From the NCBI RefSeq assembly GCF_018389385.1, contig NZ_CP062698.1:124001-188000 (forward strand): a stretch of 64,000 nucleotides of DNA, in the 5' to 3' direction. This document shows positions 1 to 64,000 of this stretch, one piece after another. A model generated the notes under the pieces. The model searched no databases and was not told where the DNA came from. It worked only from the letters and a program-made list of their open reading frames with translations. Position 1 is the stretch's first letter. Every line of letters begins with the position of its first letter. This stretch comes from Anthocerotibacter panamensis C109 (GTDB taxonomy: Bacteria; Cyanobacteriota; Cyanobacteriia; Gloeobacterales; Anthocerotibacteraceae). The translations under genes and the position numbers were made by a program.

Positions 1-2288
1 GAAGCAGCCCCCGCAGGCACAGTCGAGCGGATCGTCGTGGCTGAATTGATGGTGAAAGGAGCAGTGACCCCCCCAAAGCTCACCCCAGTCACCGCGCCGA
101 AGTTGGTTCCACTGATGGTCACCAACGTGTCGGTCCCGCCCAAAGTTGGGGTAAAGCTGGTGATGCTCGGGAGCAAGACTACGCCAAAGCTAGCACTACT
201 GACGGCTGTCCCGCCTGGAGTCGAGACCCGGATCGAGCCGGAGGTTGCTCCCACAGGGACCGTTGTCCTGATTTGGGTCGAGGAATCCACGGTGAATGAA
301 CTGACGGGGACTCCCCCAAAACTGACGGCAAAGACCCCAGTAAAGTCCGTACCCGTGATGGTGACCGGCGATCCGACGATTCCACTTGCGGGGCTAAAGC
401 CGGTGATGGCAGGCGGGACCGCCACCAGGAAATTCGCGCTGCTCGTCGCTGTGCCCGCTGCATTCGTGATACTAATGGGTCCGCTCAGAGCGCCTACCGG
501 GACAGAGACCGTGATCCGGGTGTCCGAGTTGACGGTGAAAGTAGGCGCAGTCACCCCCCCAAACCGTACGGTGGTGGTTCCGAGGAAGCCCGTACCCGTA
601 AGGGTTACGGTGTCCCCTACCAGCGCACTGGACGGGCTAAAGCCCGTGATGGCAGGTCCCAAAACCACCACAAAAGTCGTGCTACTGATGGCAGTCCCTC
701 CGGGTGTGGCGACCCGAATGGCCCCATTGCTCGCTCCATCTGGGACGATGGCGCTGATCTGCGTGGGGGAGTTGACGATAAACGAAGTGGCTACCCCGTC
801 AAAGCTGACCGACGTAGCACCATTGAGACTCGAACCGGTGATGACAATGGTGGAACCCACCGCCCCACTCGCCGGACTGAAGTCACTGATCTGCGGGATA
901 CCTGCGACCAGGAAACTCGTGCTACTGATGCCTGTGCCCGCTGCGTTCGTAGCCCGCAGCGGCCCATTCAAAGCCCCGACCGGGACGGTGACCGTGATAC
1001 GCGTATCCGAGTTGACCGTGAAAGAAGGCGCAGTCACCCCGCCAAAGCTGATCGCCGTGATGCCCGCATAGTTGGTTCCGGTGATCGTCACCGTATCGCC
1101 TACCGCTGCACTGGCAGGGCTGAAGCTAGCAATGGTCGGGACGATAGAGATGACGGTCGTTGGGGTCGTGAAGAAGTCCAGAACCCGGTTGTCAAAATCG
1201 CTAAAGAAGTCATGCTCGGCAAAGCTGACGGTAAGTTGCGTACCAATATCAGACAGATAAGGCGTATAGACACTGGGGATCACCGAACTCCAGGTGGAGG
1301 TCAAGGGGTCATCACGCAGATAGTTGTTGGCATCCAGATAGCCCCCGTTTTTGAGCGCGGTAAAGATGTTCTGGGAATCAACGTTGGTGAGACCTGGAAT
1401 ACGCCAAAACCGGAACGGATAGAGCGGTGCGGGAATATTGACGCGCAACTGACCCGCCACACTCCGGTTGACTAGACTGGTAAAGTTGGAGACCGCCCGG
1501 TCATTGGGGCTTGTGCCATCCGAAAGGCCGTCAAATTGAGCCAACGCCCAATAGGAGGGCACCGTGGTTATACCCAGCGTGGCATTGTCTCCCGAAGAGA
1601 TATAAAGAGCCTGGGCCTTGACGCTGAAACCTAAGCTCGGAGCCGCCTGAGACAGCAGCGAAATGAACTGTCCACCCTGGGAAACCCCCAACAAAAAGAC
1701 AGGATCACTCAAGTTCATCAGCCCCTGAGCAATGAAATAATTGCGCACCTGGACTACATTCTGCATATCTAGATTGGTGGCAGCGGGATTGGTCACGTCC
1801 CAGGTTCTGGTGATCGCATCTTCGCTGTCGAGGGCGACCACCCCAAAATTGCGGGCGGCAGCTTCTTTGACCAAAATCCCGATTTCTACGTCCCGGAATA
1901 GCGTAGAAGCACGCCCCCCGGAACCGTGGAACAAAAAGATAACCCCATTGCGGCTAGTGGCGGCGACCGGAGGGAAAGAGGCAATTACCCGAGGCGCTAG
2001 CCAGGGGTTTACGTTTTTATAGACGGCTGTGATAGCGGTATTGGCAGCGGGCATAACCAGCGTACTGTGGGCGGCGTTTACGTCTGTGAGCCCCGTTATA
2101 TTCCCTGTCCAGTGATCAAAAACCCAGCCAGGAGCGGCGGGGTCAGCCCAGACATTGACCGTGGCACCCGATTCATACGTGCCACTTTGACTGCCATTGG
2201 TGAGGGTGAGGGTAAAAGGCGCAGCCTCGACAGGAAACAAACCAAGAAATACTGTCAGAACCGAAAGCAGGAACAGTTGCAGCCACAT
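1..2288 (-). CDS. Secreted alpha/beta-hydrolase with IPT/TIG repeats, C-terminus beyond window
   Basis: Open reading frame on the minus strand from an ATG at 2288 running off the left edge; about 762 residues are visible. Residues 1-23 are a hydrophobic signal peptide ending at VEAA. Residues about 25-95 resemble the InlB B-repeat-like domain of bacterial surface proteins (VFDHWTGN, TAITAVYK). An alpha/beta-hydrolase domain follows, with an oxyanion HGSGG near residue 120 and a nucleophile elbow GVSQGG with Ser near 203, as in PHB-depolymerase or feruloyl-esterase-like enzymes. From about residue 381 come four complete IPT/TIG beta-sandwich repeats of about 80 residues and part of a fifth, each starting P-x-I-x-x-F-(S/T)-P and containing (V/I)TITG and F(G/D)GV. 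I infer a secreted or surface-attached esterase; the substrate is unknown. It is divergent from the gene at 2510. Confidence 0.75.
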   Translation of the reverse strand, partial: MWLQLFLLSVLTVFLGLFPVEAAPFTLTLTNGSQSGTYESGATVNVWADPAAPGWVFDHWTGNITGLTDVNAAHSTLVMPAANTAITAVYKNVNPWLAPRVIASFPPVAATSRNGVIFLFHGSGGRASTLFRDVEIGILVKEAAARNFGVVALDSEDAITRTWDVTNPAATNLDMQNVVQVRNYFIAQGLMNLSDPVFLLGVSQGGQFISLLSQAAPSLGFSVKAQALYISSGDNATLGITTVPSYWALAQFDGLSDGTSPNDRAVSNFTSLVNRSVAGQLRVNIPAPLYPFRFWRIPGLTNVDSQNIFTALKNGGYLDANNYLRDDPLTSTWSSVIPSVYTPYLSDIGTQLTVSFAEHDFFSDFDNRVLDFFTTPTTVISIVPTIASFSPASAAVGDTVTITGTNYAGITAISFGGVTAPSFTVNSDTRITVTVPVGALNGPLRATNAAGTGISSTSFLVAGIPQISDFSPASGAVGSTIVITGSSLNGATSVSFDGVATSFIVNSPTQISAIVPDGASNGAIRVATPGGTAISSTTFVVVLGPAITGFSPSSALVGDTVTLTGTGFLGTTTVRFGGVTAPTFTVNSDTRITVSVPVGALSGPISITNAAGTATSSANFLVAVPPAITGFSPASGIVGSPVTITGTDFTGVFAVSFGGVPVSSFTVDSSTQIRTTVPVGATSGSIRVSTPGGTAVSSASFGVVLLPSITSFTPTLGGTDTLVTISGTNFGAVTGVSFGGVTAPFTINSATTIRSTVPAGAA

Positions 2289-2509
2289 ACGCACGTAGGA
2301 GCCTCGAAACAGCAAGAGGGTAAACTTTTGTTACATAGTTAAGTTACCCAAGTCCTATGCTCGACGTTTACTTAGGACTGTACGTACATCTACGGATTCA
2401 CTGGCAGGGGTTTAGGTGCTCTTGCGGGTTCAAGGTGCTTCCCTCGGCAGCACTGTTGCTTTCCAAGACTGTGGGGTTAGACAATAGAAGTAAAGCAGTA
2501 GGCGGGATC

Positions 2510-3448
2510 ATGCGTGTTTTAATCATTGGCGGGACGCGGTTTGTCGGCTATCACCTGTGCTTGCAGTTGCTTGAAGCAGGCCATGAAGTGACGCTCTTCA
2601 ATCGGGGGAAGCAGAAAGTTAATTTCCCCGAGCCGGTGGAGCGAATTTTCGGTGACCGCAACGACTTCCAGCTTGTAAAAACCCTACTCGAGGGGCAGTC
2701 CTTTGATGCCATCTTTGACACCAGTGGGCGCAAGCAAGAGCAGACCGCAGCGTTCAGTGAACTGTACCGCGATAAGATTGCACACTTCGTCTATATCAGT
2801 TCTGCTGGAGTCTATACCACTGGCGAGACTTGGCCGCTCACCGAAGCGAGCCCGATCAATCCTGAGAGCCGCCACCGGGGTAAAGGGGAGACCGATGAAT
2901 ACCTTCTGGGCGACCCTGCCTTTCGGGCTACAAGCATCCGCCCGGTCTATATTTACGGCCCCCAAAACTACAACGAGGTCGAGGACTGGTTTTTTGACCG
3001 TGCTGTGCGGGGGCGGCCCATCCTTGTCCCAGGCGATGGGCAGACTATTACCCAACTCGGTCACGCCCAAGACCTTGCGCGCGCCTGTATCGCGGTCTTG
3101 GGCAACGAAAAAGCGGTAGGCCAGATCTATAATGTCAGCGGTACGGAATATGTCACCTTCACCGGCCTCGCCCAAGCTTGCGTCAAAGTCTGCCAAAGCA
3201 CCGTAGAACTGGTCTACTTCGACCCCAAAAAGTACTCCGATCTGGGCCGTTCCTTCTTCCCGCTACGCCAACAGCATTTCTTTAGTTCCATGGCCAAAGC
3301 CGAACGGGATTTGGACTGGACCCCTCAGTTCTCTTTGCAGACGGGCCTTGCCGACTCCCTGACTGCCTACTGCCACCATGGACGCCAGGACCGGGTCGTG
3401 GACTTTACCCAGGACGACACTATCCTCCAAGCCCTAGAAGGGACGTAG
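2510..3448 (+). CDS. NAD-dependent epimerase/dehydratase, CSP41-like
   Basis: A 312-residue extended short-chain dehydrogenase. The start at 2510 places the Rossmann motif GGTRFVG at residues 8-14 and the basic residue NRGK after beta-2. SSAGVY near residue 100 carries the Ser/Tyr part of the catalytic site, and RPVYIYGPQNY is the usual substrate-loop block. Length and motifs match the cyanobacterial and chloroplast CSP41 stem-loop RNA-binding protein family, whose members associate with ribosomes and polymerase. A nucleotide-sugar epimerase role cannot be excluded. The reading frame stays open upstream to 2357, but residues before 2510 look non-coding. It stands alone, about 220 bp from the divergent secreted hydrolase; both promoters must lie in that gap. 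Confidence 0.75.
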   Translation: MRVLIIGGTRFVGYHLCLQLLEAGHEVTLFNRGKQKVNFPEPVERIFGDRNDFQLVKTLLEGQSFDAIFDTSGRKQEQTAAFSELYRDKIAHFVYISSAGVYTTGETWPLTEASPINPESRHRGKGETDEYLLGDPAFRATSIRPVYIYGPQNYNEVEDWFFDRAVRGRPILVPGDGQTITQLGHAQDLARACIAVLGNEKAVGQIYNVSGTEYVTFTGLAQACVKVCQSTVELVYFDPKKYSDLGRSFFPLRQQHFFSSMAKAERDLDWTPQFSLQTGLADSLTAYCHHGRQDRVVDFTQDDTILQALEGT

Positions 3449-3548
3449 CACCACCGCCATAGGCAACGGGTCCATAACTACCTGAGGTACAATGAATAAT
3501 GTACTAAACACCTGTCGGAATACCGGTCATTGAGGGGAGGAATTGCGT

Positions 3549-3836
3549 ATGGCGGTTAAAGTGATCATTCCGACGCCGTTGCGGCGCTACACGGCGAACC
3601 AGGAATCTCTGGAACTCGAAGGGGCGACCATCGGCGAGATCCTGGCCCAACTGACCCATCAGTATGCCGACCTCAAAAAACATCTCTACACCGAAGAAGG
3701 CACACTGCGCAACTTTGTCAACGTCTATCTCAACGACGAAGACATCCGCCACTTGCAAAAGAGCCAGACCCCGGTACAGTCCAGTGACATCGTTAGTATA
3801 GTGCCCTCAATCGCCGGAGGCAGCCTGGAGGCTTGA
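3549..3836 (+). CDS. MoaD/ThiS-family sulfur carrier protein with post-GG tail
   Basis: A 95-residue beta-grasp (ubiquitin-like) sulfur carrier. ATG at 3549 is chosen because GAGGGGAGGA lies 8 bp upstream. The C-terminal region ends SIAGG followed by four extra residues (SLEA). In this family the C-terminal diglycine is adenylated and thiocarboxylated by a MoeB/ThiF enzyme, which is exactly the next gene. The tail would have to be removed before activation, as is known for some carriers that need a protease. The extra codons also encode the GGAGG ribosome site of the next gene. Likely sulfur donor for molybdopterin, thiamine or cysteine synthesis; which one cannot be told from sequence. Confidence 0.85.
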   Translation: MAVKVIIPTPLRRYTANQESLELEGATIGEILAQLTHQYADLKKHLYTEEGTLRNFVNVYLNDEDIRHLQKSQTPVQSSDIVSIVPSIAGGSLEA

Positions 3837-3841
3837 TCGCC

Positions 3842-5038
3842 ATGCTTAACCCCAATCTGGATACGATTCAACTGCTCAACGAGGAGTATGAACGCTACTC
3901 CCGCCACCTTATCCTCCCCGAAGTCGGTCTGGCCGGCCAAAAACGGCTCAAGGCTGCTTCCGTCCTCTGCGTCGGGACCGGGGGACTTGGTTCTCCCCTT
4001 GCGCTCTATCTGGCTGCTGCCGGGATTGGGCGCATGGGTCTGGTTGACTTTGATGTTGTCGATGCCTCCAACCTGCAACGGCAGATTATTCACAGTACCT
4101 CCTGGGTCGGCAAGCCCAAGGTCGCGTCCGCCAAGCACCGTCTATTAGAGATCAATCCTTTTTTGCAGGTCGATATCCATGAGACCGCGCTCACGTCCGA
4201 GAACGCTTTAGAGATCGCCAAAGATTACGACCTCATCATCGATGGGACCGACAATTTCCCGACGCGCTATCTGGTGAATGACACCTGTGTGCTCTTGGGC
4301 AAACCTAACGTCTACGGCTCGATCTTCCGTTTCGAGGGACAAGCGACCGTATTTAATCATGAGGACGGCCCGTGCTACCGCTGCCTCTATCCTGAGCCGC
4401 CCCCACCGGGTCTCGTCCCAAATTGCGCCGAAGGCGGGGTGCTCGGTATCCTGCCGGGAGTCATCGGGGTCATTCAGGCTACCGAAGCGGTCAAGATTAT
4501 CCTGGGCAACGCGCCGACGCTCTCGGGACGCCTGCTGCTCTATGATGCCTGGGGTATGAAGTTCCGGGAATTAAAGCTACGCAAAAACCCGGAGTGCCCT
4601 ATCTGCGGCCCCCACCGGACAATCACGCACCTCATCGACTATCAGGAGTTTTGCGGCATCCCCAGCCAACCGGACGAACAGCCCAACTTACTAGAAGGCA
4701 CGGTTCAGGAGTTAGCCCGCAGGCTCAAGGACGGTAAAGACATCGTCCTCATCGATGTCCGCAACCCCCACGAGTACGAGATCGCCCACATCCCCGGCTC
4801 CGTGTTGGTCCCCTTGAGCGAGATTGAGGAAGGCCCTGGCGTCGAACAGGTCCGCGCCTTACTCCATGGCTCCGCACTTTCAGGGCGAAGCCCAGAACTC
4901 TGGGTCCACTGCAAATCCGGGATGCGCTCGACCAAAGCCCTCAGCATTCTCACGGAGCGGGGTATCCCCGGAACGAACGTCACGGGCGGGATTCTGGCTT
5001 GGGCGGATCACGTTGACCCGACGGTGCCCAAGTACTAA
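3842..5038 (+). CDS. moeB: Molybdopterin-synthase adenylyltransferase/sulfurtransferase MoeB with rhodanese domain
   Basis: A 398-residue two-domain E1-like enzyme. The N-terminal ThiF/MoeB domain begins YSRHLILPEVG and has the nucleotide loop GTGGLGSP, a zinc site formed by CYRC and CPIC, and the catalytic-loop Cys in NCAEGGVLG. The C-terminal third is a rhodanese domain with active-site Cys in HCKSGMRS. It would adenylate the diglycine tail of the carrier encoded just upstream and transfer sulfur to it, as in MoeZ/MOCS3-type proteins. ATG 3842 is preferred over an in-frame TTG at 3833 because GGAGG (3825-3829) is better spaced for it. It overlaps nothing and is followed by a terminator at 5135. 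Confidence 0.9.
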   Translation: MLNPNLDTIQLLNEEYERYSRHLILPEVGLAGQKRLKAASVLCVGTGGLGSPLALYLAAAGIGRMGLVDFDVVDASNLQRQIIHSTSWVGKPKVASAKHRLLEINPFLQVDIHETALTSENALEIAKDYDLIIDGTDNFPTRYLVNDTCVLLGKPNVYGSIFRFEGQATVFNHEDGPCYRCLYPEPPPPGLVPNCAEGGVLGILPGVIGVIQATEAVKIILGNAPTLSGRLLLYDAWGMKFRELKLRKNPECPICGPHRTITHLIDYQEFCGIPSQPDEQPNLLEGTVQELARRLKDGKDIVLIDVRNPHEYEIAHIPGSVLVPLSEIEEGPGVEQVRALLHGSALSGRSPELWVHCKSGMRSTKALSILTERGIPGTNVTGGILAWADHVDPTVPKY

Positions 5039-5134
5039 GTTCCGTAATTTCACGGAATTTAAATACGTAGAATACCCCTACGCGCTTGACTGGCTTTGTG
5101 TCATGGGTTACATTACTAAGCATAAAAGAACTTC

Positions 5135-5172
5135 CTCGGTGCTCCTCCAACCCCCCGCACCGAGTTTTTTTT
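5135..5172 (+). terminator. Rho-independent terminator after moeB
   Basis: CTCGGTGC and GCACCGAG form a perfect 8-bp stem around a C-rich loop, followed directly by eight T residues. It lies 97 bp past the moeB stop and should end the moaD-moeB transcript. Confidence 0.85.
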
Positions 5173-5308
5173 GGGAGATCGTGGATTGGCCTCCGTGAAT
5201 TCTCGGTTATCTCTTAGTAGGTCTTGGTTTTACACGTAGAGCATCAATCTTGGAACATTTTGCCCAGTACAGACGTCTCCAGTTTTTCTTGTCCTTCCTC
5301 TACTATTG

Positions 5309-5458
5309 AGGTAAAACGGCTGGAAGCGTTTGGAGCGGCAGCCGTGGTCCTGCACGCTCTCTACAAGATCGAAGAAGCGGGCGCGGACGCTTTGGAACTC
5401 AACATCTATGCTGTCCGCACGGACATAGACCGCACTGGGGCTGACATCGAATTGGGTG
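5309..5458 (+). pseudogene. Remnant of dihydroorotate-dehydrogenase-like protein
   Basis: The frame reads KRLEAFGAAAVVLHAL and then directly IEEAGADALELNIY and TDIDRTGADIE. In full-length dihydroorotate-dehydrogenase-like proteins these two segments are separated by roughly 100 residues (N-terminal strand region versus the ADALELN strand). The gene has therefore lost its start, middle and C-terminus; the tail runs into the 3' end of the convergent esterase gene at 5467. From 5173 to 5308 I see no gene. Confidence 0.6.
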
Positions 5459-5466
5459 AGGACGAC

Positions 5467-6117
5467 TCAGGGCTCTGCTCTTGTTGCGCACGGCGGCACC
5501 GAGGCAGGCATGTTGACGAGCGGCAGCAGGAAGGTACGCACGGTCTCGACTACTTCCAGGCTGATGCCGTGCCCAATGGGAAACTCCCGATAGGTGACTT
5601 GGACCCCTGATGCGCCCAGCATTGGGGGTATTTTGCGCCCGAATTCGACCGCGACGACTTGGTCGCGTAGGCCATGGGCGACGAGGACCGGCGGGTAGGG
5701 CGGTGCTCCCAAATCGGGCAGGCGGTAGAGATAGCCGCTCAAAGCTACTAGGGCTATGGGGCGTGGCTGGAGGGTAAGTCCGGCCTCCAAGGTCATGACC
5801 GCACCCTGGGAGAAGCCCAGCAAAATCGTGGGCAAGGGACCATAGTGTTCGTGGAGTTGGGCGACCAGGTGGTGGAGTTGGGCGACACTCTGGGGGATAT
5901 GGCGTCCTGGGTCGCTGAGTTCGTACCATTGGTAGGCGTGGGCACCCATGGCGAGGGGGGCGGTAGGAAAGATAAAGCGGGTATTTGGGAGTTGAAAGGC
6001 GTCAGCGAGTGGTTGTAGGTCCTGTCCCGTGGTGCCCATGCCGTGCAGGGCGATGAGCAGATGGGTGGGATGACTGGAAGAAGTCGTTTCGAGCCAAGTG
6101 AGTGCAGGTGTGGGCAT
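5467..6117 (-). CDS. Carboxylesterase/phospholipase-type alpha/beta hydrolase
   Basis: About 216 residues of the Abhydrolase_2 family. Visible landmarks are LHGMGTTG (oxyanion loop), nucleophile GFSQGA, a candidate Asp in HGLRDQVV and the catalytic His in IGHGIS. It is probably a cytoplasmic esterase or lysophospholipase-like enzyme of broad specificity. I start at the ATG at 6117 because family members begin shortly before the first strand; the frame is open to a TTG at 6168, so the N-terminus is uncertain. It is divergent from topA. Confidence 0.75.
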   Translation of the reverse strand: MPTPALTWLETTSSSHPTHLLIALHGMGTTGQDLQPLADAFQLPNTRFIFPTAPLAMGAHAYQWYELSDPGRHIPQSVAQLHHLVAQLHEHYGPLPTILLGFSQGAVMTLEAGLTLQPRPIALVALSGYLYRLPDLGAPPYPPVLVAHGLRDQVVAVEFGRKIPPMLGASGVQVTYREFPIGHGISLEVVETVRTFLLPLVNMPASVPPCATRAEP

Positions 6118-6249
6118 AGGTGGGGCCAACCGGTGCCTTCCAAGTGTGACACGCGCCTTTGGTAGCAAGTTGCGTTACGCAAGCCAAAGCTGGCTTCAGG
6201 GCGAACAGGTTAATAATTGAATAGCATGTTCGTTCCCACACGGCCCGCT

Positions 6250-8505
6250 ATGGTGAATCTACTCATTGTCGAGAGCCCCGGCAAGATCAAGACACTCAAG
6301 AAGATTTTGGGCGCAGGCTGGGAAATCCTTCCCTCGGTGGGCCATATCTGTCAGTTGGCCCAGGATGGACCCGAGAAGCTGGGCTTTGACATGACCGGGA
6401 GCACCATCACCTGCCGCTATGTACCCAACGGCAGTCGGGGCAAGCGGATCATCACCACACTCAAAGCAGCCACCCAAAAGGCGGAGCGTATCTATCTGGC
6501 TCCCGACCCCGACCGGGAAGGGGAGGCCATCGCGTGGCATTTAGCGCGAGAACTTAAGCTCACGCCAGAACGGGCGCTCAGGGTCACCTATACCCAGATC
6601 ACAGACCAGGCGGTGCGGGCGGCTTTGGCCCATCCGAGGCGCATCGATCAGGCGCTGGTCGAGGCACAGCGGGCGCGGCAGGTGTTAGACCGGCTGGTGG
6701 GGTGGCGCACAAGCCCTCTGGCATGGCGGGTGGGGGGTAAATCTGCAGGGCGGGTCCAGAGTGCAGCCCTGCATTTGGTCTGTCAACGGGAGCAGGCGAT
6801 CCAGGTGTTTGTCCCCCAGGATTACTGGAGCGTGTGGGTGGACTATGGGCCACCTGAGCAGCAGTTTCGGGCCTACTATCGGGGGAGCGTGGCTGGACAG
6901 GAAGTAGAGGAAGAACAGACCGCCGATGACGATGCCCAAGAGAGCCAAAAGATTCCCGAATCGACCAGGGTGCTCTCTCAGGCTGAGGCGGACCGTTTGG
7001 TCACGGTGGCCCAGGCCGAAGCCCATCGCGTTCTTGAAGTGCGACGGCAGACTACCCGCAAGTCCCCGCCTCCACCTTTTACGACCAGTTCGCTCCAACA
7101 GGCGGCGAGCGCCCAATTGCGGCTCAACCCCGAGCGCACGATGCAGATTGCTCAGAAGCTCTATGAGGGCGTGGATGTGGGGGACGGTCCTACCGGGCTT
7201 ATCACCTACATGCGCACCGACAGTATCACTTTGGCCCCAGAATTTGTGGCAGCAGCCCGCGCCTATCTCACCGAGCACGACCCCCAAAATCTGCCTACCC
7301 AGACCACCCGCCACCGCAGCAAAGAGCACAGCCAGGAGGCCCACGAAGCCATCCGCCCGACGCATATCGACCTTGTGCCCCAGGCCATCCGGTCCTCTCT
7401 GGACAACGAGCAGTACCGGCTCTACGACCTGATTTGGCGCAGAGCTTTAGCGTCTCAATGTGCTCCGGCGCGTCTGGACAAGACCCGGATCCTCACCCAG
7501 TCCGGTCCGGTCTTCTGGGAAGCGCGGGGGATGACTGTGGCCTTTGCGGGTTATACCCGGTACTGGCCCAACTTGGAGGAAGTCCTCGTCCTGCCGGGGG
7601 TCCAGGAGCGCCAGCCGTTGATCCTAGAGCGAGCGGGGCATGACCAGAAGCAGACCCAGCCACCCCCCAGATACACCGAGGCGAAACTGGTTCAGACCTT
7701 GGAGCGGTTGGGGATCGGGCGGCCCTCGACCTTTGCACCGACTGTGGCGACGCTCAAAGAACGCGGCTATGTCGAACTCACAGGCAAGGCTTTGACTGCT
7801 ACACCCCTCGGGCTCCAGGTAGATCAAGTCTTGGAGCAGACCTTGCCGGAATTAATTCAGGCGGATTTCACCGCCGCCATGGAGACCGCACTCGACGAGA
7901 TCGCTGCCGCCCAACGTTCTTGGGAACACTGGCTCATCGACTGGAATCAAAGCTATCTGGTCCCGGCCCTGCTCAAGGCCAACCGCAATCCCAGTCTGCT
8001 GGTAGCGAACCGGTTACCGGGCAAACAAAAAAACCTGGGCCATGCCCGAGAGCGCTGCCCGACTTGCCAGCAGCCTTTGACTAAAGTCCCTTCTAAAAAA
8101 GTCAGGAAAGGCTACTTCCTGAAGTGCGTCCACTGTCCACAGGTCGTCCTTTTCTGGTCCGATTTCAAGAAAGTCTGGCAGACACCATCTACCGAGCAAG
8201 CTGCTCCCGCCACCGCTACGCCCCCTAAAACCCAGCCCCCCGCTACGCGCAAAGCAACCCCAGCGCCGCCGCCGCCCAGCCCTGAGCAAAACGTCCCGGT
8301 AGCAGGACCACACCTCAGTGCTCACCCCTGTCCGGTGTGCAAAGAGCTAAAACTGGAGGTCTATAGCTATCGCAAAGGAGGCCAGCTCAAATCCATGCTG
8401 CGCTGCTCCGACGCCCGAGCCAGAACCCGCGAAGACCACTGCGGTGTAGCCTATTTCCCGTCGCGTGGGGTGTGGTGGTCCAAGGAATTTGGGGAGCTCG
8501 TCTAA
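6250..8505 (+). CDS. topA: DNA topoisomerase I (type IA)
   Basis: About 751 residues. The N-terminal TOPRIM domain shows VESPGKIKT with the catalytic Glu and the acidic triad in DPDREGEAIAWH. The active-site Tyr lies in TYMRTDSI. GRPSTFAPTV and the following helices complete the torus. The C-terminal part has a four-Cys zinc ribbon (CPTC near 600 and CVHC), a proline/alanine-rich linker and a second Cys-rich element (CPVC), an arrangement found in cyanobacterial TopA. It relaxes negative supercoils. The frame is open back to 6217, and ATG 6226 is an alternative start; I chose 6250 because the fold begins immediately after it. No clear ribosome site precedes any candidate. Confidence 0.9.
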   Translation: MVNLLIVESPGKIKTLKKILGAGWEILPSVGHICQLAQDGPEKLGFDMTGSTITCRYVPNGSRGKRIITTLKAATQKAERIYLAPDPDREGEAIAWHLARELKLTPERALRVTYTQITDQAVRAALAHPRRIDQALVEAQRARQVLDRLVGWRTSPLAWRVGGKSAGRVQSAALHLVCQREQAIQVFVPQDYWSVWVDYGPPEQQFRAYYRGSVAGQEVEEEQTADDDAQESQKIPESTRVLSQAEADRLVTVAQAEAHRVLEVRRQTTRKSPPPPFTTSSLQQAASAQLRLNPERTMQIAQKLYEGVDVGDGPTGLITYMRTDSITLAPEFVAAARAYLTEHDPQNLPTQTTRHRSKEHSQEAHEAIRPTHIDLVPQAIRSSLDNEQYRLYDLIWRRALASQCAPARLDKTRILTQSGPVFWEARGMTVAFAGYTRYWPNLEEVLVLPGVQERQPLILERAGHDQKQTQPPPRYTEAKLVQTLERLGIGRPSTFAPTVATLKERGYVELTGKALTATPLGLQVDQVLEQTLPELIQADFTAAMETALDEIAAAQRSWEHWLIDWNQSYLVPALLKANRNPSLLVANRLPGKQKNLGHARERCPTCQQPLTKVPSKKVRKGYFLKCVHCPQVVLFWSDFKKVWQTPSTEQAAPATATPPKTQPPATRKATPAPPPPSPEQNVPVAGPHLSAHPCPVCKELKLEVYSYRKGGQLKSMLRCSDARARTREDHCGVAYFPSRGVWWSKEFGELV

Positions 8506-8521
8506 GTCGCGGTGCTAGTCG

Positions 8522-9910
8522 CTACGGGAGAAGATTTTGATGACCCAAATGCGCCAGGATGAGGCGGTGTATTTCGGTCGCCTGAAGCGTAGGGGTAGTC
8601 AACAGTTGCGTTTGGCGGGAGATCACGAGCGGTCCGGCCTTGGGGTCCTCCGGTAAGCGCCCGTGAGAGCCCCGGACCAGCCCACTATCCAAGGAGATGA
8701 CCTCCAGCAAGGAGTGCAATCCCAGTTTTTTTTTGAGGAGTGTCCAGGCGATTTGGAGTTGCGGGAGCGGCAAAGTAGGGTCCAGAAATAATTCCACTGG
8801 GTCATAGCCCGGTTTGCGGTGGATATCGACGGTGCGAGCGAAGTCCGGGGCACGGCGGTCATCCAACCAATAGTAGTAGGTGAACCAGCTATCGGGCGCG
8901 GCTACGGCTACGAGGTCCCCAGCACGGGGATGGTGGAGATGGTGGCGGGCTTGCCCGTGCCCGTCGAGGACTTCGGCGACCCCCGGCACCCCAGCGACCC
9001 GTTCGCGCACCTGTGCTACGTGCGCTTGGTCCTGCACGTAGATATGTGCCAATTGGTGATCCGCCACGGCAAAAGCGGCACTAGCTCCGGCATCCAACAG
9101 CTCCCGGCCCAACTCTTCGCGCACTTGGAGGTATTTGGCTTCCCTTAGGACTCGATTGAGATGGACCGGACGGATCACCGGCGTAATCCCGTATTCGGAG
9201 AGGACGAGGACGCGGGTGCCCCGGCTTTCGTAGAAGGCGATCAAATCCCCTGCAATTTGGTCGATAGCCCGGAGTTCTGGGCAGATACGGGGATCTTCGG
9301 GGCCAAATCTCTGGAGGGGATAGTCTAAATGCGGCAGATAAACCAGGGTCAAGGTCGGATGAAATTGCTCTTCAACGATTCTGGACGCCTCGGCAATCCA
9401 GGCACTAGAGCGGATCGAAGCGCCCGGTCCCCAAAACTGAAACAGCGGAAACGTTCCCAGTGCTGTCTGGAGGGTGGTGCGCAATTCGGCAGGGTGCGTG
9501 TAGAGGTCCGGGAGTTTGCGCCCGTCGGCGGGGTACATCGGTCGGGGGGTGACGGCGATATCCACGCTGGAATATAGGTTGTACCACCAGAAGAGGTTGG
9601 CACAGGTAAAAGTAGGGTCGTGCGCTCGGGCTATCTCCCAAACTTTGGGGGCTTGGACAAGGCGGTTAGACTGTCGCCAAAACTTGACTTCGCCCTCCTC
9701 TCGAAAGTACCAGCCATTCCCGACAATGCCGTGCTGCGCCGGGGTCACGCCCGTGAGGAAGCTCGCCTGCACAGAGCAGGTCACCGCCGGAAGGATGGGT
9801 TGGACCGGGACTACCCGCCCTTGAGCCGCCCACCGACTGAGTAGCGGGGTATGCGCTCCGAGCAGACCGGGAGTCAACCCGACGATATTCAACACCACCG
9901 TCTTGTCCAT
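8522..9910 (-). CDS. eboF: EboF-like type I phosphodiesterase/nucleotide pyrophosphatase
   Basis: A 462-residue alkaline-phosphatase-superfamily enzyme. The metal-binding nucleophile region is VTCSVQASFLTG near residue 44, followed by QHGIVGNGW; later motifs include HLDYPLQ and SEYGITP, as in the type I phosphodiesterase/nucleotide pyrophosphatase family. It is the last gene of an eboC-D-E-F operon, 4 bp after eboE. In scytonemin-producing cyanobacteria and other bacteria, ebo genes are needed to move a small-molecule precursor to the periplasm. This member would hydrolyse a phosphodiester or phosphate in that unknown pathway. Confidence 0.8.
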   Translation of the reverse strand: MDKTVVLNIVGLTPGLLGAHTPLLSRWAAQGRVVPVQPILPAVTCSVQASFLTGVTPAQHGIVGNGWYFREEGEVKFWRQSNRLVQAPKVWEIARAHDPTFTCANLFWWYNLYSSVDIAVTPRPMYPADGRKLPDLYTHPAELRTTLQTALGTFPLFQFWGPGASIRSSAWIAEASRIVEEQFHPTLTLVYLPHLDYPLQRFGPEDPRICPELRAIDQIAGDLIAFYESRGTRVLVLSEYGITPVIRPVHLNRVLREAKYLQVREELGRELLDAGASAAFAVADHQLAHIYVQDQAHVAQVRERVAGVPGVAEVLDGHGQARHHLHHPRAGDLVAVAAPDSWFTYYYWLDDRRAPDFARTVDIHRKPGYDPVELFLDPTLPLPQLQIAWTLLKKKLGLHSLLEVISLDSGLVRGSHGRLPEDPKAGPLVISRQTQLLTTPTLQATEIHRLILAHLGHQNLLP

Positions 9911-9914
9911 AGGT

Positions 9915-11135
9915 CTAAATCCTCCCGGCGTACAACGTGTCCAGGACCCAGGCGTACTCCCGCACTATCGAGGTCACCAAGTCTGTTTTCAGGGGGGTGG
10001 GCAGGACTTCCCAGGTATAGGTCTCCAGTTCTAAATAGCGGGTGCAAGGAGTCTTTTGTAGCAAGGTGAGTACAGTAGTCAGGTCCGCTTGGGTAGCGCC
10101 GAGGCCCTGATAGTCCGCCATAAAGACCGGGACGTGGAAATGGGTCCGCCATTCCTCTGCCGGGGTGGTGAGCAATTGCGGTAGCGCTCCTTTCAGGTCC
10201 GGGTAGTGGCGTGTGGTGCCGTCGGGGAGTCGTTCTACGACTTGATGGAGGTAGGGGGATTCGGCGAAAGGCATGAGGCGCGTGAGCAGTTGTCTACGCG
10301 CCAGGGGGAGGTCGGGCACTGCTATTTTGAGCGCCGAACTGAGTTGGACTTTGCCTATGCGGATGCCTTCTTTGTGTAGTTGGGCGAAGACCTGCTCTGG
10401 ATCTTCATAGACCACCGCCCAGTGGCAGACGTCATAGCAGACTTGAATATGTTCGCGCAGCCACGTCTCTGCCTGCGTGCTAGAGACACCCCGGTGTTTG
10501 ACCAAGACGCTCCCGGCAACCGGTAGCAGCCAGTCACGAAAAAAGGTGACCAATCCCGCCGTGTTTTCCAAGACCCCGTCCGGTTCTGGCTCTAGGTCCA
10601 GGTGTAGCCACTTGCCCGTGCGCCGCCTGAGATCCACCAACCGCTCTACCGCTAGCGCCAGATTGAGGCACGCTTCGCGCAATGCATATTCCGGTTGGTT
10701 GTGGTACCAGGGCCGATAGGAGAGGGGCACCGTCGAGATCCCCCCGTCCAGCCCTTGGGGCAACAGGTAGGCCAAGATTTGCGCCAGACCCAGTGAATAG
10801 TTCAACCGTGCCTGCGTCGTCCAGTCGGGGGCATAGACCTGCTCTTTGACGGACTGCCGGTGAAATCCTCCATAGGGAAACCCATTGAGCGTGAAGACAT
10901 ACAGGTTCTCCCGGTCCAGCCAGCGGGCAAAAGGCTGGAGGCTATCCCCGGCGAATATTTCCCGCACAGCCCGACCCGAGAGCCGCAGCCCCAACCCGAA
11001 GGAGCGCCCCAGAGCCAACCGTTCGCGGATCTGAGGAATATAGCGCTCTAGGTTGGCGCGCACCTCAGCCCAACTTTCGCCGGGATGGATATTCGTACAG
11101 TAAGTCAGGTGAAAACCATCTTCCGTCAGCATCAT
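9915..11135 (-). CDS. eboE: EboE, TIM-barrel metabolite-traffic protein
   Basis: About 406 residues. Landmarks are the N-terminal FHLTYCTNIHPGESW, the segment LYVFTLNGFPYGGFH, and LHLDLEPEPDG and CYDVCHWAV, which carry candidate metal ligands of a xylose-isomerase-like TIM barrel. These match the EboE family. The frame extends upstream to 11324, but those residues are an antisense-like artefact inside eboD. The ATG at 11135 overlaps the eboD stop by 4 bp (ATGA), indicating translational coupling. The biochemical reaction of EboE is not known; neighbours suggest a sugar-phosphate-like step in ebo metabolite export. Confidence 0.85.
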   Translation of the reverse strand: MMLTEDGFHLTYCTNIHPGESWAEVRANLERYIPQIRERLALGRSFGLGLRLSGRAVREIFAGDSLQPFARWLDRENLYVFTLNGFPYGGFHRQSVKEQVYAPDWTTQARLNYSLGLAQILAYLLPQGLDGGISTVPLSYRPWYHNQPEYALREACLNLALAVERLVDLRRRTGKWLHLDLEPEPDGVLENTAGLVTFFRDWLLPVAGSVLVKHRGVSSTQAETWLREHIQVCYDVCHWAVVYEDPEQVFAQLHKEGIRIGKVQLSSALKIAVPDLPLARRQLLTRLMPFAESPYLHQVVERLPDGTTRHYPDLKGALPQLLTTPAEEWRTHFHVPVFMADYQGLGATQADLTTVLTLLQKTPCTRYLELETYTWEVLPTPLKTDLVTSIVREYAWVLDTLYAGRI

Positions 11136-12298
11136 CCCCTCACGACCAGCGCCGAGGGCGCACTGCGACGCGACAGCAGGGCGATGGCCTCTTGGTAGCG
11201 CAACCAGTCCACCGCATGGACCTCGACGCCCTGCCCGAGTCCTGCCAACAAGGTCAGCGTCAACCGGCCCCCCAGATGCTCCCGAAATTCCTCCAAGCCC
11301 GGAAACAACGCATGGGGGAGGCACTCAGGCCGATAACAGGCCAGCCCCACCCCCTCCAAGACCCCAAGTACGCGCTCCCAATCCGAATACGCGAGCCAAC
11401 CCGCCAAGTAGGAATAGGTCGCATCCAAGGCCATCCCTACGGCTACGGCCTCCCCGTGGCGCAGGCGGTATTGGGTCAGGTGCTCTAGTCGGTGTGCAGC
11501 CCAATGACCGAAATCCAGCGGACGCGAGGAACCCTGCTCGAAGGGGTCGCCGCCGGTGGCAATGTGCTGGAGGTGCAGTTGCGCACAGCGATAGATGAGC
11601 TGTGCCATCGTGTCCGGGTCGCGCTGACGCAGTGCTACGGTGTGCTGGGCGATGAAGTCAAAAAATTCCCGGTCCCGGATCAGGGCCACTTTTACCGCCT
11701 CGGCGATGCCCGAGTGCCAGTCGCGGTCCTCCAGCGTCGTGAGGAAGTTGCGGTCATTGATCACGGCGTAGGGCGGCGCGAACGTTCCTAGAAAGTTCTT
11801 TTTGCCCAAGCCATTGATCCCATTTTTGACCCCGATCCCGGAGTCGTTTTGGGCCAGGACCGTTGTGGGTACCCGAATCAGGCGGACCCCCCGATGGGCA
11901 GTAGCCGCCGCATAGCCCACCAGATCCAGCACCGCACCGCCGCCAATACCCAGGACAAACGAGTGGCGACACAGTCTAGCTCGGTCAATGGCTTCATGAA
12001 TCAGGGTGACGAGCCCTGGGTCATTCTTGGCTTGCTCCCCCCCCGGCACCACCAAAGGCGGCTCGGCTAGAGCCAGGACTCCCGGATAATGGCAAGCATA
12101 GGCCGCGAGCGCGACCGGCAGCCCTGGATGACAGTCCCATACCCCCCGGTCCAAGACAGCCAGGATTTTTTTGGGCTCCCCCGCTTTATCCTGCGCGATG
12201 ACCTGCGCCAACAGGGGATTCGCCCCCGCAAAAAGCCCCGTGGTGAAGTGAACGGTATAACTCAAGGTGACCGGGACGCGTTGATGGATAGGCTGCAT
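11132..12298 (-). CDS. eboD: EboD, 3-dehydroquinate-synthase-like protein
   Basis: A 388-residue member of the dehydroquinate synthase/2-epi-5-epi-valiolone synthase superfamily. GIGGGAVLDLVGYAAATAHRG is the nucleotide-binding and substrate loop, VPTTVLAQNDSGIG and KNGIN follow, and GHWAAHRLE plus RHGEAVAVGM carry the zinc-binding His residues. This is the ebo-associated subfamily, not AroB of the shikimate pathway. The ATG at 12298 is chosen because upstream residues in the frame overlap eboC and look non-coding. It lies 10 bp after eboC and overlaps eboE by 4 bp. Confidence 0.85.
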   Translation of the reverse strand: MQPIHQRVPVTLSYTVHFTTGLFAGANPLLAQVIAQDKAGEPKKILAVLDRGVWDCHPGLPVALAAYACHYPGVLALAEPPLVVPGGEQAKNDPGLVTLIHEAIDRARLCRHSFVLGIGGGAVLDLVGYAAATAHRGVRLIRVPTTVLAQNDSGIGVKNGINGLGKKNFLGTFAPPYAVINDRNFLTTLEDRDWHSGIAEAVKVALIRDREFFDFIAQHTVALRQRDPDTMAQLIYRCAQLHLQHIATGGDPFEQGSSRPLDFGHWAAHRLEHLTQYRLRHGEAVAVGMALDATYSYLAGWLAYSDWERVLGVLEGVGLACYRPECLPHALFPGLEEFREHLGGRLTLTLLAGLGQGVEVHAVDWLRYQEAIALLSRRSAPSALVVRG

Positions 12299-12308
12299 CG
12301 GCAAGACC

Positions 12309-13181
12309 TCAGGTGACAGCAAAACGGCGGGCCAATCCACGGGAGATAGGCAGGAGCAACAGGACGCCCAGCGCATAGACAAGACCGGCAAAACAGGCCG
12401 CAAGAGCAGCATCCAGCACAATTAAGGCCAGGACTCCAGCCCGGACGGCACGGCGGATATAGAACGGTTCAGGCTGTTTGGCAGCTTGGATAAAAGGCGG
12501 TAGCACCAGCCCCGCCAAGAGTCCCAGCATCGGGAGCGTCGGGAGGAGTTGTCCTTGTTGGCTTGTGAGGGCCAGCACTGCCAAGAGCACCAGACCCAAC
12601 AACCCAAGCGCCAGCACGCCCGTCTGCTGCTTCCCGCCATGGACTTCTCCATGGCTGATAGCGGTGATAGCAGCGATATAAGCTAGCGGTACCCAAGCCA
12701 GGAACCACCATCTACCGACCTGCACAGGCACAGCACTCACCCCCAGCAGTAGGTTCAGCCCCCGGCAGGCTCCCATGTTGAGCGGACCCAAGAGCGGATG
12801 ATGTTTCCCAAACCGGTCGTAGCCCAGCGCGAGTAGCGCCAAGACCAGGGCTAGCTGCGCACTCAACCCCGAAGCCAGCCCCGCCGCCCCCACCCCCAAG
12901 GCGAGGAGCCCCGCCCCCAAGAGCGCTGCGCCCATCCGCGAAGCCCTGCCGCTCGGGATAGGCCGCTCCGGGCGCTCTTGGGCATCAAGTCCGGCGTCAC
13001 AGACATCATTCCAGACCATCCCGCCCCCATAGAGACCAACCGTGGCGAGCAACAGCCAGCCCAGTCCTCCCGACCCTCCCGCCACCGCAAACCCCGCCAG
13101 GATATCCGCCAGCGCTGTGACCGTATTGGCGGGCCGGAGTAATTGCAGGTAGGCCGAGAAGCGCAGACCGGCTTCTTTCAT
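12309..13181 (-). CDS. eboC: EboC, UbiA-like prenyltransferase
   Basis: A 290-residue polytopic membrane protein of the UbiA family with about eight hydrophobic segments. The first Asp-rich motif is NDVCDAGLDAQE near residue 58; the second region is weaker (YDRFGKHHPLLG). EboC proteins sit in the inner membrane and are required with the other Ebo proteins for metabolite traffic. It opens the visible operon eboC-D-E-F. EboA and EboB, normally encoded next to it, are not seen upstream. Its start codon overlaps by ATGA with a small possible ORF at 13178-13432. Confidence 0.85.
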   Translation of the reverse strand: MKEAGLRFSAYLQLLRPANTVTALADILAGFAVAGGSGGLGWLLLATVGLYGGGMVWNDVCDAGLDAQERPERPIPSGRASRMGAALLGAGLLALGVGAAGLASGLSAQLALVLALLALGYDRFGKHHPLLGPLNMGACRGLNLLLGVSAVPVQVGRWWFLAWVPLAYIAAITAISHGEVHGGKQQTGVLALGLLGLVLLAVLALTSQQGQLLPTLPMLGLLAGLVLPPFIQAAKQPEPFYIRRAVRAGVLALIVLDAALAACFAGLVYALGVLLLLPISRGLARRFAVT

Positions 13182-13432
13182 GGGTACGTGCTCCAGAGAC
13201 TACAGCAGGTCACATGGCAAGAACAGCGTAGACCGTGAATCGAGAGCGGAGGATTGCCGGATTTGGCAGCGAAGAGGAACAGTTCCACCCAATGATTCCA
13301 CCAAAGGTATAGCCAACCCGTATTCGCCCGGTCAATCAATTCCAGGTGATCACCCCGGTACCTCAGGGGAATCCAGTGCGCCTGTGCGGGTAGAGATACG
13401 AAATTTTGCCCCTCAACGCTTCCCCGTAGCAC
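13178..13432 (-). CDS. Possible small protein upstream of eboC
   Basis: An 84-codon frame ending with an ATGA overlap with eboC, the spacing typical of coupled genes. Its middle reads like coding sequence (RYRGDHLELIDRANTGW), but the Cys-rich C-terminal 25 residues do not. I recognise no family. It occupies the place where eboB would be expected but has no resemblance to TatD-type EboB. The rest of the gap to 13470 should hold the divergent promoters. Confidence 0.3.
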   Translation of the reverse strand: MLRGSVEGQNFVSLPAQAHWIPLRYRGDHLELIDRANTGWLYLWWNHWVELFLFAAKSGNPPLSIHGLRCSCHVTCCSLWSTYP

Positions 13433-13470
13433 TAGGCCCGACTAAATTAGAAGGCACAGGCTGTCTGAGG

Positions 13471-13842
13471 ATGCTCTTGGACTGGGAGAAAGAACTAGAA
13501 GTGTGGTTGCACACGACGGAGCAATGGGAGCGCTCCATCGCAGCAGTGGTTGGCCCTTATCTTGAGGAGATAGCCCGCGCGAATGCCGCTTTAGAGCAGG
13601 TCATGACCGAGATGGTAGACCCCCACTTGGAAGGCTGGCTGGGGGGCTTCGAGCAATGGGGGCAACAGGTGGACCACTACCTCTATGAAGCGATGGGCAC
13701 GATGGAGGGGGAGTTTAACCGCCCGGTAGACTGCCAGGGCTGTCGCTTTTATCACGGTCGCTATTACGAAGGAACTCAGCTCGTCTGTGCCCTGCACCCA
13801 GAAGGCCCCCAGGCTTCCTGCCGCGACTGGGAAGGGAGCTAA
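13471..13842 (+). CDS. Small Cys/His-motif protein, paralog of the next gene
   Basis: About 123 residues: an N-terminal helical part rich in Glu and Trp (residues 1-75) and a C-terminal signature CxxCxFYHGR, then CALHPEGP and CxDW. The four Cys and two His are spaced like a small metal site. The same signature occurs in the gene 3 bp downstream. I recognise it as a small-protein signature common in cyanobacteria without assigned function. The frame is open to 13180, but upstream residues look non-coding; ATG 13471 is my choice although its ribosome site is poor. Confidence 0.65.
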   Translation: MLLDWEKELEVWLHTTEQWERSIAAVVGPYLEEIARANAALEQVMTEMVDPHLEGWLGGFEQWGQQVDHYLYEAMGTMEGEFNRPVDCQGCRFYHGRYYEGTQLVCALHPEGPQASCRDWEGS

Positions 13843-13845
13843 GTG

Positions 13846-14280
13846 ATGTTCCGGCCCCAAATCGTGATCCAACTCGATGCCCACCTGTTGCGTCAAAGCC
13901 TGGACCAACTGCGCACAGAAATGGACCGGGAGCCCCAACGCTACTCCGAAGACCATATCCGCCGTGAACAGGCCCGCTGTGCCCTCAAGGCCATCACTGT
14001 CAAGCGCACATGGTATGGCCCGCCCGCCTGCGAGGACTGCCAATACTTCCATGGACGCTTTGGGATCAACTGTGCGCTCCATCCGTCCGGCCCCCCAGAC
14101 CCCGCGTGCTCGGACTGGAACGGCCCCCCACGTCCGCCTGAAGGTTCTTTTTTTTATGTGGAAGGCGAGGGCTGGACCCTGCAAAACTATCAACCCGGAC
14201 AGGGTTGGACCACGCTACGCACGGCTATTCCCGCCGCTGAAGTGTCTGCATCTTTAGCCCTGGATGAGTTCTACCGCTAG
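13846..14280 (+). CDS. Small Cys/His-motif protein
   Basis: A 144-residue protein with CEDCQYFHGRF, CALHPSGP and CSDW in the middle (residues about 62-92), the same motif as its upstream neighbour, but with a different 60-residue N-terminus and an extra C-terminal 50 residues. Starting 3 bp after the previous stop, it is surely co-transcribed. The pair probably arose by duplication of the motif domain. Function unknown; the conserved Cys and His suggest metal or cofactor binding. Confidence 0.7.
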   Translation: MFRPQIVIQLDAHLLRQSLDQLRTEMDREPQRYSEDHIRREQARCALKAITVKRTWYGPPACEDCQYFHGRFGINCALHPSGPPDPACSDWNGPPRPPEGSFFYVEGEGWTLQNYQPGQGWTTLRTAIPAAEVSASLALDEFYR

Positions 14281-14409
14281 TTGGACGTGCCGATGGGCCG
14301 TATTCAGTATCCTGGACTCGGACTATTTGAGCGCGAGGGTCCTAGCTCATCGGTGGTCCTGACGTCAGAGGAACATTTTTTTAGGTCCGGCTCTGCTGGA
14401 GAGGTTGCT

Positions 14410-16056
14410 ATGACCGTAGCTGTGGAAGTTTCAACTCAGATTGCGGATTATCTAATCCAACAGCTCTACGAATTAGGGGTACGCCACGTTTTTGGGGTGC
14501 CGGGAGACTATGTGCTGGGCTTTTTTAAGGCGGTTGAGCAGAGTCGGCTTCAGATCATCAACACCTGCGACGAACAGGGCGCTGGATTTGCCGCTGATGC
14601 CTATGCTCGCGTCCGGGGGTTAGGAGTAGTCGCTATCACCTATGGAGTCGGGGGCCTCAAAATCGCTAACCCGACTGCCGGAGCTTTTGCCGAGAAGTCG
14701 CCGGTGATCGTCATCAGCGGAGCCCCAAGCATGAGCGAACGGGGTAGCCCCCTCTTGCACCACATGGTCCGCGACTTCGATACCCAACGCAAAGTCTTTG
14801 AACAGCTCACCGTAGCCGTGGCCGCCCTCAACAACCCCGAGACCGCCCTAGCTGAGATTGACCGGGTCTTAGCCATGGCCTTGCGCTACCGCCGCCCGGT
14901 CTACCTGGAGCTACCACGCGATCTGGTAAACGCGCCCGGTCCCACCTATCATCGCCCCCAACGCGAAGAAGAGACGAGCGACCCCGGAGCGCTCCAAGAG
15001 GCTCTGCACGAGGCCGTGGAATGGATCAACCGGGCACAGCAGCCTGTGATCCTGGCGGGAGAAGAACTCCATCGCTTTGGGTTACAGGCGGAATTGTGGC
15101 AGTTGATCGAAAGTACCAATATTCCTGTCGCTGCCACGATCCTCGGCAAATCTGTCTTCCCGGAGACCCACCCACGCTATATGGGTGTCTATGAAGGAGC
15201 GATGGGGATCGAGGCGACCCGCGCCTATGTCGAAGCGAGCGACTGCCTGATCTTATTGGGGGCGCTGCTGACTGACATCAATCTGGGTATCTTCACCGCC
15301 CACTTGGACCCCAACACGTCTATCTACGCCTCTAGCGAGAAGCTGGCGATTCGCCACCATGTCTTTGAGGGCGTGCGGCTACCGGACTTTGTCCGGGGGC
15401 TCATCCAAGCCGATATCACCCGGCAGCGCCCCGGAGTGACCCCCCGCCCGGTGTCCCCTAGTCCTTTTGTGCCGCAAGCGGGGCAGCGCGTCACCGTGCA
15501 ACGGCTGTTTCAGCGGCTCAACGCCTTCTTGACCGACGAGACTATCGTGATCGCGGATCCAGGAGACGCCCTTTTTGGGGGGACCGATCTTTTTATCTGC
15601 GGGCAGACCCGCTTTCTGGCCCCTGCCTACTACGCCTCTATGGGCTTTGCAGTCCCTGCGGCTTTGGGGGCACAGATGGCTGACCCGACGCTGCGACCCC
15701 TGGTATTAGTGGGCGACGGAGCCTTTCAGATGACCGGAATGGAACTCTCGACCATCGCTCGCTATGGACTCAATCCGATAGTCGTCGTCCTCAACAATCG
15801 GGGCTATGGCACCGAACGCCCCATAACAGACGGGTGCTTCAACGATGTCCTGCTCTGGAACTTCCACCGCGTCCCTGAGGTGTTAGGCCGGGGCCGGGGG
15901 TTTGAAATCTGGACGGAGGACGAACTCGACGAAGCCCTACGCCGCGCCTACGGGCATACCCACGAGTTCTGTATCCTCAATGTCCATCTCGAAGTGGGGG
16001 ACTATTCGCAAGCCCTACAGCGGATGACCAAGAGTCTGGCAGAGCGGATGACGTAG
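14410..16056 (+). CDS. Thiamine-diphosphate-dependent 2-keto-acid decarboxylase
   Basis: A 548-residue protein of the pyruvate/indolepyruvate decarboxylase family. HVFGVPGDYVLGFF opens the PYR domain with the conserved Glu in CDEQGAGFAADAYAR. The central domain is at about 190-330. The C-terminal PP domain carries the ThDP signature GDGAFQMTGMELSTIARYGLNPIVVVLNN in which GDG and NN bind the cofactor via magnesium. ATG 14410 follows GGAGAGG at a normal distance; 130 bp upstream of it hold no gene. The substrate (pyruvate, indolepyruvate or another 2-keto acid) cannot be told. Confidence 0.85.
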   Translation: MTVAVEVSTQIADYLIQQLYELGVRHVFGVPGDYVLGFFKAVEQSRLQIINTCDEQGAGFAADAYARVRGLGVVAITYGVGGLKIANPTAGAFAEKSPVIVISGAPSMSERGSPLLHHMVRDFDTQRKVFEQLTVAVAALNNPETALAEIDRVLAMALRYRRPVYLELPRDLVNAPGPTYHRPQREEETSDPGALQEALHEAVEWINRAQQPVILAGEELHRFGLQAELWQLIESTNIPVAATILGKSVFPETHPRYMGVYEGAMGIEATRAYVEASDCLILLGALLTDINLGIFTAHLDPNTSIYASSEKLAIRHHVFEGVRLPDFVRGLIQADITRQRPGVTPRPVSPSPFVPQAGQRVTVQRLFQRLNAFLTDETIVIADPGDALFGGTDLFICGQTRFLAPAYYASMGFAVPAALGAQMADPTLRPLVLVGDGAFQMTGMELSTIARYGLNPIVVVLNNRGYGTERPITDGCFNDVLLWNFHRVPEVLGRGRGFEIWTEDELDEALRRAYGHTHEFCILNVHLEVGDYSQALQRMTKSLAERMT

Positions 16057-16057
16057 T

Positions 16058-16465
16058 TTATGGCTGCGTGCTTTGCTGACCGGTGAGGTCGCGTAGCCAG
16101 TCCTTGAGCCGTTGCAGCAAAGAGGGGGGATGGTCCTCTTGGAGCGCTTGTTTGAGGTGCGCTAGCACACGCGCCTCTTGCTCGGTGACCTGTCCGTCCG
16201 CTGCCAACATCCGTTTGACCGCCCAGATTACCGCTTCGCGCTCCTGTTCGTTGGGATGTACTTTTTGAAACTGATCGACCCAAAGTTTGCTCGTGTCTAC
16301 TGCCGGTTGCAGGCGCAGGTAATCGATCTGCTTGAGTTTTTGCTCTTCAGGGAGGTCTAGACGCTGGAGGAATCCTGTCAACAGCGCTGCCTCGGCGGGG
16401 TGTAATTGACCGTCGGACCACGCCGCAGCAACCAACAAACGAAAAGCGATAAGAGACGTCTGCAC
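16058..16465 (-). CDS. TerB-like protein
   Basis: A 135-residue helical protein with the TerB/DjlA N-terminal-type pattern: LVAAAWSDGQLHPAEAALL at residues 10-28 and MLAADGQVTEQEARVLAHL at about 86-104, each with the acidic x-DG-x(2-4)-E motif thought to bind metal. TerB-like domains occur in tellurite-resistance and stress contexts, but this one is solitary. It ends 2 bp after the convergent decarboxylase and lies downstream of the membrane protein at 16490 on the same strand. Confidence 0.7.
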   Translation of the reverse strand: MQTSLIAFRLLVAAAWSDGQLHPAEAALLTGFLQRLDLPEEQKLKQIDYLRLQPAVDTSKLWVDQFQKVHPNEQEREAVIWAVKRMLAADGQVTEQEARVLAHLKQALQEDHPPSLLQRLKDWLRDLTGQQSTQP

Positions 16466-16489
16466 GGGACCTCCAGAACTTAAACGCAG

Positions 16490-17110
16490 CTAAAGAGTAT
16501 TCTTATTCGGACGAAACCAGACCACGAGCCCGACCCCGAGCAATAGCCCCACACTAGCCAAAATTCGCGTGGGTTCTGTCTGTGGGGTGTTGAAGTAATC
16601 GATGCCGCTCCCTAGGGTGTGGACCACCGCCAGGATAGCCGCCGGGAGGATCAGGCGGTGGAGCTTGTTCCACAAACGACCCAGGGCTCTTACCGCATAG
16701 TCAAAGCTCGTCAGGGCCAAGGGCACCAGCAAAACCAAGCTTACCCCTCCTAAGACCACAGTCGCCTGTAGCCAAGGGTCCAAAAACAGCAAACCATCCC
16801 AGCGCCCGCCCAGACTGTGGTTATAGGCACCCACGCCATGGGTCAGGGCAAAACCAAAGGTCAACAAACCCAGCCAACGGCGTTCTTGGAGGAGTTGGGG
16901 AACCCAAGGAGCAAGCGGACGGCTGATCAAGAGTAGCAGTAGCCCCAATAAAGCCAGTTGGCCCTGTGCTTCATGGAGATGCTGCCCGAGCAGATGGTCT
17001 TCGCGGGTGAAGCCGTCCGCTACAATAAGACCGACCCAAAGAGCAGCCAACAGAATTGAAAACAGAGGCCAGAACCACTTCACCTGACCGGACCACACGG
17101 TGCGTTGCAT
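16490..17110 (-). CDS. Ferric-reductase-like transmembrane protein
   Basis: A 206-residue polytopic protein with about six hydrophobic helices. His residues placed for heme ligation appear in FALTHGVGAYNH, NKLHRLILP and LAVVHTLG, the pattern of the ferric-reductase-like/MsrQ-YedZ membrane cytochrome family. MsrQ normally works with the periplasmic methionine sulfoxide reductase MsrP; no msrP is adjacent, so the partner is unknown. It is divergent from the MscS gene with 66 bp between. Confidence 0.7.
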   Translation of the reverse strand: MQRTVWSGQVKWFWPLFSILLAALWVGLIVADGFTREDHLLGQHLHEAQGQLALLGLLLLLISRPLAPWVPQLLQERRWLGLLTFGFALTHGVGAYNHSLGGRWDGLLFLDPWLQATVVLGGVSLVLLVPLALTSFDYAVRALGRLWNKLHRLILPAAILAVVHTLGSGIDYFNTPQTEPTRILASVGLLLGVGLVVWFRPNKNTL

Positions 17111-17176
17111 CTTAAAATCATAAGCCTTCTTTTTTGAACTGAGGCTGACATTTGTGTTCTTTCACCGCAACTTTTC

Positions 17177-18061
17177 ATGACAACCCTGGACCTTGAGCAG
17201 TGGCTACAGCAGAATCTGAGCGCGTTATGGGCTCCAACGCTGCGTATCACGATGATCGTTCTGGCGGGCTATTTAAGCACTTGGCTGGTGGATTCCCTGC
17301 TCAGAAAATGGCGGGCTTACGTGGACGACGGCGATCCCAGCCATGTGTCGGATATCGAGAAGCGGGTGGAGACCCTGTCGGTGATCCTGAGTAGTACGCA
17401 GCGCGTGGTGGTCTGGGGTATCGTGCTGGTGATTACCCTTGACAGTCTGGGAATTCCCATCGCCCCGCTCGTCGCTAGTGCTGGCCTTGTCGGGGTGGCT
17501 CTCGGCCTCGGGGCGCAGAGTGTGGTCAAGGACCTTCTGGTCGGTTTTTTTATTCTTTGGGAGAATCAGTACGGTGTCGGAGACCTCGTCAAAGTCGATA
17601 CCCTGGCGGGGGTCGTCGAACGGCTGGACTTGCGGACCACCACGCTACGCGATATCACAGGCAATGTCCACATCGTCCCCAACGGCACGATTGCCCGCGT
17701 CACGGTGATGAGCAAGGAATGGTCCCGCGCCCTGGTGGATGTACGCATCACCTACTTCGATGACCTGGACCAGACGCTCCAGCTTCTCCAGAAAGTTGGG
17801 CAGGCAATGCGCCAGGAGGAAGCCTTTAGTCGCGTAATCCTAGACGACCTGCAAGTACTCGGGGTCGAGGACTTGTCAGAAACCGGGGTGGTGATCCGGG
17901 TCCTCTTTAAGACCCAACCCGGCAGACAGTTCGAGGTCATGCGCGAACTGCGTCGCCGCATCAAACTGGCCTTTGATCAAGCAGGTATCTATATCCCCTT
18001 TCCTCAGCGCCTGCTGCCCCTCCAACCGCCTGCTCACAGCCCGGAAAAAGATGTCTCCTAA
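17177..18061 (+). CDS. Small-conductance mechanosensitive channel, MscS family
   Basis: A 294-residue inner-membrane protein with three predicted helices. The pore-lining TM3 region reads APLVASAGLVGVALGLGAQ, followed by the beta domain with GVVERLDLRTTTLRD and IVPNGTI. It would open under membrane tension to release solutes during osmotic downshock. Its 3' end overlaps murJ by 11 bp, so the two are probably co-transcribed. Confidence 0.9.
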   Translation: MTTLDLEQWLQQNLSALWAPTLRITMIVLAGYLSTWLVDSLLRKWRAYVDDGDPSHVSDIEKRVETLSVILSSTQRVVVWGIVLVITLDSLGIPIAPLVASAGLVGVALGLGAQSVVKDLLVGFFILWENQYGVGDLVKVDTLAGVVERLDLRTTTLRDITGNVHIVPNGTIARVTVMSKEWSRALVDVRITYFDDLDQTLQLLQKVGQAMRQEEAFSRVILDDLQVLGVEDLSETGVVIRVLFKTQPGRQFEVMRELRRRIKLAFDQAGIYIPFPQRLLPLQPPAHSPEKDVS

Positions 18062-19613
18062 GCCTGCTGCGCAACGTTCTGTACTCGGTGTGGGAAGTGT
18101 GGTCGGACTTGCCACCCTCTTCAGTAAAATGATTGGCCTGCTGCGCGATCTGGTGATGGCTTCGGTCTTCGGGATCGGTGTGGACGCTTTCATCATCGCC
18201 AACAAACTGCCGGGATTTTTGCTGATCCTGCTGGGCGGCGTGAATGGCCCCTTTCACAGTGCCGTGGTCAGCGTCGTGGCGCGTCAGGAGCGCCGCGAGA
18301 CCGCCGAACTCATGGAGTCGGTCAACACGGTGGTCGGGCTTTTATTAGGAGTGGTTTCCCTGGGTCTGTGGTGGGGTGCGCCTTTTTTCGTGGGGCTGGT
18401 GGCGCAGGGGGCTCCGCTGGATATTCAGGTACAGGCTATTGGACAGTTGCGGGTGATGGCCCCTGTCGCCCTCTTTGCTGGGTTGATTGGCCTCGGTTTT
18501 GGGGTGCTCACCGCCCGCGACCACTATCTCTTGCCGACTATCAGCCCGATTTTCTCCAGTGGTGCAGCGGTCCTGGCGATAGTCTTGTTTGCTCCGGTCT
18601 ATGGCCCGCAGGTCCTCGCTTGGGGCGTCCTGGGTGGGGCCGTGCTCCAATGGTTGATCCAGCTTATAGTCCAATGGCGGCTGGGTTTGGGGACTTTGCG
18701 CCCACGCTGGCGACCCCGTGATCCCCAGGTGCAGAAAGTGTTGGGCATTGCCGCTCCGGCCAGTGGCAGCTCACTACTCTTGAATGTCAATGTCTATACG
18801 GATCTCTTTTTCGCCACGCAATTGGCAGTCGGGGTGGCTACAGCCCTGGAATACGCCAACCGCCTGATCCAGACCCCCCTAGGCATCCTCTCCAACGTTT
18901 TGCTCATACCCGCCTTGCCCCTCTACAGCCGTCTAGCGGCAGAGGAGGACCGCCCCGAACTCAGGCTCAGGGTCCGCCAGGGTGTGCTGATTATCCTGGT
19001 CTGGGTCCTGCCTGTCTCGGCACTTGCCATAGCTCTGGCGGAGCCTCTGGTCAGTGTGATCTTCGAGCGGGGCAATTTTACTGCCCGCGATACCTTGCTT
19101 GTGGCCCAGGTCTTTGCTGGGGGCGCTTTGGGGATGACTTTTTATCTCACCCGCGACCTACTTATCCGAGTCTTCTACGCGCTGGGAGATGCCCGATTTC
19201 CGCTGAAGGTCAGTACCCTGGGAATCGCTACCAATCTGCTCTTGGACTGGCTCTTGAGCCGCCTTTTTGGGGCACCGGGGCTGACTCTTGCCTCTACGGG
19301 GGTGAGCGCCATTGCCTGTGCTGTCCTAGTCGGCGGCCTGCGTCGCCGCATGGCTGGGCTGGGCTGGGCTGGGCTGGGGCGGACGTTTACCCTGGTGGCA
19401 CTAGGTTCGCTCCTTACCGGCGGGGGAGCCTGGGGTACTTATAGCTTCCTAGGCACGCTCTGGCCGGCGGTCGGTCTCCTGGCGGTCGGCCTCAAGCTCA
19501 CGGTGGCGGGGCTTTTGGGCATCGTCATTCAGGGGGTCTGGCTGTGGATCTGGCGCATCCCGGAGGTGAATGAACTCACGCTCCTGCGCCGGGTGGGGCG
19601 GGGCAAGCGGTAA
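18051..19613 (+). CDS. murJ: Lipid II flippase MurJ
   Basis: About 520 residues, with roughly 14 hydrophobic segments of the MOP flippase superfamily. LATLFSKMIGLLRDLVMASVFG at the N-terminus is the MurJ signature, and the Arg-rich cavity residues and PLGILSNVLLIPALPLYSRL region also match. It moves lipid II across the inner membrane for peptidoglycan synthesis. ATG 18051 is inside the end of the mscS-type gene. Near residue 435 a GGCTG pentanucleotide repeat (19352-19376) encodes a Gly/Leu/Trp/Ala stretch. Confidence 0.9.
   Translation: MSPKPAAQRSVLGVGSVVGLATLFSKMIGLLRDLVMASVFGIGVDAFIIANKLPGFLLILLGGVNGPFHSAVVSVVARQERRETAELMESVNTVVGLLLGVVSLGLWWGAPFFVGLVAQGAPLDIQVQAIGQLRVMAPVALFAGLIGLGFGVLTARDHYLLPTISPIFSSGAAVLAIVLFAPVYGPQVLAWGVLGGAVLQWLIQLIVQWRLGLGTLRPRWRPRDPQVQKVLGIAAPASGSSLLLNVNVYTDLFFATQLAVGVATALEYANRLIQTPLGILSNVLLIPALPLYSRLAAEEDRPELRLRVRQGVLIILVWVLPVSALAIALAEPLVSVIFERGNFTARDTLLVAQVFAGGALGMTFYLTRDLLIRVFYALGDARFPLKVSTLGIATNLLLDWLLSRLFGAPGLTLASTGVSAIACAVLVGGLRRRMAGLGWAGLGRTFTLVALGSLLTGGGAWGTYSFLGTLWPAVGLLAVGLKLTVAGLLGIVIQGVWLWIWRIPEVNELTLLRRVGRGKR
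19352..19376 (+). repeat. Five tandem GGCTG pentanucleotides inside murJ
   Basis: Exactly five copies of GGCTG in a row within the murJ coding region. The unit is not a multiple of three, so gain or loss of one unit would shift the frame. It lies about 235 bp before the murJ stop. Confidence 0.9.
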
Positions 19614-19670
19614 CCACCCACCGGCTCATGCTTTTAAACCCCACCTTTGGTTGATACTGGAGTGAGGAGC

Positions 19671-21590
19671 ATGCCCCAAAGACCGATGGTTCTAGGCCAA
19701 CCCTCTCTTCCCTACGCGATGACCACCCAGGAGCGCAACAACCTCCGCAGTCTAGCCGACTATACTACCCTCCAGTCCCTACCAGAACTCTGGCCCCTAG
19801 CTGCCCAACGTTTCGCGCAGGTCGTCGCCGTCCAAGACCCCTACGCCCAAGTCACCTTGACCTATCCTCAGCTTCACCAGCAGATCCAGCAATTTGCCTG
19901 CGGGCTCCAGGCTTTGGGCGTCCAGTCTGGGGAGCGGGTGGCACTCTTTGCCGATAACAGTGCCCGGTGGTTGATAGCGGACCAGGGCATGATGATGGCG
20001 GGGGCAGTGAATGTAGTACGCAGTGCTCAGGCCGAGTACAGCGAGCTGTTATTTATCCTCGCCAACAGTGGCAGTACGGCGCTCGCTGTCGAAGATCATG
20101 CCACCCTGTATAGGTTGCGCGATGGGCTTCTCGCGCTCAAGTTTGTTGTGCTGCTCTCGGATGAGACGCCCCCGGATATAGGGCTCAATGTCCTCAACTT
20201 CACCCAACTGATGAATCTAGGCTGTGAGCAACCCCTACACCCCGTCGCTCAGGACCAAGAAACCCTCGCCACGCTCATCTATACCTCCGGGACTACCGGA
20301 CAGCCCAAGGGCGTAAGGCTCACCCACGGCAACCTCCTCCATCAGGTGACCTCTTTTGGTACAGTACTCCAACCCAAACCGGGCTCCCGCGTCCTCAGCA
20401 TCCTACCCACTTGGCACAGCTACGAGCGCAGTGTCGAATACTTCTTATTCTCTCAAGGCTGTACCCAGGTCTACACCAACCTGCGCGCAATAAAAAAAGA
20501 CCTCAGGCACTACCGGCCCCAATTCATGGTCGCGGTGCCTCGTCTGTGGGAGTCGATCTACGCTGGGGTCCAAAAACAGTTTCGAGAGCAGCCCCCGCGT
20601 AAGCAGCGCCTTATCTATACGCTATTGGCCCTGAGCGAGCGCTTTATCCGAGCCCGCCGCCTCGTTCAAGGTCTGGACTTGAAGAACCTCCAGCCCACTG
20701 TGCTCCAAAAGGTGCAGGCGGTACTCCAGACCCTAGCCCTCGGCCCCATCCATGCCCTAGCCGACCGTCTCGTTTACCGGAGTGTCCGGGAGGCTACAGG
20801 AGGTGCGATTTGCCATGTCGTCAGTGGGGGCGGTTCTCTGGCTGAACACCTAGAGCTATTTTTTGAAATCGTCAGCATCGAGATCCTGGTCGGGTATGGC
20901 TTGACCGAGACGGCTCCTGTCTTGACTGTCCGCCGTCCCTGGCGCAACCTGCGCGGCACTGCTGGACAGCCGCTACCGGGGACAGAACTCCAAATTGTAG
21001 ACCTCCAGACTCGCCAACGGCTCCCTTACGGCAGTCAGGGCTTAGTTCTGGCACGGGGGCCTCAGGTCATGCGCGGCTACTACCAAAATCCCGGAGCCAC
21101 CGCCACAATACTCGATGCAGAGGGCTGGTTGGACACGGGGGATTTGGGTTGGCTCACACCCGAGCAGGATTTAGTCTTGACGGGGCGGGCCAAAGACACG
21201 ATTGTTTTGACGAATGGAGAGAATATCGAGCCTCAACCCCTCGAAGATGCCTGTCTGCGCAGTCCTTTTATTGACCAGATCATGGTCGTCGGTCAGGACC
21301 AGCGTGCTCTTGGCGCTTTGATTGTCCCCAACCTCGAAGCACTCCAGACTTGGGCTAAAACCCAGGACCTCACCAGCCCCAGCGTCCGCGACCTGCTGCG
21401 CCGCGAGCTAAATCGGGAGGTCCAGAACCGCCCCGGCTACCGCCCTGATGACCGCATCGGCCCCTTGCGTCTGTTGCCTGAGCCCTTCACGCAGGAAAAT
21501 GGTCTGCTCACACAGACCCTAAAGGTTCGCCGGAGCGTGGTAGCTGAACGCTATCGGGACTTGATCGCGCAGATGTTTACGGAGTCATGA
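19671..21590 (+). CDS. aas: Long-chain fatty-acid acyl-ACP/CoA synthetase
   Basis: A 639-residue ANL-superfamily adenylating enzyme. Motif A3 is YTSGTTGQPKGV at about residue 205, GYGLTETAP is the second core motif, and DTGDLGW the third; TLKVRR near the end holds the catalytic Lys. The opening LADYTTLQSLPELWPLAAQRF and total length fit the cyanobacterial Aas type that recycles free fatty acids onto acyl carrier protein. GAGTGAGG precedes ATG 19671, which decides the start over the frame's TTG at 19647. Confidence 0.85.
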   Translation: MPQRPMVLGQPSLPYAMTTQERNNLRSLADYTTLQSLPELWPLAAQRFAQVVAVQDPYAQVTLTYPQLHQQIQQFACGLQALGVQSGERVALFADNSARWLIADQGMMMAGAVNVVRSAQAEYSELLFILANSGSTALAVEDHATLYRLRDGLLALKFVVLLSDETPPDIGLNVLNFTQLMNLGCEQPLHPVAQDQETLATLIYTSGTTGQPKGVRLTHGNLLHQVTSFGTVLQPKPGSRVLSILPTWHSYERSVEYFLFSQGCTQVYTNLRAIKKDLRHYRPQFMVAVPRLWESIYAGVQKQFREQPPRKQRLIYTLLALSERFIRARRLVQGLDLKNLQPTVLQKVQAVLQTLALGPIHALADRLVYRSVREATGGAICHVVSGGGSLAEHLELFFEIVSIEILVGYGLTETAPVLTVRRPWRNLRGTAGQPLPGTELQIVDLQTRQRLPYGSQGLVLARGPQVMRGYYQNPGATATILDAEGWLDTGDLGWLTPEQDLVLTGRAKDTIVLTNGENIEPQPLEDACLRSPFIDQIMVVGQDQRALGALIVPNLEALQTWAKTQDLTSPSVRDLLRRELNREVQNRPGYRPDDRIGPLRLLPEPFTQENGLLTQTLKVRRSVVAERYRDLIAQMFTES

Positions 21591-21617
21591 ATTTTCTAGC
21601 TGGCTCGAGGCCAAATT

Positions 21618-21995
21618 CTACCGCGCAATCAGTTTGCCATGCAGCATATTCATCCCACAGGCAAAAGCATATTCACCGGGCTCTTGGGGGGTCACCTCAA
21701 ACGTCACCGTCTCGTTCTGCGGCAGCCGCGCCCGCATCCCAAACGTAGGCAGGACAATCTCTTCACTACACGCAGAGGACTCCTTGCGCGTGAAGTTGAG
21801 CCGGACCGGTTGACCCGCTTTCACCAGGATCTCCGCCGGACGATAGCCCCCCTGCACCGTGATATCCACGACCTGAAAGCCCTGTTCAGAGGCGGCTGCA
21901 CGGACCGCTTCACCCTTCCATAACCAGAAGTACCAGACAATCCCGGCGATGAGCGCAAAGCCTAAGCCATTGACTAGAAGTTGAAGAGCCGTCAT
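21618..21995 (-). CDS. Membrane-anchored cupredoxin
   Basis: A 125-residue protein: one N-terminal membrane helix (residues 5-25), then a cupredoxin fold. Potential copper ligands are Cys in SSACSEEI and the Cys, Met and His cluster in [10 protein letters not shown]. This arrangement matches small cupredoxin-like proteins commonly encoded beside CopA ATPases. The gene overlaps the end of copA by 4 bp, so it is translated with it, and probably buffers or hands over copper on the outer face of the membrane. Confidence 0.8.
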
Positions 21996-24409
21996 GGGCT
22001 GACCTCCTTGAGCGTTCGGGGTCTAAAAAAACTGAGCCGGTTGGCATTGGAGACCACCGTAATACTAGAGAGCGCCATCGCCGCCCCGGCAATAATAGGC
22101 GACAGCAAAAGCCCGAAAGCCGGATAGAGGACCCCGGCGGCGATAGGAACACCGAGGGCGTTATAGATAAAGGCTCCAAAGAGGTTCTGCTGAATGTTAC
22201 CCAAGGTCGCCCGCGAGACTTCGATGGCATAGACCACCGAGCGCAGATTTCCTCCGACCAGGGTCACATCCGCCGCTTCAATCGCCACATCCGTCCCCGT
22301 CCCCATCGCAAATCCCACATCCGCTTGAGCCAAAGCCGGTGCATCATTGATGCCATCGCCGACCATGCCGACTCGTCCTTTCCCCTGAGCTTGCAGTTGT
22401 TGAATATGATGGGCTTTATCGGTAGGGAGCACCCCAGCTATGACCCGCTCAATGCCCACCTGACGGGCAATAGCCTGCGCGGTGCGCTCATTGTCCCCAG
22501 TCAGCATCACCACATCGAGACCCAGCCGCCGGAGCGTGCGAATCGCAAGAACGGCATCTTCTTTAATCGTGTCCGCCACCGCAAGAATCCCGGCGGGCTG
22601 CCCTGCCACTGCGACCAACATCGGGGTTTTCCCTTGGTCTGCCAACCGTTGCACCACTTGCTCAAAGCCTGCTATGGCTACGCCGTGAGCTTCCATCAGG
22701 CGCGTATTGCCCACGAGAACCGGTTGACCGTTGACCGTTGAGCGCACTCCTTTTCCGGCAATAGCCTGGAAGGTTTCGGGCTCGCCCACCTCTAGCCCCT
22801 CAGCCTTAGCTCCTCGAACAATCGCCTCTGCCAGAGGATGTTCACTAAATCGGTCTGCGGTCGCTGCCATGCCCAGCACTTGACTTTGTGAGAAACCTGC
22901 TAGCGCAACCACTTCGGTGAGTTCCGGTCGGCCCTTGGTGATCGTACCCGTTTTGTCCAAAACGATGGTGCTCAGGCGCGACGCAGTTTCTAAAGCTTCT
23001 CCATTGCGGATCAGGACGCCGTGTTCTGCCGCCTTGCCCACGCCGACCATCAGACCCATCGGCGCAGCGAGTCCCAGTGCACAGGGGCAGGCGATGACCA
23101 GCACCGTCACCATCGTGATCACCGCATAGTTCAGGGCTGGCCCAAAGTTGAACCAAATCAGAAAAGTGAGAATCGCCAGAATCATCACCCCCGGCACAAA
23201 ATAGCCCGCCACCACATCCACCAGACGCGCTATCGGAGCTTTAGAACTCTGCGCCTGAGCCACCAACCGCACAATCTGTGCAAGGGCGGTATCCGCCCCG
23301 ACCTTGGTCGCCCTAAAAGTAAACGCTCCGGTCTTATTGAGGCTAGCGCCGACGACCGGGTCGCCAGCACTTTTGTCCACAGGGACCGACTCGCCCGTCA
23401 CCACCGACTCGTCCACCGCCGATGCTCCCGTCAGGACCACCCCATCCACGGGCACTTTCTCTCCGGGGCGGACCAGAACCGTGTCCCCGACCACGACCTG
23501 CGCGATGGGAAGGTCTAACTCCCGTCCTTTACGAATCACACGGGCGGTCTTAGCCTGGAGGTCGAGGAGCTTGCGCACCGCAGTATTGGACTGTCCACGG
23601 GCCTTGGCTTCGATAGCCTGACCCAGCAGGACCAGCGCAATCACCATCACCGATACATCAAAAAACATCCCCCGACTCTCCAGCGGAAACAGCCCCGGCG
23701 CGATGGCGACCACTGTCGAGTAAAGCCACGCCGAACCCGTCCCCAGAGCGACCAACGTATCCATGTTGGCGTTGTGGTTGCGCAAGCTGTGCCACGCCCC
23801 TGCAAAAAACTGCCCGCCCGACCAGACCAGAACCGGGAGGGTGACCAGGGCTAAAACGACCCCGAGCCAATCCAGGGTCATTGCCTGGGGTACCAGCATC
23901 ACCAACAGCGCCGGAATCCCGACCCCCAACGCAAACCAAAACTTCGCCATGGTCGTGCGGTAGACCGTCTCCTCCGGGTCAGGAGTGTTGGTCTGGAGGG
24001 GGGATACTTCGGCTACCGGCGGATAACCAGCCTCCGTCAGCGCTTGACGGACCTGCGCTTCGTCAAGCGCTGTCTCGACTTGGACTTGCTTCGTCTGGAG
24101 GTCTACGGTCACCCGTGCTTGGGAGTCGAGGGCCAGGATAGTTTGCGTGATCGTGGTGACGCATCCGCCACAGGCTAGCGCGGGGACAGTCAGTGCTATG
24201 GATGGGGGACTGACGATTTGCGCCGGATAGCCCGCCTCGGCTAGAGCTTCTAGGAGTGTGTCAGGGAGTGCTATCGTCTCGATTTCGACTTGTTTTGTGA
24301 TAGGGTCGGCGTTGACTTGGGCCATGGGGTCCAGGCTGACAATAGTTTTGGTGATAGTACTGGCACAACCGCTACAGGCCATGTTAGCCACTTTGAGATG
24401 TACGGTCAT
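21992..24409 (-). CDS. copA: Copper-translocating P1B-type ATPase CopA
   Basis: A protein of about 805 residues with two N-terminal HMA metal-binding domains (MACSGCAS and LACGGCVT), eight membrane helices, the CPC metal-transport motif in ACPCALGLA, phosphorylation motif DKTGT and hinge [10 protein letters not shown]. It exports Cu(I) using ATP. The ATG at 24409 directly precedes the first HMA domain. A palindromic operator candidate lies 29-55 bp upstream. The next gene encodes a cupredoxin, forming a two-gene copper operon. Confidence 0.93.
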
Positions 24410-24437
24410 TGCTCTAGCTCCCTTGGGAATCAATGCG

Positions 24438-24464
24438 TAAGCACTCAATTCATCTTAGTGCTTA
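24438..24464 (-). promoter_or_regulatory. Palindromic operator candidate upstream of copA
   Basis: TAAGCACT and AGTGCTTA form a perfect 8-bp inverted repeat with an 11-nt spacer, immediately upstream of copA. The position fits binding of a copper- or metal-responsive repressor; no regulator gene is adjacent, so its identity is open. The rest of 24465-24579 shows nothing else. Confidence 0.5.
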
Positions 24465-24579
24465 AAAGCGGCTTTCTCCAAACGCCGATCCAAAACCTAT
24501 GGGTCGGCCACCGCTGCTGAAGTAGCACACGGTTCTAGTCCTCAGGTCAGACCCCACACCAGACCCACCCTAAAAAGCA

Positions 24580-26436
24580 TCAAACTTGGCGACGCGCCTG
24601 TTCTACTTTTTGGAGTAGCTCATCGATAGAAGCATTGCCCAAAGCCGACTGTGTGGCCTGATTGACCCTGAGCTCGACGAGCGGACGGGCGGATTCTTCC
24701 AGTACCTCGATAGCGGTATTGATCGCCTTGTAGTCCTGCTCGGCACAGACCCCCCGCAAGGACTCCAGCGCTGCCTGCATCGGCTCCAAGGCAGCGGCAG
24801 GGACAACCGCAACCATCTCAGCCAGCAGTTCCTCAGCTTTAGGAAAACGGCGTTCGGCCTCGACCCGAGCTTCGATAAGTTGGCGGCGGATCAGGTCATC
24901 TTCTCCGTGAGCGTAGGCGTCTTCGAGCATCTGCTCAATCGCATCCTCGCCCAAGCCATAGGAAGGACGCACCTCGACGCGTGCCTCGACTTCAGAGCGC
25001 AACTCCCGAGCGGTGACTCTAAGGATGCCGTTGGCGTCGATGAGAAACGTGATCTCTACTTTCGGCAGACCCGCAGGCATCGGCGGGAAACCCGTCAGCG
25101 TGAAACGGGCAAGGGAGCGGTTGTCTTGAGCTATTTCGCGCTCTCCTTGGAGCACATGGACCTCAATGCCGGTCTGCCCATCGACCGCTGTGGTAAACGT
25201 TTCGCGCGCCTGACAGGGGATCGGGTTGTTGCGGTCAATGAGGCGGCTCATCACCCCGCCTAAAGTCTCGATGCCCAACGATAAGGGTGTGACATCGAGC
25301 AGGAGGACATCTTTCGTCCCTCCTGCCAGCACATCCGCCTGCACTGCCGCTCCCAAGGCCACCACTTCGTCCGGGTTGAGTTCATCGTGAGGCGTGCGCC
25401 CAAACAGTTGCGCCACCCGAGCCTTGACCAGCGGAATGCGCGTGGAGCCCCCGACAAGGACCACTTCATCCATAGCTTGGGCACTCAAGCCCGCATCTTT
25501 GAGCGCTTGAGCGCATGGCCCTAGCGTCCTCTCGACCAAAGGGGCGATTAGCTGCTCGAAGTCGTTGCGCGTCACATAGCGGTCCCATAGTTTTCCCTCG
25601 GGCAGATCGACTTGGAGGCGGACCATCTCCTGGGTAGACAGGTCTTTTTTGGCCTCTTCCGCAAGCCTCCGCAACCGCCCGATCCACATCCGGTCATCGC
25701 TCAGATCCAGACCGTGGTGCTGTTTAATCTCCGCGAGGAACAGCGCAGTGAGCAGGTCGTCGATGTTGTCCCCGCCCAATTGGTTGTCCCCGGCGGTTGC
25801 CAACACTTGAAAAAGTCCCCCCTCCAAGCGCAGGATCGACACGTCAAACGTCCCTCCGCCCAGGTCATAGACCGCAATTGTCCCCTCTTTTTTCTGGTCG
25901 AGGCCATAGGCAAGGGCAGCAGCGGTAGGTTCATTGATGATACGCAACACGTCCAAACCCGCCATCTCCCCAGCGTCCTTGGTCGCCTGTCGTTGGGCAT
26001 CGTTGAAGTAGGCAGGGACAGTGATGACGACTTCATTGAGGATAAACTCACCCAAAAAGCGTTCCGCCCGACGCTTGAGCGTGGCGAGGATCATTGCCGA
26101 GAGTTGGACCGGCGTGTAGCTGCGCGACCCCACCGGGAAGCGTACAGAACGGCTATCGCCCGCGACCGGATAGGGCAAATACTGGAGTTCCCCGGTGAAA
26201 TCGGTCAGCCCCCGGCCCATAAAGCGCTTGATCGAGAAAAAAGTTCGTTCGGCAGGCGCAGCTTTACCCTGACGGGCGACGCTGCCCACCACCGGCTTAC
26301 CTGCTTCATCAAAAGCGACACAAGAAGGCAAGAGCCCCCGCCCCTCCTCATCCGGGACAATTTGCGGCCCCGAGGGCGTCATCCACGCCACCAGACTATT
26401 GGTAGTCCCCAGGTCAATGCCGATTACCTTACCCAT
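24580..26436 (-). CDS. hscA: Hsp70 chaperone, HscA-type
   Basis: A 618-residue Hsp70. The ATPase domain starts GIDLGTTNSLVAW, with phosphate-2 loop DLGGGTFDVSILRLEG and adenosine motif GGSTRIPLV; the substrate domain includes DVTPLSLGIETLGG. The acidic C-terminal EEVD tail of DnaK is absent, and the end (DAYAHGEDDLIRRQLIEAR) and total length agree better with HscA, the chaperone for iron-sulfur cluster transfer. No isc genes are adjacent. The ATG at 26436 is followed at once by the ATPase fold. A repeated integron-type promoter module begins 90 bp upstream and faces it. Confidence 0.75.
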   Translation of the reverse strand: MGKVIGIDLGTTNSLVAWMTPSGPQIVPDEEGRGLLPSCVAFDEAGKPVVGSVARQGKAAPAERTFFSIKRFMGRGLTDFTGELQYLPYPVAGDSRSVRFPVGSRSYTPVQLSAMILATLKRRAERFLGEFILNEVVITVPAYFNDAQRQATKDAGEMAGLDVLRIINEPTAAALAYGLDQKKEGTIAVYDLGGGTFDVSILRLEGGLFQVLATAGDNQLGGDNIDDLLTALFLAEIKQHHGLDLSDDRMWIGRLRRLAEEAKKDLSTQEMVRLQVDLPEGKLWDRYVTRNDFEQLIAPLVERTLGPCAQALKDAGLSAQAMDEVVLVGGSTRIPLVKARVAQLFGRTPHDELNPDEVVALGAAVQADVLAGGTKDVLLLDVTPLSLGIETLGGVMSRLIDRNNPIPCQARETFTTAVDGQTGIEVHVLQGEREIAQDNRSLARFTLTGFPPMPAGLPKVEITFLIDANGILRVTARELRSEVEARVEVRPSYGLGEDAIEQMLEDAYAHGEDDLIRRQLIEARVEAERRFPKAEELLAEMVAVVPAAALEPMQAALESLRGVCAEQDYKAINTAIEVLEESARPLVELRVNQATQSALGNASIDELLQKVEQARRQV

Positions 26437-26530
26437 CCCGATCTCGCGTGCTTCTCTCTCAAGGTAACGCGGATTGCGGCTGAAGCTTACCGCACCTTGT
26501 AGCGTCAATCACCCGGAACCCGCTCAAGGC

Positions 26531-26626
26531 TATCTATCCTTAAAAAAGGTATATTATCCGTAGTCTCTTAAGAAGTTCAAGCTTATCTAAATAGCCCTTG
26601 ACATCCCATACACCCTTAGTTATTCT
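26531..26626 (+). promoter_or_regulatory. Pc-like promoter module A
   Basis: TTGACA (26598-26603), 17 bp, TATTCT (26621-26626). Upstream is the shared box TATCC-TTA-(A/C)AAA followed by TTATCC, then AAGCTTATCTAAA. The same blocks recur at 30003, 32766 and 42906. In class 1 integrons a promoter in this position drives the cassettes. On the minus strand the box contains a -10-like TAATAT that faces hscA. Confidence 0.75.
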
Positions 26627-26729
26627 TGTCTCAAATATTTAATGTAAAATCTCTATAGGCTGCTTCACATTGAGCTATCAGGCGATGGTTCCTCAATCAC
26701 CGCCACCAACCAATCAAGGAAGTCTACTC

Positions 26730-26813
26730 ATGTTTGTCTGTGCCGTCTATCCTTACAAATTGGGTGTTATCCAACGGGTGGGGATACTTGTGTGCAGTCT
26801 AATCACTGGTTAG
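26730..26813 (+). CDS. attI-encoded leader peptide, copy A
   Basis: A 27-codon ORF starting MFVCAVYPYK, whose TAG stop lies inside the attI core. A purine-rich AAGGAAG sits before the ATG. The copy next to intI (33056) encodes MAGCAVYYYR, sharing CAVY-x-Y-basic, so the peptide, or at least its initiation region, is conserved. Class 1 integrons have an analogous attI1 short ORF (ORF-11) that raises translation of the first cassette. Confidence 0.5.
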   Translation: MFVCAVYPYKLGVIQRVGILVCSLITG

Positions 26814-26815
26814 AC
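26797..26815 (+). other. attI-like recombination core, copy A
   Basis: GTCTAA-TCACTGG-TTAGAC is a perfect 6-bp inverted repeat with a 7-nt spacer. The CTAA-N7-TTAG geometry is that of the attI1 simple site of class 1 integrons. The first cassette (TIR gene) starts right after it. About 90 bp upstream are similar to the region before the intI-linked copy. Confidence 0.75.
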
Positions 26816-26844
26816 GTCGGGCGTGAGAAACTGTTGAGGGAAAG

Positions 26845-27966
26845 ATGAGCGAATTGCATGAAGAATTACTCGCCATCGCAGATCGGCTAGAGCAATATCC
26901 AAATCAAGCTGAAAACCCTGACGTAAAGGCGCCTCTTGATGATCTTGAAGAGGCTACCATGACAATTGGAAAAGCCTGGAGTGGTTCCTGGCTTGGGTAT
27001 CACGCCCGCATTTATTATTCCACTCTCCAAGCACCCCCTCCTGGCGTACATTTTAGTCGGGAGTGGGGGATGATGCGTCTCTACGCTATTCAGGGGACAA
27101 CAGGAGAATGGCAGGAGTTTGACCAAGACAAGCTAGAGCAGGCCATACACAAATTAGCGGGAAACCCTGATCTAGGTTCTGCACGCCAACTGGCTGCTCA
27201 AGCTCAACGCGCCTTTGAAGATGATAAGCCAGAAGTGTTGTCGCTTCTCACCACCGCTATCGCTGAGCAGGAAGACTCCTTCCTGACCCGGCTCAGGGAG
27301 GAAGCTGACGCGATACAGCCTCTCACACGCTTAGAGGTTGTGCGGCATCTTCAGCCGTCAGGGGAAGTATGGTCACGAGATTCTCTCGCAGTAAGCCAGG
27401 GCTTTCATACACCTCCTCATATGTCCGTGCGAGCCGAAGTTATTGCACTTCGGCAGCCTTCCGACGCCTGCAGAGAACTAGCCCACATTGCGAGGAAAGC
27501 TGGGTCTCATCTTGCCCGGAAACGGCGGCAGTTAAGGAAGACCCGAGAAATAGGGACAAATGTGTTTATTGGGCACGGCCGTTCGCCGTTATGGAAGGAT
27601 CTGAAAGACTTCATTCAAGACCGTCTGAGTTTGCCATGGGATGAGTTCAATCGCGTGCCAGCGGCTGGCATTACGAACATCGCACGACTATCGGAGATGC
27701 TTGACGCCTCGGCAATCGCCTTCTTGATAATGACCGGTGAAGATGAGCAAGCGGACGGGAGGCTTCGTGCACGGATGAACGTCGTGCATGAGGCGGGCCT
27801 CTTTCAAGGCCGGTTGGGCTTCACACGAGCAATAGTTCTCCTCGAAGAGGGTTGTGAGGAATTCAGTAACATTCAAGGGCTTGGTCAAATCCGCTTTCCT
27901 CAGGGAAATATCAAAGCCATCTTTGAAGAAATTCGAATGGTTCTTGAGCGAGAAGGGCTATTATAG
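26845..27966 (+). CDS. TIR-like (Cap12/PF10137-type) nucleotide-binding protein, first cassette
   Basis: A 373-residue protein. The C-terminal 125 residues match the predicted nucleotide-binding TIR-like domain: TNVFIGHGRS at about 245, then SEMLDASAIAFLIMTGEDE, VVHEAGLFQGRLGF and LEEGCEEFSNIQGLGQI. This domain is the NADase effector of several antiphage systems, such as Cap12 of CBASS and Pycsar TIR effectors. The N-terminal 240 residues are helical and not recognised; they may sense the trigger. No cyclase is adjacent, so the signal is unknown. It lies 30 bp after the attI A core, the best-expressed slot of an integron, with GAGGG before the ATG. Confidence 0.75.
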   Translation: MSELHEELLAIADRLEQYPNQAENPDVKAPLDDLEEATMTIGKAWSGSWLGYHARIYYSTLQAPPPGVHFSREWGMMRLYAIQGTTGEWQEFDQDKLEQAIHKLAGNPDLGSARQLAAQAQRAFEDDKPEVLSLLTTAIAEQEDSFLTRLREEADAIQPLTRLEVVRHLQPSGEVWSRDSLAVSQGFHTPPHMSVRAEVIALRQPSDACRELAHIARKAGSHLARKRRQLRKTREIGTNVFIGHGRSPLWKDLKDFIQDRLSLPWDEFNRVPAAGITNIARLSEMLDASAIAFLIMTGEDEQADGRLRARMNVVHEAGLFQGRLGFTRAIVLLEEGCEEFSNIQGLGQIRFPQGNIKAIFEEIRMVLEREGLL

Positions 27967-28015
27967 TTCTTCCAGAACAAAATATAGAAAAAGACATCCC
28001 TGATGCGGCAACCAA

Positions 28016-28104
28016 GTCTAACAAACCGCTGCAGCCGACTGCTTACAGCGTCCGCTCCTGCGTCGCTCCCGCTTTCGGCAGCGGCTGAGCGGCAGCGTTA
28101 GGGC
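28016..28104 (+). repeat. attC site 1
   Basis: GTCTAAC at the left and GTTAGGG at the right enclose 75 bp with arms CCGCTGCAGCC and GGCTGAGCGGCAGC that pair imperfectly. It follows the TIR gene. Confidence 0.8.
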
Positions 28105-28109
28105 GCGCA

Positions 28110-28631
28110 ATGCACGTCATCCGAAGCGAAAGGCTTACCCTTGAGCCGCAGGTGGCGGCCCACGCAGAGGAGATGTTCGTTGTCCTCAGCGATCCAGCGA
28201 TCTATGAGTACGAGAACGAGCCGCCTCAATCCGTCGAGTGGTTGCGTACTCGCTTCGCCAAGCTCGAAACAAGACAGTCCGCGGACGGTCGTGAACAGTG
28301 GCTCAACTGGATCATTCGCCTTCCAACGTCGGAGCCTATTGGCTACGTCCAAGCCAGCGTGCGCCCCAGCGGCCAAGCATTCATCGCGTACGAATTGTCA
28401 AGTGCCCATTGGGGCCGCGGTCTCGGCAGTGAGGCAGTTCGCGCAATGATCGGTGAACTCATCGAGTCGTACGGAGTTCGTAGGGTGTCAGCCGTGTTCA
28501 AGCGCGAGAACCGCCGTTCGATGCATCTGCTAGAGAAGCTGGGGTTCGGCCTCGCGTCGCCCGAGGAACACGTCGCGCGTCACGTCGAAACGGGAGAATG
28601 GCTCATGCTATTGGAGCTTCATCAGCCGTGA
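28110..28631 (+). CDS. GNAT-family N-acetyltransferase cassette
   Basis: A 173-residue acetyltransferase of the RimJ/RimL-like GNAT type: SERLTLEP at the start, ELSSAHWGRGLGSEAVRAMI as the acetyl-CoA pyrophosphate loop, and ENRRSMHLLEKLGF as the C-terminal helix-strand. The ATG lies only 5 nt after the attC1 box, so it has no ribosome site of its own inside the cassette and depends on attC sequence for initiation. GNAT genes are common integron cargo; some acetylate antibiotics, toxins or ribosomal proteins, but the substrate here is unknown. High GC and its attC suggest a proteobacterial source. Confidence 0.8.
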   Translation: MHVIRSERLTLEPQVAAHAEEMFVVLSDPAIYEYENEPPQSVEWLRTRFAKLETRQSADGREQWLNWIIRLPTSEPIGYVQASVRPSGQAFIAYELSSAHWGRGLGSEAVRAMIGELIESYGVRRVSAVFKRENRRSMHLLEKLGFGLASPEEHVARHVETGEWLMLLELHQP

Positions 28632-28643
28632 GCACGGAGGCGC

Positions 28644-28721
28644 GCCCTAACCCTTCCATCGAGGGGACGTCCACAATGCAGCTTCGCTGCATTGCGGCCG
28701 CCCCTCATGTCAACGTTAGGC
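28644..28721 (+). repeat. attC site 2
   Basis: GCCCTAAC to GTTAGGC, 78 bp, with a central perfect palindrome (AATGCAGC TTC GCTGCATT) and outer arms GAGGGG and CCCCTC. This is the proteobacterial superintegron style. Confidence 0.88.
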
Positions 28722-28735
28722 GGCATGGAGGGGTT

Positions 28736-29032
28736 ATGAATCGCTTGATGGATTTCATAAGCAACAACGCTCTTGCGTCCACACTCGCCGGAGCAGCAAT
28801 TGTTGGAGGCATTGGTTGGTTAGTAAAAGCGCACCGAGATCGCCGCGACAGCGCGATCATCTATGAGTTCTTGGCCAGCTCAAACTCGGGTACAGGCTGG
28901 ACCTTCCGTAGCACAGAGGCCATTGCTTCGCATACAAACCTGTCGGAGAGTCGAGTCGCAAGCCTCTGCTCTAGCCACCCCAAGATCCGGCGCAACGAAA
29001 AGCAGCTGCAATCGTGGACGTTGACCGAGTGA
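28736..29032 (+). CDS. Small protein with one membrane helix, cassette gene
   Basis: A 98-residue protein starting at ATG 28736 after GGAGGGG. Residues 10-30 are a membrane helix (ALASTLAGAAIVGGIGWLV), followed by basic residues and a soluble 65-residue domain resembling a winged-helix fold (TNLSESRVASLCSSHPKIRR). The frame extends upstream through attC2, but those codons are not genuine. Function unknown. Confidence 0.65.
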   Translation: MNRLMDFISNNALASTLAGAAIVGGIGWLVKAHRDRRDSAIIYEFLASSNSGTGWTFRSTEAIASHTNLSESRVASLCSSHPKIRRNEKQLQSWTLTE

Positions 29033-29039
29033 GCTTGCC

Positions 29040-29099
29040 GCCTAACAATTCATTCAAGCCGAAGCCGCTTCGCGGCTCGGCTTAATTCAGGCGTTAGAC
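29040..29099 (+). repeat. attC site 3 (60 bp, classic 59-base element)
   Basis: GCCTAAC to GTTAGAC with arms AAGCCGAAGCCGC and GCGGCTCGGCTT. It is close to the standard attC found with many class 1 integron cassettes. Beyond it, 29115-29174 holds a 19-codon ORF (MLKHSIPKQQ) that looks like the start of a cassette gene cut off by the HigBA segment. Confidence 0.92.
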
Positions 29100-29210
29100 C
29101 ACAGGAAACGAGCTATGTTAAAACACAGCATCCCGAAGCAACAAGTCGAGTATGAGGTGACCTTCTCCCAGTAGAACCTTTGGGATTAAGAAGCTGGGGC
29201 AGGAGTTGAG

Positions 29211-29597
29211 CTACGCGCCCGATGGTTCAACTTTGGTGCGGGAGCGACGGGCTTTAGCATCCTGGTTAGGGGTAAGCGCGTTACCGAGAACTGCCAGACT
29301 TGCCAGACGCACTGCTGGCCGGTCAGGAAATTCAACAATAAGTTGGAGATCCCCACCCATTGCTTTGACATAACTGCGGAGGGTGGAAAGTAACAGGTCA
29401 CTTCGCTGTTCAATGCGTGAAATACTGTCCTGTCCGATCCCTAAGGTCTCCGCCATGCGTTCTTGGGTCAGCCTGCGAGCTTGTCGTAATTGTCGCAAGG
29501 TTAATTCTTCTTCAATCAGGGCTACTGCCTTTGCCGTAACCGCTGCTTGGCGTTCTGGGGGCAGTTGGTTGATCTTACTGTCTAGCGTGGTAGCCAT
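29211..29597 (-). CDS. higA: HigA-type antitoxin, XRE family
   Basis: A 128-residue protein with a helix-turn-helix (RQARRLTQERMAETLGIGQDSISRIEQ) at about residues 38-64 and a C-terminal extension. It is the second gene of a toxin-first pair, 2 bp after higB. Like many HigA proteins it should neutralise HigB and repress the operon. The pair runs against the other cassettes, as toxin-antitoxin cassettes with their own promoter often do. Confidence 0.82.
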   Translation of the reverse strand: MATTLDSKINQLPPERQAAVTAKAVALIEEELTLRQLRQARRLTQERMAETLGIGQDSISRIEQRSDLLLSTLRSYVKAMGGDLQLIVEFPDRPAVRLASLAVLGNALTPNQDAKARRSRTKVEPSGA

Positions 29598-29599
29598 GT

Positions 29600-29962
29600 T
29601 CAGGTACCTCCTCGTTTTAATCGTGCCAAATGAGCATCAAATCGTGAATCCGCTTTCTTGATAAGCCGTTTATAAAAGAGTTGTTCACTCATCCCGGACT
29701 TGTCGCCTGCCACCAGCAAAATAGCCTGACGCTGGGGATCGAAGGCAAAAGCGAGCCGCCAAACCCCATCTGCTGCATCAAAGCGCAACTCTTTCATGTT
29801 GGAGTGCTTGGAATCCTTGAGGGTATCCACCCAAGGTCTGCCCAGCGTTGGGCCAAACTCCGCCAAGAGCTTGGCTCGAGCCAGCAGTTCATCTTGTACC
29901 TCAAGGGCGAACTGGTCAAACTCGGGTTCAAAGGCTTCATCGAAGGCGACAGTCCAAGCCAT
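29600..29962 (-). CDS. higB: HigB-type toxin, Gp49-like
   Basis: A 120-residue protein of the phage-derived Gp49-like/HigB family, related to RelE mRNA interferases: LGRPWVDTLKDSKHSNMKELRF, then WRLAFAFDPQRQAILLVAGDK and YKRLIKKAD. It precedes higA. A copy of the intI-type upstream box lies at 30003-30026, just before its start, so a relic of the intI promoter may drive it. There is no attC on either side of the pair. Confidence 0.82.
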   Translation of the reverse strand: MAWTVAFDEAFEPEFDQFALEVQDELLARAKLLAEFGPTLGRPWVDTLKDSKHSNMKELRFDAADGVWRLAFAFDPQRQAILLVAGDKSGMSEQLFYKRLIKKADSRFDAHLARLKRGGT

Positions 29963-30000
29963 AGCTCAATGATGGTCTTCAATACATATGTTGTCAAGGC

Positions 30001-30096
30001 CATAATATCCTTGCAAATGGCATGTTATCTGCACTTACTAGAAAAATACAAGCTTGTCCAAAACTCGTTGACACTCCTTTGCTGTGTCGCTAATCT
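30001..30096 (+). promoter_or_regulatory. Pc-like promoter module B
   Basis: TTGACA (30068-30073), 17 bp, TAATCT (30091-30096), preceded by TATCCTTGCAAAT, ATGTTATC and AAGCTTGTC, the same blocks as modules A, C and D. The attI-like core begins only 14 bp after the -10, whereas modules A and C have about 170-270 bp there; B has a deletion. On the minus strand TAACAT in the box faces higBA. Confidence 0.75.
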
Positions 30097-30098
30097 AT

Positions 30099-30356
30099 AT
30101 GCAGAAACGGCTTAATCACTGGTTAGGCCCTGAGGAGCAAAGACAAGTAGAACCGGTCGCTATCATTCTTCTCATCATTGGGATTTTCCTGATAACTCAA
30201 CGATGGTTTTGGTTATTGGTCTTTGGCATCGGAGGGCTTGCGGCAGCATTTGCCACACTTGCCAGTATCTTTCACTTTCAAATTCTTGGCGCGTTGGGTT
30301 TCTTTTTTCTGATGCTCATATGCCGGGGCATTGCAGGTGCAATTGCTGATGCCTAA
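30099..30356 (+). CDS. Small integral membrane protein read through attI B
   Basis: 85 residues from ATG 30099 (an upstream in-frame ATG is at 30084, inside the promoter -10 region). Three hydrophobic stretches fill most of the protein (VAIILLIIGIFLITQ, FWLLVFGIGGLAAAFATLA, ILGALGFFFLMLICRG). The first codons (MQKR) are like the start of the leader next to intI (MQKK at 32864), and the coding sequence crosses the attI core, so this looks like a leader-cassette fusion. Its TAA stop lies inside the following attC. Function unknown. Confidence 0.55.
   Translation: MQKRLNHWLGPEEQRQVEPVAIILLIIGIFLITQRWFWLLVFGIGGLAAAFATLASIFHFQILGALGFFFLMLICRGIAGAIADA
30110..30128 (+). other. attI-like recombination core, copy B
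   Basis: GCTTAA-TCACTGG-TTAGGC: the same 7-nt spacer as copy A and one change from it in each arm. It lies within the coding sequence of the small membrane protein. Confidence 0.7.
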
Positions 30357-30422
30357 CCCGCCGCTCCAGAGGGACGCTTCGCCGGCAAGCCGGCTCCGCG
30401 CCCCTGAGCTTTCACGTTAGGC
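30351..30422 (+). repeat. attC site 4
   Basis: GCCTAAC to GTTAGGC, 72 bp; arms GCTCCAGAGGG and CCCCTGAGCT, with central GCCGG-CAAG-CCGGC. The stop codon of the preceding gene is part of the left box. Confidence 0.85.
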
Positions 30423-30489
30423 GGCAAGAGACCGACGTGTATGGGATGGAACTACGCGGGGTACAATTTCAGCAAACCTAACCGCTCCC

Positions 30490-31083
30490 ATGAAAACCGA
30501 TGGCTTGTTCTACAACATCTTCCTGAAGTTGCCTACGGCCTTTTTTGAGACTTTGGGACTACCACCGGAAACGGCTGATTTCTATACGTTTGACTCCGTG
30601 GAGATCAAAGCACTCAGTTTCCGCATTGACGGGGTATTTTTACCCCAGATGGCAGAAGTACCCATTTATTTTGTGGAGGTACAGTTCCAGAAAGATGTGG
30701 GCTTCTATGCTCGCTTCTTCAGTGAGATTTTCATGTACTTGGATAAAGCACCTTTGCCTAATGACTGGCGGGGGGTGGTCATCTATCCGCGCCGCAGCCT
30801 AGATCCTGCCACAGAACCCCAGAATGATCGGTACCGAGAAATCTTAGAGAGTGCGCGTGTACAGCGGTTTTACCTCAATGAGATGGGAGAAGCCGCCCAA
30901 CAGATCCCAGGAGTGGGCTTGATGTGTTTGGCAGTGGAGCCGGAAATTGGCTCACGCGCCCGTGACGTGCTAGCCCAAGCCCGCAGCCAAGGGGGGCAGT
31001 TTTACGACCAAGTGCTAGAACTAGTAGAGAAGACCCTATGCCGCCTGGAAGGCGGGCATAGATGCAGCGTTTTCCAAATTTGA
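30490..31083 (+). CDS. DUF2887/Rpn-family protein, N-terminal part (frame-broken)
   Basis: 197 codons. FYNIFLKLPTAFFETLGLPPE, KALSFRIDGVF and FVEVQFQKDVGFYARFFSEIF match the DUF2887 branch of Rpn/YhgA-like PD-(D/E)XK proteins that are abundant in cyanobacteria; Asp in FRIDG and Glu-x-Gln in VEVQF are the likely catalytic residues. The frame changes at about 31040, where a 22-bp near-palindrome (GCCGCC and GGCGG arms) interrupts the usual junction, and it ends in unrelated residues. The rest of the family domain is in the next ORF. An intact family member would be about 285 residues, the combined length. Confidence 0.7.
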   Translation: MKTDGLFYNIFLKLPTAFFETLGLPPETADFYTFDSVEIKALSFRIDGVFLPQMAEVPIYFVEVQFQKDVGFYARFFSEIFMYLDKAPLPNDWRGVVIYPRRSLDPATEPQNDRYREILESARVQRFYLNEMGEAAQQIPGVGLMCLAVEPEIGSRARDVLAQARSQGGQFYDQVLELVEKTLCRLEGGHRCSVFQI

Positions 31084-31343
31084 GTCAAGAGGAGCTACTA
31101 ACCATGATGGACATCCAACTCAACGATTGGCGTAATTCCCGCGTCTACCGGGAAGTTAAGGCTGAAGGGAAGGTAGAAGGAGAGCAGATTGGAGCGTTAC
31201 GCGGCAAGCTGGAAGGGAAGTTAGAAGGTAAACTGGAAGCCGCCAGAAACTTTCTGCGCTTAGGGGTGGCTCCTGAAGTAGTCGCTCAGGCAGTAGAGAT
31301 GTCTTTAGAAGAAGTACAACAACTTCAACCAGCTCAACCTTAG
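31062..31343 (+). CDS. DUF2887/Rpn-family protein, C-terminal part
   Basis: 93 codons overlapping the previous ORF by 22 bp in another frame. RFPNLSQEELLTMMDIQLNDWRNSRVYRE is the expected continuation of the family, and a Lys-Leu-Glu-Gly repeat (KLEGKLEGKLE) precedes a final helix typical of these proteins. Either a broken gene or two coupled pieces; I favour a frameshifted pseudogene. Confidence 0.55.
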   Translation: MQRFPNLSQEELLTMMDIQLNDWRNSRVYREVKAEGKVEGEQIGALRGKLEGKLEGKLEAARNFLRLGVAPEVVAQAVEMSLEEVQQLQPAQP

Positions 31344-31360
31344 CGAATGAATCCCAAAAC

Positions 31361-31426
31361 GCCTAACCAGTCGCTCCACCTGACACCGCCCGGAATGGGC
31401 GTTATAGGTGAGTTTAGTAGTTAGAT
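31361..31426 (+). repeat. attC site at the 3' end of intI
   Basis: GCCTAAC to GTTAGAT, 66 bp, with arms CACCTGACACCGCCC and GGGCGTTATAGGTGAG. It is nearly the same sequence as the attC sites at 34953 and 39144. The right box ends on the last base of the intI stop codon. Confidence 0.8.
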
Positions 31427-32748
31427 TACTTATCCAGATCTAGTGGACTCTTTAAGGGTTTGTAGTCAGATTTGATGGTGTGGGTATAAATCATCGTGGT
31501 GCGTACATCACTATGACCCAGCATCTGCTGGATCTGCCGGATATCGTAATTGGCTTGTAATAAGTGAGTGGCAAAACTGTGGCGCAAGGTGTGGGGGGAG
31601 ACCCGTTTAGGGATACCTGCGATTAATGCTGCGGCTTTTACCGCTCGTTGGATATCAGAATCCTGCACATGATACCGACGTAGCTCACCCGTCTGCTCAA
31701 CCCGGGTCAGGTTCGGGGCTGGGAAGAACCATTGCCATACCAGCTCACGCGCCGCGCCTTTGGCTTTCTTCTCAAACCCTCCTGGCAGGAACACTCCCGC
31801 ATAGCCTTTGGCTAAGTCTTCCTGATGGAGCAGTTTCACCCGCTCGACTTGAGCTAAAATTTCACCCTGGATACTCTCAGGTAAGGGCACAGTCCGGGAT
31901 CTATCCCCCTTGCCAAATTGTACTGAGAGCATCCCCGTATCAAAATTGAAATTATGTAACCGGAGTGAGATGGCCTCAGAGAGCCGCAACCCACAGCCAT
32001 AGAGGATCATCCCCACCAGCTTGTAGGGCGGTTGCAGCTCAGACATGAGCGCTGTGACCTCTGCGCGCGAAAGTACGGTCGGTATAGCTTTGCGCTGTTT
32101 GGCTCGTGGAGTATTTCTTAGGTCGCCTAAGTCCCGGTTGAACACATGCCGGAATAAAAACAACAGCGCGTTAAAAGCCTGATTCTGGGCGGCGGCGGAG
32201 ACTTGTTGCCGAACCGCCAAGTCCGCAAGAAACCGTTGGACATCGGCGGTTGTGACGGATTCTGGAGGTTTATGCTCCAGGAACCGGCAGCATTTCCAGA
32301 TCCAAACGGAGTAGGCTTCCAGGGTCCTGGGTGAATAGTGGCGCAGCATGATTTGTTCTTGGAGCCGAGCCGCGACTTCCTGCCAAGCAGGGGTCTTCAC
32401 CTCTGCCACGCTTGGGCTTATGGGTGAAGCAATAGTGACAGGCGGAAGGGGCAATTTGCTTACGCGGCCTGCGGCAACGGGCTTGGGCGGCAAGGGCAAG
32501 AGTAGACTCGCATAATACTCCACCGCCTGTTGAGCTTCAGCTTGCTGTTTTACGGTCTGGCCCTTGGTCGCCAGCTTCGCGATAAAGGACGGCACACTTT
32601 CAAGGTCGCTGGGTGGATGCCCGTACTTGTCGCAGAAATCCAGGTAGAAGCGCACCCATTTGCGATAGTTGGCCCAGGACGCAGGTGGGATCTGTTGCGC
32701 TGCCAGCACTTGATCAAACCTGGGGTCAACCTCTGGGAATTTGTTCAT
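31426..32748 (-). CDS. intI: Integron integrase (IntI-type tyrosine recombinase)
   Basis: A 440-residue protein. Tyrosine-recombinase catalytic residues are visible: Arg in GCGLRLSEAISLR, Lys in FGKGDRSR, His-x-x-Arg in PHTLRHSFATHL, His in LGHSDVRTTMIYTH, where the Tyr is the nucleophile. Between the Lys and HxxR lies the IntI-specific extra segment (AAREL-VWQWFFPAPNL, then YHVQDSDIQRAVKAAALIAGIPK), which separates IntI from XerC/D. About 120 extra residues precede the usual SAM-like N-terminal domain (LQEQIMLRHYSPRTLEAYSVW), longer than the roughly 320-340 residues of most IntI. It should recombine attI and folded single-strand attC sites. It is divergent from the array to its right, the normal integron arrangement. 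Confidence 0.92.
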   Translation of the reverse strand: MNKFPEVDPRFDQVLAAQQIPPASWANYRKWVRFYLDFCDKYGHPPSDLESVPSFIAKLATKGQTVKQQAEAQQAVEYYASLLLPLPPKPVAAGRVSKLPLPPVTIASPISPSVAEVKTPAWQEVAARLQEQIMLRHYSPRTLEAYSVWIWKCCRFLEHKPPESVTTADVQRFLADLAVRQQVSAAAQNQAFNALLFLFRHVFNRDLGDLRNTPRAKQRKAIPTVLSRAEVTALMSELQPPYKLVGMILYGCGLRLSEAISLRLHNFNFDTGMLSVQFGKGDRSRTVPLPESIQGEILAQVERVKLLHQEDLAKGYAGVFLPGGFEKKAKGAARELVWQWFFPAPNLTRVEQTGELRRYHVQDSDIQRAVKAAALIAGIPKRVSPHTLRHSFATHLLQANYDIRQIQQMLGHSDVRTTMIYTHTIKSDYKPLKSPLDLDK

Positions 32749-32763
32749 GACCGTGTGTGCGGT

Positions 32764-32856
32764 ATTTTCTTACAAATCGTATGTTATCCATTGCTACTAG
32801 TCCAGCGCAAGTTTAAGAATTAATCGTTGACACCTACGAATCTCTATTGCTAAACT
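32764..32856 (+). promoter_or_regulatory. Pc-like promoter module C beside intI
   Basis: TTGACA (32827-32832), 18 bp, TAAACT (32851-32856) reading toward the cassettes. Upstream is TTCTTACAAAT, ATGTTATCC. Read on the minus strand, this box gives TTGCGC, 18 bp, TAACAT as a candidate intI promoter. The block recurs in modules A, B and D. Confidence 0.7.
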
Positions 32857-32863
32857 CCACGTA

Positions 32864-32974
32864 ATGCAGAAAAAACCGTCGGTCTGTGGCCTGTATATCG
32901 ACCTTTGCCGCAAGGCAATCATCTCTATCTGGCTCAATACTTACTCTATGGGTGCCTTGCCGGGGGAGCAATGA
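32864..32974 (+). CDS. Possible 36-codon leader downstream of Pc
   Basis: Starts MQKKPSVCGLYIDL shortly after the -10. The start ATGCAGAAA is shared with module B at 30099, where it is fused to a cassette gene. The end of this ORF covers a segment (ATGGGTGCCTT) also found in module D near 43096. The 80 bp between its stop and the next leader show nothing recognisable. Confidence 0.3.
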   Translation: MQKKPSVCGLYIDLCRKAIISIWLNTYSMGALPGEQ

Positions 32975-33055
32975 GGAGTCAGTCGTGACAATTTTTCGGC
33001 GGGTCGGTTTTAACTGCTAATCTGTGATCAAAAAAAACCAAGCGTGAGGTCGAGC

Positions 33056-33127
33056 ATGGCTGGTTGTGCGGTTTATTATTACAGATCCGTTGGCTATGCC
33101 TCCGATGGGGCGTGTGCTGCGATCTAA
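33056..33127 (+). CDS. attI-encoded leader peptide, copy C
   Basis: A 23-codon ORF starting MAGCAVYYYR, with GTGAGGT before the ATG; its TAA stop is formed by the left attI arm. It aligns with the 27-codon leader of copy A (CAVY-x-Y and the following 60 bp). Confidence 0.5.
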   Translation: MAGCAVYYYRSVGYASDGACAAI

Positions 33128-33140
33128 TTACTGGTTGGGC
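33122..33140 (+). other. attI-like recombination core, copy C (intI-linked)
   Basis: ATCTAA-TTACTGG-TTGGGC, same layout as copies A and B (TAA-N7-TT). It lies 374 bp upstream of the intI start and just before the first cassette of the right-hand array. As the only copy next to intI, it is probably the active attI. Confidence 0.75.
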
Positions 33141-33158
33141 AACTTGGAGAAAATAATC

Positions 33159-33479
33159 GTGGAAGCAGACTTCATAAAAGCCATTCATTCAAAGAATAAA
33201 GTTCGGCTCACATTTTTCTCAAAAGAAGATGGAGGCCAGCTTGTCCGCACTTGTGCACCAATGGATTTCGGTCCCAGCCGTCGAGCACACGACAAAAGCG
33301 ACAGGTTCCACCTGTGGGACTACGACAGCGACACAAAGCGTCATACCCTCAGTCTCCTACCAGAGCAGGTCGTTTCAATCCAAGTCCTGCCAGAAACTTT
33401 CGAGCCTGACGAGTTCGTCACCTGGAGCACGACTACGTCTCCTTGGTTTGTGGCGCGCAATTGGGGCACACATTCATGA
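33159..33479 (+). CDS. WYL-like small protein, cassette gene
   Basis: About 106 residues from GTG 33159, which follows GGAGA by a normal distance; the frame is open further left but there overlaps the leader and attI. FIKAIHSKNKVRLTF and APMDFGPSRRA, then FHLWDYDSD and LSLLPEQVVSIQVL, resemble a lone WYL-type Sm-like ligand-sensing domain, without any DNA-binding part. Resemblance is weak; function unknown. Confidence 0.55.
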   Translation: MEADFIKAIHSKNKVRLTFFSKEDGGQLVRTCAPMDFGPSRRAHDKSDRFHLWDYDSDTKRHTLSLLPEQVVSIQVLPETFEPDEFVTWSTTTSPWFVARNWGTHS

Positions 33480-33636
33480 GCCTCGCCAGCTTTTCAGCTT
33501 CGGCGCGGTTCGCACACACAGCGGCTTTCCCTGCTGGCAGATTTGAGCCTTCTAAGCGCACTACCCATTCCACACCGCTCTCGGCGTGGTGCTCAATTAG
33601 CGTTGCCCAACAAGGCACTCCAGCCGACGTCACCAA
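33433..33636 (-). CDS. Possible antisense cassette ORF
   Basis: A minus-strand frame of 67 codons filling the 125-bp gap between the previous gene and its attC. The central VEWVVRLEGSNLPAGKAA and RAEAEKLARLMN look protein-like. It overlaps the previous gene by 47 bp and begins inside attC. It could equally be a chance frame. Confidence 0.3.
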   Translation of the reverse strand: MVTSAGVPCWATLIEHHAESGVEWVVRLEGSNLPAGKAAVCANRAEAEKLARLMNVCPNCAPQTKET

Positions 33637-33684
33637 ACTTGCTTGCGCAAGTTTGGTGACGCGGCTGAGTTTGGGCGTTAGAAC
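33605..33684 (+). repeat. attC site 5
   Basis: GCCCAAC to GTTAGAA, 80 bp, with a long perfect hairpin GTCACCAAACTTGC-TTGC-GCAAGTTTGGTGAC at the centre and CAGCCGA/CGGCTGA outer arms. Confidence 0.9.
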
Positions 33685-33701
33685 TCAAGAGAGATTTCTG
33701 C

Positions 33702-34193
33702 ATGTCATTCACCTTTGATTGGTCGGTTCGCGTTACTGACATCATCATGGTCGTCGCTGTTCTTGTCGGTCCTATTATTGCTGTGGCAATAACTCTGTGG
33801 ACGCAAGATCGACAGGAAAAGTCAAAAGCAAAAAGAGATCTGTTCCTGTTGCTCATGGGCGAGCGCCAGCACCTTGTGATTTCTTATCAGGTTGCGCGCG
33901 CTCTAAATACCATTGACGTAGTGTTTTCTGGTTGCGCGCCAGTGCTTCAGGCGTGGCACAAGTATTACGAGCTTCTTTCGCAGCCTCCCTCTCAACTGAG
34001 GGTGCATACATGGTTAGAGCTTCTGACTGCAATGGCATCCGAGCTTGGTTATTCCATTCGGCAAACTGACCTAGATAAGTTCTATCTCCCTCAGGGCCAC
34101 GCAGACGACCTTGATTTTCAGAGAGAGGTTGGCCGTGAATGGTTGCGTGTCTTAAAAGCGACTCACAGCCTAAGTATCGAGCGGCGAGAGTGA
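33702..34193 (+). CDS. Membrane-anchored protein with cytoplasmic domain, cassette gene
   Basis: A 163-residue protein. One N-terminal helix (IIMVVAVLVGPIIAVAITLW) is followed by a basic coiled region (TQDRQEKSKAKRD) and a helical soluble domain, a layout I associate with DUF6680-like membrane proteins often seen as cassette or defence-island cargo. AGAGAG precedes the ATG. Function unknown. Confidence 0.6.
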   Translation: MSFTFDWSVRVTDIIMVVAVLVGPIIAVAITLWTQDRQEKSKAKRDLFLLLMGERQHLVISYQVARALNTIDVVFSGCAPVLQAWHKYYELLSQPPSQLRVHTWLELLTAMASELGYSIRQTDLDKFYLPQGHADDLDFQREVGREWLRVLKATHSLSIERRE

Positions 34194-34197
34194 TGAG

Positions 34198-34269
34198 TTC
34201 TAACAAACGGTTCAAGCCGACGTCCCTCCGCCTGCGGCTCCGGGCCGCGGCTTAACCTGGGCGTTAGGC
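34198..34269 (+). repeat. attC site 6
   Basis: TTCTAAC to GTTAGGC, 72 bp; arms TTCAAGCCGACG and GGCCGCGGCTTAA with CCGCCTGCGG centre. Another 60-70 bp proteobacterial-style site. Confidence 0.85.
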
Positions 34270-34308
34270 CCCACACATTTAACATTTCCTTATTCAGGCG
34301 ACTCACAA

Positions 34309-34683
34309 ATGAAATCACTTCTCCTTGCCGTTCTCTGTCTCCTCGCGCCACTACCGACACTCGCGCAGCAGAACTGCGACAGACCGACAGATGACTTTGA
34401 TGGTCTTTACTGCCTAAACAAGATCTACATCGAGACTGATGCAGAACTTAATCAGGTCTATAGAGATCTCGCTCCTCGCCTGACGCCTAAGGGCAGGTCA
34501 CGGCTGAAGGAGACCCAATTGGCATGGATCGAGGACCGAAACTCATCTTGCTCCAGGAAAATCGACTCCGGCTTCTACGTAAACCTCTCTTGCGCCACAA
34601 GCTTGACTCGAAGCCGTCTTCAGTTTCTTCAAGAGCGTGTTCGTGAGTGCAAGAGCTCCGGCTGCCTGCCGAGCAAGCTCTAG
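34309..34683 (+). CDS. LprI-like (DUF1311) secreted protein, cassette gene
   Basis: A 124-residue protein with a clear Sec signal peptide ending LAQQ near residue 21. The mature part has DRPTDDFDGLYCLNKIYIETDAELNQVYRDL and LKETQLAWIEDRNSSC, the LprI/DUF1311 pattern, with six Cys in the mature protein suited to disulfides. Some LprI proteins inhibit lysozyme, so a role in envelope defence is possible. Confidence 0.7.
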   Translation: MKSLLLAVLCLLAPLPTLAQQNCDRPTDDFDGLYCLNKIYIETDAELNQVYRDLAPRLTPKGRSRLKETQLAWIEDRNSSCSRKIDSGFYVNLSCATSLTRSRLQFLQERVRECKSSGCLPSKL

Positions 34684-34717
34684 TGTCCTGGCCTCTTCTC
34701 CGCATCGACCAAGTGGC

Positions 34718-34752
34718 ACCTAACTGGTCGTGGACTCGGACCTTCGTTAGGC
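34718..34752 (+). repeat. Short attC-like site 7
   Basis: ACCTAAC to GTTAGGC only 35 bp apart, with inner arms GGTC and GACC. It has the outer boxes but lacks the usual length, so it is either internally deleted or only marginally active. Confidence 0.6.
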
Positions 34753-34761
34753 TGCATTAGT

Positions 34762-34950
34762 CAGCGAATAGCGAATTAAGAAGAGAAGAGCCGCGAATTG
34801 TTTGAGTTAGCGGAACAGATTAATCGAATAGCGAATTCAGGAAGAGAAGCGAATTAGTTTCAGGTGGCTGAACAGATCAATCGAATAACGAATTTAGGAA
34901 GAAAGATGAACTGGTTTACGGTTGCGAAACTCACCAATCGAATAGCGAAA
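34762..34950 (+). repeat. Gene-less cassette with 3.3 tandem repeats of about 57 bp
   Basis: Three units beginning AATCGAATAGCGAATT and containing AGGAAGAGAAG and GCTGAACAGAT, plus a partial fourth, fill the whole space between two attC sites. No ORF of useful length is present. The third unit ends in a variant (GGTTGCGAAACTCACC) that also ends the related cassette at 38062. It may encode an RNA or serve as a regulatory or binding-site array. Confidence 0.8.
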
Positions 34951-34952
34951 AT

Positions 34953-35019
34953 GCCTAACCAGGCGCTCCACCTGACACCGCCTCAAAGCGGGCGGCGCAG
35001 GTGAGCTTGGTCGTTGGGC
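34953..35019 (+). repeat. attC site 8
   Basis: GCCTAAC to GTTGGGC, 67 bp; arms CTCCACCTGACACCGCC and GGGCGGCGCAGGTGAG. Belongs to the same sequence family as the sites at 31361 and 39144. Confidence 0.88.
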
Positions 35020-35046
35020 CACTGATCTGTGTAGGATTACGTCTCT

Positions 35047-36912
35047 ATGCAACGATATCCAGAAAACATTCACGTAAATATTGAAGATTTCCGTCGCTCC
35101 GATTGGAAATCAGCAATTGACTCTCGTGCCCGAGAAGACTACCCCAGCATGTGGCAATCCCTTTCTGCTGCTGCTAGAGCCGCTATAGAAAGTGGAGAGA
35201 TTGCTGAAGGAAAAGTGTTGTGGTTGCTGGCAGACGCATGCTCCATGATGCTCAACCCACGTAGCGCCAACGAGCCATTCAAACCATTCATGGTGATGAA
35301 TGGTAAACGGTCTTCAGTACCGGAAGACTTCCAGCAGTCTGATGTCACGTTGTTTGCCCAAATTGCTGAGGAGATTGATGATATATGGCTCCAAGCACGC
35401 TTGGCTGATCTCGTTTGGCTCTTAAAACGTCCCCGCAGTCCTCAGCATGCACTTTTGGCTATCGACGCTTACCGCAAAATTCCCTTGGATGCAAAAACGT
35501 GGGTGCGTGGTGGACGAGAATGTTGGGAGCGTGCTCTTAGCCTGACCTGGATGCTCAGGGCTGGCGCAGGTGAACGGATAAAAGAGATGGAAGTAACGAT
35601 CATCTCCGCATTCGAGGCTGCCAAGGCTGAAGACGGATTCCTGGCCCTCTGGCTGACTGACCTGTTGGCAACGAACCATCTTGGACACGATTATGGCGTC
35701 GATATTGCGAGGAAACTGGAATCGCTGGCGCGGAGCTTTGATGCCGAAGGTGATTTGCACAGCGCCCGAGAATTCTTCGCAGCTTCTGCTAAGTGGTTCC
35801 AACAAACAGGAGATGACGCCAAGGCAACAGAAATAACCGTATGTGTCGCTGAGGGTTGGGTCAAGGAGGCTGTTGCCCGGATGTCGTCCGCACAGCCGAG
35901 TCATATGGTAGCAGCCAGCTTCTACGAAAATGCCATCCAAACCTACCGCTCCATTCCTCGCAGTAAGCGTGCCATTCATCGAATCGACGAGCGTATAGCC
36001 GAACTGCACAGGCGCCTGAACGAGGCAGGAGAGCGATCACTGGACGAGATGGGCATAATCACCTCGCCTTCCATGGACATTACGGAACTCATCGAAAAGG
36101 CGCAGAATGCAGTGCGAGACAAGACGACCTTGGATGCTCTCGCGGCGTTCGCCAACATCTATCGGGGCGCACGGGTAGCCCAGATACGAGAGTTCGCGGA
36201 GAAAATGCTCCGCGAACATCCATTGCAAGCGCTTGTTTCTGCCACCCATATGTCGAGAGATGGTCGCGTGATTGCCAAGCGTCCGGGCATGGGCTTTGGC
36301 GATGCCCATTCTAATGAATATCAGGCGACCCTTTGGGCTGAGATGGTCAGACACTATGGGATGGAATTGAGCATCGTTGTGCAAGGAGACATATGGCCTG
36401 CCTTGGAGATCCTGATTCTCGAACATCGGTTACGCGAGAGCGACTTTATTGCCATTGCCACCCGCTCCCCAATCGTTCCCACAGGCCGCGAACGTCTGTT
36501 CGGTAAGGCCCTTTTCGCTGGATGTGAAAAGGACTTTGTTGTAGCGCTACATCTTTTGGTTCCGCAGATTGAGCACATGGTGCGCTGGCATCTCAAGGCG
36601 ACTGGCATCAAGACCACTACCCTCGACAAAGATGGAATTGAGAATGAGAACGGGCTGAGTACGCTCATGGACCTTCCCGAAGCGACGCAGATCTTAGGCG
36701 AAGATGTGTCATTCGAGCTCAAGGCCCTTTTCTGCGATGCTTTTGGGCCAAATCTTCGCAATGAACTCGCTCATGGTTTGCTCGACGACGAGGCTTGCCA
36801 ATCCACATATGCAATCTATGCATGGTGGCTCGGATTGAGGCTTGTATTTAATACATTCTGGAATGCGAAGAGAAAGGCGAGTGCGGGAAAGGGAGAGGAT
36901 GAAAAGCCATAG
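35047..36912 (+). CDS. DUF4209-family HEPN-like protein, large cassette gene
   Basis: A 621-residue mostly helical protein. The last quarter contains LRNELAHGLLDD at about residue 573, the RNxxAHG signature that defines DUF4209 and fits the R-x(4)-H active site of HEPN ribonucleases. The first 300 residues are rich in helix pairs of TPR-like appearance (SAREFFAASAKWFQQTGD). HEPN proteins frequently act in antiviral or toxin systems. At 1.9 kb it is unusually large for an integron cassette. It starts 27 bp after its attC neighbour without a strong ribosome site. Confidence 0.65.
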   Translation: MQRYPENIHVNIEDFRRSDWKSAIDSRAREDYPSMWQSLSAAARAAIESGEIAEGKVLWLLADACSMMLNPRSANEPFKPFMVMNGKRSSVPEDFQQSDVTLFAQIAEEIDDIWLQARLADLVWLLKRPRSPQHALLAIDAYRKIPLDAKTWVRGGRECWERALSLTWMLRAGAGERIKEMEVTIISAFEAAKAEDGFLALWLTDLLATNHLGHDYGVDIARKLESLARSFDAEGDLHSAREFFAASAKWFQQTGDDAKATEITVCVAEGWVKEAVARMSSAQPSHMVAASFYENAIQTYRSIPRSKRAIHRIDERIAELHRRLNEAGERSLDEMGIITSPSMDITELIEKAQNAVRDKTTLDALAAFANIYRGARVAQIREFAEKMLREHPLQALVSATHMSRDGRVIAKRPGMGFGDAHSNEYQATLWAEMVRHYGMELSIVVQGDIWPALEILILEHRLRESDFIAIATRSPIVPTGRERLFGKALFAGCEKDFVVALHLLVPQIEHMVRWHLKATGIKTTTLDKDGIENENGLSTLMDLPEATQILGEDVSFELKALFCDAFGPNLRNELAHGLLDDEACQSTYAIYAWWLGLRLVFNTFWNAKRKASAGKGEDEKP

Positions 36913-36930
36913 GCGCGGCTATCATTGGAG

Positions 36931-37021
36931 GCCCAACAAGGCCATGCAGGGGACGCGCGGAACAGCGACGCCGAGCTTTGCTCGCACGGTCTCCGCGCGC
37001 CCCTGATGGCCGACGTTAGCT
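36931..37021 (+). repeat. attC site 9
   Basis: GCCCAAC to GTTAGCT, 91 bp; arms AGGCCATGCAGGGGACGCGCGGA and TCCGCGCGCCCCTGATGGCC pair almost completely. Confidence 0.88.
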
Positions 37022-37076
37022 GGCTTAAATTACAACATACAAAATGCCATAATGAACGTTTTCAAAAGGTTTTCGT

Positions 37077-37958
37077 ATGTTGGGAACTCCGTCGGCTGAA
37101 ATTGAAATTGATGCTTTATTAGTGTCACAGCTACTTGCTGCCCAGCACCCAGATCTGCAAAATCTGTCGATTCAGTTTATGGATGCGGGTTGGGATAACG
37201 CGATGTTTCGTTTAGGCAGTCACCTAGCAGTGCGGCTCCCTAGAAGAGCGGTTGCAGCAAGACTACTAGAAAATGAACAGCACTGGCTTCCACAACTGGC
37301 AAAGCAATTTTCGATCGCAGTTCCAGTGCCTTACAGAATTGGTCTCCCAGACTCGCTGTACCCTTGGCATTGGAGCGTCATACCTTGGCTCCCAGGACAG
37401 ACCGCAGACGAAATTCAACTCAATGTGGAGCACGCTCAACAGTTTGGGTGGTTTTTGAAGAGGTTACACGTTGCCGCACCAAGCGACGCACCGAAAAATC
37501 CATTTCGCGGCGTTCCCTTGATTCAGCGAGTGTCCATGTTGCATGAGCGGATGCAACGCGTAAAAGCGCAAACAGCACTCATTACCCCAACCTTACGAGT
37601 ACTTTGGCAACAAGCAGTCGATGCACCGATTGATGGAGAACCGACATGGATACATGGCGACCTACATCCGCGTAATATTCTGGTAGATAAGAGCGGCGTT
37701 ACCGGGGTAATTGATTGGGGAGATTTAACTGCGGGGGATCGAGCAACTGATCTCGCCGCTTTGTGGTATCTATTCCCTGAGCAGCATGTAAGACAACAAG
37801 CGCTGGATGCTTATGGAGAAGTATCCGAGGCGACCCTAACCCGTGCCAAAGGTTGGGCAATTTTGTTTGGTGTTATTCTGCTCAGTTCGGGATTAGTGGA
37901 TCATGCACAACACGCAACGATCGGGCAAAAGATTTTACAATGTATTGCCCAAGCATGA
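37077..37958 (+). CDS. Aminoglycoside phosphotransferase (APH)-family kinase, cassette gene
   Basis: A 293-residue protein-kinase-fold enzyme. WIHGDLHPRNILV (Brenner motif; catalytic Asp in GDLH and metal-binding Asn) and VIDWGDLTAGDRATDLA (metal-binding Asp) are intact, and LAVRLPRRAVA supplies the N-lobe ATP-binding Arg/Lys. APH-family members phosphorylate aminoglycosides, macrolides or cell metabolites; the close relatives of this type are usually annotated only as phosphotransferases. A resistance function is possible but not shown. It brings 55 bp of AT-rich leader that may contain its own promoter. Confidence 0.8.
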   Translation: MLGTPSAEIEIDALLVSQLLAAQHPDLQNLSIQFMDAGWDNAMFRLGSHLAVRLPRRAVAARLLENEQHWLPQLAKQFSIAVPVPYRIGLPDSLYPWHWSVIPWLPGQTADEIQLNVEHAQQFGWFLKRLHVAAPSDAPKNPFRGVPLIQRVSMLHERMQRVKAQTALITPTLRVLWQQAVDAPIDGEPTWIHGDLHPRNILVDKSGVTGVIDWGDLTAGDRATDLAALWYLFPEQHVRQQALDAYGEVSEATLTRAKGWAILFGVILLSSGLVDHAQHATIGQKILQCIAQA

Positions 37959-38028
37959 GTCATTGCTAAATTGTGTTGTGATGAATGAAGCATCGCGTTT
38001 ATCGGTGAAAATAGTTCAAGCGCCAGCC

Positions 38029-38052
38029 AGCTAATGACCAGGAACGTTAGAC
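38029..38052 (+). repeat. Degenerate attC-like site 10
   Basis: AGCTAAT to GTTAGAC, 24 bp, resembling the short site at 34718; both precede a gene-less repeat cassette. The left half of a normal attC is missing. Confidence 0.4.
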
Positions 38053-38061
38053 GGCAATGGT

Positions 38062-38189
38062 CAGCGAATAGCGAATCAGGAAGAGCAACGAATTGGTTTG
38101 AGATAGCTGAACAGATTAATTGAACATCGAATTCAGGAAGAGGCATGAACTGATTTAAGGTTGCGAAACTTACTAATCGAATAGTGAAA
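38062..38189 (+). repeat. Second gene-less repeat cassette (2.3 units)
   Basis: Two units and a partial third of the same about 57-bp repeat as at 34762, starting TCAGCGAATAGCGAAT. The terminal unit is the same variant as the last full unit there (GGTTGCGAAACTTACT). Unit number differs (2.3 against 3.3), so copies have been gained or lost since duplication. No ORF. Confidence 0.75.
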
Positions 38190-38191
38190 CC

Positions 38192-38250
38192 GTCTAACCA
38201 GGCACTGCCCCTCTATCCCGCAAGCGGGGGACGAAGCTCTAGGATTAGGT
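38192..38250 (+). repeat. Degenerate attC site 11
   Basis: GTCTAACCAGG at left as in the resident attC family, a central CCCGC-AAG-CGGG hairpin, but the right box reads GATTAGG with G-A instead of G-T. Probably damaged. Confidence 0.5.
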
Positions 38251-38275
38251 CGGATGACGGTGATAAAATCCCTGC

Positions 38276-39103
38276 ATGAGCCGGACAAAATACGACCAAT
38301 TCTCCAAGGAGTTTTTAGCTGGACTGCTTGACCCCTTTGGTACGACTGCCATTGATGTCTCAGTCAGTAGTGAGATTCGAGAGATTGATTTGCTGTTCAC
38401 CCCTTTGGCGGGAACCGATCCTTCCCGTCTAGGATTATTGGGTCGTATCGCCCAAACCCCTTGCATCATTGAGCCTTACCGCAATCCACCCGATGATGAA
38501 GATATCCGAATCTGTTTAATGCGACTGGCTATTTACGAGGGAGGACAACGGCGCGAGGCTCGTCGGGAACAAATCACCTTACCCAAAGAAAAGATTCCCT
38601 TGGTTTGGGTGGTCGCACCAACATTATCACCGAGTTTTCTGGAAGGCTTTGGTGCCATAGCACAACCGGATTGGCCTCAAGGGGTATATTTTCTGCCAGA
38701 AAGACTAAGAGCCGTCTTAGTGGCAGTCCATCAATTACCTGTAGTGCCTGAAACCTTGTGGCTGCGGATCTTGGGGCGAGGACGGGTACAGGGTGAAGCC
38801 GTGCGTGAACTTTTGGCCCTACCCGAATCGTTACCCGAGCGGTCACAAGTCTTGCGGTTGATAAAAAACTGGCAAATTAGAGTACAACAGAATCAAGAGC
38901 CGGAGGAAGCGGAAATGGCGGTGCAGTTAAGCCAAGCCTACCTAGAGTGGGAGCAAAAAACCAAAGAAGAAGGACGGCTGGAAGGCAAGTTGGAAGGTAA
39001 GCTGGAGGCCGTTCCTGCTTTGGCAGCGCGAGGGTTGTCGGTACAGGAGATCGCCCAAACTCTGGGGATAACTGAAGATCAGGTAAAATCTGTGCAACTC
39101 TAG
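38276..39103 (+). CDS. Rpn/DUF4351-like PD-(D/E)XK nuclease-family protein, cassette gene
   Basis: A 275-residue protein of a type widespread in cyanobacteria: KYDQFSKEFLAGLLDPFG at the start, EIREIDLLFTP with the likely catalytic Asp, a variable middle, then EEGRLEGKLEGKLEAVPALAARGLSVQEIAQTLGI at the C-terminus. Relatives are annotated as Rpn recombination-promoting nucleases or putative transposases. Together with the attC that follows, it suggests cyanobacterial genes have been made into cassettes locally. Confidence 0.65.
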   Translation: MSRTKYDQFSKEFLAGLLDPFGTTAIDVSVSSEIREIDLLFTPLAGTDPSRLGLLGRIAQTPCIIEPYRNPPDDEDIRICLMRLAIYEGGQRREARREQITLPKEKIPLVWVVAPTLSPSFLEGFGAIAQPDWPQGVYFLPERLRAVLVAVHQLPVVPETLWLRILGRGRVQGEAVRELLALPESLPERSQVLRLIKNWQIRVQQNQEPEEAEMAVQLSQAYLEWEQKTKEEGRLEGKLEGKLEAVPALAARGLSVQEIAQTLGITEDQVKSVQL

Positions 39104-39143
39104 TGAAGTTCTATCTTCTTCGACCAATGAACTCTACAAGAAA

Positions 39144-39209
39144 GCCTAACCAGTCGCTTCACCTGACATCGCCCGAAAAGGGCGTTGCAGGTGAGCTTGA
39201 TCGTTGGGC
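39144..39209 (+). repeat. attC site 12
   Basis: GCCTAAC to GTTGGGC, 66 bp; arms TTCACCTGACATCGCCC and GGGCGTTGCAGGTGAG. Nearly identical to the sites at 31361 and 34953. Confidence 0.9.
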
Positions 39210-39229
39210 CTAAACAACGAGGAGTAAGC

Positions 39230-39418
39230 ATGAGTAAACGATCACGCGATTATGATGACGAGCTAGCCCGGCTTCTTGAGGCAACAAGGCAGCATTGCCA
39301 AGGGCTTCCCCTTCCAATTGCTCCGCCGGTTCAAGATGACGCCAGTCTTACGCCAACTTTGACATGGGTTGTGGGAAGTTCTGGCGAATACAAGAGCATA
39401 CGAAATGCCAACTCGTGA
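39230..39418 (+). CDS. Small protein coupled to the SDH-type protease
   Basis: 62 codons from ATG 39230, which has GAGGAG 5-10 bp before it. The N-terminal half is charged (SKRSRDYDDELARLLEATRQH). Its stop overlaps the next start by 14 bp. No family recognised; likely a partner or translational activator of the protease. Confidence 0.55.
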   Translation: MSKRSRDYDDELARLLEATRQHCQGLPLPIAPPVQDDASLTPTLTWVVGSSGEYKSIRNANS

Positions 39419-40394
39419 TCACATCCAAGCCGAAATCCACCGACTTAAAGGTGCCGGACAAGACGACATTCGGCACAAGTATCTCGGCAAACTAAATAAG
39501 CGCACGGGCCGCGATACAGTTATCTACTTCAGCTCATACGGGATACAACGTCCGTTTCCCGTTCCCGCGACCGCACTATCGGTTTCACAAGACGACATCC
39601 AAGGGTTCATGGCGAGCTTGCATAAGCTCAAGGGAGATAGCCTTGATTTGATCCTCCACAGCCCTGGTGGATCGCTGGAGGCAGCAGATCAAATCGTTCA
39701 ATACCTTCGCGCCAAATACAGAAACATTCGGGCAATCGTGCCGCAAAATGCAATGTCTGCGGCAACTATGATTGCGTGTGCGTGCGATGAAATCGTGTTG
39801 GGTAAGCACTCGGCGATTGGCCCAATTGACCCCCAAATGCTTTTTGGGCAATTAGCCATACCCGCACATACAATTCTTTCCGACTTTGAAAAAGCGCGAG
39901 CCGATATCACGAACGCGCCACAGCTCGGGCAGCTATGGGCACCGCGGTTGGCCACCCTTCCGCCTGGCTTTCTCAATTTGTGCGAGCAGACAATCCGCCT
40001 CGCCAAAGAAAAGGTTGAACTTTGGCTCGGAAAGTACATGTTCGATGGCCAAGATCAAGACAAAGCCCGCAGTATCGCCGAGTGGTTGGGAAACTTTGAG
40101 GAGCACCGGACACACGGGCGACCAATTGGGTTTGATCTGGCGCTGGAAAAGGGACTAAAGGTCACTCGCTTGGAGGACAACCAAGACCTTCAAGAGGCAG
40201 TGCTGTCTGTCTTCCACGCCACGATGGTCACATTTCAGTCAACCAGCTGCCTAAAGATCATCGAGAACCATCACGGCAAGGGCCACTACTTGGTTGCCAA
40301 TGTCGTTGTGCAGTCAGTAGCCCCCGGTAATGTGCAGCAGGCCCAACAAGGCGCTCAAGCCGACGGGCTCGCCAGCGGCGAGCCCGCGGCTTAG
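39405..40394 (+). CDS. Serine dehydrogenase proteinase (SDH/PF01972)-type ClpP-fold protease
   Basis: About 329 residues. ILHSPGGSLEAADQIVQYLR and NAMSAATMIACACDEIVLGKHSAIGPIDPQ are the signature of the SDH proteinase/SppA-like family; Ser in AMSAATM is the probable nucleophile. These proteins are membrane-associated or cytosolic peptidases of poorly known role. ATG 39405 fits coupling to the small upstream gene. The last 17 residues (from about AQQGAQADG) are encoded by the attC that follows, so the C-terminus was created by cassette formation. Confidence 0.75.
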   Translation: MPTRDHIQAEIHRLKGAGQDDIRHKYLGKLNKRTGRDTVIYFSSYGIQRPFPVPATALSVSQDDIQGFMASLHKLKGDSLDLILHSPGGSLEAADQIVQYLRAKYRNIRAIVPQNAMSAATMIACACDEIVLGKHSAIGPIDPQMLFGQLAIPAHTILSDFEKARADITNAPQLGQLWAPRLATLPPGFLNLCEQTIRLAKEKVELWLGKYMFDGQDQDKARSIAEWLGNFEEHRTHGRPIGFDLALEKGLKVTRLEDNQDLQEAVLSVFHATMVTFQSTSCLKIIENHHGKGHYLVANVVVQSVAPGNVQQAQQGAQADGLASGEPAA

Positions 40395-40408
40395 CTGTGG
40401 CGTTATGC
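40341..40408 (+). repeat. attC site 13
   Basis: GCCCAAC to GTTATGC, 68 bp; arms GCTCAAGCCGACGGGCTCGCC and GGCGAGCCCGCGGCTTAGC. Overlaps the end of the protease gene. Confidence 0.9.
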
Positions 40409-40535
40409 GGCTCTGGCTGTTGGTGGGGCATGACCTCAATCTTATCTGTTGGTGTTTGGAGTTTGGTTCCTTTAAAGTTGTTGATAGGGGAACAGCTTAC
40501 GGTTCTCTGCCGATATTTAGCATCGAATTAAATTA

Positions 40536-41216
40536 ATGAGTCAATACAGAGTTCGTGAACACAGAGTATATGAAGGTGAATGGTGGTTCTATTGCTGTAA
40601 ACAAGACTGTCAAGGTTGCTTAGTTGAGTACTCACTTAATGAGTACGAAAACTATGCTGACAGCTTTCTGAATCATTTCGGGGCACACAGTTATGATGGC
40701 TGTCATCTTTGTGGAGATGGAGTGGTTTGGGGTGGTTATTCAGGTGGATCACCAATTTCCGATAGTCTCGTCGCTTTGCTAAAAAACAAGCATTATATGG
40801 CTTCTACAGTTATTCTTTCCGCGATTATAGATAATTCTCTGGAAAACCTTCTTTGGGCAGCTTTGGTTGATAATAATGTTGATAAAGAGCGTGCCAACAA
40901 AATTGCAGATGGACGTTTAAATAGGAAAGATATTATCAATATGGCGACATCACTTTCAAACTTAAAGATAAAAGATATTGCTTTTGGCTCAAGAAATTTA
41001 GTAGCGCACGGCAAAGGATTTTTACGAGATGAAGAAAGTTACCGGGTTGATTTACAGAAACAAATCGTTCAGATACGCAAATGGGTAGAGCAAATACTGG
41101 ATGGGAAAGTCCCTAATAATTTTATGCCGACCGAGTGTGAACGCTGGTTGTTATTTATAGATCACTGGAGTAGATGGCTAGTAAATTATGTCGATGTTCA
41201 ACTGTTGAGTAAGTAG
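40536..41216 (+). CDS. HEPN-like protein with Cys-rich N-terminus, cassette gene
   Basis: A 226-residue, AT-rich gene clearly foreign to its neighbours. Residues 20-60 hold CCKQDCQGC and a second HLCGDG element that could bind zinc. The middle helix bundle ends in SRNLVAHGKGF at about residue 155, an R-x(4)-H motif like that of HEPN nucleases. No closer family recognised. The 127 bp before it belong to the cassette leader and show no gene. Confidence 0.6.
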   Translation: MSQYRVREHRVYEGEWWFYCCKQDCQGCLVEYSLNEYENYADSFLNHFGAHSYDGCHLCGDGVVWGGYSGGSPISDSLVALLKNKHYMASTVILSAIIDNSLENLLWAALVDNNVDKERANKIADGRLNRKDIINMATSLSNLKIKDIAFGSRNLVAHGKGFLRDEESYRVDLQKQIVQIRKWVEQILDGKVPNNFMPTECERWLLFIDHWSRWLVNYVDVQLLSK

Positions 41217-41223
41217 TACCGCT

Positions 41224-41309
41224 GCATAACAAGCCCAGTGCAGCGGACTGAAGAACACCGCTGGTGCTGAGTTTGAGTCCTTGGCAGCCGCTGACTGGGA
41301 ACGTTAGGC
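41224..41309 (+). repeat. attC site 14
   Basis: GCATAAC to GTTAGGC, 86 bp; arms CCCAGTGCAGCGGACT and GCAGCCGCTGACTGGG pair. Confidence 0.85.
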
Positions 41310-41331
41310 CCCTTACTCGGAGACCACACAG

Positions 41332-41882
41332 ATGGACTTGAATTCAGCCATCACGACAATTGTACCATTGTTACCGCGGTGGCGACTATTGTTCTCGCAT
41401 TTGTAACTCATCGGCTGTACTTTGCGACCCAGCAATTGAGCGAGGTCTCGCGAGAAATGAACTCGATTGCACAGACCAATGCAAAGGCACAAACAGACGC
41501 ACTACTGATCAATGCCCTTAATTCTCAAAACATGCTTGTTCTGAGCGAAGATCAAAATCTTCGTATTGCAGATCATTTAATTTCTCACGACAATTTCGAT
41601 CAAACAGACGAGGCAGCACGCGAACGCTGGATGACATTCGTATTACTTAATGTCCAGTAGCTCATGTTTATGGAACATCAGCAAGACAACTTTTCTGCAC
41701 AACTCTGGCAAGCGAACTCGGAACAAGTCCTTGATTGCATGCTGACGAATGACACACTCTTAAAGCTCCTTCAGACTCGCGGCTACCACAACAGATTCGT
41801 CGAGTACTGTATCGAACGAGCCGACTTTCTCAAACGTCAACGAGTTATCTCGTTGACGTCCATACAAAATGCTGAAGCGTAA
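41332..41882 (+). pseudogene. Frame-broken membrane-anchored cassette gene
   Basis: From ATG 41332 the frame reads MDLNSAITTIV and then hits a stop. Removing the effect of a one-base loss near 41374 gives TAVATIVLAFVTHRLYFATQQL, a membrane helix and coiled coil, continuing to 41660. There an in-frame TAG interrupts it; beyond it the same frame continues LMFMEHQQDNFSAQLW to 41882. The whole would be a protein of about 183 residues with one N-terminal helix and a cytoplasmic domain, like several cassette proteins of unknown function. Two lesions make it a pseudogene. Confidence 0.7.
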
Positions 41883-41995
41883 CTCTAGGCGGGGGCTAGC
41901 AGACGAAACCGAGGGTCGGAGTCGGTTTCCCAGACCAACGAGAAGAGCAAAACCCTTGGGCGGCGCCTGAAGCGTGGCGTTAGCCGCAAAAAGCA
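41877..41995 (+). repeat. attC site 15
   Basis: GCGTAAC to GTTAGCC, 119 bp, with imperfect arms (TAGGCGGGGGC and GGCGGCGCCTGA). Longer and less regular than the others. Confidence 0.6.
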
Positions 41996-42041
41996 TGGAG
42001 AATTCTGGGGTATATTCAGCCACTTGTGCTACAACAAAGAC

Positions 42042-42821
42042 ATGATTTTATCTACACCCACGATTCAGTATCCAACGGGAGACGGACAGCCCGTGGCCGA
42101 AAGCTATGTTCATTTCTGGGCCATTGCTACTATTGCTCAAGTACTCACCCAATATCTAGCAACTCAACCGACCCCGGAACCTAAACCCCGCTACCGCGAA
42201 CAACCCGGCACCGTGCTTGCCAATCAATTCCTGTACTATGCCCAGGGCTATCCCCGGCTGCGGATAGCTCCCGATGTGATGGTGCTTTTTGATGTTGCGG
42301 CGGGAGGCAGGGATAACTACAAAATCTGGGAAGAGCAGCAGATTCCGGCGGTGATTTTTGAAGTGACCTCCCCTAAGACCCAAGACCAAGACCAGCATTC
42401 TAAGCGAGATTTATATGAGCAGATGGGGGTGATGGAGTATTGGCTCTTTGACCCGAAGGGTGAATGGATACCAGAGCAGTTGCGGGGCTATCGGTTAGTT
42501 GGCGAGGAATACGTCTTGAACCCAGAACCGATCAGCCATCAACTGGGATTACGGCTGGAAGTGGCAGGAGCATTATTGAACTTTTATCGCTTGAGCGATG
42601 GCGAGAAACTACAGACTTTACCAGAAATGGCCCAGCAAGCAGCATTTGAGCGGCAACGGGCGGCATTTGAGCAGCAACGAGCGGAACTAGCCGAGCAGCA
42701 GACAGAATTAGAACGGCATCGGGCTGAGCAAGCAGAACAGGAAAAAGCTCTGGAGCAGCAACGGGCCGAACGCCTAGCCCAACGTCTGCGGGCATTGGGT
42801 GTAGACCCTGAAGAGCTTTAG
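42042..42821 (+). CDS. Uma2-family (DUF820) restriction-like endonuclease, cassette gene
   Basis: About 259 residues from ATG 42042 (the frame is open to 42024). The PD-(D/E)XK core shows RIAPDVMVLFDV, PAVIFEVTSPKT with catalytic Glu and Lys, and YEQMGVMEYWLFDP. A 70-residue Gln/Glu/Arg coiled coil (FERQRAAFEQQRAEL) ends the protein. This family is strongly expanded in cyanobacteria; cellular role unknown. No attC follows; promoter module D lies 80 bp downstream. Confidence 0.8.
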   Translation: MILSTPTIQYPTGDGQPVAESYVHFWAIATIAQVLTQYLATQPTPEPKPRYREQPGTVLANQFLYYAQGYPRLRIAPDVMVLFDVAAGGRDNYKIWEEQQIPAVIFEVTSPKTQDQDQHSKRDLYEQMGVMEYWLFDPKGEWIPEQLRGYRLVGEEYVLNPEPISHQLGLRLEVAGALLNFYRLSDGEKLQTLPEMAQQAAFERQRAAFEQQRAELAEQQTELERHRAEQAEQEKALEQQRAERLAQRLRALGVDPEEL

Positions 42822-42900
42822 TACGTTTCCAGAATATTTTGACCCTCAGCATTTCTTCTAACCTTGGGCAACTTCTAGGAACTTACCCATAGCCGTTTCT

Positions 42901-43129
42901 GCCGTATATCCTAACAAAACGCATGATACCCACAGTCTCCTGAAACTTTCAAGCTTATCTAAAATAGCCCTTGACAACCCATAGGCCCTGAGTTACTTTT
43001 ATCTCATATAGCATATATAAAACCTCTATAAACCGCTTCACAAGCTGCTTTCAAGTTTTTTATATGCGTTTCCGCAATATTTAAGAGCGTCTTATGGGTG
43101 CCTTAAAGGGAGGATATTGAGGGGAAAGT
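42901..43129 (+). promoter_or_regulatory. Pc-like promoter module D, truncated
   Basis: TTGACA (42971-42976), 17 bp, TACTTT (42994-42999), preceded by TATCCTAACAAAA, ATGATACCC and AAGCTTATCTAAA. Downstream, TAAAACCTCTATA and GCTTCACA match module A, and TATGGGTGCCTT with GAGGATATTGAGG matches module C. An attI core is not found; an IS30 remnant follows at once. Confidence 0.65.
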
Positions 43130-43780
43130 GTTGTCAAATTATCAACTCATTTACCAAGACTATAAGGGAATTTCAAATCTCTCTAGATATTTACGGCGAA
43201 GTAATAAAAAACGTCAGATTCGTATATCTATGAAAAGTAGATGAGGACAAATTATAAACCGCGTGGGGATTGAAAAATGGCCTGCAATTGCTGATAAAAA
43301 GACCGAGAAAGGCAACTATGAACATGATCTAATCATTGGAGCTAATCATGCGGGAGCGGTGGTAACATGTGTAGACAAAGCCTCCCGATACTTACTCGCG
43401 GAAGTAATACCTGATAAACCGCAGACTCTGTGAATAAAGCTACCGAGAAAATGTTTAAGACAGTCCCGGTGGAAAAACGAAAAACGCTGACCTCTGATAA
43501 TGGAAAAGAGTTTAGTGGTCATGAGAAACTAGCCGCTACGCTTAAAATATCTTGGTACTTTGCGCGACTCTATCATTCGTGGGAGCGAGGATTAAATGAG
43601 CATACGAATGGATTAATCTACCAATTCTTTCCCAAGAGCACAAACTTTAAAACTGTCAAACCCGAAAAGCTCCAGAAAGTCGTGAACTTAATTAACCATC
43701 GACCTCGTAAATGTCTTGACTACAGAACCCCTCATGAAGTATTCTTTGAACAGTCAAGTGCCGTTGCACTTCAAATTTGA
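43130..43780 (+). pseudogene. IS30-family transposase remnant
   Basis: The frame before 43430 encodes NRVGIEKWPAIADKKTEKGNYEHDLIIGANHAGAVVTCVDKASRYLL with a TGA upstream in it; after a one-base shift at about 43430 it continues LTSDNGKEFSGHE, YHSWERGLNEHTNGLIYQFFPK and NHRPRKCLDYRTPHEVFF. These are the second and third catalytic blocks of IS30 transposases. The N-terminal DNA-binding part is missing. No inverted repeats found. Confidence 0.8.
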
Positions 43781-44128
43781 ATGAGCCGGCTTGGAGCAGA
43801 CTATAAAGAATCTGAAACTCTTCAACGAACAGATGAGTTCGTTAGAGAATTAAAATCCCTTAAAGCTGCGGAGAATTGGCAGTTGGTTCAGAGGCTAGTA
43901 AAAGAACACAGTATGAGAGACTTGAGTCTTGATCAAACACAAGAAATGATCAATACGCTCATTCAAGCCAAACCGGAAGACGAGTACCCGGCTCAATCGC
44001 CCATCGAGCATGTAGGGGATTTTGGGAAGGGGCTCTACGAAGGGGGCAAGGATGCACTCACAGGGTTAGGTTCGATGGCGAAAGGAGCCTGGAACCTGAC
44101 GGGAGGTTGGGTGAGCAACCCGCTTTGA
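43781..44128 (+). CDS. Polymorphic-toxin-like fragment
   Basis: 115 codons starting directly after the IS30 stop. The last third, IEHVGDFGKGLYEGGKDALTGLGSMAKGAWN, resembles the pre-toxin segment of large polymorphic toxins. No toxin domain follows; the frame ends at the array boundary. Either a small independent protein or the residue of a toxin cut by the IS30 element. Confidence 0.45.
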   Translation: MSRLGADYKESETLQRTDEFVRELKSLKAAENWQLVQRLVKEHSMRDLSLDQTQEMINTLIQAKPEDEYPAQSPIEHVGDFGKGLYEGGKDALTGLGSMAKGAWNLTGGWVSNPL

Positions 44129-44144
44129 GTTGTAAAAGCCCCCC

Positions 44145-44322
44145 GCCCTAACAAGCACCCTAATGGGCACAAGCACCCTAATGGGCACAAGCAAGTGCCT
44201 GTCCTCCGTAGGGGGATGGGGAGCCCAAGCCAACATTGCGCCCCTCCCCCAATAATGGGGGAGGGGCGAGCCGCCGCTAACGGCGGCTCAGGGGCTGGGG
44301 GCGGTTTACGAACCCGTTAGGC
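44145..44322 (+). repeat. Terminal attC-like site 16
   Basis: GCCCTAAC to GTTAGGC, 178 bp. Inside are two direct copies of AAGCACCCTAATGGGCAC, a strong hairpin CCCCTCCCCC-AATAAT-GGGGGAGGGG and GCCGCC-GCTAAC-GGCGGC. It may be the last attC of the array; the G/C hairpin could also stop transcription. 44323-44380 holds only the ribosome site of the next gene. Confidence 0.5.
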
Positions 44323-44380
44323 TTGCTATATACCCCAGGGTTTACGATATCTGAGGAAGAACTAGCTCAGGAGACGATCC

Positions 44381-45520
44381 TTGGATAGTGAAAATCGGAT
44401 AATGCGGATTGAGACTTTAGCCATTCATGCTGGTCAGCATACAGACCCGACCACCGGAGCCGTAATTCCTCCCATTCACCTGTCCACGACCTTTGAGCGG
44501 GAAGCGGACGGGACTTTTGCGCATGGCTACATCTATACGCGCAGTGGCAATCCCAACCGCGAAGCGCTGGAGCAGTGCCTTCAGGCGCTCGAGGGTGGGG
44601 CGGGGGCGGCAGCTTTTGCTTCGGGGTCAGCAGCGACGATGGCAGTCTTTCAAGCACTGGCTCCTGGAGATCATGTCCTCGCCCCGACCGATTCATACCA
44701 TGGGACTGCTTACTTGCTCAGACAGGTGTTTATCCCCTGGGGGTTGCAGGTCAGCTTTGTAGACCTGACGGACTTAGATGCGGTAGCGGCAGCCCTGCAA
44801 CCCAATACTCGTCTCGTCTGGATTGAGACGCCCTCCAATCCGCTCCTCAAGATCGTGGACCTCGCTGGCGTTACAGAACTAGCCCACCGGGCGGGGGTAC
44901 GGGTCGCCTGCGACAACACTTGGGCCACGCCCATCCTACAGCGGCCCTTTGAATGGGGCGTCGATGTCGTGGTCCACGCAACGACTAAGTATCTGGGCGG
45001 GCATAGCGATATTTTGGGCGGGGCGGTGATCAGCCGGGTCGCCGACGAATTTTTTACCAAGATCCGCGCGATTCAGGGGGCGGGGGGAGCGGTCCCTGCG
45101 CCTTTTGACTGCTGGCTGTTGCTGCGGGGTATTCGCACGTTGCCCTATCGGATGCGTGCCCATAGCGAAAATGCCCAACAGCTAGCCCATTTCCTAGAAG
45201 GACATCCGCAGGTCGAACGGGTCCACTATCCCGGTCTTTTGTCCCATCCCGCCCATGCTTTAGCACAGCGTCAAATGAAGCTTCCGGGCGGGATGCTCTC
45301 CTTTGAGATCAAGGGCGGGCGGGAGCGGGCTTTTGCCGTCGCTGCTGGGGTCCGGGTTTTCACACGGGCTACTAGCTTGGGGGGGGTCGAGAGTTTGATA
45401 GAGCACCGCGCTAGCATTGAAGGCCCACAGACCAAAACGCCCGACAATCTGCTCAGGCTCTCTATCGGTCTGGAGCACCCGGAGGACTTGATTGCGGATC
45501 TGGACTCAGCGCTTGCCTGA
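44381..45520 (+). CDS. Cystathionine gamma-synthase/methionine gamma-lyase-family PLP enzyme
   Basis: A 379-residue Cys/Met-metabolism PLP enzyme. YIYTRSGNPNREALE is the phosphate-binding and Tyr region, ASGSAA binds PLP phosphate, and TKYLGGHSD holds the Schiff-base Lys; SLGGVESLIEHRAS is the family signature near the C-terminus. It would make or break a C-S bond in homocysteine, cystathionine or methionine. AGGAGA (44370-44375) favours a TTG start at 44381; ATG 44402 is the alternative. This is the first chromosomal gene right of the integron. Confidence 0.85.
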   Translation: MDSENRIMRIETLAIHAGQHTDPTTGAVIPPIHLSTTFEREADGTFAHGYIYTRSGNPNREALEQCLQALEGGAGAAAFASGSAATMAVFQALAPGDHVLAPTDSYHGTAYLLRQVFIPWGLQVSFVDLTDLDAVAAALQPNTRLVWIETPSNPLLKIVDLAGVTELAHRAGVRVACDNTWATPILQRPFEWGVDVVVHATTKYLGGHSDILGGAVISRVADEFFTKIRAIQGAGGAVPAPFDCWLLLRGIRTLPYRMRAHSENAQQLAHFLEGHPQVERVHYPGLLSHPAHALAQRQMKLPGGMLSFEIKGGRERAFAVAAGVRVFTRATSLGGVESLIEHRASIEGPQTKTPDNLLRLSIGLEHPEDLIADLDSALA

Positions 45521-45558
45521 CAATGGGTTTTTAGGCTCATGCTGCTTTAGGAAGGAAG

Positions 45559-46617
45559 ATGTCTCCACGCTCGGGAATTGCCTTTGCCCTCATTGCCGCT
45601 GCTCTTTTTGGAGCAAGCACACCCCTGGCTAAAATTTTGCTCGGTCAGATGGAGCCACTCCTGCTTGCGGGGCTCCTTTATCTTGGTTCTGGGAGCGGTC
45701 TGGTTCTGTGGTCGCTGGTGCAACGCGGGGCTCAGCGCGAAGCCACACTCCAACCTCGGGACTGGCCTTGGCTCGGGGGGGCGATTTTGGCGGGCGGGGT
45801 GGTCGCTCCGGCGCTACTGATGCTGGGACTGGTCCTCACCCCTGCGTCCTCAGCCGCCCTCTTGCTCAACTTGGAAGGCGTGTTTACCGCGCTCATGGCT
45901 TGGTTTATTTTCAAAGAAAACTTTGACCGGCGGATTGCTTGGGGGATGGCGGCTATTACGGCTGGGGGGGCGTTGCTCGCTTGGACGGGTGAATTCTCTA
46001 TCTCCTGGGGAGCCTTGGCGATTGGTGGAGCCTGTCTCGGCTGGGCTATAGACAACAACCTGACGCGCCCTATTGCAGGCGGCGATCCGGTTCAGATTGC
46101 CGCGGTCAAGGGTTGTGTCGCCGGGGTGGTCAACAGTACCTTGGCGCTCAGTCTGGGAGCTACCTTGCCCGGTCCTTCCACGCTGGTGTTGGCGGGCTTG
46201 GTGGGCTTGGTGGGGTATGGGGTTAGCCTCACGTGTTTTGTGCTCGCCCTGAGATATATCGGTACAGCGCGGACTGGGGCCTATTTTGCGCTAGCCCCTT
46301 TTGTTGGCGCGACGCTGGCGCTTGGCCTATTGGGGGAGCCTGTGACCCCCCGCTTCCTCGGGGCAGCCCTGCTCATGGGCGTGGGTGCTTGGCTCCATCT
46401 GACCGAGAATCACCATCATGAGCACACCCATGAAACCCTTGAGCATGTCCACGCCCATACCCACGACGAACATCACCAACACGACCACAGCCCAACCCAT
46501 TCCCCTGGAACACCCCACAGCCATGTCCACCGCCATCAACCACTCGTCCACAGCCATCCCCACTATCCCGACCTCCACCATCGGCACGACCATGAGCATT
46601 CCTCACCGAACCCTTAG
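45559..46617 (+). CDS. EamA/DMT-family transporter with His-rich tail
   Basis: A 352-residue protein: ten membrane helices in two EamA repeats (residues 1-280), then a soluble 65-residue tail in which about 40 percent of residues are His (HHHEHTHETLEHVHAH and similar). EamA proteins export amino acids or other metabolites; His-rich tails typically bind Ni, Zn, Co or Cu. GGAAGGAAG precedes the ATG. It lies 38 bp after the PLP enzyme and may be co-transcribed, but the metal tail suggests a separate role in metal efflux or sensing. Confidence 0.8.
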   Translation: MSPRSGIAFALIAAALFGASTPLAKILLGQMEPLLLAGLLYLGSGSGLVLWSLVQRGAQREATLQPRDWPWLGGAILAGGVVAPALLMLGLVLTPASSAALLLNLEGVFTALMAWFIFKENFDRRIAWGMAAITAGGALLAWTGEFSISWGALAIGGACLGWAIDNNLTRPIAGGDPVQIAAVKGCVAGVVNSTLALSLGATLPGPSTLVLAGLVGLVGYGVSLTCFVLALRYIGTARTGAYFALAPFVGATLALGLLGEPVTPRFLGAALLMGVGAWLHLTENHHHEHTHETLEHVHAHTHDEHHQHDHSPTHSPGTPHSHVHRHQPLVHSHPHYPDLHHRHDHEHSSPNP

Positions 46618-46714
46618 GTTTCCTCACAAAATCACTCAATCCATCTCTAAGATCTCAAAAATATCTTTCTAGCCCAGCAGTAGACTGATTACGCTGTTCT
46701 CCTAAAAAACAATT

Positions 46715-47506
46715 ATGCGCAGAACCCTTGTGCGTCTGGTCCCGGTCACGCTGCTCTGTCTGGGGATCGCCTTCCCCGTGGGTGCTCAGGACTTTCAGAA
46801 GAGCTATACCCTCGCAGCGGAGGGTATGGTCAAAATCAACAACACCTCTGGGAATGTCGCCGTCACCGGCTATAGCGGAAACGTTGTCCGTATCCTGGCT
46901 TTTAAAGAAGGGCGCGACCGTGACCGGGTCACCATCGAAGACCGTAGCGGGGATGATGAAGTGAATGTGCAGGTGCGGTACGACGATTGTGAGCGCGACT
47001 GTCAGGCCAGTGTCCGCTTTGAGGTACAGGTACCGCGTTCGCTCAGTCTCCATTTGGGGCGCATCAATACGGCTAGTGGCAACATCACCGTGCAGGGCGT
47101 GACCGGCACCGTCCGGGTCAGCACCGCAAGCGGCGACCTCACCCTCAAAGACATCCGGGGCTTTGTCAATGCGAGTACTGCCAGTGGCGAAGTCCGCATT
47201 CAGAAGGTCATTGGGGCGGCGACCGCGAGCAGTGCTAGTGGCGATGTAGACGTGACTATTGATCGCTTGGAGGGAGACAAGGACCTCAAATTCACGTCAG
47301 CGAGTGGCGATGTGCGGGTGCGCTTGCCGGCCAATCTAGATGCAGATGTGGAACTGTCGAGCGCAACCGGGGCCGTCAAGACTAGCTTCCCGCTCCAAGT
47401 GGATGCCCGAAGCTTTGGTCAGCGGGCACGGGGTCGTCTGGGTTCTGGGGCACGTACCTTGCGCGTCTCGACCGCCTCGGGCAATGTCAACCTGACCAGT
47501 TTCTAG
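46715..47506 (+). CDS. DUF4097-type exported beta-helix protein
   Basis: A 263-residue protein. A Sec signal peptide ends at VGAQD near residue 23. The mature part has repeated blocks of the form STASGDLTLKD, STASGEVRIQK, SSASGDVDV and TSASGDVRV, the right-handed beta-helix pattern of DUF4097 putative adhesins. A CERDCQ segment near residue 93 may form a disulfide. Role unknown, probably periplasmic or surface. Confidence 0.8.
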   Translation: MRRTLVRLVPVTLLCLGIAFPVGAQDFQKSYTLAAEGMVKINNTSGNVAVTGYSGNVVRILAFKEGRDRDRVTIEDRSGDDEVNVQVRYDDCERDCQASVRFEVQVPRSLSLHLGRINTASGNITVQGVTGTVRVSTASGDLTLKDIRGFVNASTASGEVRIQKVIGAATASSASGDVDVTIDRLEGDKDLKFTSASGDVRVRLPANLDADVELSSATGAVKTSFPLQVDARSFGQRARGRLGSGARTLRVSTASGNVNLTSF

Positions 47507-47617
47507 ACTGGACCGCATCATCCAACCAACACACCCCCCACGCACCAGAGAGCCAGAAGCTAGCTTCTGGCTCCCTCAGGAGGCTAAGATTTAAATCTGG
47601 ATAGCTCTGGAGGAGTT

Positions 47618-48475
47618 GTGGGGATAAACGCAGAATTAGCGAGTTGGTTGCCCGTCTCACGCCGTGATTTCCTGGTAACCAGCCTTGCTGTGGGATTTGC
47701 GTTGGCTGTCCAACCGGTGGGGGCAGCGACGATTACGACGGACACAAAGGGACTGGTAGCCGGGGAGATTAAGATCCCTGTGGCGGATGGAGAAATTCCA
47801 GCCTATCAAGCCATGCCTGCCCAAGGCGGGGCTTTCCCGGTGGTGCTGGTGGTGCAGGAGATCTTTGGGGTCCACGAACATATTAAAGATGTCTGCCGCC
47901 GCTTCGCTAAGCTGGGCTATCTAGCAATTGCGCCAGAACTCTATGCCCGCCAAGGTGATGTCTCTAAGCTTCAGGATTTTCAAGAGATTCTCAAAATCGT
48001 GGGCAAAGTCCCCGACAATCAAGTCATGCTCGACCTCGACCGGACGGTGGAGTATGCCGCTAAATCGGGCAAAGGGGATGTGAATAAGCTGGGTATCACC
48101 GGCTTTTGCTGGGGCGGGCGCATCGTCTGGCTCTACGCCGCCCATAATCCCAAAGTCAAAGCCGGAGCCGCTTGGTATGGCCGTCTCGTGGGCAAGCCCA
48201 ACGAACTCCAGACGCAATACCCCATCGATATTGCACCTACGCTAAAGGTTCCGGTCCTCGGGCTCTACGGGGGTAAAGATGACGGTATTCCGGTAGCGAC
48301 TGTGGAACAGATGCAAGAAGCCCTCAAAAAAGCGGGGAATTCTTCACAGATCCTGGTCTACCCGGATGCGCCCCACGGCTTTCATGCTGACTACCGGCCT
48401 AGCTACCGAGAAAAAGAGGCTACCGAAGCCTGGAAACGTCTCCAGGACTGGTTTAAGAAGAACGGAGTCGCCTAG
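47618..48475 (+). CDS. Tat-exported dienelactone hydrolase-family protein
   Basis: A 285-residue protein. [20 protein letters not shown] at residues 14-33 is a twin-arginine signal. The dienelactone hydrolase fold has [11 protein letters not shown], the nucleophile elbow GFCWGG with Cys in place of Ser (the DLH hallmark), [10 protein letters not shown] and PHGFHAD with catalytic Asp and His. Start is GTG 47618 with GGAGGAG just before it. It lies 4 bp before a Tat-exported copper oxidase, so both should act in the periplasm. Confidence 0.88.
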
Positions 48476-48479
48476 TCTC

Positions 48480-49475
48480 GTGAGCAAGCTCTGGGACCGA
48501 CGTACCTTTCTCACCCTGGGTCTAGCGGGGGCAGGGATGACCGGGGCCGTCCTAGGCGGGGCACGCTTGCTGAAGGCGGGCGCTCCTGTCGATATCCCAT
48601 CGGTCCCGGAGGACCATCTAGGGGCCTTAAGCCCCCTGAAGATCCTCCGGGACTTTGACTATGGGACCGTCAAGCAGGAGAACGGGCGGACGGTGCGGGA
48701 GTTTCGGATCACCGCAGGAACTTCGGAGCTACAGCTCAACAGTGCGGTTTCTTTTACGGCTTGGAATTTCAACGGACGGGTACCGGGACCGACCCTGCGC
48801 GTGAATGAGGGCGACCGAGTGCGGGTCATCTTCCTCAATCGGGGGGGCCATGCCCATTCCATGCACTTCCACGGCACCCATGCCGCCAGTGTGGACGGCA
48901 TCCGCCCGATTCGCAATGGGGCAGCGACCATTTATGAGTTTGACGCAGAGCCTTTTGGGGTCCATCTCTACCACTGTCATGTGGCCCCGGTGAGCCGGCA
49001 CATCGGCAAAGGACTCTATGGCATGTTCATTATTGACCCGCCCGCAGGCCGCCCGCCCGCAGACGAAATGCTGCTCATCATGGCGGGCTACGACCTCAAC
49101 GACGACGGCAAAAACGAACTCTACGCCTTCAATGGCCTCCCCAACTACTACCGCGACCACCCGATTCTCATCCGTCAGGACCAACTCATCCGCCTCTATG
49201 TCCTCAATGTGACAGAGTATGAGGCCCCCTTGACCTTCCATCTCCATGCCAATATGTTCCGGGTCTTCCCGACGGGGCGGACGCTGACCCCTACGCTAGA
49301 AACCGACGTTGTTACGATGGGCATGACCGAGCGCAACATCCTGGAATTCAGCTACCAGTACCCCGGTATGTACATGTTTCACCCGCACCAAGACCCGATT
49401 GCCGAAGCAGGCTGTATGGGCCACTTCATGGTCCTGGCACCGGCAGAGACGAGCGGGGCGATGCGAATGGGGTAG
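48480..49475 (+). CDS. Tat-exported two-domain multicopper oxidase
   Basis: About 331 residues from GTG 48480; upstream residues in the frame overlap the previous gene. DRRTFLTLGLAGAG is a twin-arginine signal. Copper-binding His clusters are HSMHFHGTH, HLYHCHV, HLHANMF and MFHPHQDPIAEAGCMGHF, spread over two cupredoxin domains as in nitrite-reductase-like and two-domain laccases. It may oxidise phenols, metals or Cu(I), or reduce nitrite. It ends one base before the convergent debranching enzyme. Confidence 0.85.
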   Translation: MSKLWDRRTFLTLGLAGAGMTGAVLGGARLLKAGAPVDIPSVPEDHLGALSPLKILRDFDYGTVKQENGRTVREFRITAGTSELQLNSAVSFTAWNFNGRVPGPTLRVNEGDRVRVIFLNRGGHAHSMHFHGTHAASVDGIRPIRNGAATIYEFDAEPFGVHLYHCHVAPVSRHIGKGLYGMFIIDPPAGRPPADEMLLIMAGYDLNDDGKNELYAFNGLPNYYRDHPILIRQDQLIRLYVLNVTEYEAPLTFHLHANMFRVFPTGRTLTPTLETDVVTMGMTERNILEFSYQYPGMYMFHPHQDPIAEAGCMGHFMVLAPAETSGAMRMG

Positions 49476-51422
49476 CTATTGCGTGGCCTGCCATGCCCGG
49501 AGCACTTCCGCTACGCTCCAGGCTTGGGCAAAACAGCCTCGGGGGGTCATGGGGGCATCCCCATCAAAAATTTCGCTGATGGACCCCAGCCCATGGGCCA
49601 TAAGGTGGTGTGCCATGGGCAGCAAAAAAGACCGCGCCCGTGCCGGGTCTTGATAAACGCGTAGATGGGCCAGGGTAAAAGGCCCCAAAAGCCACCCCCA
49701 AACGGTGCCCTGATGGTAAGCTCCGTCTCTTTGGAGCGCACTGCCCCCGTAATGACCTTGGTAGCAAGGATCGGTCGGCGCTAGCGAACGCAGGCCATGG
49801 GACGTGAGTAGATGACGGGCACAGACCTCGACTACCGCCCGCTCTTGGGCGGGGGGGAGCAGACGCTCAGGCAAAGACACCGCAAAAAGCTGGTTGGGGC
49901 GCAAGCTCGGGTCGGCCCCATCCGGTCCATCCAACACGTCATAGCAATAGCCCAAGTCCTCCGCCCAGAAGCGGCTAAAGTGCTCTAGCACCTGCTTCGC
50001 CTGCTCCTCGTATGCCGTGCCGGACTTCCCTAACTGCTGCGCGAAGCGAACCATCGACCTGAGCGCGTTATACCAAAGCGCATTGATCTCAATGGGTTTC
50101 CCGATGCGGGGGGTGACGACCCAATCTCCGACCTTGGCATCCATCCAAGTCAGTTGCACCCCCGCTTCTCCCGCATAGAGCAAGCCGTCTGTGGGGTCTA
50201 CATGGATGTTATGGCGCGTGCCCCGGTGGTGCAAGTCCATAATATCGATGAGTACGGGGAAGAGTTCCTCAAGCAGCGCATCATCCCCAGTCGCCTGATA
50301 GTAGGCGCGGATGGCTTCAAAGTACCAGAGCGTGGCATCGACGGTATTGTATACAGGGCGCGCTCCTTGGTCGGGGAAACGGTTCGGGAGCATACCCTGA
50401 TCCACATGGTGCGCAAACGTTTGGAGGATGGTCCGCGCAAGCTCGGGTCGTCCCGTAACCAACGTGAGACCGGGCAGGCTAATCATGGTGTCTCTCCCCC
50501 AGTCGGAGAACCAGGGATACCCAGCGAGAATCGTCTTGCCCATCGTGCCATCAGCCAGCGGGCGCACAACAATACATTGGTCTGCCGCCAGGACCAGTTG
50601 TTGTAGCCAGGGCTCGGTCATATTCCCGGCAGTGGTCAGGAGTTGCTGTTCATGGCGATGCTGAGCTTCCAGGGAGCCTTGGGCATCAGGCTCCAGGCTA
50701 GCCGTCACAGTAAAAGATTCGCCGGGATGGAGCGTGTGGATAAAAGTCGCGCAGTGTAGATGGTCCTCCTGATGGTCTAGCCCCCGGTGCTGTTCGAGCG
50801 CCAGTTGGAAGCCGTAATACCATGCGTGGGCCACCTCGACCGTCCCCCGGTCAGCGGCTAGATAAAAGGGCACTGCTGCTGGAAAAGCCTGCACGCAGAC
50901 CCCCCGTTCCAGCGCGTGGACCTCCATCTGCCAGCCCTGCGCGTGGGTCTGTCCGTGGAAATCTCGGTAGTTGACGAGCGCCTTAGCCGTCACAGTCAGG
51001 GGTTTTGTCCCCCGCCGGAGGGTGTAGCGAATGCAGGTCGTGTTCTGGCCTTGGGGCATCCAGACCTGTTTTTCCAAAAGCGCATCGGCGCAGGCAAACT
51101 GCCAAACCGGGACGCTCCCCTCCAGACGGAAATGCTCAATATGGAGATAGCCTTGAGGCGCAATCGTGCCATCTGCCCAACGGTGCGTCGCCAATGGGAA
51201 GTCCACACCCCCATACTGAGCGGTCTCTTCGAGTTGGGCCAGCAAGAGCGTCCGCGCCAGAGGTGGCTGGAGGGCGGCGACCAGAAGTCCATGGTAGCGG
51301 CGGGTGAGTAGACCAGCCACGCTCCCGCAAGCATACCCCCCAAGGCCATTGGTGACCAGCCATTCCCGCGCCTCAGCAGTCGGCAACACCCCACAAACTT
51401 CTCGTCCGAAATGGATATTCAC
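49476..51422 (-). CDS. Glycogen debranching enzyme (amylo-alpha-1,6-glucosidase, GH133)
   Basis: A 648-residue protein. EWLVTNGLGGYACGSVAGLLTRRYHGLLVAA at the N-terminus is typical of bacterial GDE-type enzymes; the catalytic (alpha/alpha)6 domain has GYPWFSDWGRDTMISLPGLTL and the Glu-containing AGEAGVQLTWMDAK. It should hydrolyse alpha-1,6 branches of glycogen left by phosphorylase. It stands alone, convergent with the multicopper oxidase and divergent from acs with about 250 bp between. Confidence 0.9.
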   Translation of the reverse strand: MNIHFGREVCGVLPTAEAREWLVTNGLGGYACGSVAGLLTRRYHGLLVAALQPPLARTLLLAQLEETAQYGGVDFPLATHRWADGTIAPQGYLHIEHFRLEGSVPVWQFACADALLEKQVWMPQGQNTTCIRYTLRRGTKPLTVTAKALVNYRDFHGQTHAQGWQMEVHALERGVCVQAFPAAVPFYLAADRGTVEVAHAWYYGFQLALEQHRGLDHQEDHLHCATFIHTLHPGESFTVTASLEPDAQGSLEAQHRHEQQLLTTAGNMTEPWLQQLVLAADQCIVVRPLADGTMGKTILAGYPWFSDWGRDTMISLPGLTLVTGRPELARTILQTFAHHVDQGMLPNRFPDQGARPVYNTVDATLWYFEAIRAYYQATGDDALLEELFPVLIDIMDLHHRGTRHNIHVDPTDGLLYAGEAGVQLTWMDAKVGDWVVTPRIGKPIEINALWYNALRSMVRFAQQLGKSGTAYEEQAKQVLEHFSRFWAEDLGYCYDVLDGPDGADPSLRPNQLFAVSLPERLLPPAQERAVVEVCARHLLTSHGLRSLAPTDPCYQGHYGGSALQRDGAYHQGTVWGWLLGPFTLAHLRVYQDPARARSFLLPMAHHLMAHGLGSISEIFDGDAPMTPRGCFAQAWSVAEVLRAWQATQ

Positions 51423-51675
51423 GCCTCAAGCTCCTGTTTCTGCTGCGTCTGTATCTTTTTATGCGATACGAACCTAGCTCTGGTTCTACCAACAGTACGT
51501 CTTCTACCGGGTTGCGGATCAGGAGGCTAAACCAGTATCCAGCCAACGGGAATAGACCCCAGGGATCGCCTGAGCAAACAGGAGGATCATTCTCTGCTAG
51601 GCTAAAAGTTGACCCGCGCCCCATCCTTCCCGACTAGCGACTGCGAGAAGGCCCGCGCCTACAGGGGTTCCCGCC

Positions 51676-53631
51676 ATGCCTCTCCCCGATGACGGTTCGA
51701 TCATCGAGTCGATCCTCACTGAGCAACGAAGCTTTATGCCCAGCGAAAGCTTTAGCGAACAAGCCTATATTGACGGCGCATCCTACCGTCAGCTATACCA
51801 CCAATCCATCACCGACCCCGAGCGATTTTGGGCCGAACAGGCGATGGAGCATCTGCACTGGTTCAGCCCTTGGGAGCAGACCCTCGATTGGCAACCGCCC
51901 CGCGTGCAGTGGTTTAAAGGCGGTAAGCTCAATCTCGCCTACAACTGCCTGGACCGCCATCTGACCACCGAACGCCGCCACAAAGTCGCCTTGGTCTGGG
52001 AAGGAGAACCGGGCGATACCCGCAGTTTTACATACCTACAACTGCACCAAGCCGTCGCGCAGATGGCTAACACGCTCAAGGAACTCGGCATCACAAAAGG
52101 AGACCGGGTCGGGATCTACCTGCCGCTCATCCCCGAAGCCGCCATCGCCATGCTCGCCTGTGCCCGATTGGGGGCACCCCACTCGGTTGTATTTGGCGGC
52201 TTTAGTGCAGAGGCGCTCAAGGACCGGCTCATGGATGCACAGGCTAAGGTCGTGATCACCGCTGATGGAGGCTGGCGCAGAGGGAACATCGTCGCGCTCA
52301 AAGAAAATGTGGACCGGGCTTTGGCGGATGGGGCGGCTCTGGTGCAGCACGTTTTGGTGGTAAAGCGCACCGGACAGGCTATCTCCTGGAATGTCGGGCG
52401 TGACCATTGGTGGCATGAGTGGCAAGGACGGGTCAACGACGAGTGTCCCGCTGAACCGATGGATGCGGAGGATCTGCTGTTTATCCTCTACACCTCAGGG
52501 ACGACCGGCAAACCGAAGGGCATTGTCCACACCACCGCCGGGTATAACCTCTACACGCATCTCACCACCCGCTATATTTTCGACCTCAAGGATACCGATC
52601 TGTACTGGTGTACTGCCGATATTGGTTGGATCACCGGTCACTCCTATGTCGTCTACGGGCCACTCTCCAATGGGGCAACGGTCTTTCTCTATGAGGGGGC
52701 TCCCAATTGGCCGGACTATGACCGCTTCTGGGCACTGATAGCCAAGCACCGGGTGAATATTTTGTACACCGCCCCCACGGCAATCCGGGCCTTTATGAAG
52801 TGGGGTTTACCGTATGTGCAGAAGCATGACCGCTCTTCGCTGCGCCTGTTGGGTACGGTCGGGGAGCCCATCAACCCGGAAGCTTGGATATGGTACCACA
52901 CGCACATTGGTCAGGGCCGTTGCCCCATCGTGGACACCTATTGGCAGACAGAGACGGGCGGAATTGTCATCACGGCGCTGCCCGGTGCGGTGCCAACCAA
53001 GCCCGGTTCCGCCGCGCTACCCTTTTTCGGGATCGTCCCTAAAGTGGTGAACAAGGCTGGAGAGCCTAGCCCCGCGCATGTAGGCGGTTACCTCACCATC
53101 CAAAAGCCCTGGCCGGGGATGATGCGGACAATCTACAACGACCACGACCGCTTCGTTCAGAACTACTGGCAACAGGTCCCGGGGGTGTACTTCACTGGGG
53201 ATGGGGCGATGTGCGATGAAGACGGCTATTTCTGGGTCATGGGGCGGGTGGACGATGTGCTCAATGTCAGCGGGCACCGCTTAGGGACCATGGAAGTGGA
53301 ATCCGCATTGGTTGCCCATCCGCTCGTGGCAGAAGCCGCAGTAGTAGGCCGTCCTGACGACATCAAGGGCGAAGCCATAGTCGCCTTTATCACACTCAAC
53401 CAAGGCATCCAAGCCTCAGACAGCCTCGCCCAAGAACTAAAGAGCCATGTGGTCGCAGCCATTGGTGCCATTGCCCGTCCCGAAGAGATCCGCTTCACCG
53501 ACAATCTACCCAAGACACGTTCCGGGAAGATCATGCGCCGCTTACTTAGGGCCATTGCTCGGGGGGATGAGATCCTTGGCGACACCTCGACGCTGGAAGA
53601 TCGCTCAGCCCTAGAGCAGCTCCGGGGCTGA
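51676..53631 (+). CDS. acs: Acetyl-CoA synthetase
   Basis: A 651-residue AMP-forming enzyme. GVYL-type domain motifs include [15 protein letters not shown] (P-loop), [10 protein letters not shown] (A5), [33 protein letters not shown] and, at the end, [15 protein letters not shown] with the catalytic and acetylatable Lys. It activates acetate to acetyl-CoA. An alternative start at ATG 51736 exists; length at 51676 fits family members. No ribosome site is strong. Confidence 0.93.
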
Positions 53632-53937
53632 CCTTCCTCATCAAGGAGAAGGGCTGAGTGATCCCTTCATTCCCCACCTCACCCATTCCTCGAAAAAGAG
53701 GGAACCTTCTCTAAAAAAATGAGGTGGTTCTCTGAAAATTAGGCAACAATCCCTAAACATTGGGGAATGGCTCTTAAAAAAATAAGACAGAAAAAAATAG
53801 GACTCACCTTGATGACTCCGTATAATCTCTTATGGATTTCTAGAGTGCTGAACCTCTATGCTTCCACCTGAAACCCAATCCCCGTAGTGTCCTAAGTCTA
53901 CCTATCATCCTAAAGCCGCCAATTTTTAGGAGTAAAC

Positions 53938-54621
53938 GTGTCCACCTATGAGTCGCGTCAGCCCAAACCCGCCTCCAACCATATCCCCCAACCGCGCAAG
54001 ACTTCCACGGTTAAGCCGCCGGTGGTTCAAGCACAGCCCGTGGAAGCTGAACCACCCGTGCTAACGTACACCCCGCTACCTGACGATTTCCTCACCAATA
54101 ACCCTTTGAAGCAAGTACCCGGTGAGCCCGCGTCCGGTCAGCGTAGACTATCCCCTATCCGAATTCCATTCAATGTTCCACAACCCAGCCAACAGCTTCA
54201 ACGGCAAGAACTGGTTCAACTGAACCCGCTCAAGGGTGCAGCCAAGGCAGATGAAGCGCTGGAACTGGCTCAGAAAGAGTTATTGCATCTCAACCGGGAA
54301 ATGGCGCTGGAGATGGCGCAGGCAGCGGCAGATCTGGCAGGGATAGCGGACCCAACGCCAATTTCTGACGGGATCAGTGCCGCGATTAGCTTGGCAAAAG
54401 GGGATTACTTGGGTGCGGGGTTGTCACTTGTCTCGATGGTGCCTTATTTAGGCGATGCGGTGGGTAAATCCATCAAAGCTGCCCGTAATGCCAAGCAAGC
54501 AGAGCGTCTACTCCAACGTATTGAGGCACTGACGCAACAGATCCACAAACTTAATCCCGCCCTTGAACACAAAGCGTCTGAGGCTATGGGGGACAGGGCA
54601 AACGCATCTAAAAAAACTTGA
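53938..54621 (+). CDS. Polymorphic-toxin pre-toxin fragment
   Basis: A 227-residue protein from GTG 53938 with TAGGAG before it. Residues 1-95 are Pro/Gln-rich and disordered. Residues 110-190 (ALEMAQAAADLAGIADPTPISDGISAAISLAKGDYLGAGLSLVSMVPYLGDAVGKSIKAARNA) match the pre-toxin segment found before C-terminal toxin domains of secreted polymorphic toxins. A toxin domain is absent, so this is a truncated or orphan piece. The 300 bp before it contain short inverted repeats (CCACCTCA with TGAGGTGG) but no gene. Confidence 0.55.
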   Translation: MSTYESRQPKPASNHIPQPRKTSTVKPPVVQAQPVEAEPPVLTYTPLPDDFLTNNPLKQVPGEPASGQRRLSPIRIPFNVPQPSQQLQRQELVQLNPLKGAAKADEALELAQKELLHLNREMALEMAQAAADLAGIADPTPISDGISAAISLAKGDYLGAGLSLVSMVPYLGDAVGKSIKAARNAKQAERLLQRIEALTQQIHKLNPALEHKASEAMGDRANASKKT

Positions 54622-54622
54622 C

Positions 54623-54644
54623 AAATTCATGAATGCATGAATTT
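54623..54644. promoter_or_regulatory. Palindrome after the toxin fragment
   Basis: AAATTCATG-AATG-CATGAATTT, a perfect 9-bp inverted repeat starting 2 bp past the stop. It has no T-run, so an operator is as likely as a terminator. The 54645-54852 stretch has no recognisable gene. Confidence 0.4.
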
Positions 54645-54852
54645 AATTTCTTACCTCAATCCAATACTCGAACCCGTGAACGAATGCCTGGGACTTACAA
54701 CTATTGTCCTGATTAACATCCGCTAGCCAGTCAACAGCTTGGATTACTTCTTACGTGAGCTTATTTTTCCATGCAGCTTCAACCCAAGACTTTCTTGAGG
54801 TCTATCTCTGTTACGCTATTGCTATTGCTTGATTATTTTCGCCATGTACTCG

Positions 54853-55488
54853 TCATCCAAACCTGCACGGTAGCGCTTTATTGCATTGTAGAGTGGATTT
54901 TTCTTCTAGGGTCTGATAATTAGGTAATGGGGCTTGTTGGCGAAAGTCTAAATTCACCTGTGGATTAAAATTGAACCAGTCGCGAAAACCCTCTGGGCAA
55001 GAAGGTTTCCAGTCTTGAGCTTTCCCATCCGGTACCGATAAATAACCCGAATGTCCCAAGTTATCAGGGATAGCAGGGAGAATATCCATATGAAAGTCAT
55101 TAGCATATGTAATACGAATACATCGATTCTTGCGCTCGATCATATTTGCATACTTACCATGGTACAGTAGCCGAGATTCTACTGTATTAAGCAATAAGAT
55201 AGGCTCAATAGAGTGGTAGTTTTCTTGTAGCAGTAATACAAAGTCTAAGTCAAATTCATTTTTGTCATAAGGACGAACTGTAGTGCCAATAGCATAACTT
55301 CCTTGAGGAAAAATTCTTAATTTATATTTGGATAAAGTCGCACATTCATCCAACCATTCACCCACTGCTTGATAGCGGCTATCAACAATTTCATGACTAG
55401 ATAGAGGAAGCTGTAATTTGGTACAGATTGGTCTGATTAACGAATCAAGGCTTGTAAGAAAAGCATCGGCTTTTAGAGCTTGTACCAT
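54853..55488 (-). CDS. CD-NTase-like nucleotidyltransferase, truncated
   Basis: 211 codons. RIFPQGSYAIGTTVRPYDKNEFDLDFVL has the GS and Asp-x-Asp motifs of the Pol-beta/CD-NTase catalytic core, and ITYANDFHMDILPAIPD contains the third acidic residue. Such enzymes (SMODS, DncV-like) make cyclic nucleotides for CBASS antiphage defence. The frame ends in a nonsense-like tail (LQCNKALPCRFG) where a second helical domain of about 150 residues should follow, so the gene is truncated and probably inactive. No CBASS effector is found alongside. Confidence 0.7.
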   Translation of the reverse strand: MVQALKADAFLTSLDSLIRPICTKLQLPLSSHEIVDSRYQAVGEWLDECATLSKYKLRIFPQGSYAIGTTVRPYDKNEFDLDFVLLLQENYHSIEPILLLNTVESRLLYHGKYANMIERKNRCIRITYANDFHMDILPAIPDNLGHSGYLSVPDGKAQDWKPSCPEGFRDWFNFNPQVNLDFRQQAPLPNYQTLEEKSTLQCNKALPCRFG

Positions 55489-55623
55489 TGTTATCCTCCG
55501 TACAAGGGTGGCGATGCCCCCTAGAAATTTCTACTCCCCCGGTTATAGGGCAAAAGTTGATAAATGGGCTAAAATTAAAAAATAATGTCAACCAAAGCAA
55601 ACGCAGGTACCCGGTGGTAAACC

Positions 55624-56796
55624 ATGATCAGTCAGAGACTCAAGCAGCTACGCCTTGCCCGGGGTTTTTCGCTGGAAGCTCTAGCAGCACAGTTGGGAGG
55701 CGTAATCACTAAACAGGCATTGTCTAAATACGAACAAGGAAAGATACAGCCTTCTGCAAGAATCCTGACCAAGTTAGCTGCTGCCTTAGGCGTTAAGGCT
55801 GCCCATCTTTTTGCAGAGCCAGATATTGAAGTAAATTTCATCGCTTACCGTAAAGCATCAAAAATGACTAAACGTGACCAAGACCATGTTGAGAGCCTTG
55901 TCAGCCATCAATTGGAAGAGCGCGTTCGACTCCAGCATCTACTCTATGGAAGTAGTGGCGTTGATTTACCGATTGGGGCATTTTCGATTTCTTCTATAGA
56001 GGCCGCCGAACACGCTGCAATGGAATTGCGTAAACGCTGGGACTTAGGGAAAGACCCAATTGCCAGCCTAAGTGGGGTATTAGAAGACCACTTCATTCAT
56101 GTTTTGCCCATTGCAGCGGGTAAAGGATTTGATGGCATTTCTGCTGTAGCTTACGCTCCTGAGCAAGAAATAGTTGCGGCAGCGGCAGTTACGCAGTCAG
56201 GAGTAGCTGGTGAACGCCAACGGCTCAATTTAGCTCATGAATTGGGGCATCTTGTCCTCAAACTTTCTGATGCGGTTGACGAAGAGAAAGCAGCGTTCCG
56301 TTTTGGAGCCGCCTTCCTTGCTCCAGCAGATGTCCTTTTTCTGGAAGTCGGTCGTCATCGTACTGCGCTCAACCTTGAAGAGCTACTGCTACTCAAACAA
56401 CGCTTTGGAATGAGCATCCAGGCTTTGTTATACCGATTACGTGATCTAGGAATCATCCATGACTCCTACTTCCGGGATTGGTTTATTCGGCTCAATGGAC
56501 TAGGCTGGCGGCGGCAGGAGCCGGAAGAATTACCTGCTGAGCAGCCTCAATGGCTGCGTCAAAATGTACTCCGTGCCCTGTCCGAAAAACTACTTCAACA
56601 CGTTGAGGCCGAGCAATTGCTACAAGAGCGCATCGTTATTGAGCAGCCACTTTCACTAGTGGAGCGTCGTGCTTTTATGAAGCTGTCTCTAGCTGAACGT
56701 AATCGGATGTTAGAGGAACAAGCTGAAAAGATGGTGGATTTCTACGAACAAGATGCTGAGTGGCGCGATCTTCAGGGAGGAGACTTCCTTGAGTAG
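55624..56796 (+). CDS. XRE regulator fused to ImmA/IrrE-type metallopeptidase
   Basis: A 390-residue protein. Residues 1-70 are an HTH_3 domain (LARGFSLEALAAQLGGVITKQALSKYEQGKIQP). Around residue 205, NLAHELGHLVLKL is the HExxH zinc-peptidase motif of ImmA/IrrE proteins, followed by FGAAFLAP. These proteins cleave repressors or act as antitoxin-like regulators. It overlaps a MazF-like toxin gene by 8 bp, forming a likely toxin-antitoxin-like pair. Confidence 0.85.
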   Translation: MISQRLKQLRLARGFSLEALAAQLGGVITKQALSKYEQGKIQPSARILTKLAAALGVKAAHLFAEPDIEVNFIAYRKASKMTKRDQDHVESLVSHQLEERVRLQHLLYGSSGVDLPIGAFSISSIEAAEHAAMELRKRWDLGKDPIASLSGVLEDHFIHVLPIAAGKGFDGISAVAYAPEQEIVAAAAVTQSGVAGERQRLNLAHELGHLVLKLSDAVDEEKAAFRFGAAFLAPADVLFLEVGRHRTALNLEELLLLKQRFGMSIQALLYRLRDLGIIHDSYFRDWFIRLNGLGWRRQEPEELPAEQPQWLRQNVLRALSEKLLQHVEAEQLLQERIVIEQPLSLVERRAFMKLSLAERNRMLEEQAEKMVDFYEQDAEWRDLQGGDFLE

Positions 56797-57169
56797 TAAG
56801 CCTACGAAGCCTGTCGCCAAAATCCAACCGCATAGAGGAGAGATTTGGCAGGTCGATCTTGATCCCACATTAGGGTCGGAGATACAAAAAATCCGACCTG
56901 TTGTGGTTATTAGTTCAGATGCAATCGGCAGGCTACCTATCAAATTGGTTGCACCTATCACGGGATGGAACGCTAAGTTTTCTGGAAATATCTGGCATAT
57001 TCGGCTTGTACCAGATACTCTCAACAACCTCACGAAAGAGTCCGCAGTAGATACCCTTCAATTAAGAGGGTTAGATATCATTCGATTCAAAAGTAAAATT
57101 GGACAACTAACAGTAGACACAATGGAAGAAATCATAACAGCGATAGCTGCTGTTATTGAATTCTCCTAA
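56789..57169 (+). CDS. PemK/MazF-family toxin
   Basis: About 126 residues. RGEIWQVDLDPTLGSEIQKIRPVVVISSD is the MazF/PemK signature with the conserved Arg; LVAPITGW and LQLRGLDIIRFKSKIGQL follow. It would be a ribosome-independent mRNA endonuclease. TTG 56789 is preferred because GGAGGAGA lies directly before it; an upstream ATG at 56753 would need a long overlap. The metallopeptidase regulator encoded before it is probably its control. Confidence 0.82.
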   Translation: MSSKPTKPVAKIQPHRGEIWQVDLDPTLGSEIQKIRPVVVISSDAIGRLPIKLVAPITGWNAKFSGNIWHIRLVPDTLNNLTKESAVDTLQLRGLDIIRFKSKIGQLTVDTMEEIITAIAAVIEFS

Positions 57170-57179
57170 ACAAACGTGA

Positions 57180-57363
57180 GTTCGACGAGGCTAGAAGAAG
57201 GGCTGGGGTTCAGGTTCCCAGGAAACAGAAGGTTTATCTGGGTTGTACGTGTAAGCAATCAATCCAGCTACCAAATTCACCATGAAGTTAGTCATACTGC
57301 GATGCCGCGTATGGTCAATCTGACATAAATTCTTGAGCTGGTCGTTGACTGACTCAATTCTGG
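57180..57363 (-). pseudogene. IS982-family transposase C-terminal remnant
   Basis: On the minus strand it reads RIESVNDQLKNLCQIDHTRHRSMTNFMVNLVAGLIAYTYNPDKPS, the C-terminal block of IS982 transposases. The rest of the element is missing at 57364, where a repeat-bounded insertion begins. Confidence 0.65.
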
Positions 57364-57620
57364 AGGGGTGACACCGGAGCTAGGATACCTGCTGCATAAG
57401 CATTCTGGCTGCTAAGCCTTGGCGATGATACTTCGCCTTGCGGCGGTTGAGCAACAGGGACAACAGAAGAAAATGGGGAGCGGGCAGGACACAGCGCAGG
57501 AGCGCTTGGTATGCTGGAGAGAACATTTTTTATGGGGGTAGGCGGGTCATAAGCTAGCCTACCTTTTCTTATGGAATAGCTCTAGCACCCGCTTCTGCTC
57601 TGTCTTCTGGTGTCACCCCT
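57364..57620. mobile_element. 257-bp element with 12-bp perfect terminal inverted repeats (MITE-like)
   Basis: AGGGGTGACACC at the left and GGTGTCACCCCT at the right end are perfect inverses. The inside has no long ORF, and includes GGTAGGC and GCCTACC hairpin arms near 57540-57565. I see no clear target duplication. It could be an internally deleted IS or a MITE. Confidence 0.6.
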
Positions 57621-57651
57621 TCAGCTAATTTCCTTGGGTCCTTGGGTCTAA

Positions 57652-58071
57652 TCAAGGGCAAGACTGTTTCAGCCCCGCTAAAAAATTCCCAATCCGCGCA
57701 AATAATTCCACGGTCGCCGGGGGGAATGGGAAATCCGTCAATTCCTTGGGGCAGACCCAGCGAATTTCCTGACTTGCCCGTGTTTCTGGGGTGCCCGCTC
57801 GATAGTCACAGCGATAGCAGCGCAGGGTGAGCGTGAATTGGGGATAGGGGTGCTCTACCACCGTCAGCAGTTCTCCGACAGCGACCTGAATATTCAACTC
57901 CTCAGCAATTTCCCGCGCCACCGCCGCTTCGGGGGTTTCACCCGGTTCGACCTTGCCTCCAGGCAACTCCCACATTCCTCCCAAGAAGCCTTGATCCAAG
58001 CGACGGTCAATGAGTACCTTTCTATCCCGGACGATGAGACCAACGACGACAGATTTATGGGGCAGGTTCAT
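57652..58071 (-). CDS. mutT: NUDIX hydrolase, MutT/8-oxo-dGTP diphosphatase type
   Basis: A 139-residue protein with the complete Nudix box GGKVEPGETPEAAVAREIAEEL, in which REIAEEL holds the metal-binding Glu residues. MutT removes 8-oxo-dGTP from the nucleotide pool. Its ATG overlaps the stop of the PLP lyase gene by 4 bp, so it is last in a minus-strand operon of four genes. Confidence 0.85.
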   Translation of the reverse strand: MNLPHKSVVVGLIVRDRKVLIDRRLDQGFLGGMWELPGGKVEPGETPEAAVAREIAEELNIQVAVGELLTVVEHPYPQFTLTLRCYRCDYRAGTPETRASQEIRWVCPKELTDFPFPPATVELFARIGNFLAGLKQSCP

Positions 58072-59300
58072 AGCTTCAGTTCTCCCAATACCTGCAAAAT
58101 CTGCTCTAGGACCAGCTCCATATGCGCGAGGTGAACGCCTCCTTGCACATAGACGATATAGGGTTCACGCAACGGACCATCGGCGGATAGCTCAATCGTA
58201 CTGCCCTCAATAAATGTCCCGCCCGCCATGACCACGGCATCTTCGTAGCCGGGGACCACATCCGGTACCGGTTCTAGGTACGAGCTGACGGGAGAAGCCT
58301 GCTGTACCGCCCGACAAAAAGCCTGCAAACGCTCTTTTGTCCCCAAGCGAATAGCCTGAATAACATCGGTGCGTGGCGTGAGGGGCAAGGGATTCACCGG
58401 ATAGCCCAGCCGCTCGAAGACCCAAGCAGCCAAATGTGCTCCCTTCACCGCTTCGCCAACGACTCCTGGAGCCAGAAAAAGTCCCTGATAGAGCAGGCGA
58501 TTGAGGTCTAGAGAGGAGCCTCCTTCGCGTCCGATGCCCGGTGCCGTGAGCCGATAACAGGCCCGCTCCACCCATTCTGCACGCCCCGCTACATAGCCAC
58601 CCGCCGGAGCTAGCGTCCCGCCGGGATTTTTGATCAAGGAACCCGCCATCAGGTCCGCCCCGACCATCGTGGGCTCGACCGCTTCGACAAATTCGCCGTA
58701 GCAGTTGTCCACAAAACATACACAGTCCGGGTTTTGGTGCTTGATAAGATGGATGGCTTTCTCGATTTCTGCGACGCTCAGGCTAGAGCGCCAACTATAG
58801 CCGCAGGAGCGCTGGATCAACGCAAGGCGGGTGCGCGGGGTGATAGTTTGCGCAAGTGCGGCCCAATCCACCTGACCGGCGACTAGATCCAGTTCCCGAT
58901 AATCCACGCCAAAATCCTTCAAGGAGCCCTCACCCCTGCCGCGCAGACCAATAACTTCTTCTAGGGTGTCGTAAGGATGACCGCAGACTGCAAGCATTTC
59001 ATCGCCGGGACGCAAAACGCCAAATAGCGCACAGGCAATGGCATGCGTTCCTGAGACAAACTGCAAGCGCACCGCCGCCGCCTCAGCCCCCATGACCTGT
59101 GCAAAAACCCGGTCTAGCGTGTCTCGTCCCAGGTCATCATGACCGTAACCGCTCACCCCAGCAAAATGATGGGGACCGACCCGTTCTGCCGCCAACGCAT
59201 GGAGCACCCGCCGGAAATTGCAGCGGGTATTTTCTTCGACTGCGCCCCAGACCGTCTGGAGGTGGACTCTGGCTTCAGCCAGCCATTGTTGGGTCAGCAC
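58068..59300 (-). CDS. Methionine gamma-lyase/aluminium-resistance-family PLP protein
   Basis: About 410 residues. HHFAGVSGYGHDDLGRDTLDRVFA near residue 45 and FVSGTHAIACALFG, then VDNCYGEFVE and GSLIKNPGGTLAPAGGYVAG with the Schiff-base Lys, are the signature of the cyanobacterial and Firmicute family annotated as aluminium resistance or methionine gamma-lyase-like. Actual substrate is unproven. The frame is open to 59450, but those codons overlap the MBL gene; GTG 59300 lies 1 bp after the MBL stop and is chosen. Confidence 0.82.
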   Translation of the reverse strand: MLTQQWLAEARVHLQTVWGAVEENTRCNFRRVLHALAAERVGPHHFAGVSGYGHDDLGRDTLDRVFAQVMGAEAAAVRLQFVSGTHAIACALFGVLRPGDEMLAVCGHPYDTLEEVIGLRGRGEGSLKDFGVDYRELDLVAGQVDWAALAQTITPRTRLALIQRSCGYSWRSSLSVAEIEKAIHLIKHQNPDCVCFVDNCYGEFVEAVEPTMVGADLMAGSLIKNPGGTLAPAGGYVAGRAEWVERACYRLTAPGIGREGGSSLDLNRLLYQGLFLAPGVVGEAVKGAHLAAWVFERLGYPVNPLPLTPRTDVIQAIRLGTKERLQAFCRAVQQASPVSSYLEPVPDVVPGYEDAVVMAGGTFIEGSTIELSADGPLREPYIVYVQGGVHLAHMELVLEQILQVLGELKL

Positions 59301-59301
59301 G

Positions 59302-60069
59302 CTAGGTTGCCCGAGTTTCCGGGTTGAAATTAGTATAGGTGAAGATGCGCACTTGGAGGGCGTCTTTGGGGATCTGCTGGGGTGAGAGGCTGATTTCTGT
59401 ACCGGGATAGGTACGGGCACTGGTCTTGGGGAATGCCTTGAGGAAGTCACCTACCGGGGTCAGGTCGCATGTGCTATCTGCGGCTGGGGTGCGGTAGTGG
59501 GTGGGGACAACAAGATGGGGATTGAGGTCTTTGACGGTTTGGATGGCCTGCTCGGTATTGAGGGCTTTGATCCCGCCCCCTACCGGGACAAAAACAATGT
59601 CTGGCTGACCGATGAGGATCTTCTGTTCGTCCGTCAAGGGCATGGCGAGTCCGCCCAAGTGGACCAGATTGATCCCGCCTTGGGTCCAGCGCCAAACCAC
59701 ATTCACCCCAAAACGGCGGCCCTCTTTGTTGTCATGGAGCGTACGAATCCCTTGAATCTTGAGTCCATCTACGTCATACACTCCAGGCTGGAAGAGGACT
59801 TTAGGGTTGCCGGGGACGACCTCGACAGCCCCTTCATCGAACAGTCTGGAACTCATCAGTACCAGTTCTGCTTCTACAGCGGGACTCTGATAGCCTTTGG
59901 TACAGGCGACGGTGCGAAAGGGATTGACGAGGATTTTACTTTCTTTAGAGGTAAACAGGAAACTGGTGTGCCCCAGCCAACGGATGGTCAGGGTCGAACT
60001 CTTGGCTTGAGCATGGAGGGGTAGGGCGCACAGGGCACCCGCAGTCACTAAAAAACTACGCCGCAGCAT
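59302..60069 (-). CDS. Exported MBL-fold metallo-hydrolase, UlaG-like
   Basis: A 255-residue protein with an N-terminal signal (RRSFLVTAGALCALPLHAQA). IRWLGHTSFLFTS, GINLVHLGGL, DIVFVPVGGG and VVPTHYRTP follow the metallo-beta-lactamase fold of the UlaG-like group. The first metal motif HxHxDH is degenerate (the region reads MSSRLFDEGA), as in some members that keep only part of the site. It overlaps the amidotransferase gene by 14 bp. Confidence 0.78.
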   Translation of the reverse strand: MLRRSFLVTAGALCALPLHAQAKSSTLTIRWLGHTSFLFTSKESKILVNPFRTVACTKGYQSPAVEAELVLMSSRLFDEGAVEVVPGNPKVLFQPGVYDVDGLKIQGIRTLHDNKEGRRFGVNVVWRWTQGGINLVHLGGLAMPLTDEQKILIGQPDIVFVPVGGGIKALNTEQAIQTVKDLNPHLVVPTHYRTPAADSTCDLTPVGDFLKAFPKTSARTYPGTEISLSPQQIPKDALQVRIFTYTNFNPETRAT

Positions 60070-60652
60070 CCAAGTCTCCCGATGGGCATTGAACCAAAAA
60101 ATTGTGCAAGAGCTGCTTACCGACGGGGGTCAGAATGCTCTCTGGATGGAACTGTACCCCTTGGACCCAGGGAAAATCGCGGTGCTGTACACCCATAATG
60201 GTCCCTTCGTCGGTCCAGGCGGTGATCCTAAGTACCTCGGGGCAGGTGGCGCGGTCGATGACCAGCGAGTGGTAGCGAGTAGCAACAAAGGGAACCGGCA
60301 GAGCCTGAAAGACACCCTGGTTTTCGTGGTAGATCGCAGAAGTCTTCCCATGCATCAAGGTTGTAGCCCGAACCACATTCCCTCCATAGACCCATCCTAG
60401 GCACTGGTGCCCGAGGCAGACTCCGAGGATAGGCGTGGTAGAAGCCAGAGCCCGCACCACCTCTGGGCAAACCCCGCTGTCTTCTGGACGTCCCGGCCCA
60501 GGAGAGATGACGATGCCCTGGGGCTTGCGTTCCCTGACCTGAGCCACACTGATCTGGTCATTGCGCACCACCTCCAGGTCACAGCCCAACGCACCCAGGT
60601 ACTGGACTAGGTTGTAGGTGAAGCTGTCGTAGTTGTCGATTACCAGGAACAT
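60056..60652 (-). CDS. trpG: Anthranilate/aminodeoxychorismate synthase glutamine amidotransferase
   Basis: A 198-residue class I glutamine amidotransferase. IDNYDSFTYNLVQYLG at the N-terminus, PGPGRPED, nucleophile Cys in GVCLGHQCLG and His-Glu in GVQFHPESI are all present. It supplies ammonia to the chorismate-using subunit for tryptophan or folate synthesis; that subunit is not nearby. ATG 60652 is chosen since the fold begins at once; the frame has an earlier ATG at 60664. First gene of the minus-strand operon. Confidence 0.9.
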   Translation of the reverse strand: MFLVIDNYDSFTYNLVQYLGALGCDLEVVRNDQISVAQVRERKPQGIVISPGPGRPEDSGVCPEVVRALASTTPILGVCLGHQCLGWVYGGNVVRATTLMHGKTSAIYHENQGVFQALPVPFVATRYHSLVIDRATCPEVLRITAWTDEGTIMGVQHRDFPWVQGVQFHPESILTPVGKQLLHNFLVQCPSGDLDAAA

Positions 60653-60881
60653 GCTAGACCCCAAGTCCGTTTCTTATCATATCGCAGGGCCGTCCCCAGA
60701 TCCGCAAGCGGGCTAGACGAGGGTAAAGGAAAGCAGACACGGATTTCAGCTCATCTTCTTTTTACAGTAGCTTGCTCTGGGTGCGTTTGCCATCCATGAA
60801 GTTATTATCGAATAACAATGGTAATATAGTAAGCTCAAAGTATATACAAAATAGAGGAGGAAGGGCAGAAGCGAGGCAAAA

Positions 60882-61775
60882 ATGGACGCACTAAATGCTT
60901 TTCTAGATGGCAATCCCGATCCACGGGAGTACAAGAGAGCCTTGGCAGTCAAAATGGTTCTTCAAGGCTATCCGTATGTAGAAATCATGAGCCTACTCAA
61001 TGTTTGTGCTGCGTTTATCAGTAAATAGAAATCTAATTTCCTATTTGCTGGGGTGGAAGGATTAAAGTTAGCCTATCGCGGTTTTCCTGGTCGTCTTAAC
61101 CCAGAACAAAAGCAAGAAATAATTACTTGGTTGCAGCAAAGAAATTATTGGAATATCGAAGCGTTAGCAGACTTTATCTATGAGCATTATCAAGTTGAGT
61201 TTTCCTCACGGCAAAGTTATTCTGCTTTATGCAATAAAGCAGGTATTACTTGGAAAAAGGCTCAAGGCGTGAATCCTAAAAAAGACGAAGAGCAAATTGC
61301 TTCAAAAAAAAGAAATTATGGAGAAGCTTAAAGCGTGGGAACCCGAGGTGAAAGCTGGACAGGCTGTGGTTCTTCCCTTGGATGAGTGTCATCTTAATTG
61401 GGGAGATATGAAGAGTTATGTTTGGGGTAAAGTTGGTGAAAAGGCTCAAATTCCCATAGTCAATGACCGAGAGCGCCAGACATACTATGGAGCCTTAAAT
61501 TGTGTGAGTGGTAGGTTTCATATCACCCCTTCTAAGAAGGGAGATTCACAGGAAACCATACACTTTATCAAGTATTTACAAAAAGAATATCCGGGCATTA
61601 AGTTGAAATTGTTTTGGGATGGAGCGAGCTAACACGATTCAGAGGATATTAGAAATTTTCTGTCAGAAGAAAATAAAGGTCTAGAGCCCAAGGATTGGAA
61701 AGTAGAATGTATACAATTTGCTCCTTATGCCCCAGAGCAAAATCCAATTTGAGTGGGGGCTAAAGCATAAAATAT
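60882..61775 (+). pseudogene. IS630-family transposase, multiply disrupted
   Basis: AGGAGG precedes ATG 60882. The protein opens MDALNAFLDGNPDPREYKRA and has LKLAYRGFPGRLNPEQKQEI, WGDMKSYVW, LPLDECHLNW (first DDE Asp), LKLFWDGAS (second) and APYAPEQNPI. TAG at 61026 replaces a Trp codon, a shift in an A-run near 61300 changes frame, and TAA at 61630 and TGA near 61752 follow. The 200 bp between trpG and this element show nothing else. Confidence 0.85.
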
Positions 61776-61829
61776 TTGATTTTCCTAAAGTACGAGAATA
61801 CAGAAAAATGCTACAACTCACGTAAGTTT

Positions 61830-62208
61830 GCTATAGCTCTTCCTGACGACTCACTTGTTCCATACTTGATTGTTGGACCTGTTGATAGATGTACGCTTCA
61901 TACCGTTGTGTATGCCTACGGCGTTCGTGTAAAAAGGGGAGTGGTTCCACAAAGTAACGCTGGCAGGCAGTACACTCAAATTACCGTCTGGGAACGTGTA
62001 GATAGATCTGCTGACCGAACGCTGATAAATCTCGTATCAATACAGACCGCACCTGATTAACCTCTTGCGTTAAAGTTTGACACTGTGGGCAAGTCGCCTC
62101 GGTCTTAAGCAGCTCAAGGTATAAACAGAGTTGATTCGGCAGTAGTTCACTGGCACGCACAACCAGGACATCAGGCAGATCCAAAAGCTGCGTCGAGCTA
62201 CAGAGCAT
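61830..62208 (-). pseudogene. ISL3-family transposase N-terminal remnant
   Basis: MLCSSTQLLDLPDVLVV starts at 62208; CPQCQTLTQEVNQVRSVLIRDLSAFGQQIYLHVPRR is the zinc-finger N-terminal domain. After an in-frame TAA at about 61978 the frame goes on FECTACQRYFVEPLPFLHERRRHTQRYEAYIY and MEQVSRQEEL, the next ISL3 block. The rest is lost. 62209-62392 holds no gene. Confidence 0.75.
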
Positions 62209-62392
62209 GGCAAAAATATAAACTCTGATGCATTATACACCCTTCGAGTAAGAGAGCCGGTAGATGGGGTGATTGGGGGAAAAAGGTTTTGGGGGCAGGT
62301 TATAGAATTAATGGAGACCGTCTTGGCGGCGGTGTGATCTCAGTCGAACGGTCTACAAGTTTTCCTCATTGAGCTGGGACAAGTAATCTTTT

Positions 62393-63715
62393 GTGCGCCT
62401 AACGCTCCCACCCCTCCTCAAAACACCCCTCCTGGAATGGAGCGTGCTGGCTGTCGCGCTGATTGTTGCGGTCCAATGTTTTGCCGAACGGATACGGCTG
62501 GGGATTGCCTGGGAAGATAGCTATCACCATTGGCTCATCAGCGCCTACGGCTGGACTACCGGCCACTTTCAAGACCCCTTGGAGGGTCACACCGCCACTT
62601 TGCCCGTCGCCCATTGGATCTACGGGCTCGTCCTGGGAATCACAGGAGTGTATAACCTCCATGCCCTGGAATGGACTGCCGCCGGAGCAACCCTCCTTAC
62701 GGCTCTGCTTCTCTACCACTGGGGTGGGTTGGGCGTGGCGCTCTTGTTTCTGTTTAATCCGGTGATCTTGCTCACGGGTAGTCTGCCGGTGACCGAGCCT
62801 TGGAGCGTGTTGTTGCTCCTGCTGGGGGTCTGGGCTTGGCTCCATCCGGTGCATCCCCTTTGGGCGCAGGGGGCGCTGCTTTTGGGTGTCCTCACCGATA
62901 GAGGGACGTGGCCGCTCGTCCTTGCCTGCTGGGGCTGGAGTGTCTATCGTCAGCGAAATCCACTCTGGTTGCCGGTGTGCGCGCTCGTCGGCGTGGTTGT
63001 TCTCAATATCCATCTGGGGAGTCTGGAGAGTACTGCTCGGTGGGCTGAGGTGGACCAAGCGGGGATGGATGTGGCGCAGCGGGTGGACCAACTGGTTCAA
63101 TTCTCGTTTGCCCCGTTGCTGATTCCTGTGGTGCTGGCGGCTCTGGCCCTTTTGCTCAGGCGACAGCTAACGCGCCGAGATGGGGGGCTGTTGGCGCTGG
63201 GTGGGGGGTATTTGCTGCTGCTGGGGGTCTTGGTGGGGGCGGGGCAGTTGACCGGTTCGCCGCGCTACTATGGGGCGGTCATCCCCCTGTTGCTCCTGGG
63301 GAGTCGGCCTGTCTACCGCTACTGGGCTTGGGGGGTACTCCCGGTGGCCCTGCTGCTGTTTTCCCTCAAGGTCTATTACTTCGCCCGCTGGCCGCAATGG
63401 GTCATCCTCAATCAACCTCAAGTCCTGGCAGGGCGCTGGCTCAATGGTCGAGGCTCAGGCACCCTCTACACCGACAGCCCGCTTATTGCCTATCTCAGCC
63501 GCTGGCCTCTCCAAGAGGTCGCCGGAGGCAAACGCAGCCAAGGGGCTCAACCGGGGAGTTGGGCCGCCCTGGTCGGCGACGGGCGCTACCGTGCCCTCTA
63601 TCCCGCCCTCGACCTCGTTCCTGGCACGCAATGGCGGCAAGTGGGGGACTGGAGTAAGCATTGGACCGTCCGCTATGGGGCCAAACCCACCTGGGTATAT
63701 CGACGAGAACCCTAA
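62393..63715 (+). CDS. Polytopic membrane protein, ArnT/PMT-like glycosyltransferase fold
   Basis: A 440-residue protein from GTG 62393 with about ten membrane helices and a C-terminal soluble part (from residue 345). The first external loop has WEDSYHHWLISAYGWTTGHFQDPLEGHT, with acidic and His residues placed as in GT-C glycosyltransferases that use polyprenyl-phosphate sugars. RYYGAVIPLLLLGSRPVYRY continues the pattern. I cannot assign a substrate. 63716-64000 shows no gene, only short frames and a GTGGT/ACCAC hairpin near 63943. Confidence 0.65.
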   Translation: MRLTLPPLLKTPLLEWSVLAVALIVAVQCFAERIRLGIAWEDSYHHWLISAYGWTTGHFQDPLEGHTATLPVAHWIYGLVLGITGVYNLHALEWTAAGATLLTALLLYHWGGLGVALLFLFNPVILLTGSLPVTEPWSVLLLLLGVWAWLHPVHPLWAQGALLLGVLTDRGTWPLVLACWGWSVYRQRNPLWLPVCALVGVVVLNIHLGSLESTARWAEVDQAGMDVAQRVDQLVQFSFAPLLIPVVLAALALLLRRQLTRRDGGLLALGGGYLLLLGVLVGAGQLTGSPRYYGAVIPLLLLGSRPVYRYWAWGVLPVALLLFSLKVYYFARWPQWVILNQPQVLAGRWLNGRGSGTLYTDSPLIAYLSRWPLQEVAGGKRSQGAQPGSWAALVGDGRYRALYPALDLVPGTQWRQVGDWSKHWTVRYGAKPTWVYRREP

Positions 63716-64000
63716 CCCACCTGAATACCCCAAGGCTCGCAAGCACAAGTACGCGCTTCTTACGCGTTCTAGAGGGCAGGCGGGCGGGCGATTTTGCCTA
63801 CGGTTTACTTGGGGGATCAGCATCACTGCGCTACAGGAGGGTGTTACGTAAATACCGCGGTGTATCAGGGCAGGCAAATCTGAATGCAACCTGGATTTCT
63901 AGCTCGTGGGCTGATGGCTCGTGCATCTAACTACGTGGTTTAAAATACCACTTCTGTCATATAAGCTACGGGTCTGGCGGGTTGATTTTTCTGGTTAGGA

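Follow-up and report, generated by a model that had tools for sequence, protein, structure and literature searches.

The superintegron platform of Vibrio cholerae is built from intIA, Pint, Pc and attI, and the Pc near attI drives the first cassettes (PMC3948777). By the account in PMC2426708, nearly a third of intI genes are pseudogenes, and about a fifth of the carriers have more than one intI. Delta-attI cassettes end in attI-derived sequence and not in attC, and can still recombine; in most of them the retained part is 14-18 nt of attI1 or attI2, in one type it is 244 nt, and in one it is a complete attI1 (PMC12901181). The toxin-antitoxin (TA) genes of integrons are transcribed from cassette-borne promoters (PMC8876359), and TA cassettes are described as stabilising arrays (PMC11551772).

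The locus compared here with these systems lies in a window of 64,000 nucleotides (the whole stretch of DNA that was analysed), which corresponds to positions 124001-188000 of the 4,187,797-bp single-contig genome of Anthocerotibacter panamensis C109. The initial annotation of this window described a box in three copies facing intI, higB and hscA, and proposed that the latter two genes inherited the integrase promoter together with its regulation. The box is real. It is the control region of a chromosomal integron, with more parts and more copies than first described. As in the V. cholerae platform, inverse Pint and Pc lie close together between intI and attI; unlike that platform, several copies accompany one full-length intI (PMC3948777). 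Here too, intI has been lost at some copies and occurs more than once in the genome, two states that are common by the intI survey (PMC2426708). Unlike the intI pseudogenes described there, attI and Pc persist while intI is reduced to about eight codons or is gone, and the platforms were found by means of an attI model (PMC2426708). Unlike in delta-attI cassettes, what remains here is a Pc-leader-attI region preceded by a reversed gene (PMC12901181). Unlike the TA cassettes described there, higBA and a vapBC pair at 776 kb are reversed and lie in the intI slot (PMC8876359, PMC11551772).

Copies of the control region in the window and the genome

The window contains four copies of the box: A (26504-26812), B (29999-30123), C (32758-33137) and D (42867-42999). 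The order is a minus-strand integrase promoter (PintI), an opposing plus-strand cassette promoter (Pc) and then, in A-C, attI. The conserved plus-strand Pc, followed in A-C by a leader and the attI core, is what identifies the box as a PintI-Pc-attI control region. In the repeat search, B (70%) and D (75%) join A in one 57-nt repeat family; module C lies outside this family and was brought in by alignment. Boxes A and D are 74% identical versus 51-56% for every other pair; the four may thus have been acquired separately instead of arising by duplication.

Module A begins with a remnant of the intI 5' end (26504-26527), followed by R1 (26528-26545), PintI-A (26551-26580, minus strand), Pc-A (26598-26626, plus strand), R2 (26741-26758) and the attI-A core (26793-26810). 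Box B, a platform remnant between higBA and the next cassette, spans the R1 motif (29999) to the attI core (30123). It carries PintI-B (30022-30051, minus strand, TTGTAT-18-TAACAT), a relic promoter facing higB whose -10 ends 59 nt from the higB ATG; Pc-B (30068-30096, plus strand, TTGACA-17-TAATCT), a candidate promoter facing the B cassettes; and the attI-B core (30108-30123, ACCAGTGATTA on the minus strand). The R2 motif is absent from B. Module C consists of R1 (32758-32775), PintI-C (32781-32810, minus strand), Pc-C (32827-32856, plus strand), R2 (33067-33084) and the attI-C core (33118-33135). Module D, overlooked in the first description, has an intI 5' remnant (42867-42890), R1 (42900-42917), PintI-D (42923-42952, minus strand) and Pc-D (42971-42999, plus strand); no attI was found in it, and a transposase-like fragment lies on its right.

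The box of module C faces the intact intI (31426-32748, minus strand), as described initially. This gene is the sole full-length copy found in the genome, and only module C retains it. It encodes a tyrosine recombinase (PF00589 and PF13495) with an N-terminal extension of about 120 amino acids. Its relatives were found at 37 loci in named records, with best segments 26-69% identical, and most of those matching the extension belong to records of delta-proteobacteria (Desulfobacteraceae and others), Nitrospirae and anammox bacteria. IntI proteins about 120 amino acids longer than usual are described as clade 15 (PMC2426708). By eye, the first 80 residues of the extension resemble a second SAM-like region, which is a candidate assignment.

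Beside intI, module C carries an attI with a GTTRRRY crossover box, recognised from the comparison of C with a copy at 3.497 Mb and from an extended attI model. The downstream cassettes are bounded by attC-like folds at 29040, 30351, 31361 and 39144 (plus strand) and at 34953 (minus-strand scan); the scan was strict and had no shuffled control, and symmetric sites appear on both strands. Further attC-like sites were seen by eye near 28015, 28646, 33605 and 34199 and are absent from the strict scan. A match at 51175, beyond the array, is probably spurious.

A genome-wide search with a sequence-only model built from boxes A-D found a fifth copy, from outside the model, at 3,497,074-3,497,199 (E 1.9e-24); it is a near-copy of C and lies beside a truncated intI. 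A weak sixth copy at 3,523,137 (E 0.024) adjoins another truncated intI. Two partial matches, at 776,015 and 150,742 (E 0.12 and 0.26), are R2 motifs of attI sites.

Candidate promoters facing higBA and the HSP70 gene

The minus-strand -10-like elements reported initially are present: TAATAT in A, TAACAT in B and C, and TATCAT in D, all four located 18 bp from a TTGnnn -35 element. The boxes do face higB and hscA, and they descend from an intI control region, as judged from their homology and from the short stretches resembling the 5' end of intI in A and D. The distance between box edge and start codon is 37 bp for higB (ATG at 29962) and 92 bp for the HSP70 gene (conserved ATG at 26436). By this homology the elements are integrase promoters by descent; the part of the original proposal that did not hold is the dependence of higBA on them, because a promoter-like site lies nearer to the gene.

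Promoters were scored with an E. coli-type matrix, and the host is a cyanobacterium. The yardstick of chance was the best score on one strand of random 130-bp pieces of the window (median 4.6, 90% 7.8, 95% 8.7, 99% 12.1); the platforms were scanned over longer stretches and on both strands, which makes the comparison lenient. PintI-B scores 8.1, tied with another site, and PintI-C, which precedes the intact intI, scores 7.4, behind an unrelated site at 7.5. As these values are close to the random 90th percentile, the former near it and the latter under it, the minus-strand promoters rest on homology and position and not on the score. PintI-A (TTGAAC-18-TAATAT) scores 9.8. The best PintI of all, PintI-D (12.5), has no recognised codirectional gene; what it faces is a convergent gene of the Uma2 family (PF05685), at its 3' end, and the minus-strand ORFs below D overlap that gene antisense. 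A retained -10 is therefore no proof of use, and the good score of PintI-A was dropped as evidence of use.

The opposing promoter is TTGACA in all four copies, with a spacing of 17 bp (18 in C) and -10 elements TATTCT (A), TAATCT (B), TAAACT (C) and TACTTT (D). Pc outscores all other sites in platforms A-C and ranks third in D. Its -35 is invariant in all six columns, versus three of six for PintI; the -10 elements are about equal in this respect (three of six columns for Pc, four of six for PintI). The best conserved parts of the box are the Pc -35 and the extended attI. The activities of PintI and Pc are predicted from sequence throughout.

The gene pair beside box B consists of the toxin-like gene higB (29600-29962, minus strand, PF05973, Gp49) followed by the antitoxin-like gene higA (29211-29597, minus strand, HTH_3/HTH_31), which is the order of a HigBA system with a Gp49/RelE-type toxin gene first and an HTH antitoxin gene second. 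Its own candidate promoter (29969-29997, minus strand, TTGACA-17-CATCAT, with CATATG in the spacer) sits between box B and the gene, with the -10 six nt before the ATG and PintI-B farther upstream. It scores 11.1 versus 8.1 for PintI-B (p 0.01, 200 shuffles). A homologue of higB (E 1e-10) was found in 23 of 291 genomes, A. panamensis included, and 25 higB upstream regions, again including its own, were compared; the loci were chosen by the higB match. In 11 of the 25 the best match has a spacer of 17 and its -10 lies six to eight nt from the start codon; these are the own higB and 10 of the 24 homologues in other cyanobacteria (for example TTGAAG-17-CATAAT and TTGCAA-17-TATAAT). The 11 include two identical upstream regions from one genome (L099 and L112) and two (L094 and L095) for which shuffles scored as well in 9-10% of cases. 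In the remaining 14 the shared geometry was not the accepted best match. These include one region (L101) that fits the geometry and was left out, its aligned start being no start codon and its score no better than that of shuffles; four of the 25 aligned starts are not start codons.

Since a complete promoter-like site of stronger score and shared geometry lies nearer to higB, dependence of higBA on PintI-B was rejected. From these sequence features, higBA appears to bring its own promoter and not to need PintI-B, which would then add only read-through from behind. The CATATG in the spacer, present in six of the 25 upstream regions including the own one, is a possible HigA operator, and a transcript from PintI-B would cross it.

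The start of the HSP70 gene hscA (24580-26436, minus strand, PF00012) is conserved and reads MGKVIGIDLGTTNS, at 26436. Within 400 bp of it no promoter candidate outscores PintI-A, whose -10 is 115 nt from the ATG; in the 95 nt closest to the ATG, where the intI remnant lies, no promoter score exceeds 5.6. The box was not found in the 246 bp present on the contig upstream of the HSP70 orthologue of a same-family genome (78%), nor in the 400 bp upstream of that of a same-order genome (70%). Thus hscA may be transcribed from the old integrase promoter PintI-A.

For a common regulator, three LexA patterns were scored in A-D against random pieces of the window, and none of the LexA-like sites stood out; the nearest was CTGT-N8-ACAG with one mismatch, in C, and 12% of the random pieces contained a match as good. 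In V. cholerae one CRP box serves both promoters and LexA acts on Pint (PMC3948777); here no such LexA-like site stood out. Cyanobacterial LexA recognises divergent motifs (PMC3108266), so a missing match does not exclude SOS control. SOS control through a LexA box was set aside, and no signal common to intI, higBA and hscA was found in these sequences.

These observations bear directly on the original proposal, namely that inherited integrase promoters drive both higBA and hscA in response to the signal that controls intI. It accounts for the PintI-like elements facing both genes, for the rank of PintI-A upstream of hscA and for the lack of a box before the two HSP70 orthologues. It is nevertheless unlikely, given the promoter-like site between box B and higB, the lack of an outstanding LexA-like site in A-D and the fact that the best-scoring PintI, in D, has no recognised gene to drive. 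The reading we consider probable is that loss of the adjacent integrase gene left the box behind as the control region of an integron, that higBA has its own promoter, and that hscA may use PintI-A.

Probable integrase loss, cassettes and the occupants of the integrase slot

Next to R1, modules A and D resemble the first eight codons of intI at the position homologous to the intI start. Remnant A shares 17 of 24 bases with the intI start of a relative, as many as at 3 of about 128,000 positions in the window, and fewer with the own one (15 of 24, equalled at 12 positions). Remnant D matches the own intI start at 17 of 24 bases, equalled at 2 of about 128,000 positions. Searches of the window by tblastn and blastn found no intI fragment above noise besides C, and both remnants were recognised by position alone. 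Modules A and D thus seem to keep the first codons of a lost intI. In box B the homology ends at R1 and is followed by higBA with its promoter; a leftover intI start codon in B was considered and rejected, since the TTG taken for one is the -35 of the higBA promoter. The simplest reading is that the window records three integrase losses through different breaks.

The intI copies beside the fifth and sixth boxes (L023 and L024, G000:C1:3497210-3497996 and 3523270-3524014) break off near residue 220 and are followed by two CRISPR-like repeats; the pattern of this repeat has 173 matches in the genome (two mismatches at most). The same repeat builds a large array near 3.84 Mb. By eye, the truncated intI copy of platform F adjoins a tRNA-like sequence.

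In the preferred reading, the integrase gene would have been lost next to A, B and D, with PintI left there as a relic. The orphan boxes are most likely kept for Pc, which would transcribe the cassettes to the right, and for attI, which would be a landing site that the surviving integrase can serve in trans. In B, higBA would fill the place of the integrase gene and be transcribed from its own promoter. After the deletion of intI-A, the integron would border on its left on hscA, a host gene that may be read from PintI-A. The homology of the boxes, the short intI remnants, the conservation of Pc and attI and the geometry of the higB promoter can be read in the DNA itself; the order of events in the history of the boxes would be a reconstruction from them.

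Use of these sites in trans is suggested by the cassettes. Over 1058 bp, module C and its copy at 3.497 Mb share 97.7% identity; they diverge right after the GTTGGGC box of attI and carry different first cassettes. At the integrase-less attI at 776 kb (L141, G000:C1:771500-780500), the first cassette matches an inner cassette of array C (window positions 34263-35013) with 98.1% identity over 751 bp, and this match starts exactly at the GTTAGGC box of the 776-kb site. This suggests that IntI acts in trans there; the agent of the move, presumably IntI, and its direction are conjectural.

The intI slot at 776 kb holds vapBC-like genes in reverse, in the same orientation as higBA in B; the pair has a PIN match (PF01850) and a MazE-like match (PF04014), the latter just under its cut-off (24.1 versus 24.7 bits). 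At 2.677 Mb (L140, G000:C1:2673500-2682500) the slot holds a Uma2 gene that points the opposite way, and assorted genes occupy the slot in other genomes. As TA pairs are found at only two of the eight attI loci of the genome, they are not a rule. Uma2-family genes recur just to the left of integron leaders, in module D (window 42024-42821) and at L140, and by DNA similarity a Uma2-type gene lies to the left of the leader of G001 C13.

The right-hand box, GTTAGAT, of an attC-like site (31361-31426, plus strand) shares bases with the intI stop codon, as though intI together with its platform sat in the slot of a cassette. Near 3599-3665 of the 776-kb locus, an attC-like right-hand box likewise overlaps the stop codon of vapC. 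It is conceivable that units of a reversed gene, Pc and attI are mobile in the manner of delta-attI cassettes, and that higBA with box B and intI with box C moved as such units. The boundaries of intI in C and of vapC fit this idea, as does the placing of the reversed vapBC in the slot that higBA has in B. However, about 110 bp separate higA from the attC-like site on the left of the higBA unit (29040-29099, plus strand), neither an excised circle nor another insertion of an entire unit was observed, module A abuts a host gene, and the Uma2 gene in the 2.677-Mb slot points the other way. Movement as units is therefore improbable, and loss of the integrase gene with retention of Pc and attI is preferred.

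Several features of the cassettes were noted in passing. An ATG that lies within the platform can serve as the start of the first cassette ORF after attI-B (window 30084-30356, MQKRLNHWLGP...), and the same kind of start is found at 4560 of L141 (MQKLYNYWLGP...); the platform may thus supply a start codon. Two cassette genes (26845-27966 and 35047-36912) have a CAP12/Pycsar-type TIR domain (Pfam) and a candidate match to the defence system PDC-S39 (PADLOC), suggesting defence cargo. Direct repeats with a spacing of 57 bp (AATCGAATAGCGAATT...) lie beside attC-like sites at window positions 34800-34949 and 38096-38188, and also occur in L141 and L024.

Extended attI sites and the R1/R2 motif

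The motif TTGTAAGGATAWACGGCA occurs twice in the fuller platforms, as R1 just before the intI start and as R2 inside attI. In 12 of 14 loci R2 is 49-51 bp from the attI core, as located by a script that allowed 40-110 bp; the other two are a site mis-picked by the script and set by hand (G001 C87) and B, which has no R2. The motif alone, with one mismatch allowed, is present in 32 of 388 genomes, partly outside attI.

An extended attI model made from 13 sites of nine genomes was run on 388 cyanobacterial genomes and found the site in 13, of which nine had supplied the model and four were new (G002, G063, G077 and G111). With strict filters, it found seven sites in the A. panamensis genome. The 28 rows obtained, less two R1 copies and one partial site (G001 C158) and with B added by hand, give 26 loci; module D, having no attI, is outside this count. 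In the flank examined, 24 of the 26 loci have no full-length intI. A full-length gene is present at the other two, module C and the site of G049, whose intI has two in-frame TGA codons. Truncated copies lie beside three loci (two in A. panamensis and one in G063), and one further locus has a 17-residue scrap (E 0.023). At the remaining 20 no intI match was found at E 0.05 with the own intI as the only query, a threshold below which remnants as short as that of A fall; three of the right flanks are shorter than intI (29, 581 and 1224 bp) and three more are only 1.8-2.0 kb long. A narrow literature search (one library, titles and openings of abstracts) for several, orphan or second attI sites found no such arrangement described.

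The position of R1 raises the possibility that it is a binding site of the integrase, that IntI controls its own gene through it, and that the orphan boxes place hscA under the control of IntI. R2, a copy of R1, keeps its nearly constant distance from the attI core, and R1 and R2 are more alike within than across platforms: in a permutation of seven platforms, with the near-copy E left out, the likeness was reached in 56 of 5040 permutations. The result weakens to 56 of 720 when either C or F is dropped, however, and conversion between direct repeats would yield the same pattern. In a scan for direct repeats upstream of intI in other genomes, 56 loci were entered and 21 passed the filters; the repeat scored above all 60 shuffles in four of the 21, one of them that of G049, and an R1/R2-like repeat as a general rule upstream of intI was rejected. 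Control through R1 is thus a tentative proposal, on balance not expected to hold, and the preferred reading does not call upon it. A wider speculation, the least probable of those considered here, is that in these cyanobacteria the integrase-less attI-Pc platforms are standing satellite integrons served in trans by one IntI, that IntI also binds R1 at its own promoter, with the orphan boxes thereby bringing host genes such as hscA under its control, and that TA operons in the integrase slot (higBA and vapBC) keep the platforms locked where they are.

Platforms of this kind, with attI and Pc and no integrase gene, are a more interesting matter than the promoter question that led to them. Surveys of integrons usually begin with intI or with attC clusters. 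An attI that can be recognised by itself reveals platforms that have no intI and still have a promoter and a landing site, and a search based on attI lets one ask if one integrase serves several arrays in a genome. The locus also shows how TA operons with their own promoters come into the integrase slot, and hscA offers a concrete case of a host gene that may have come under the control of an integrase promoter.
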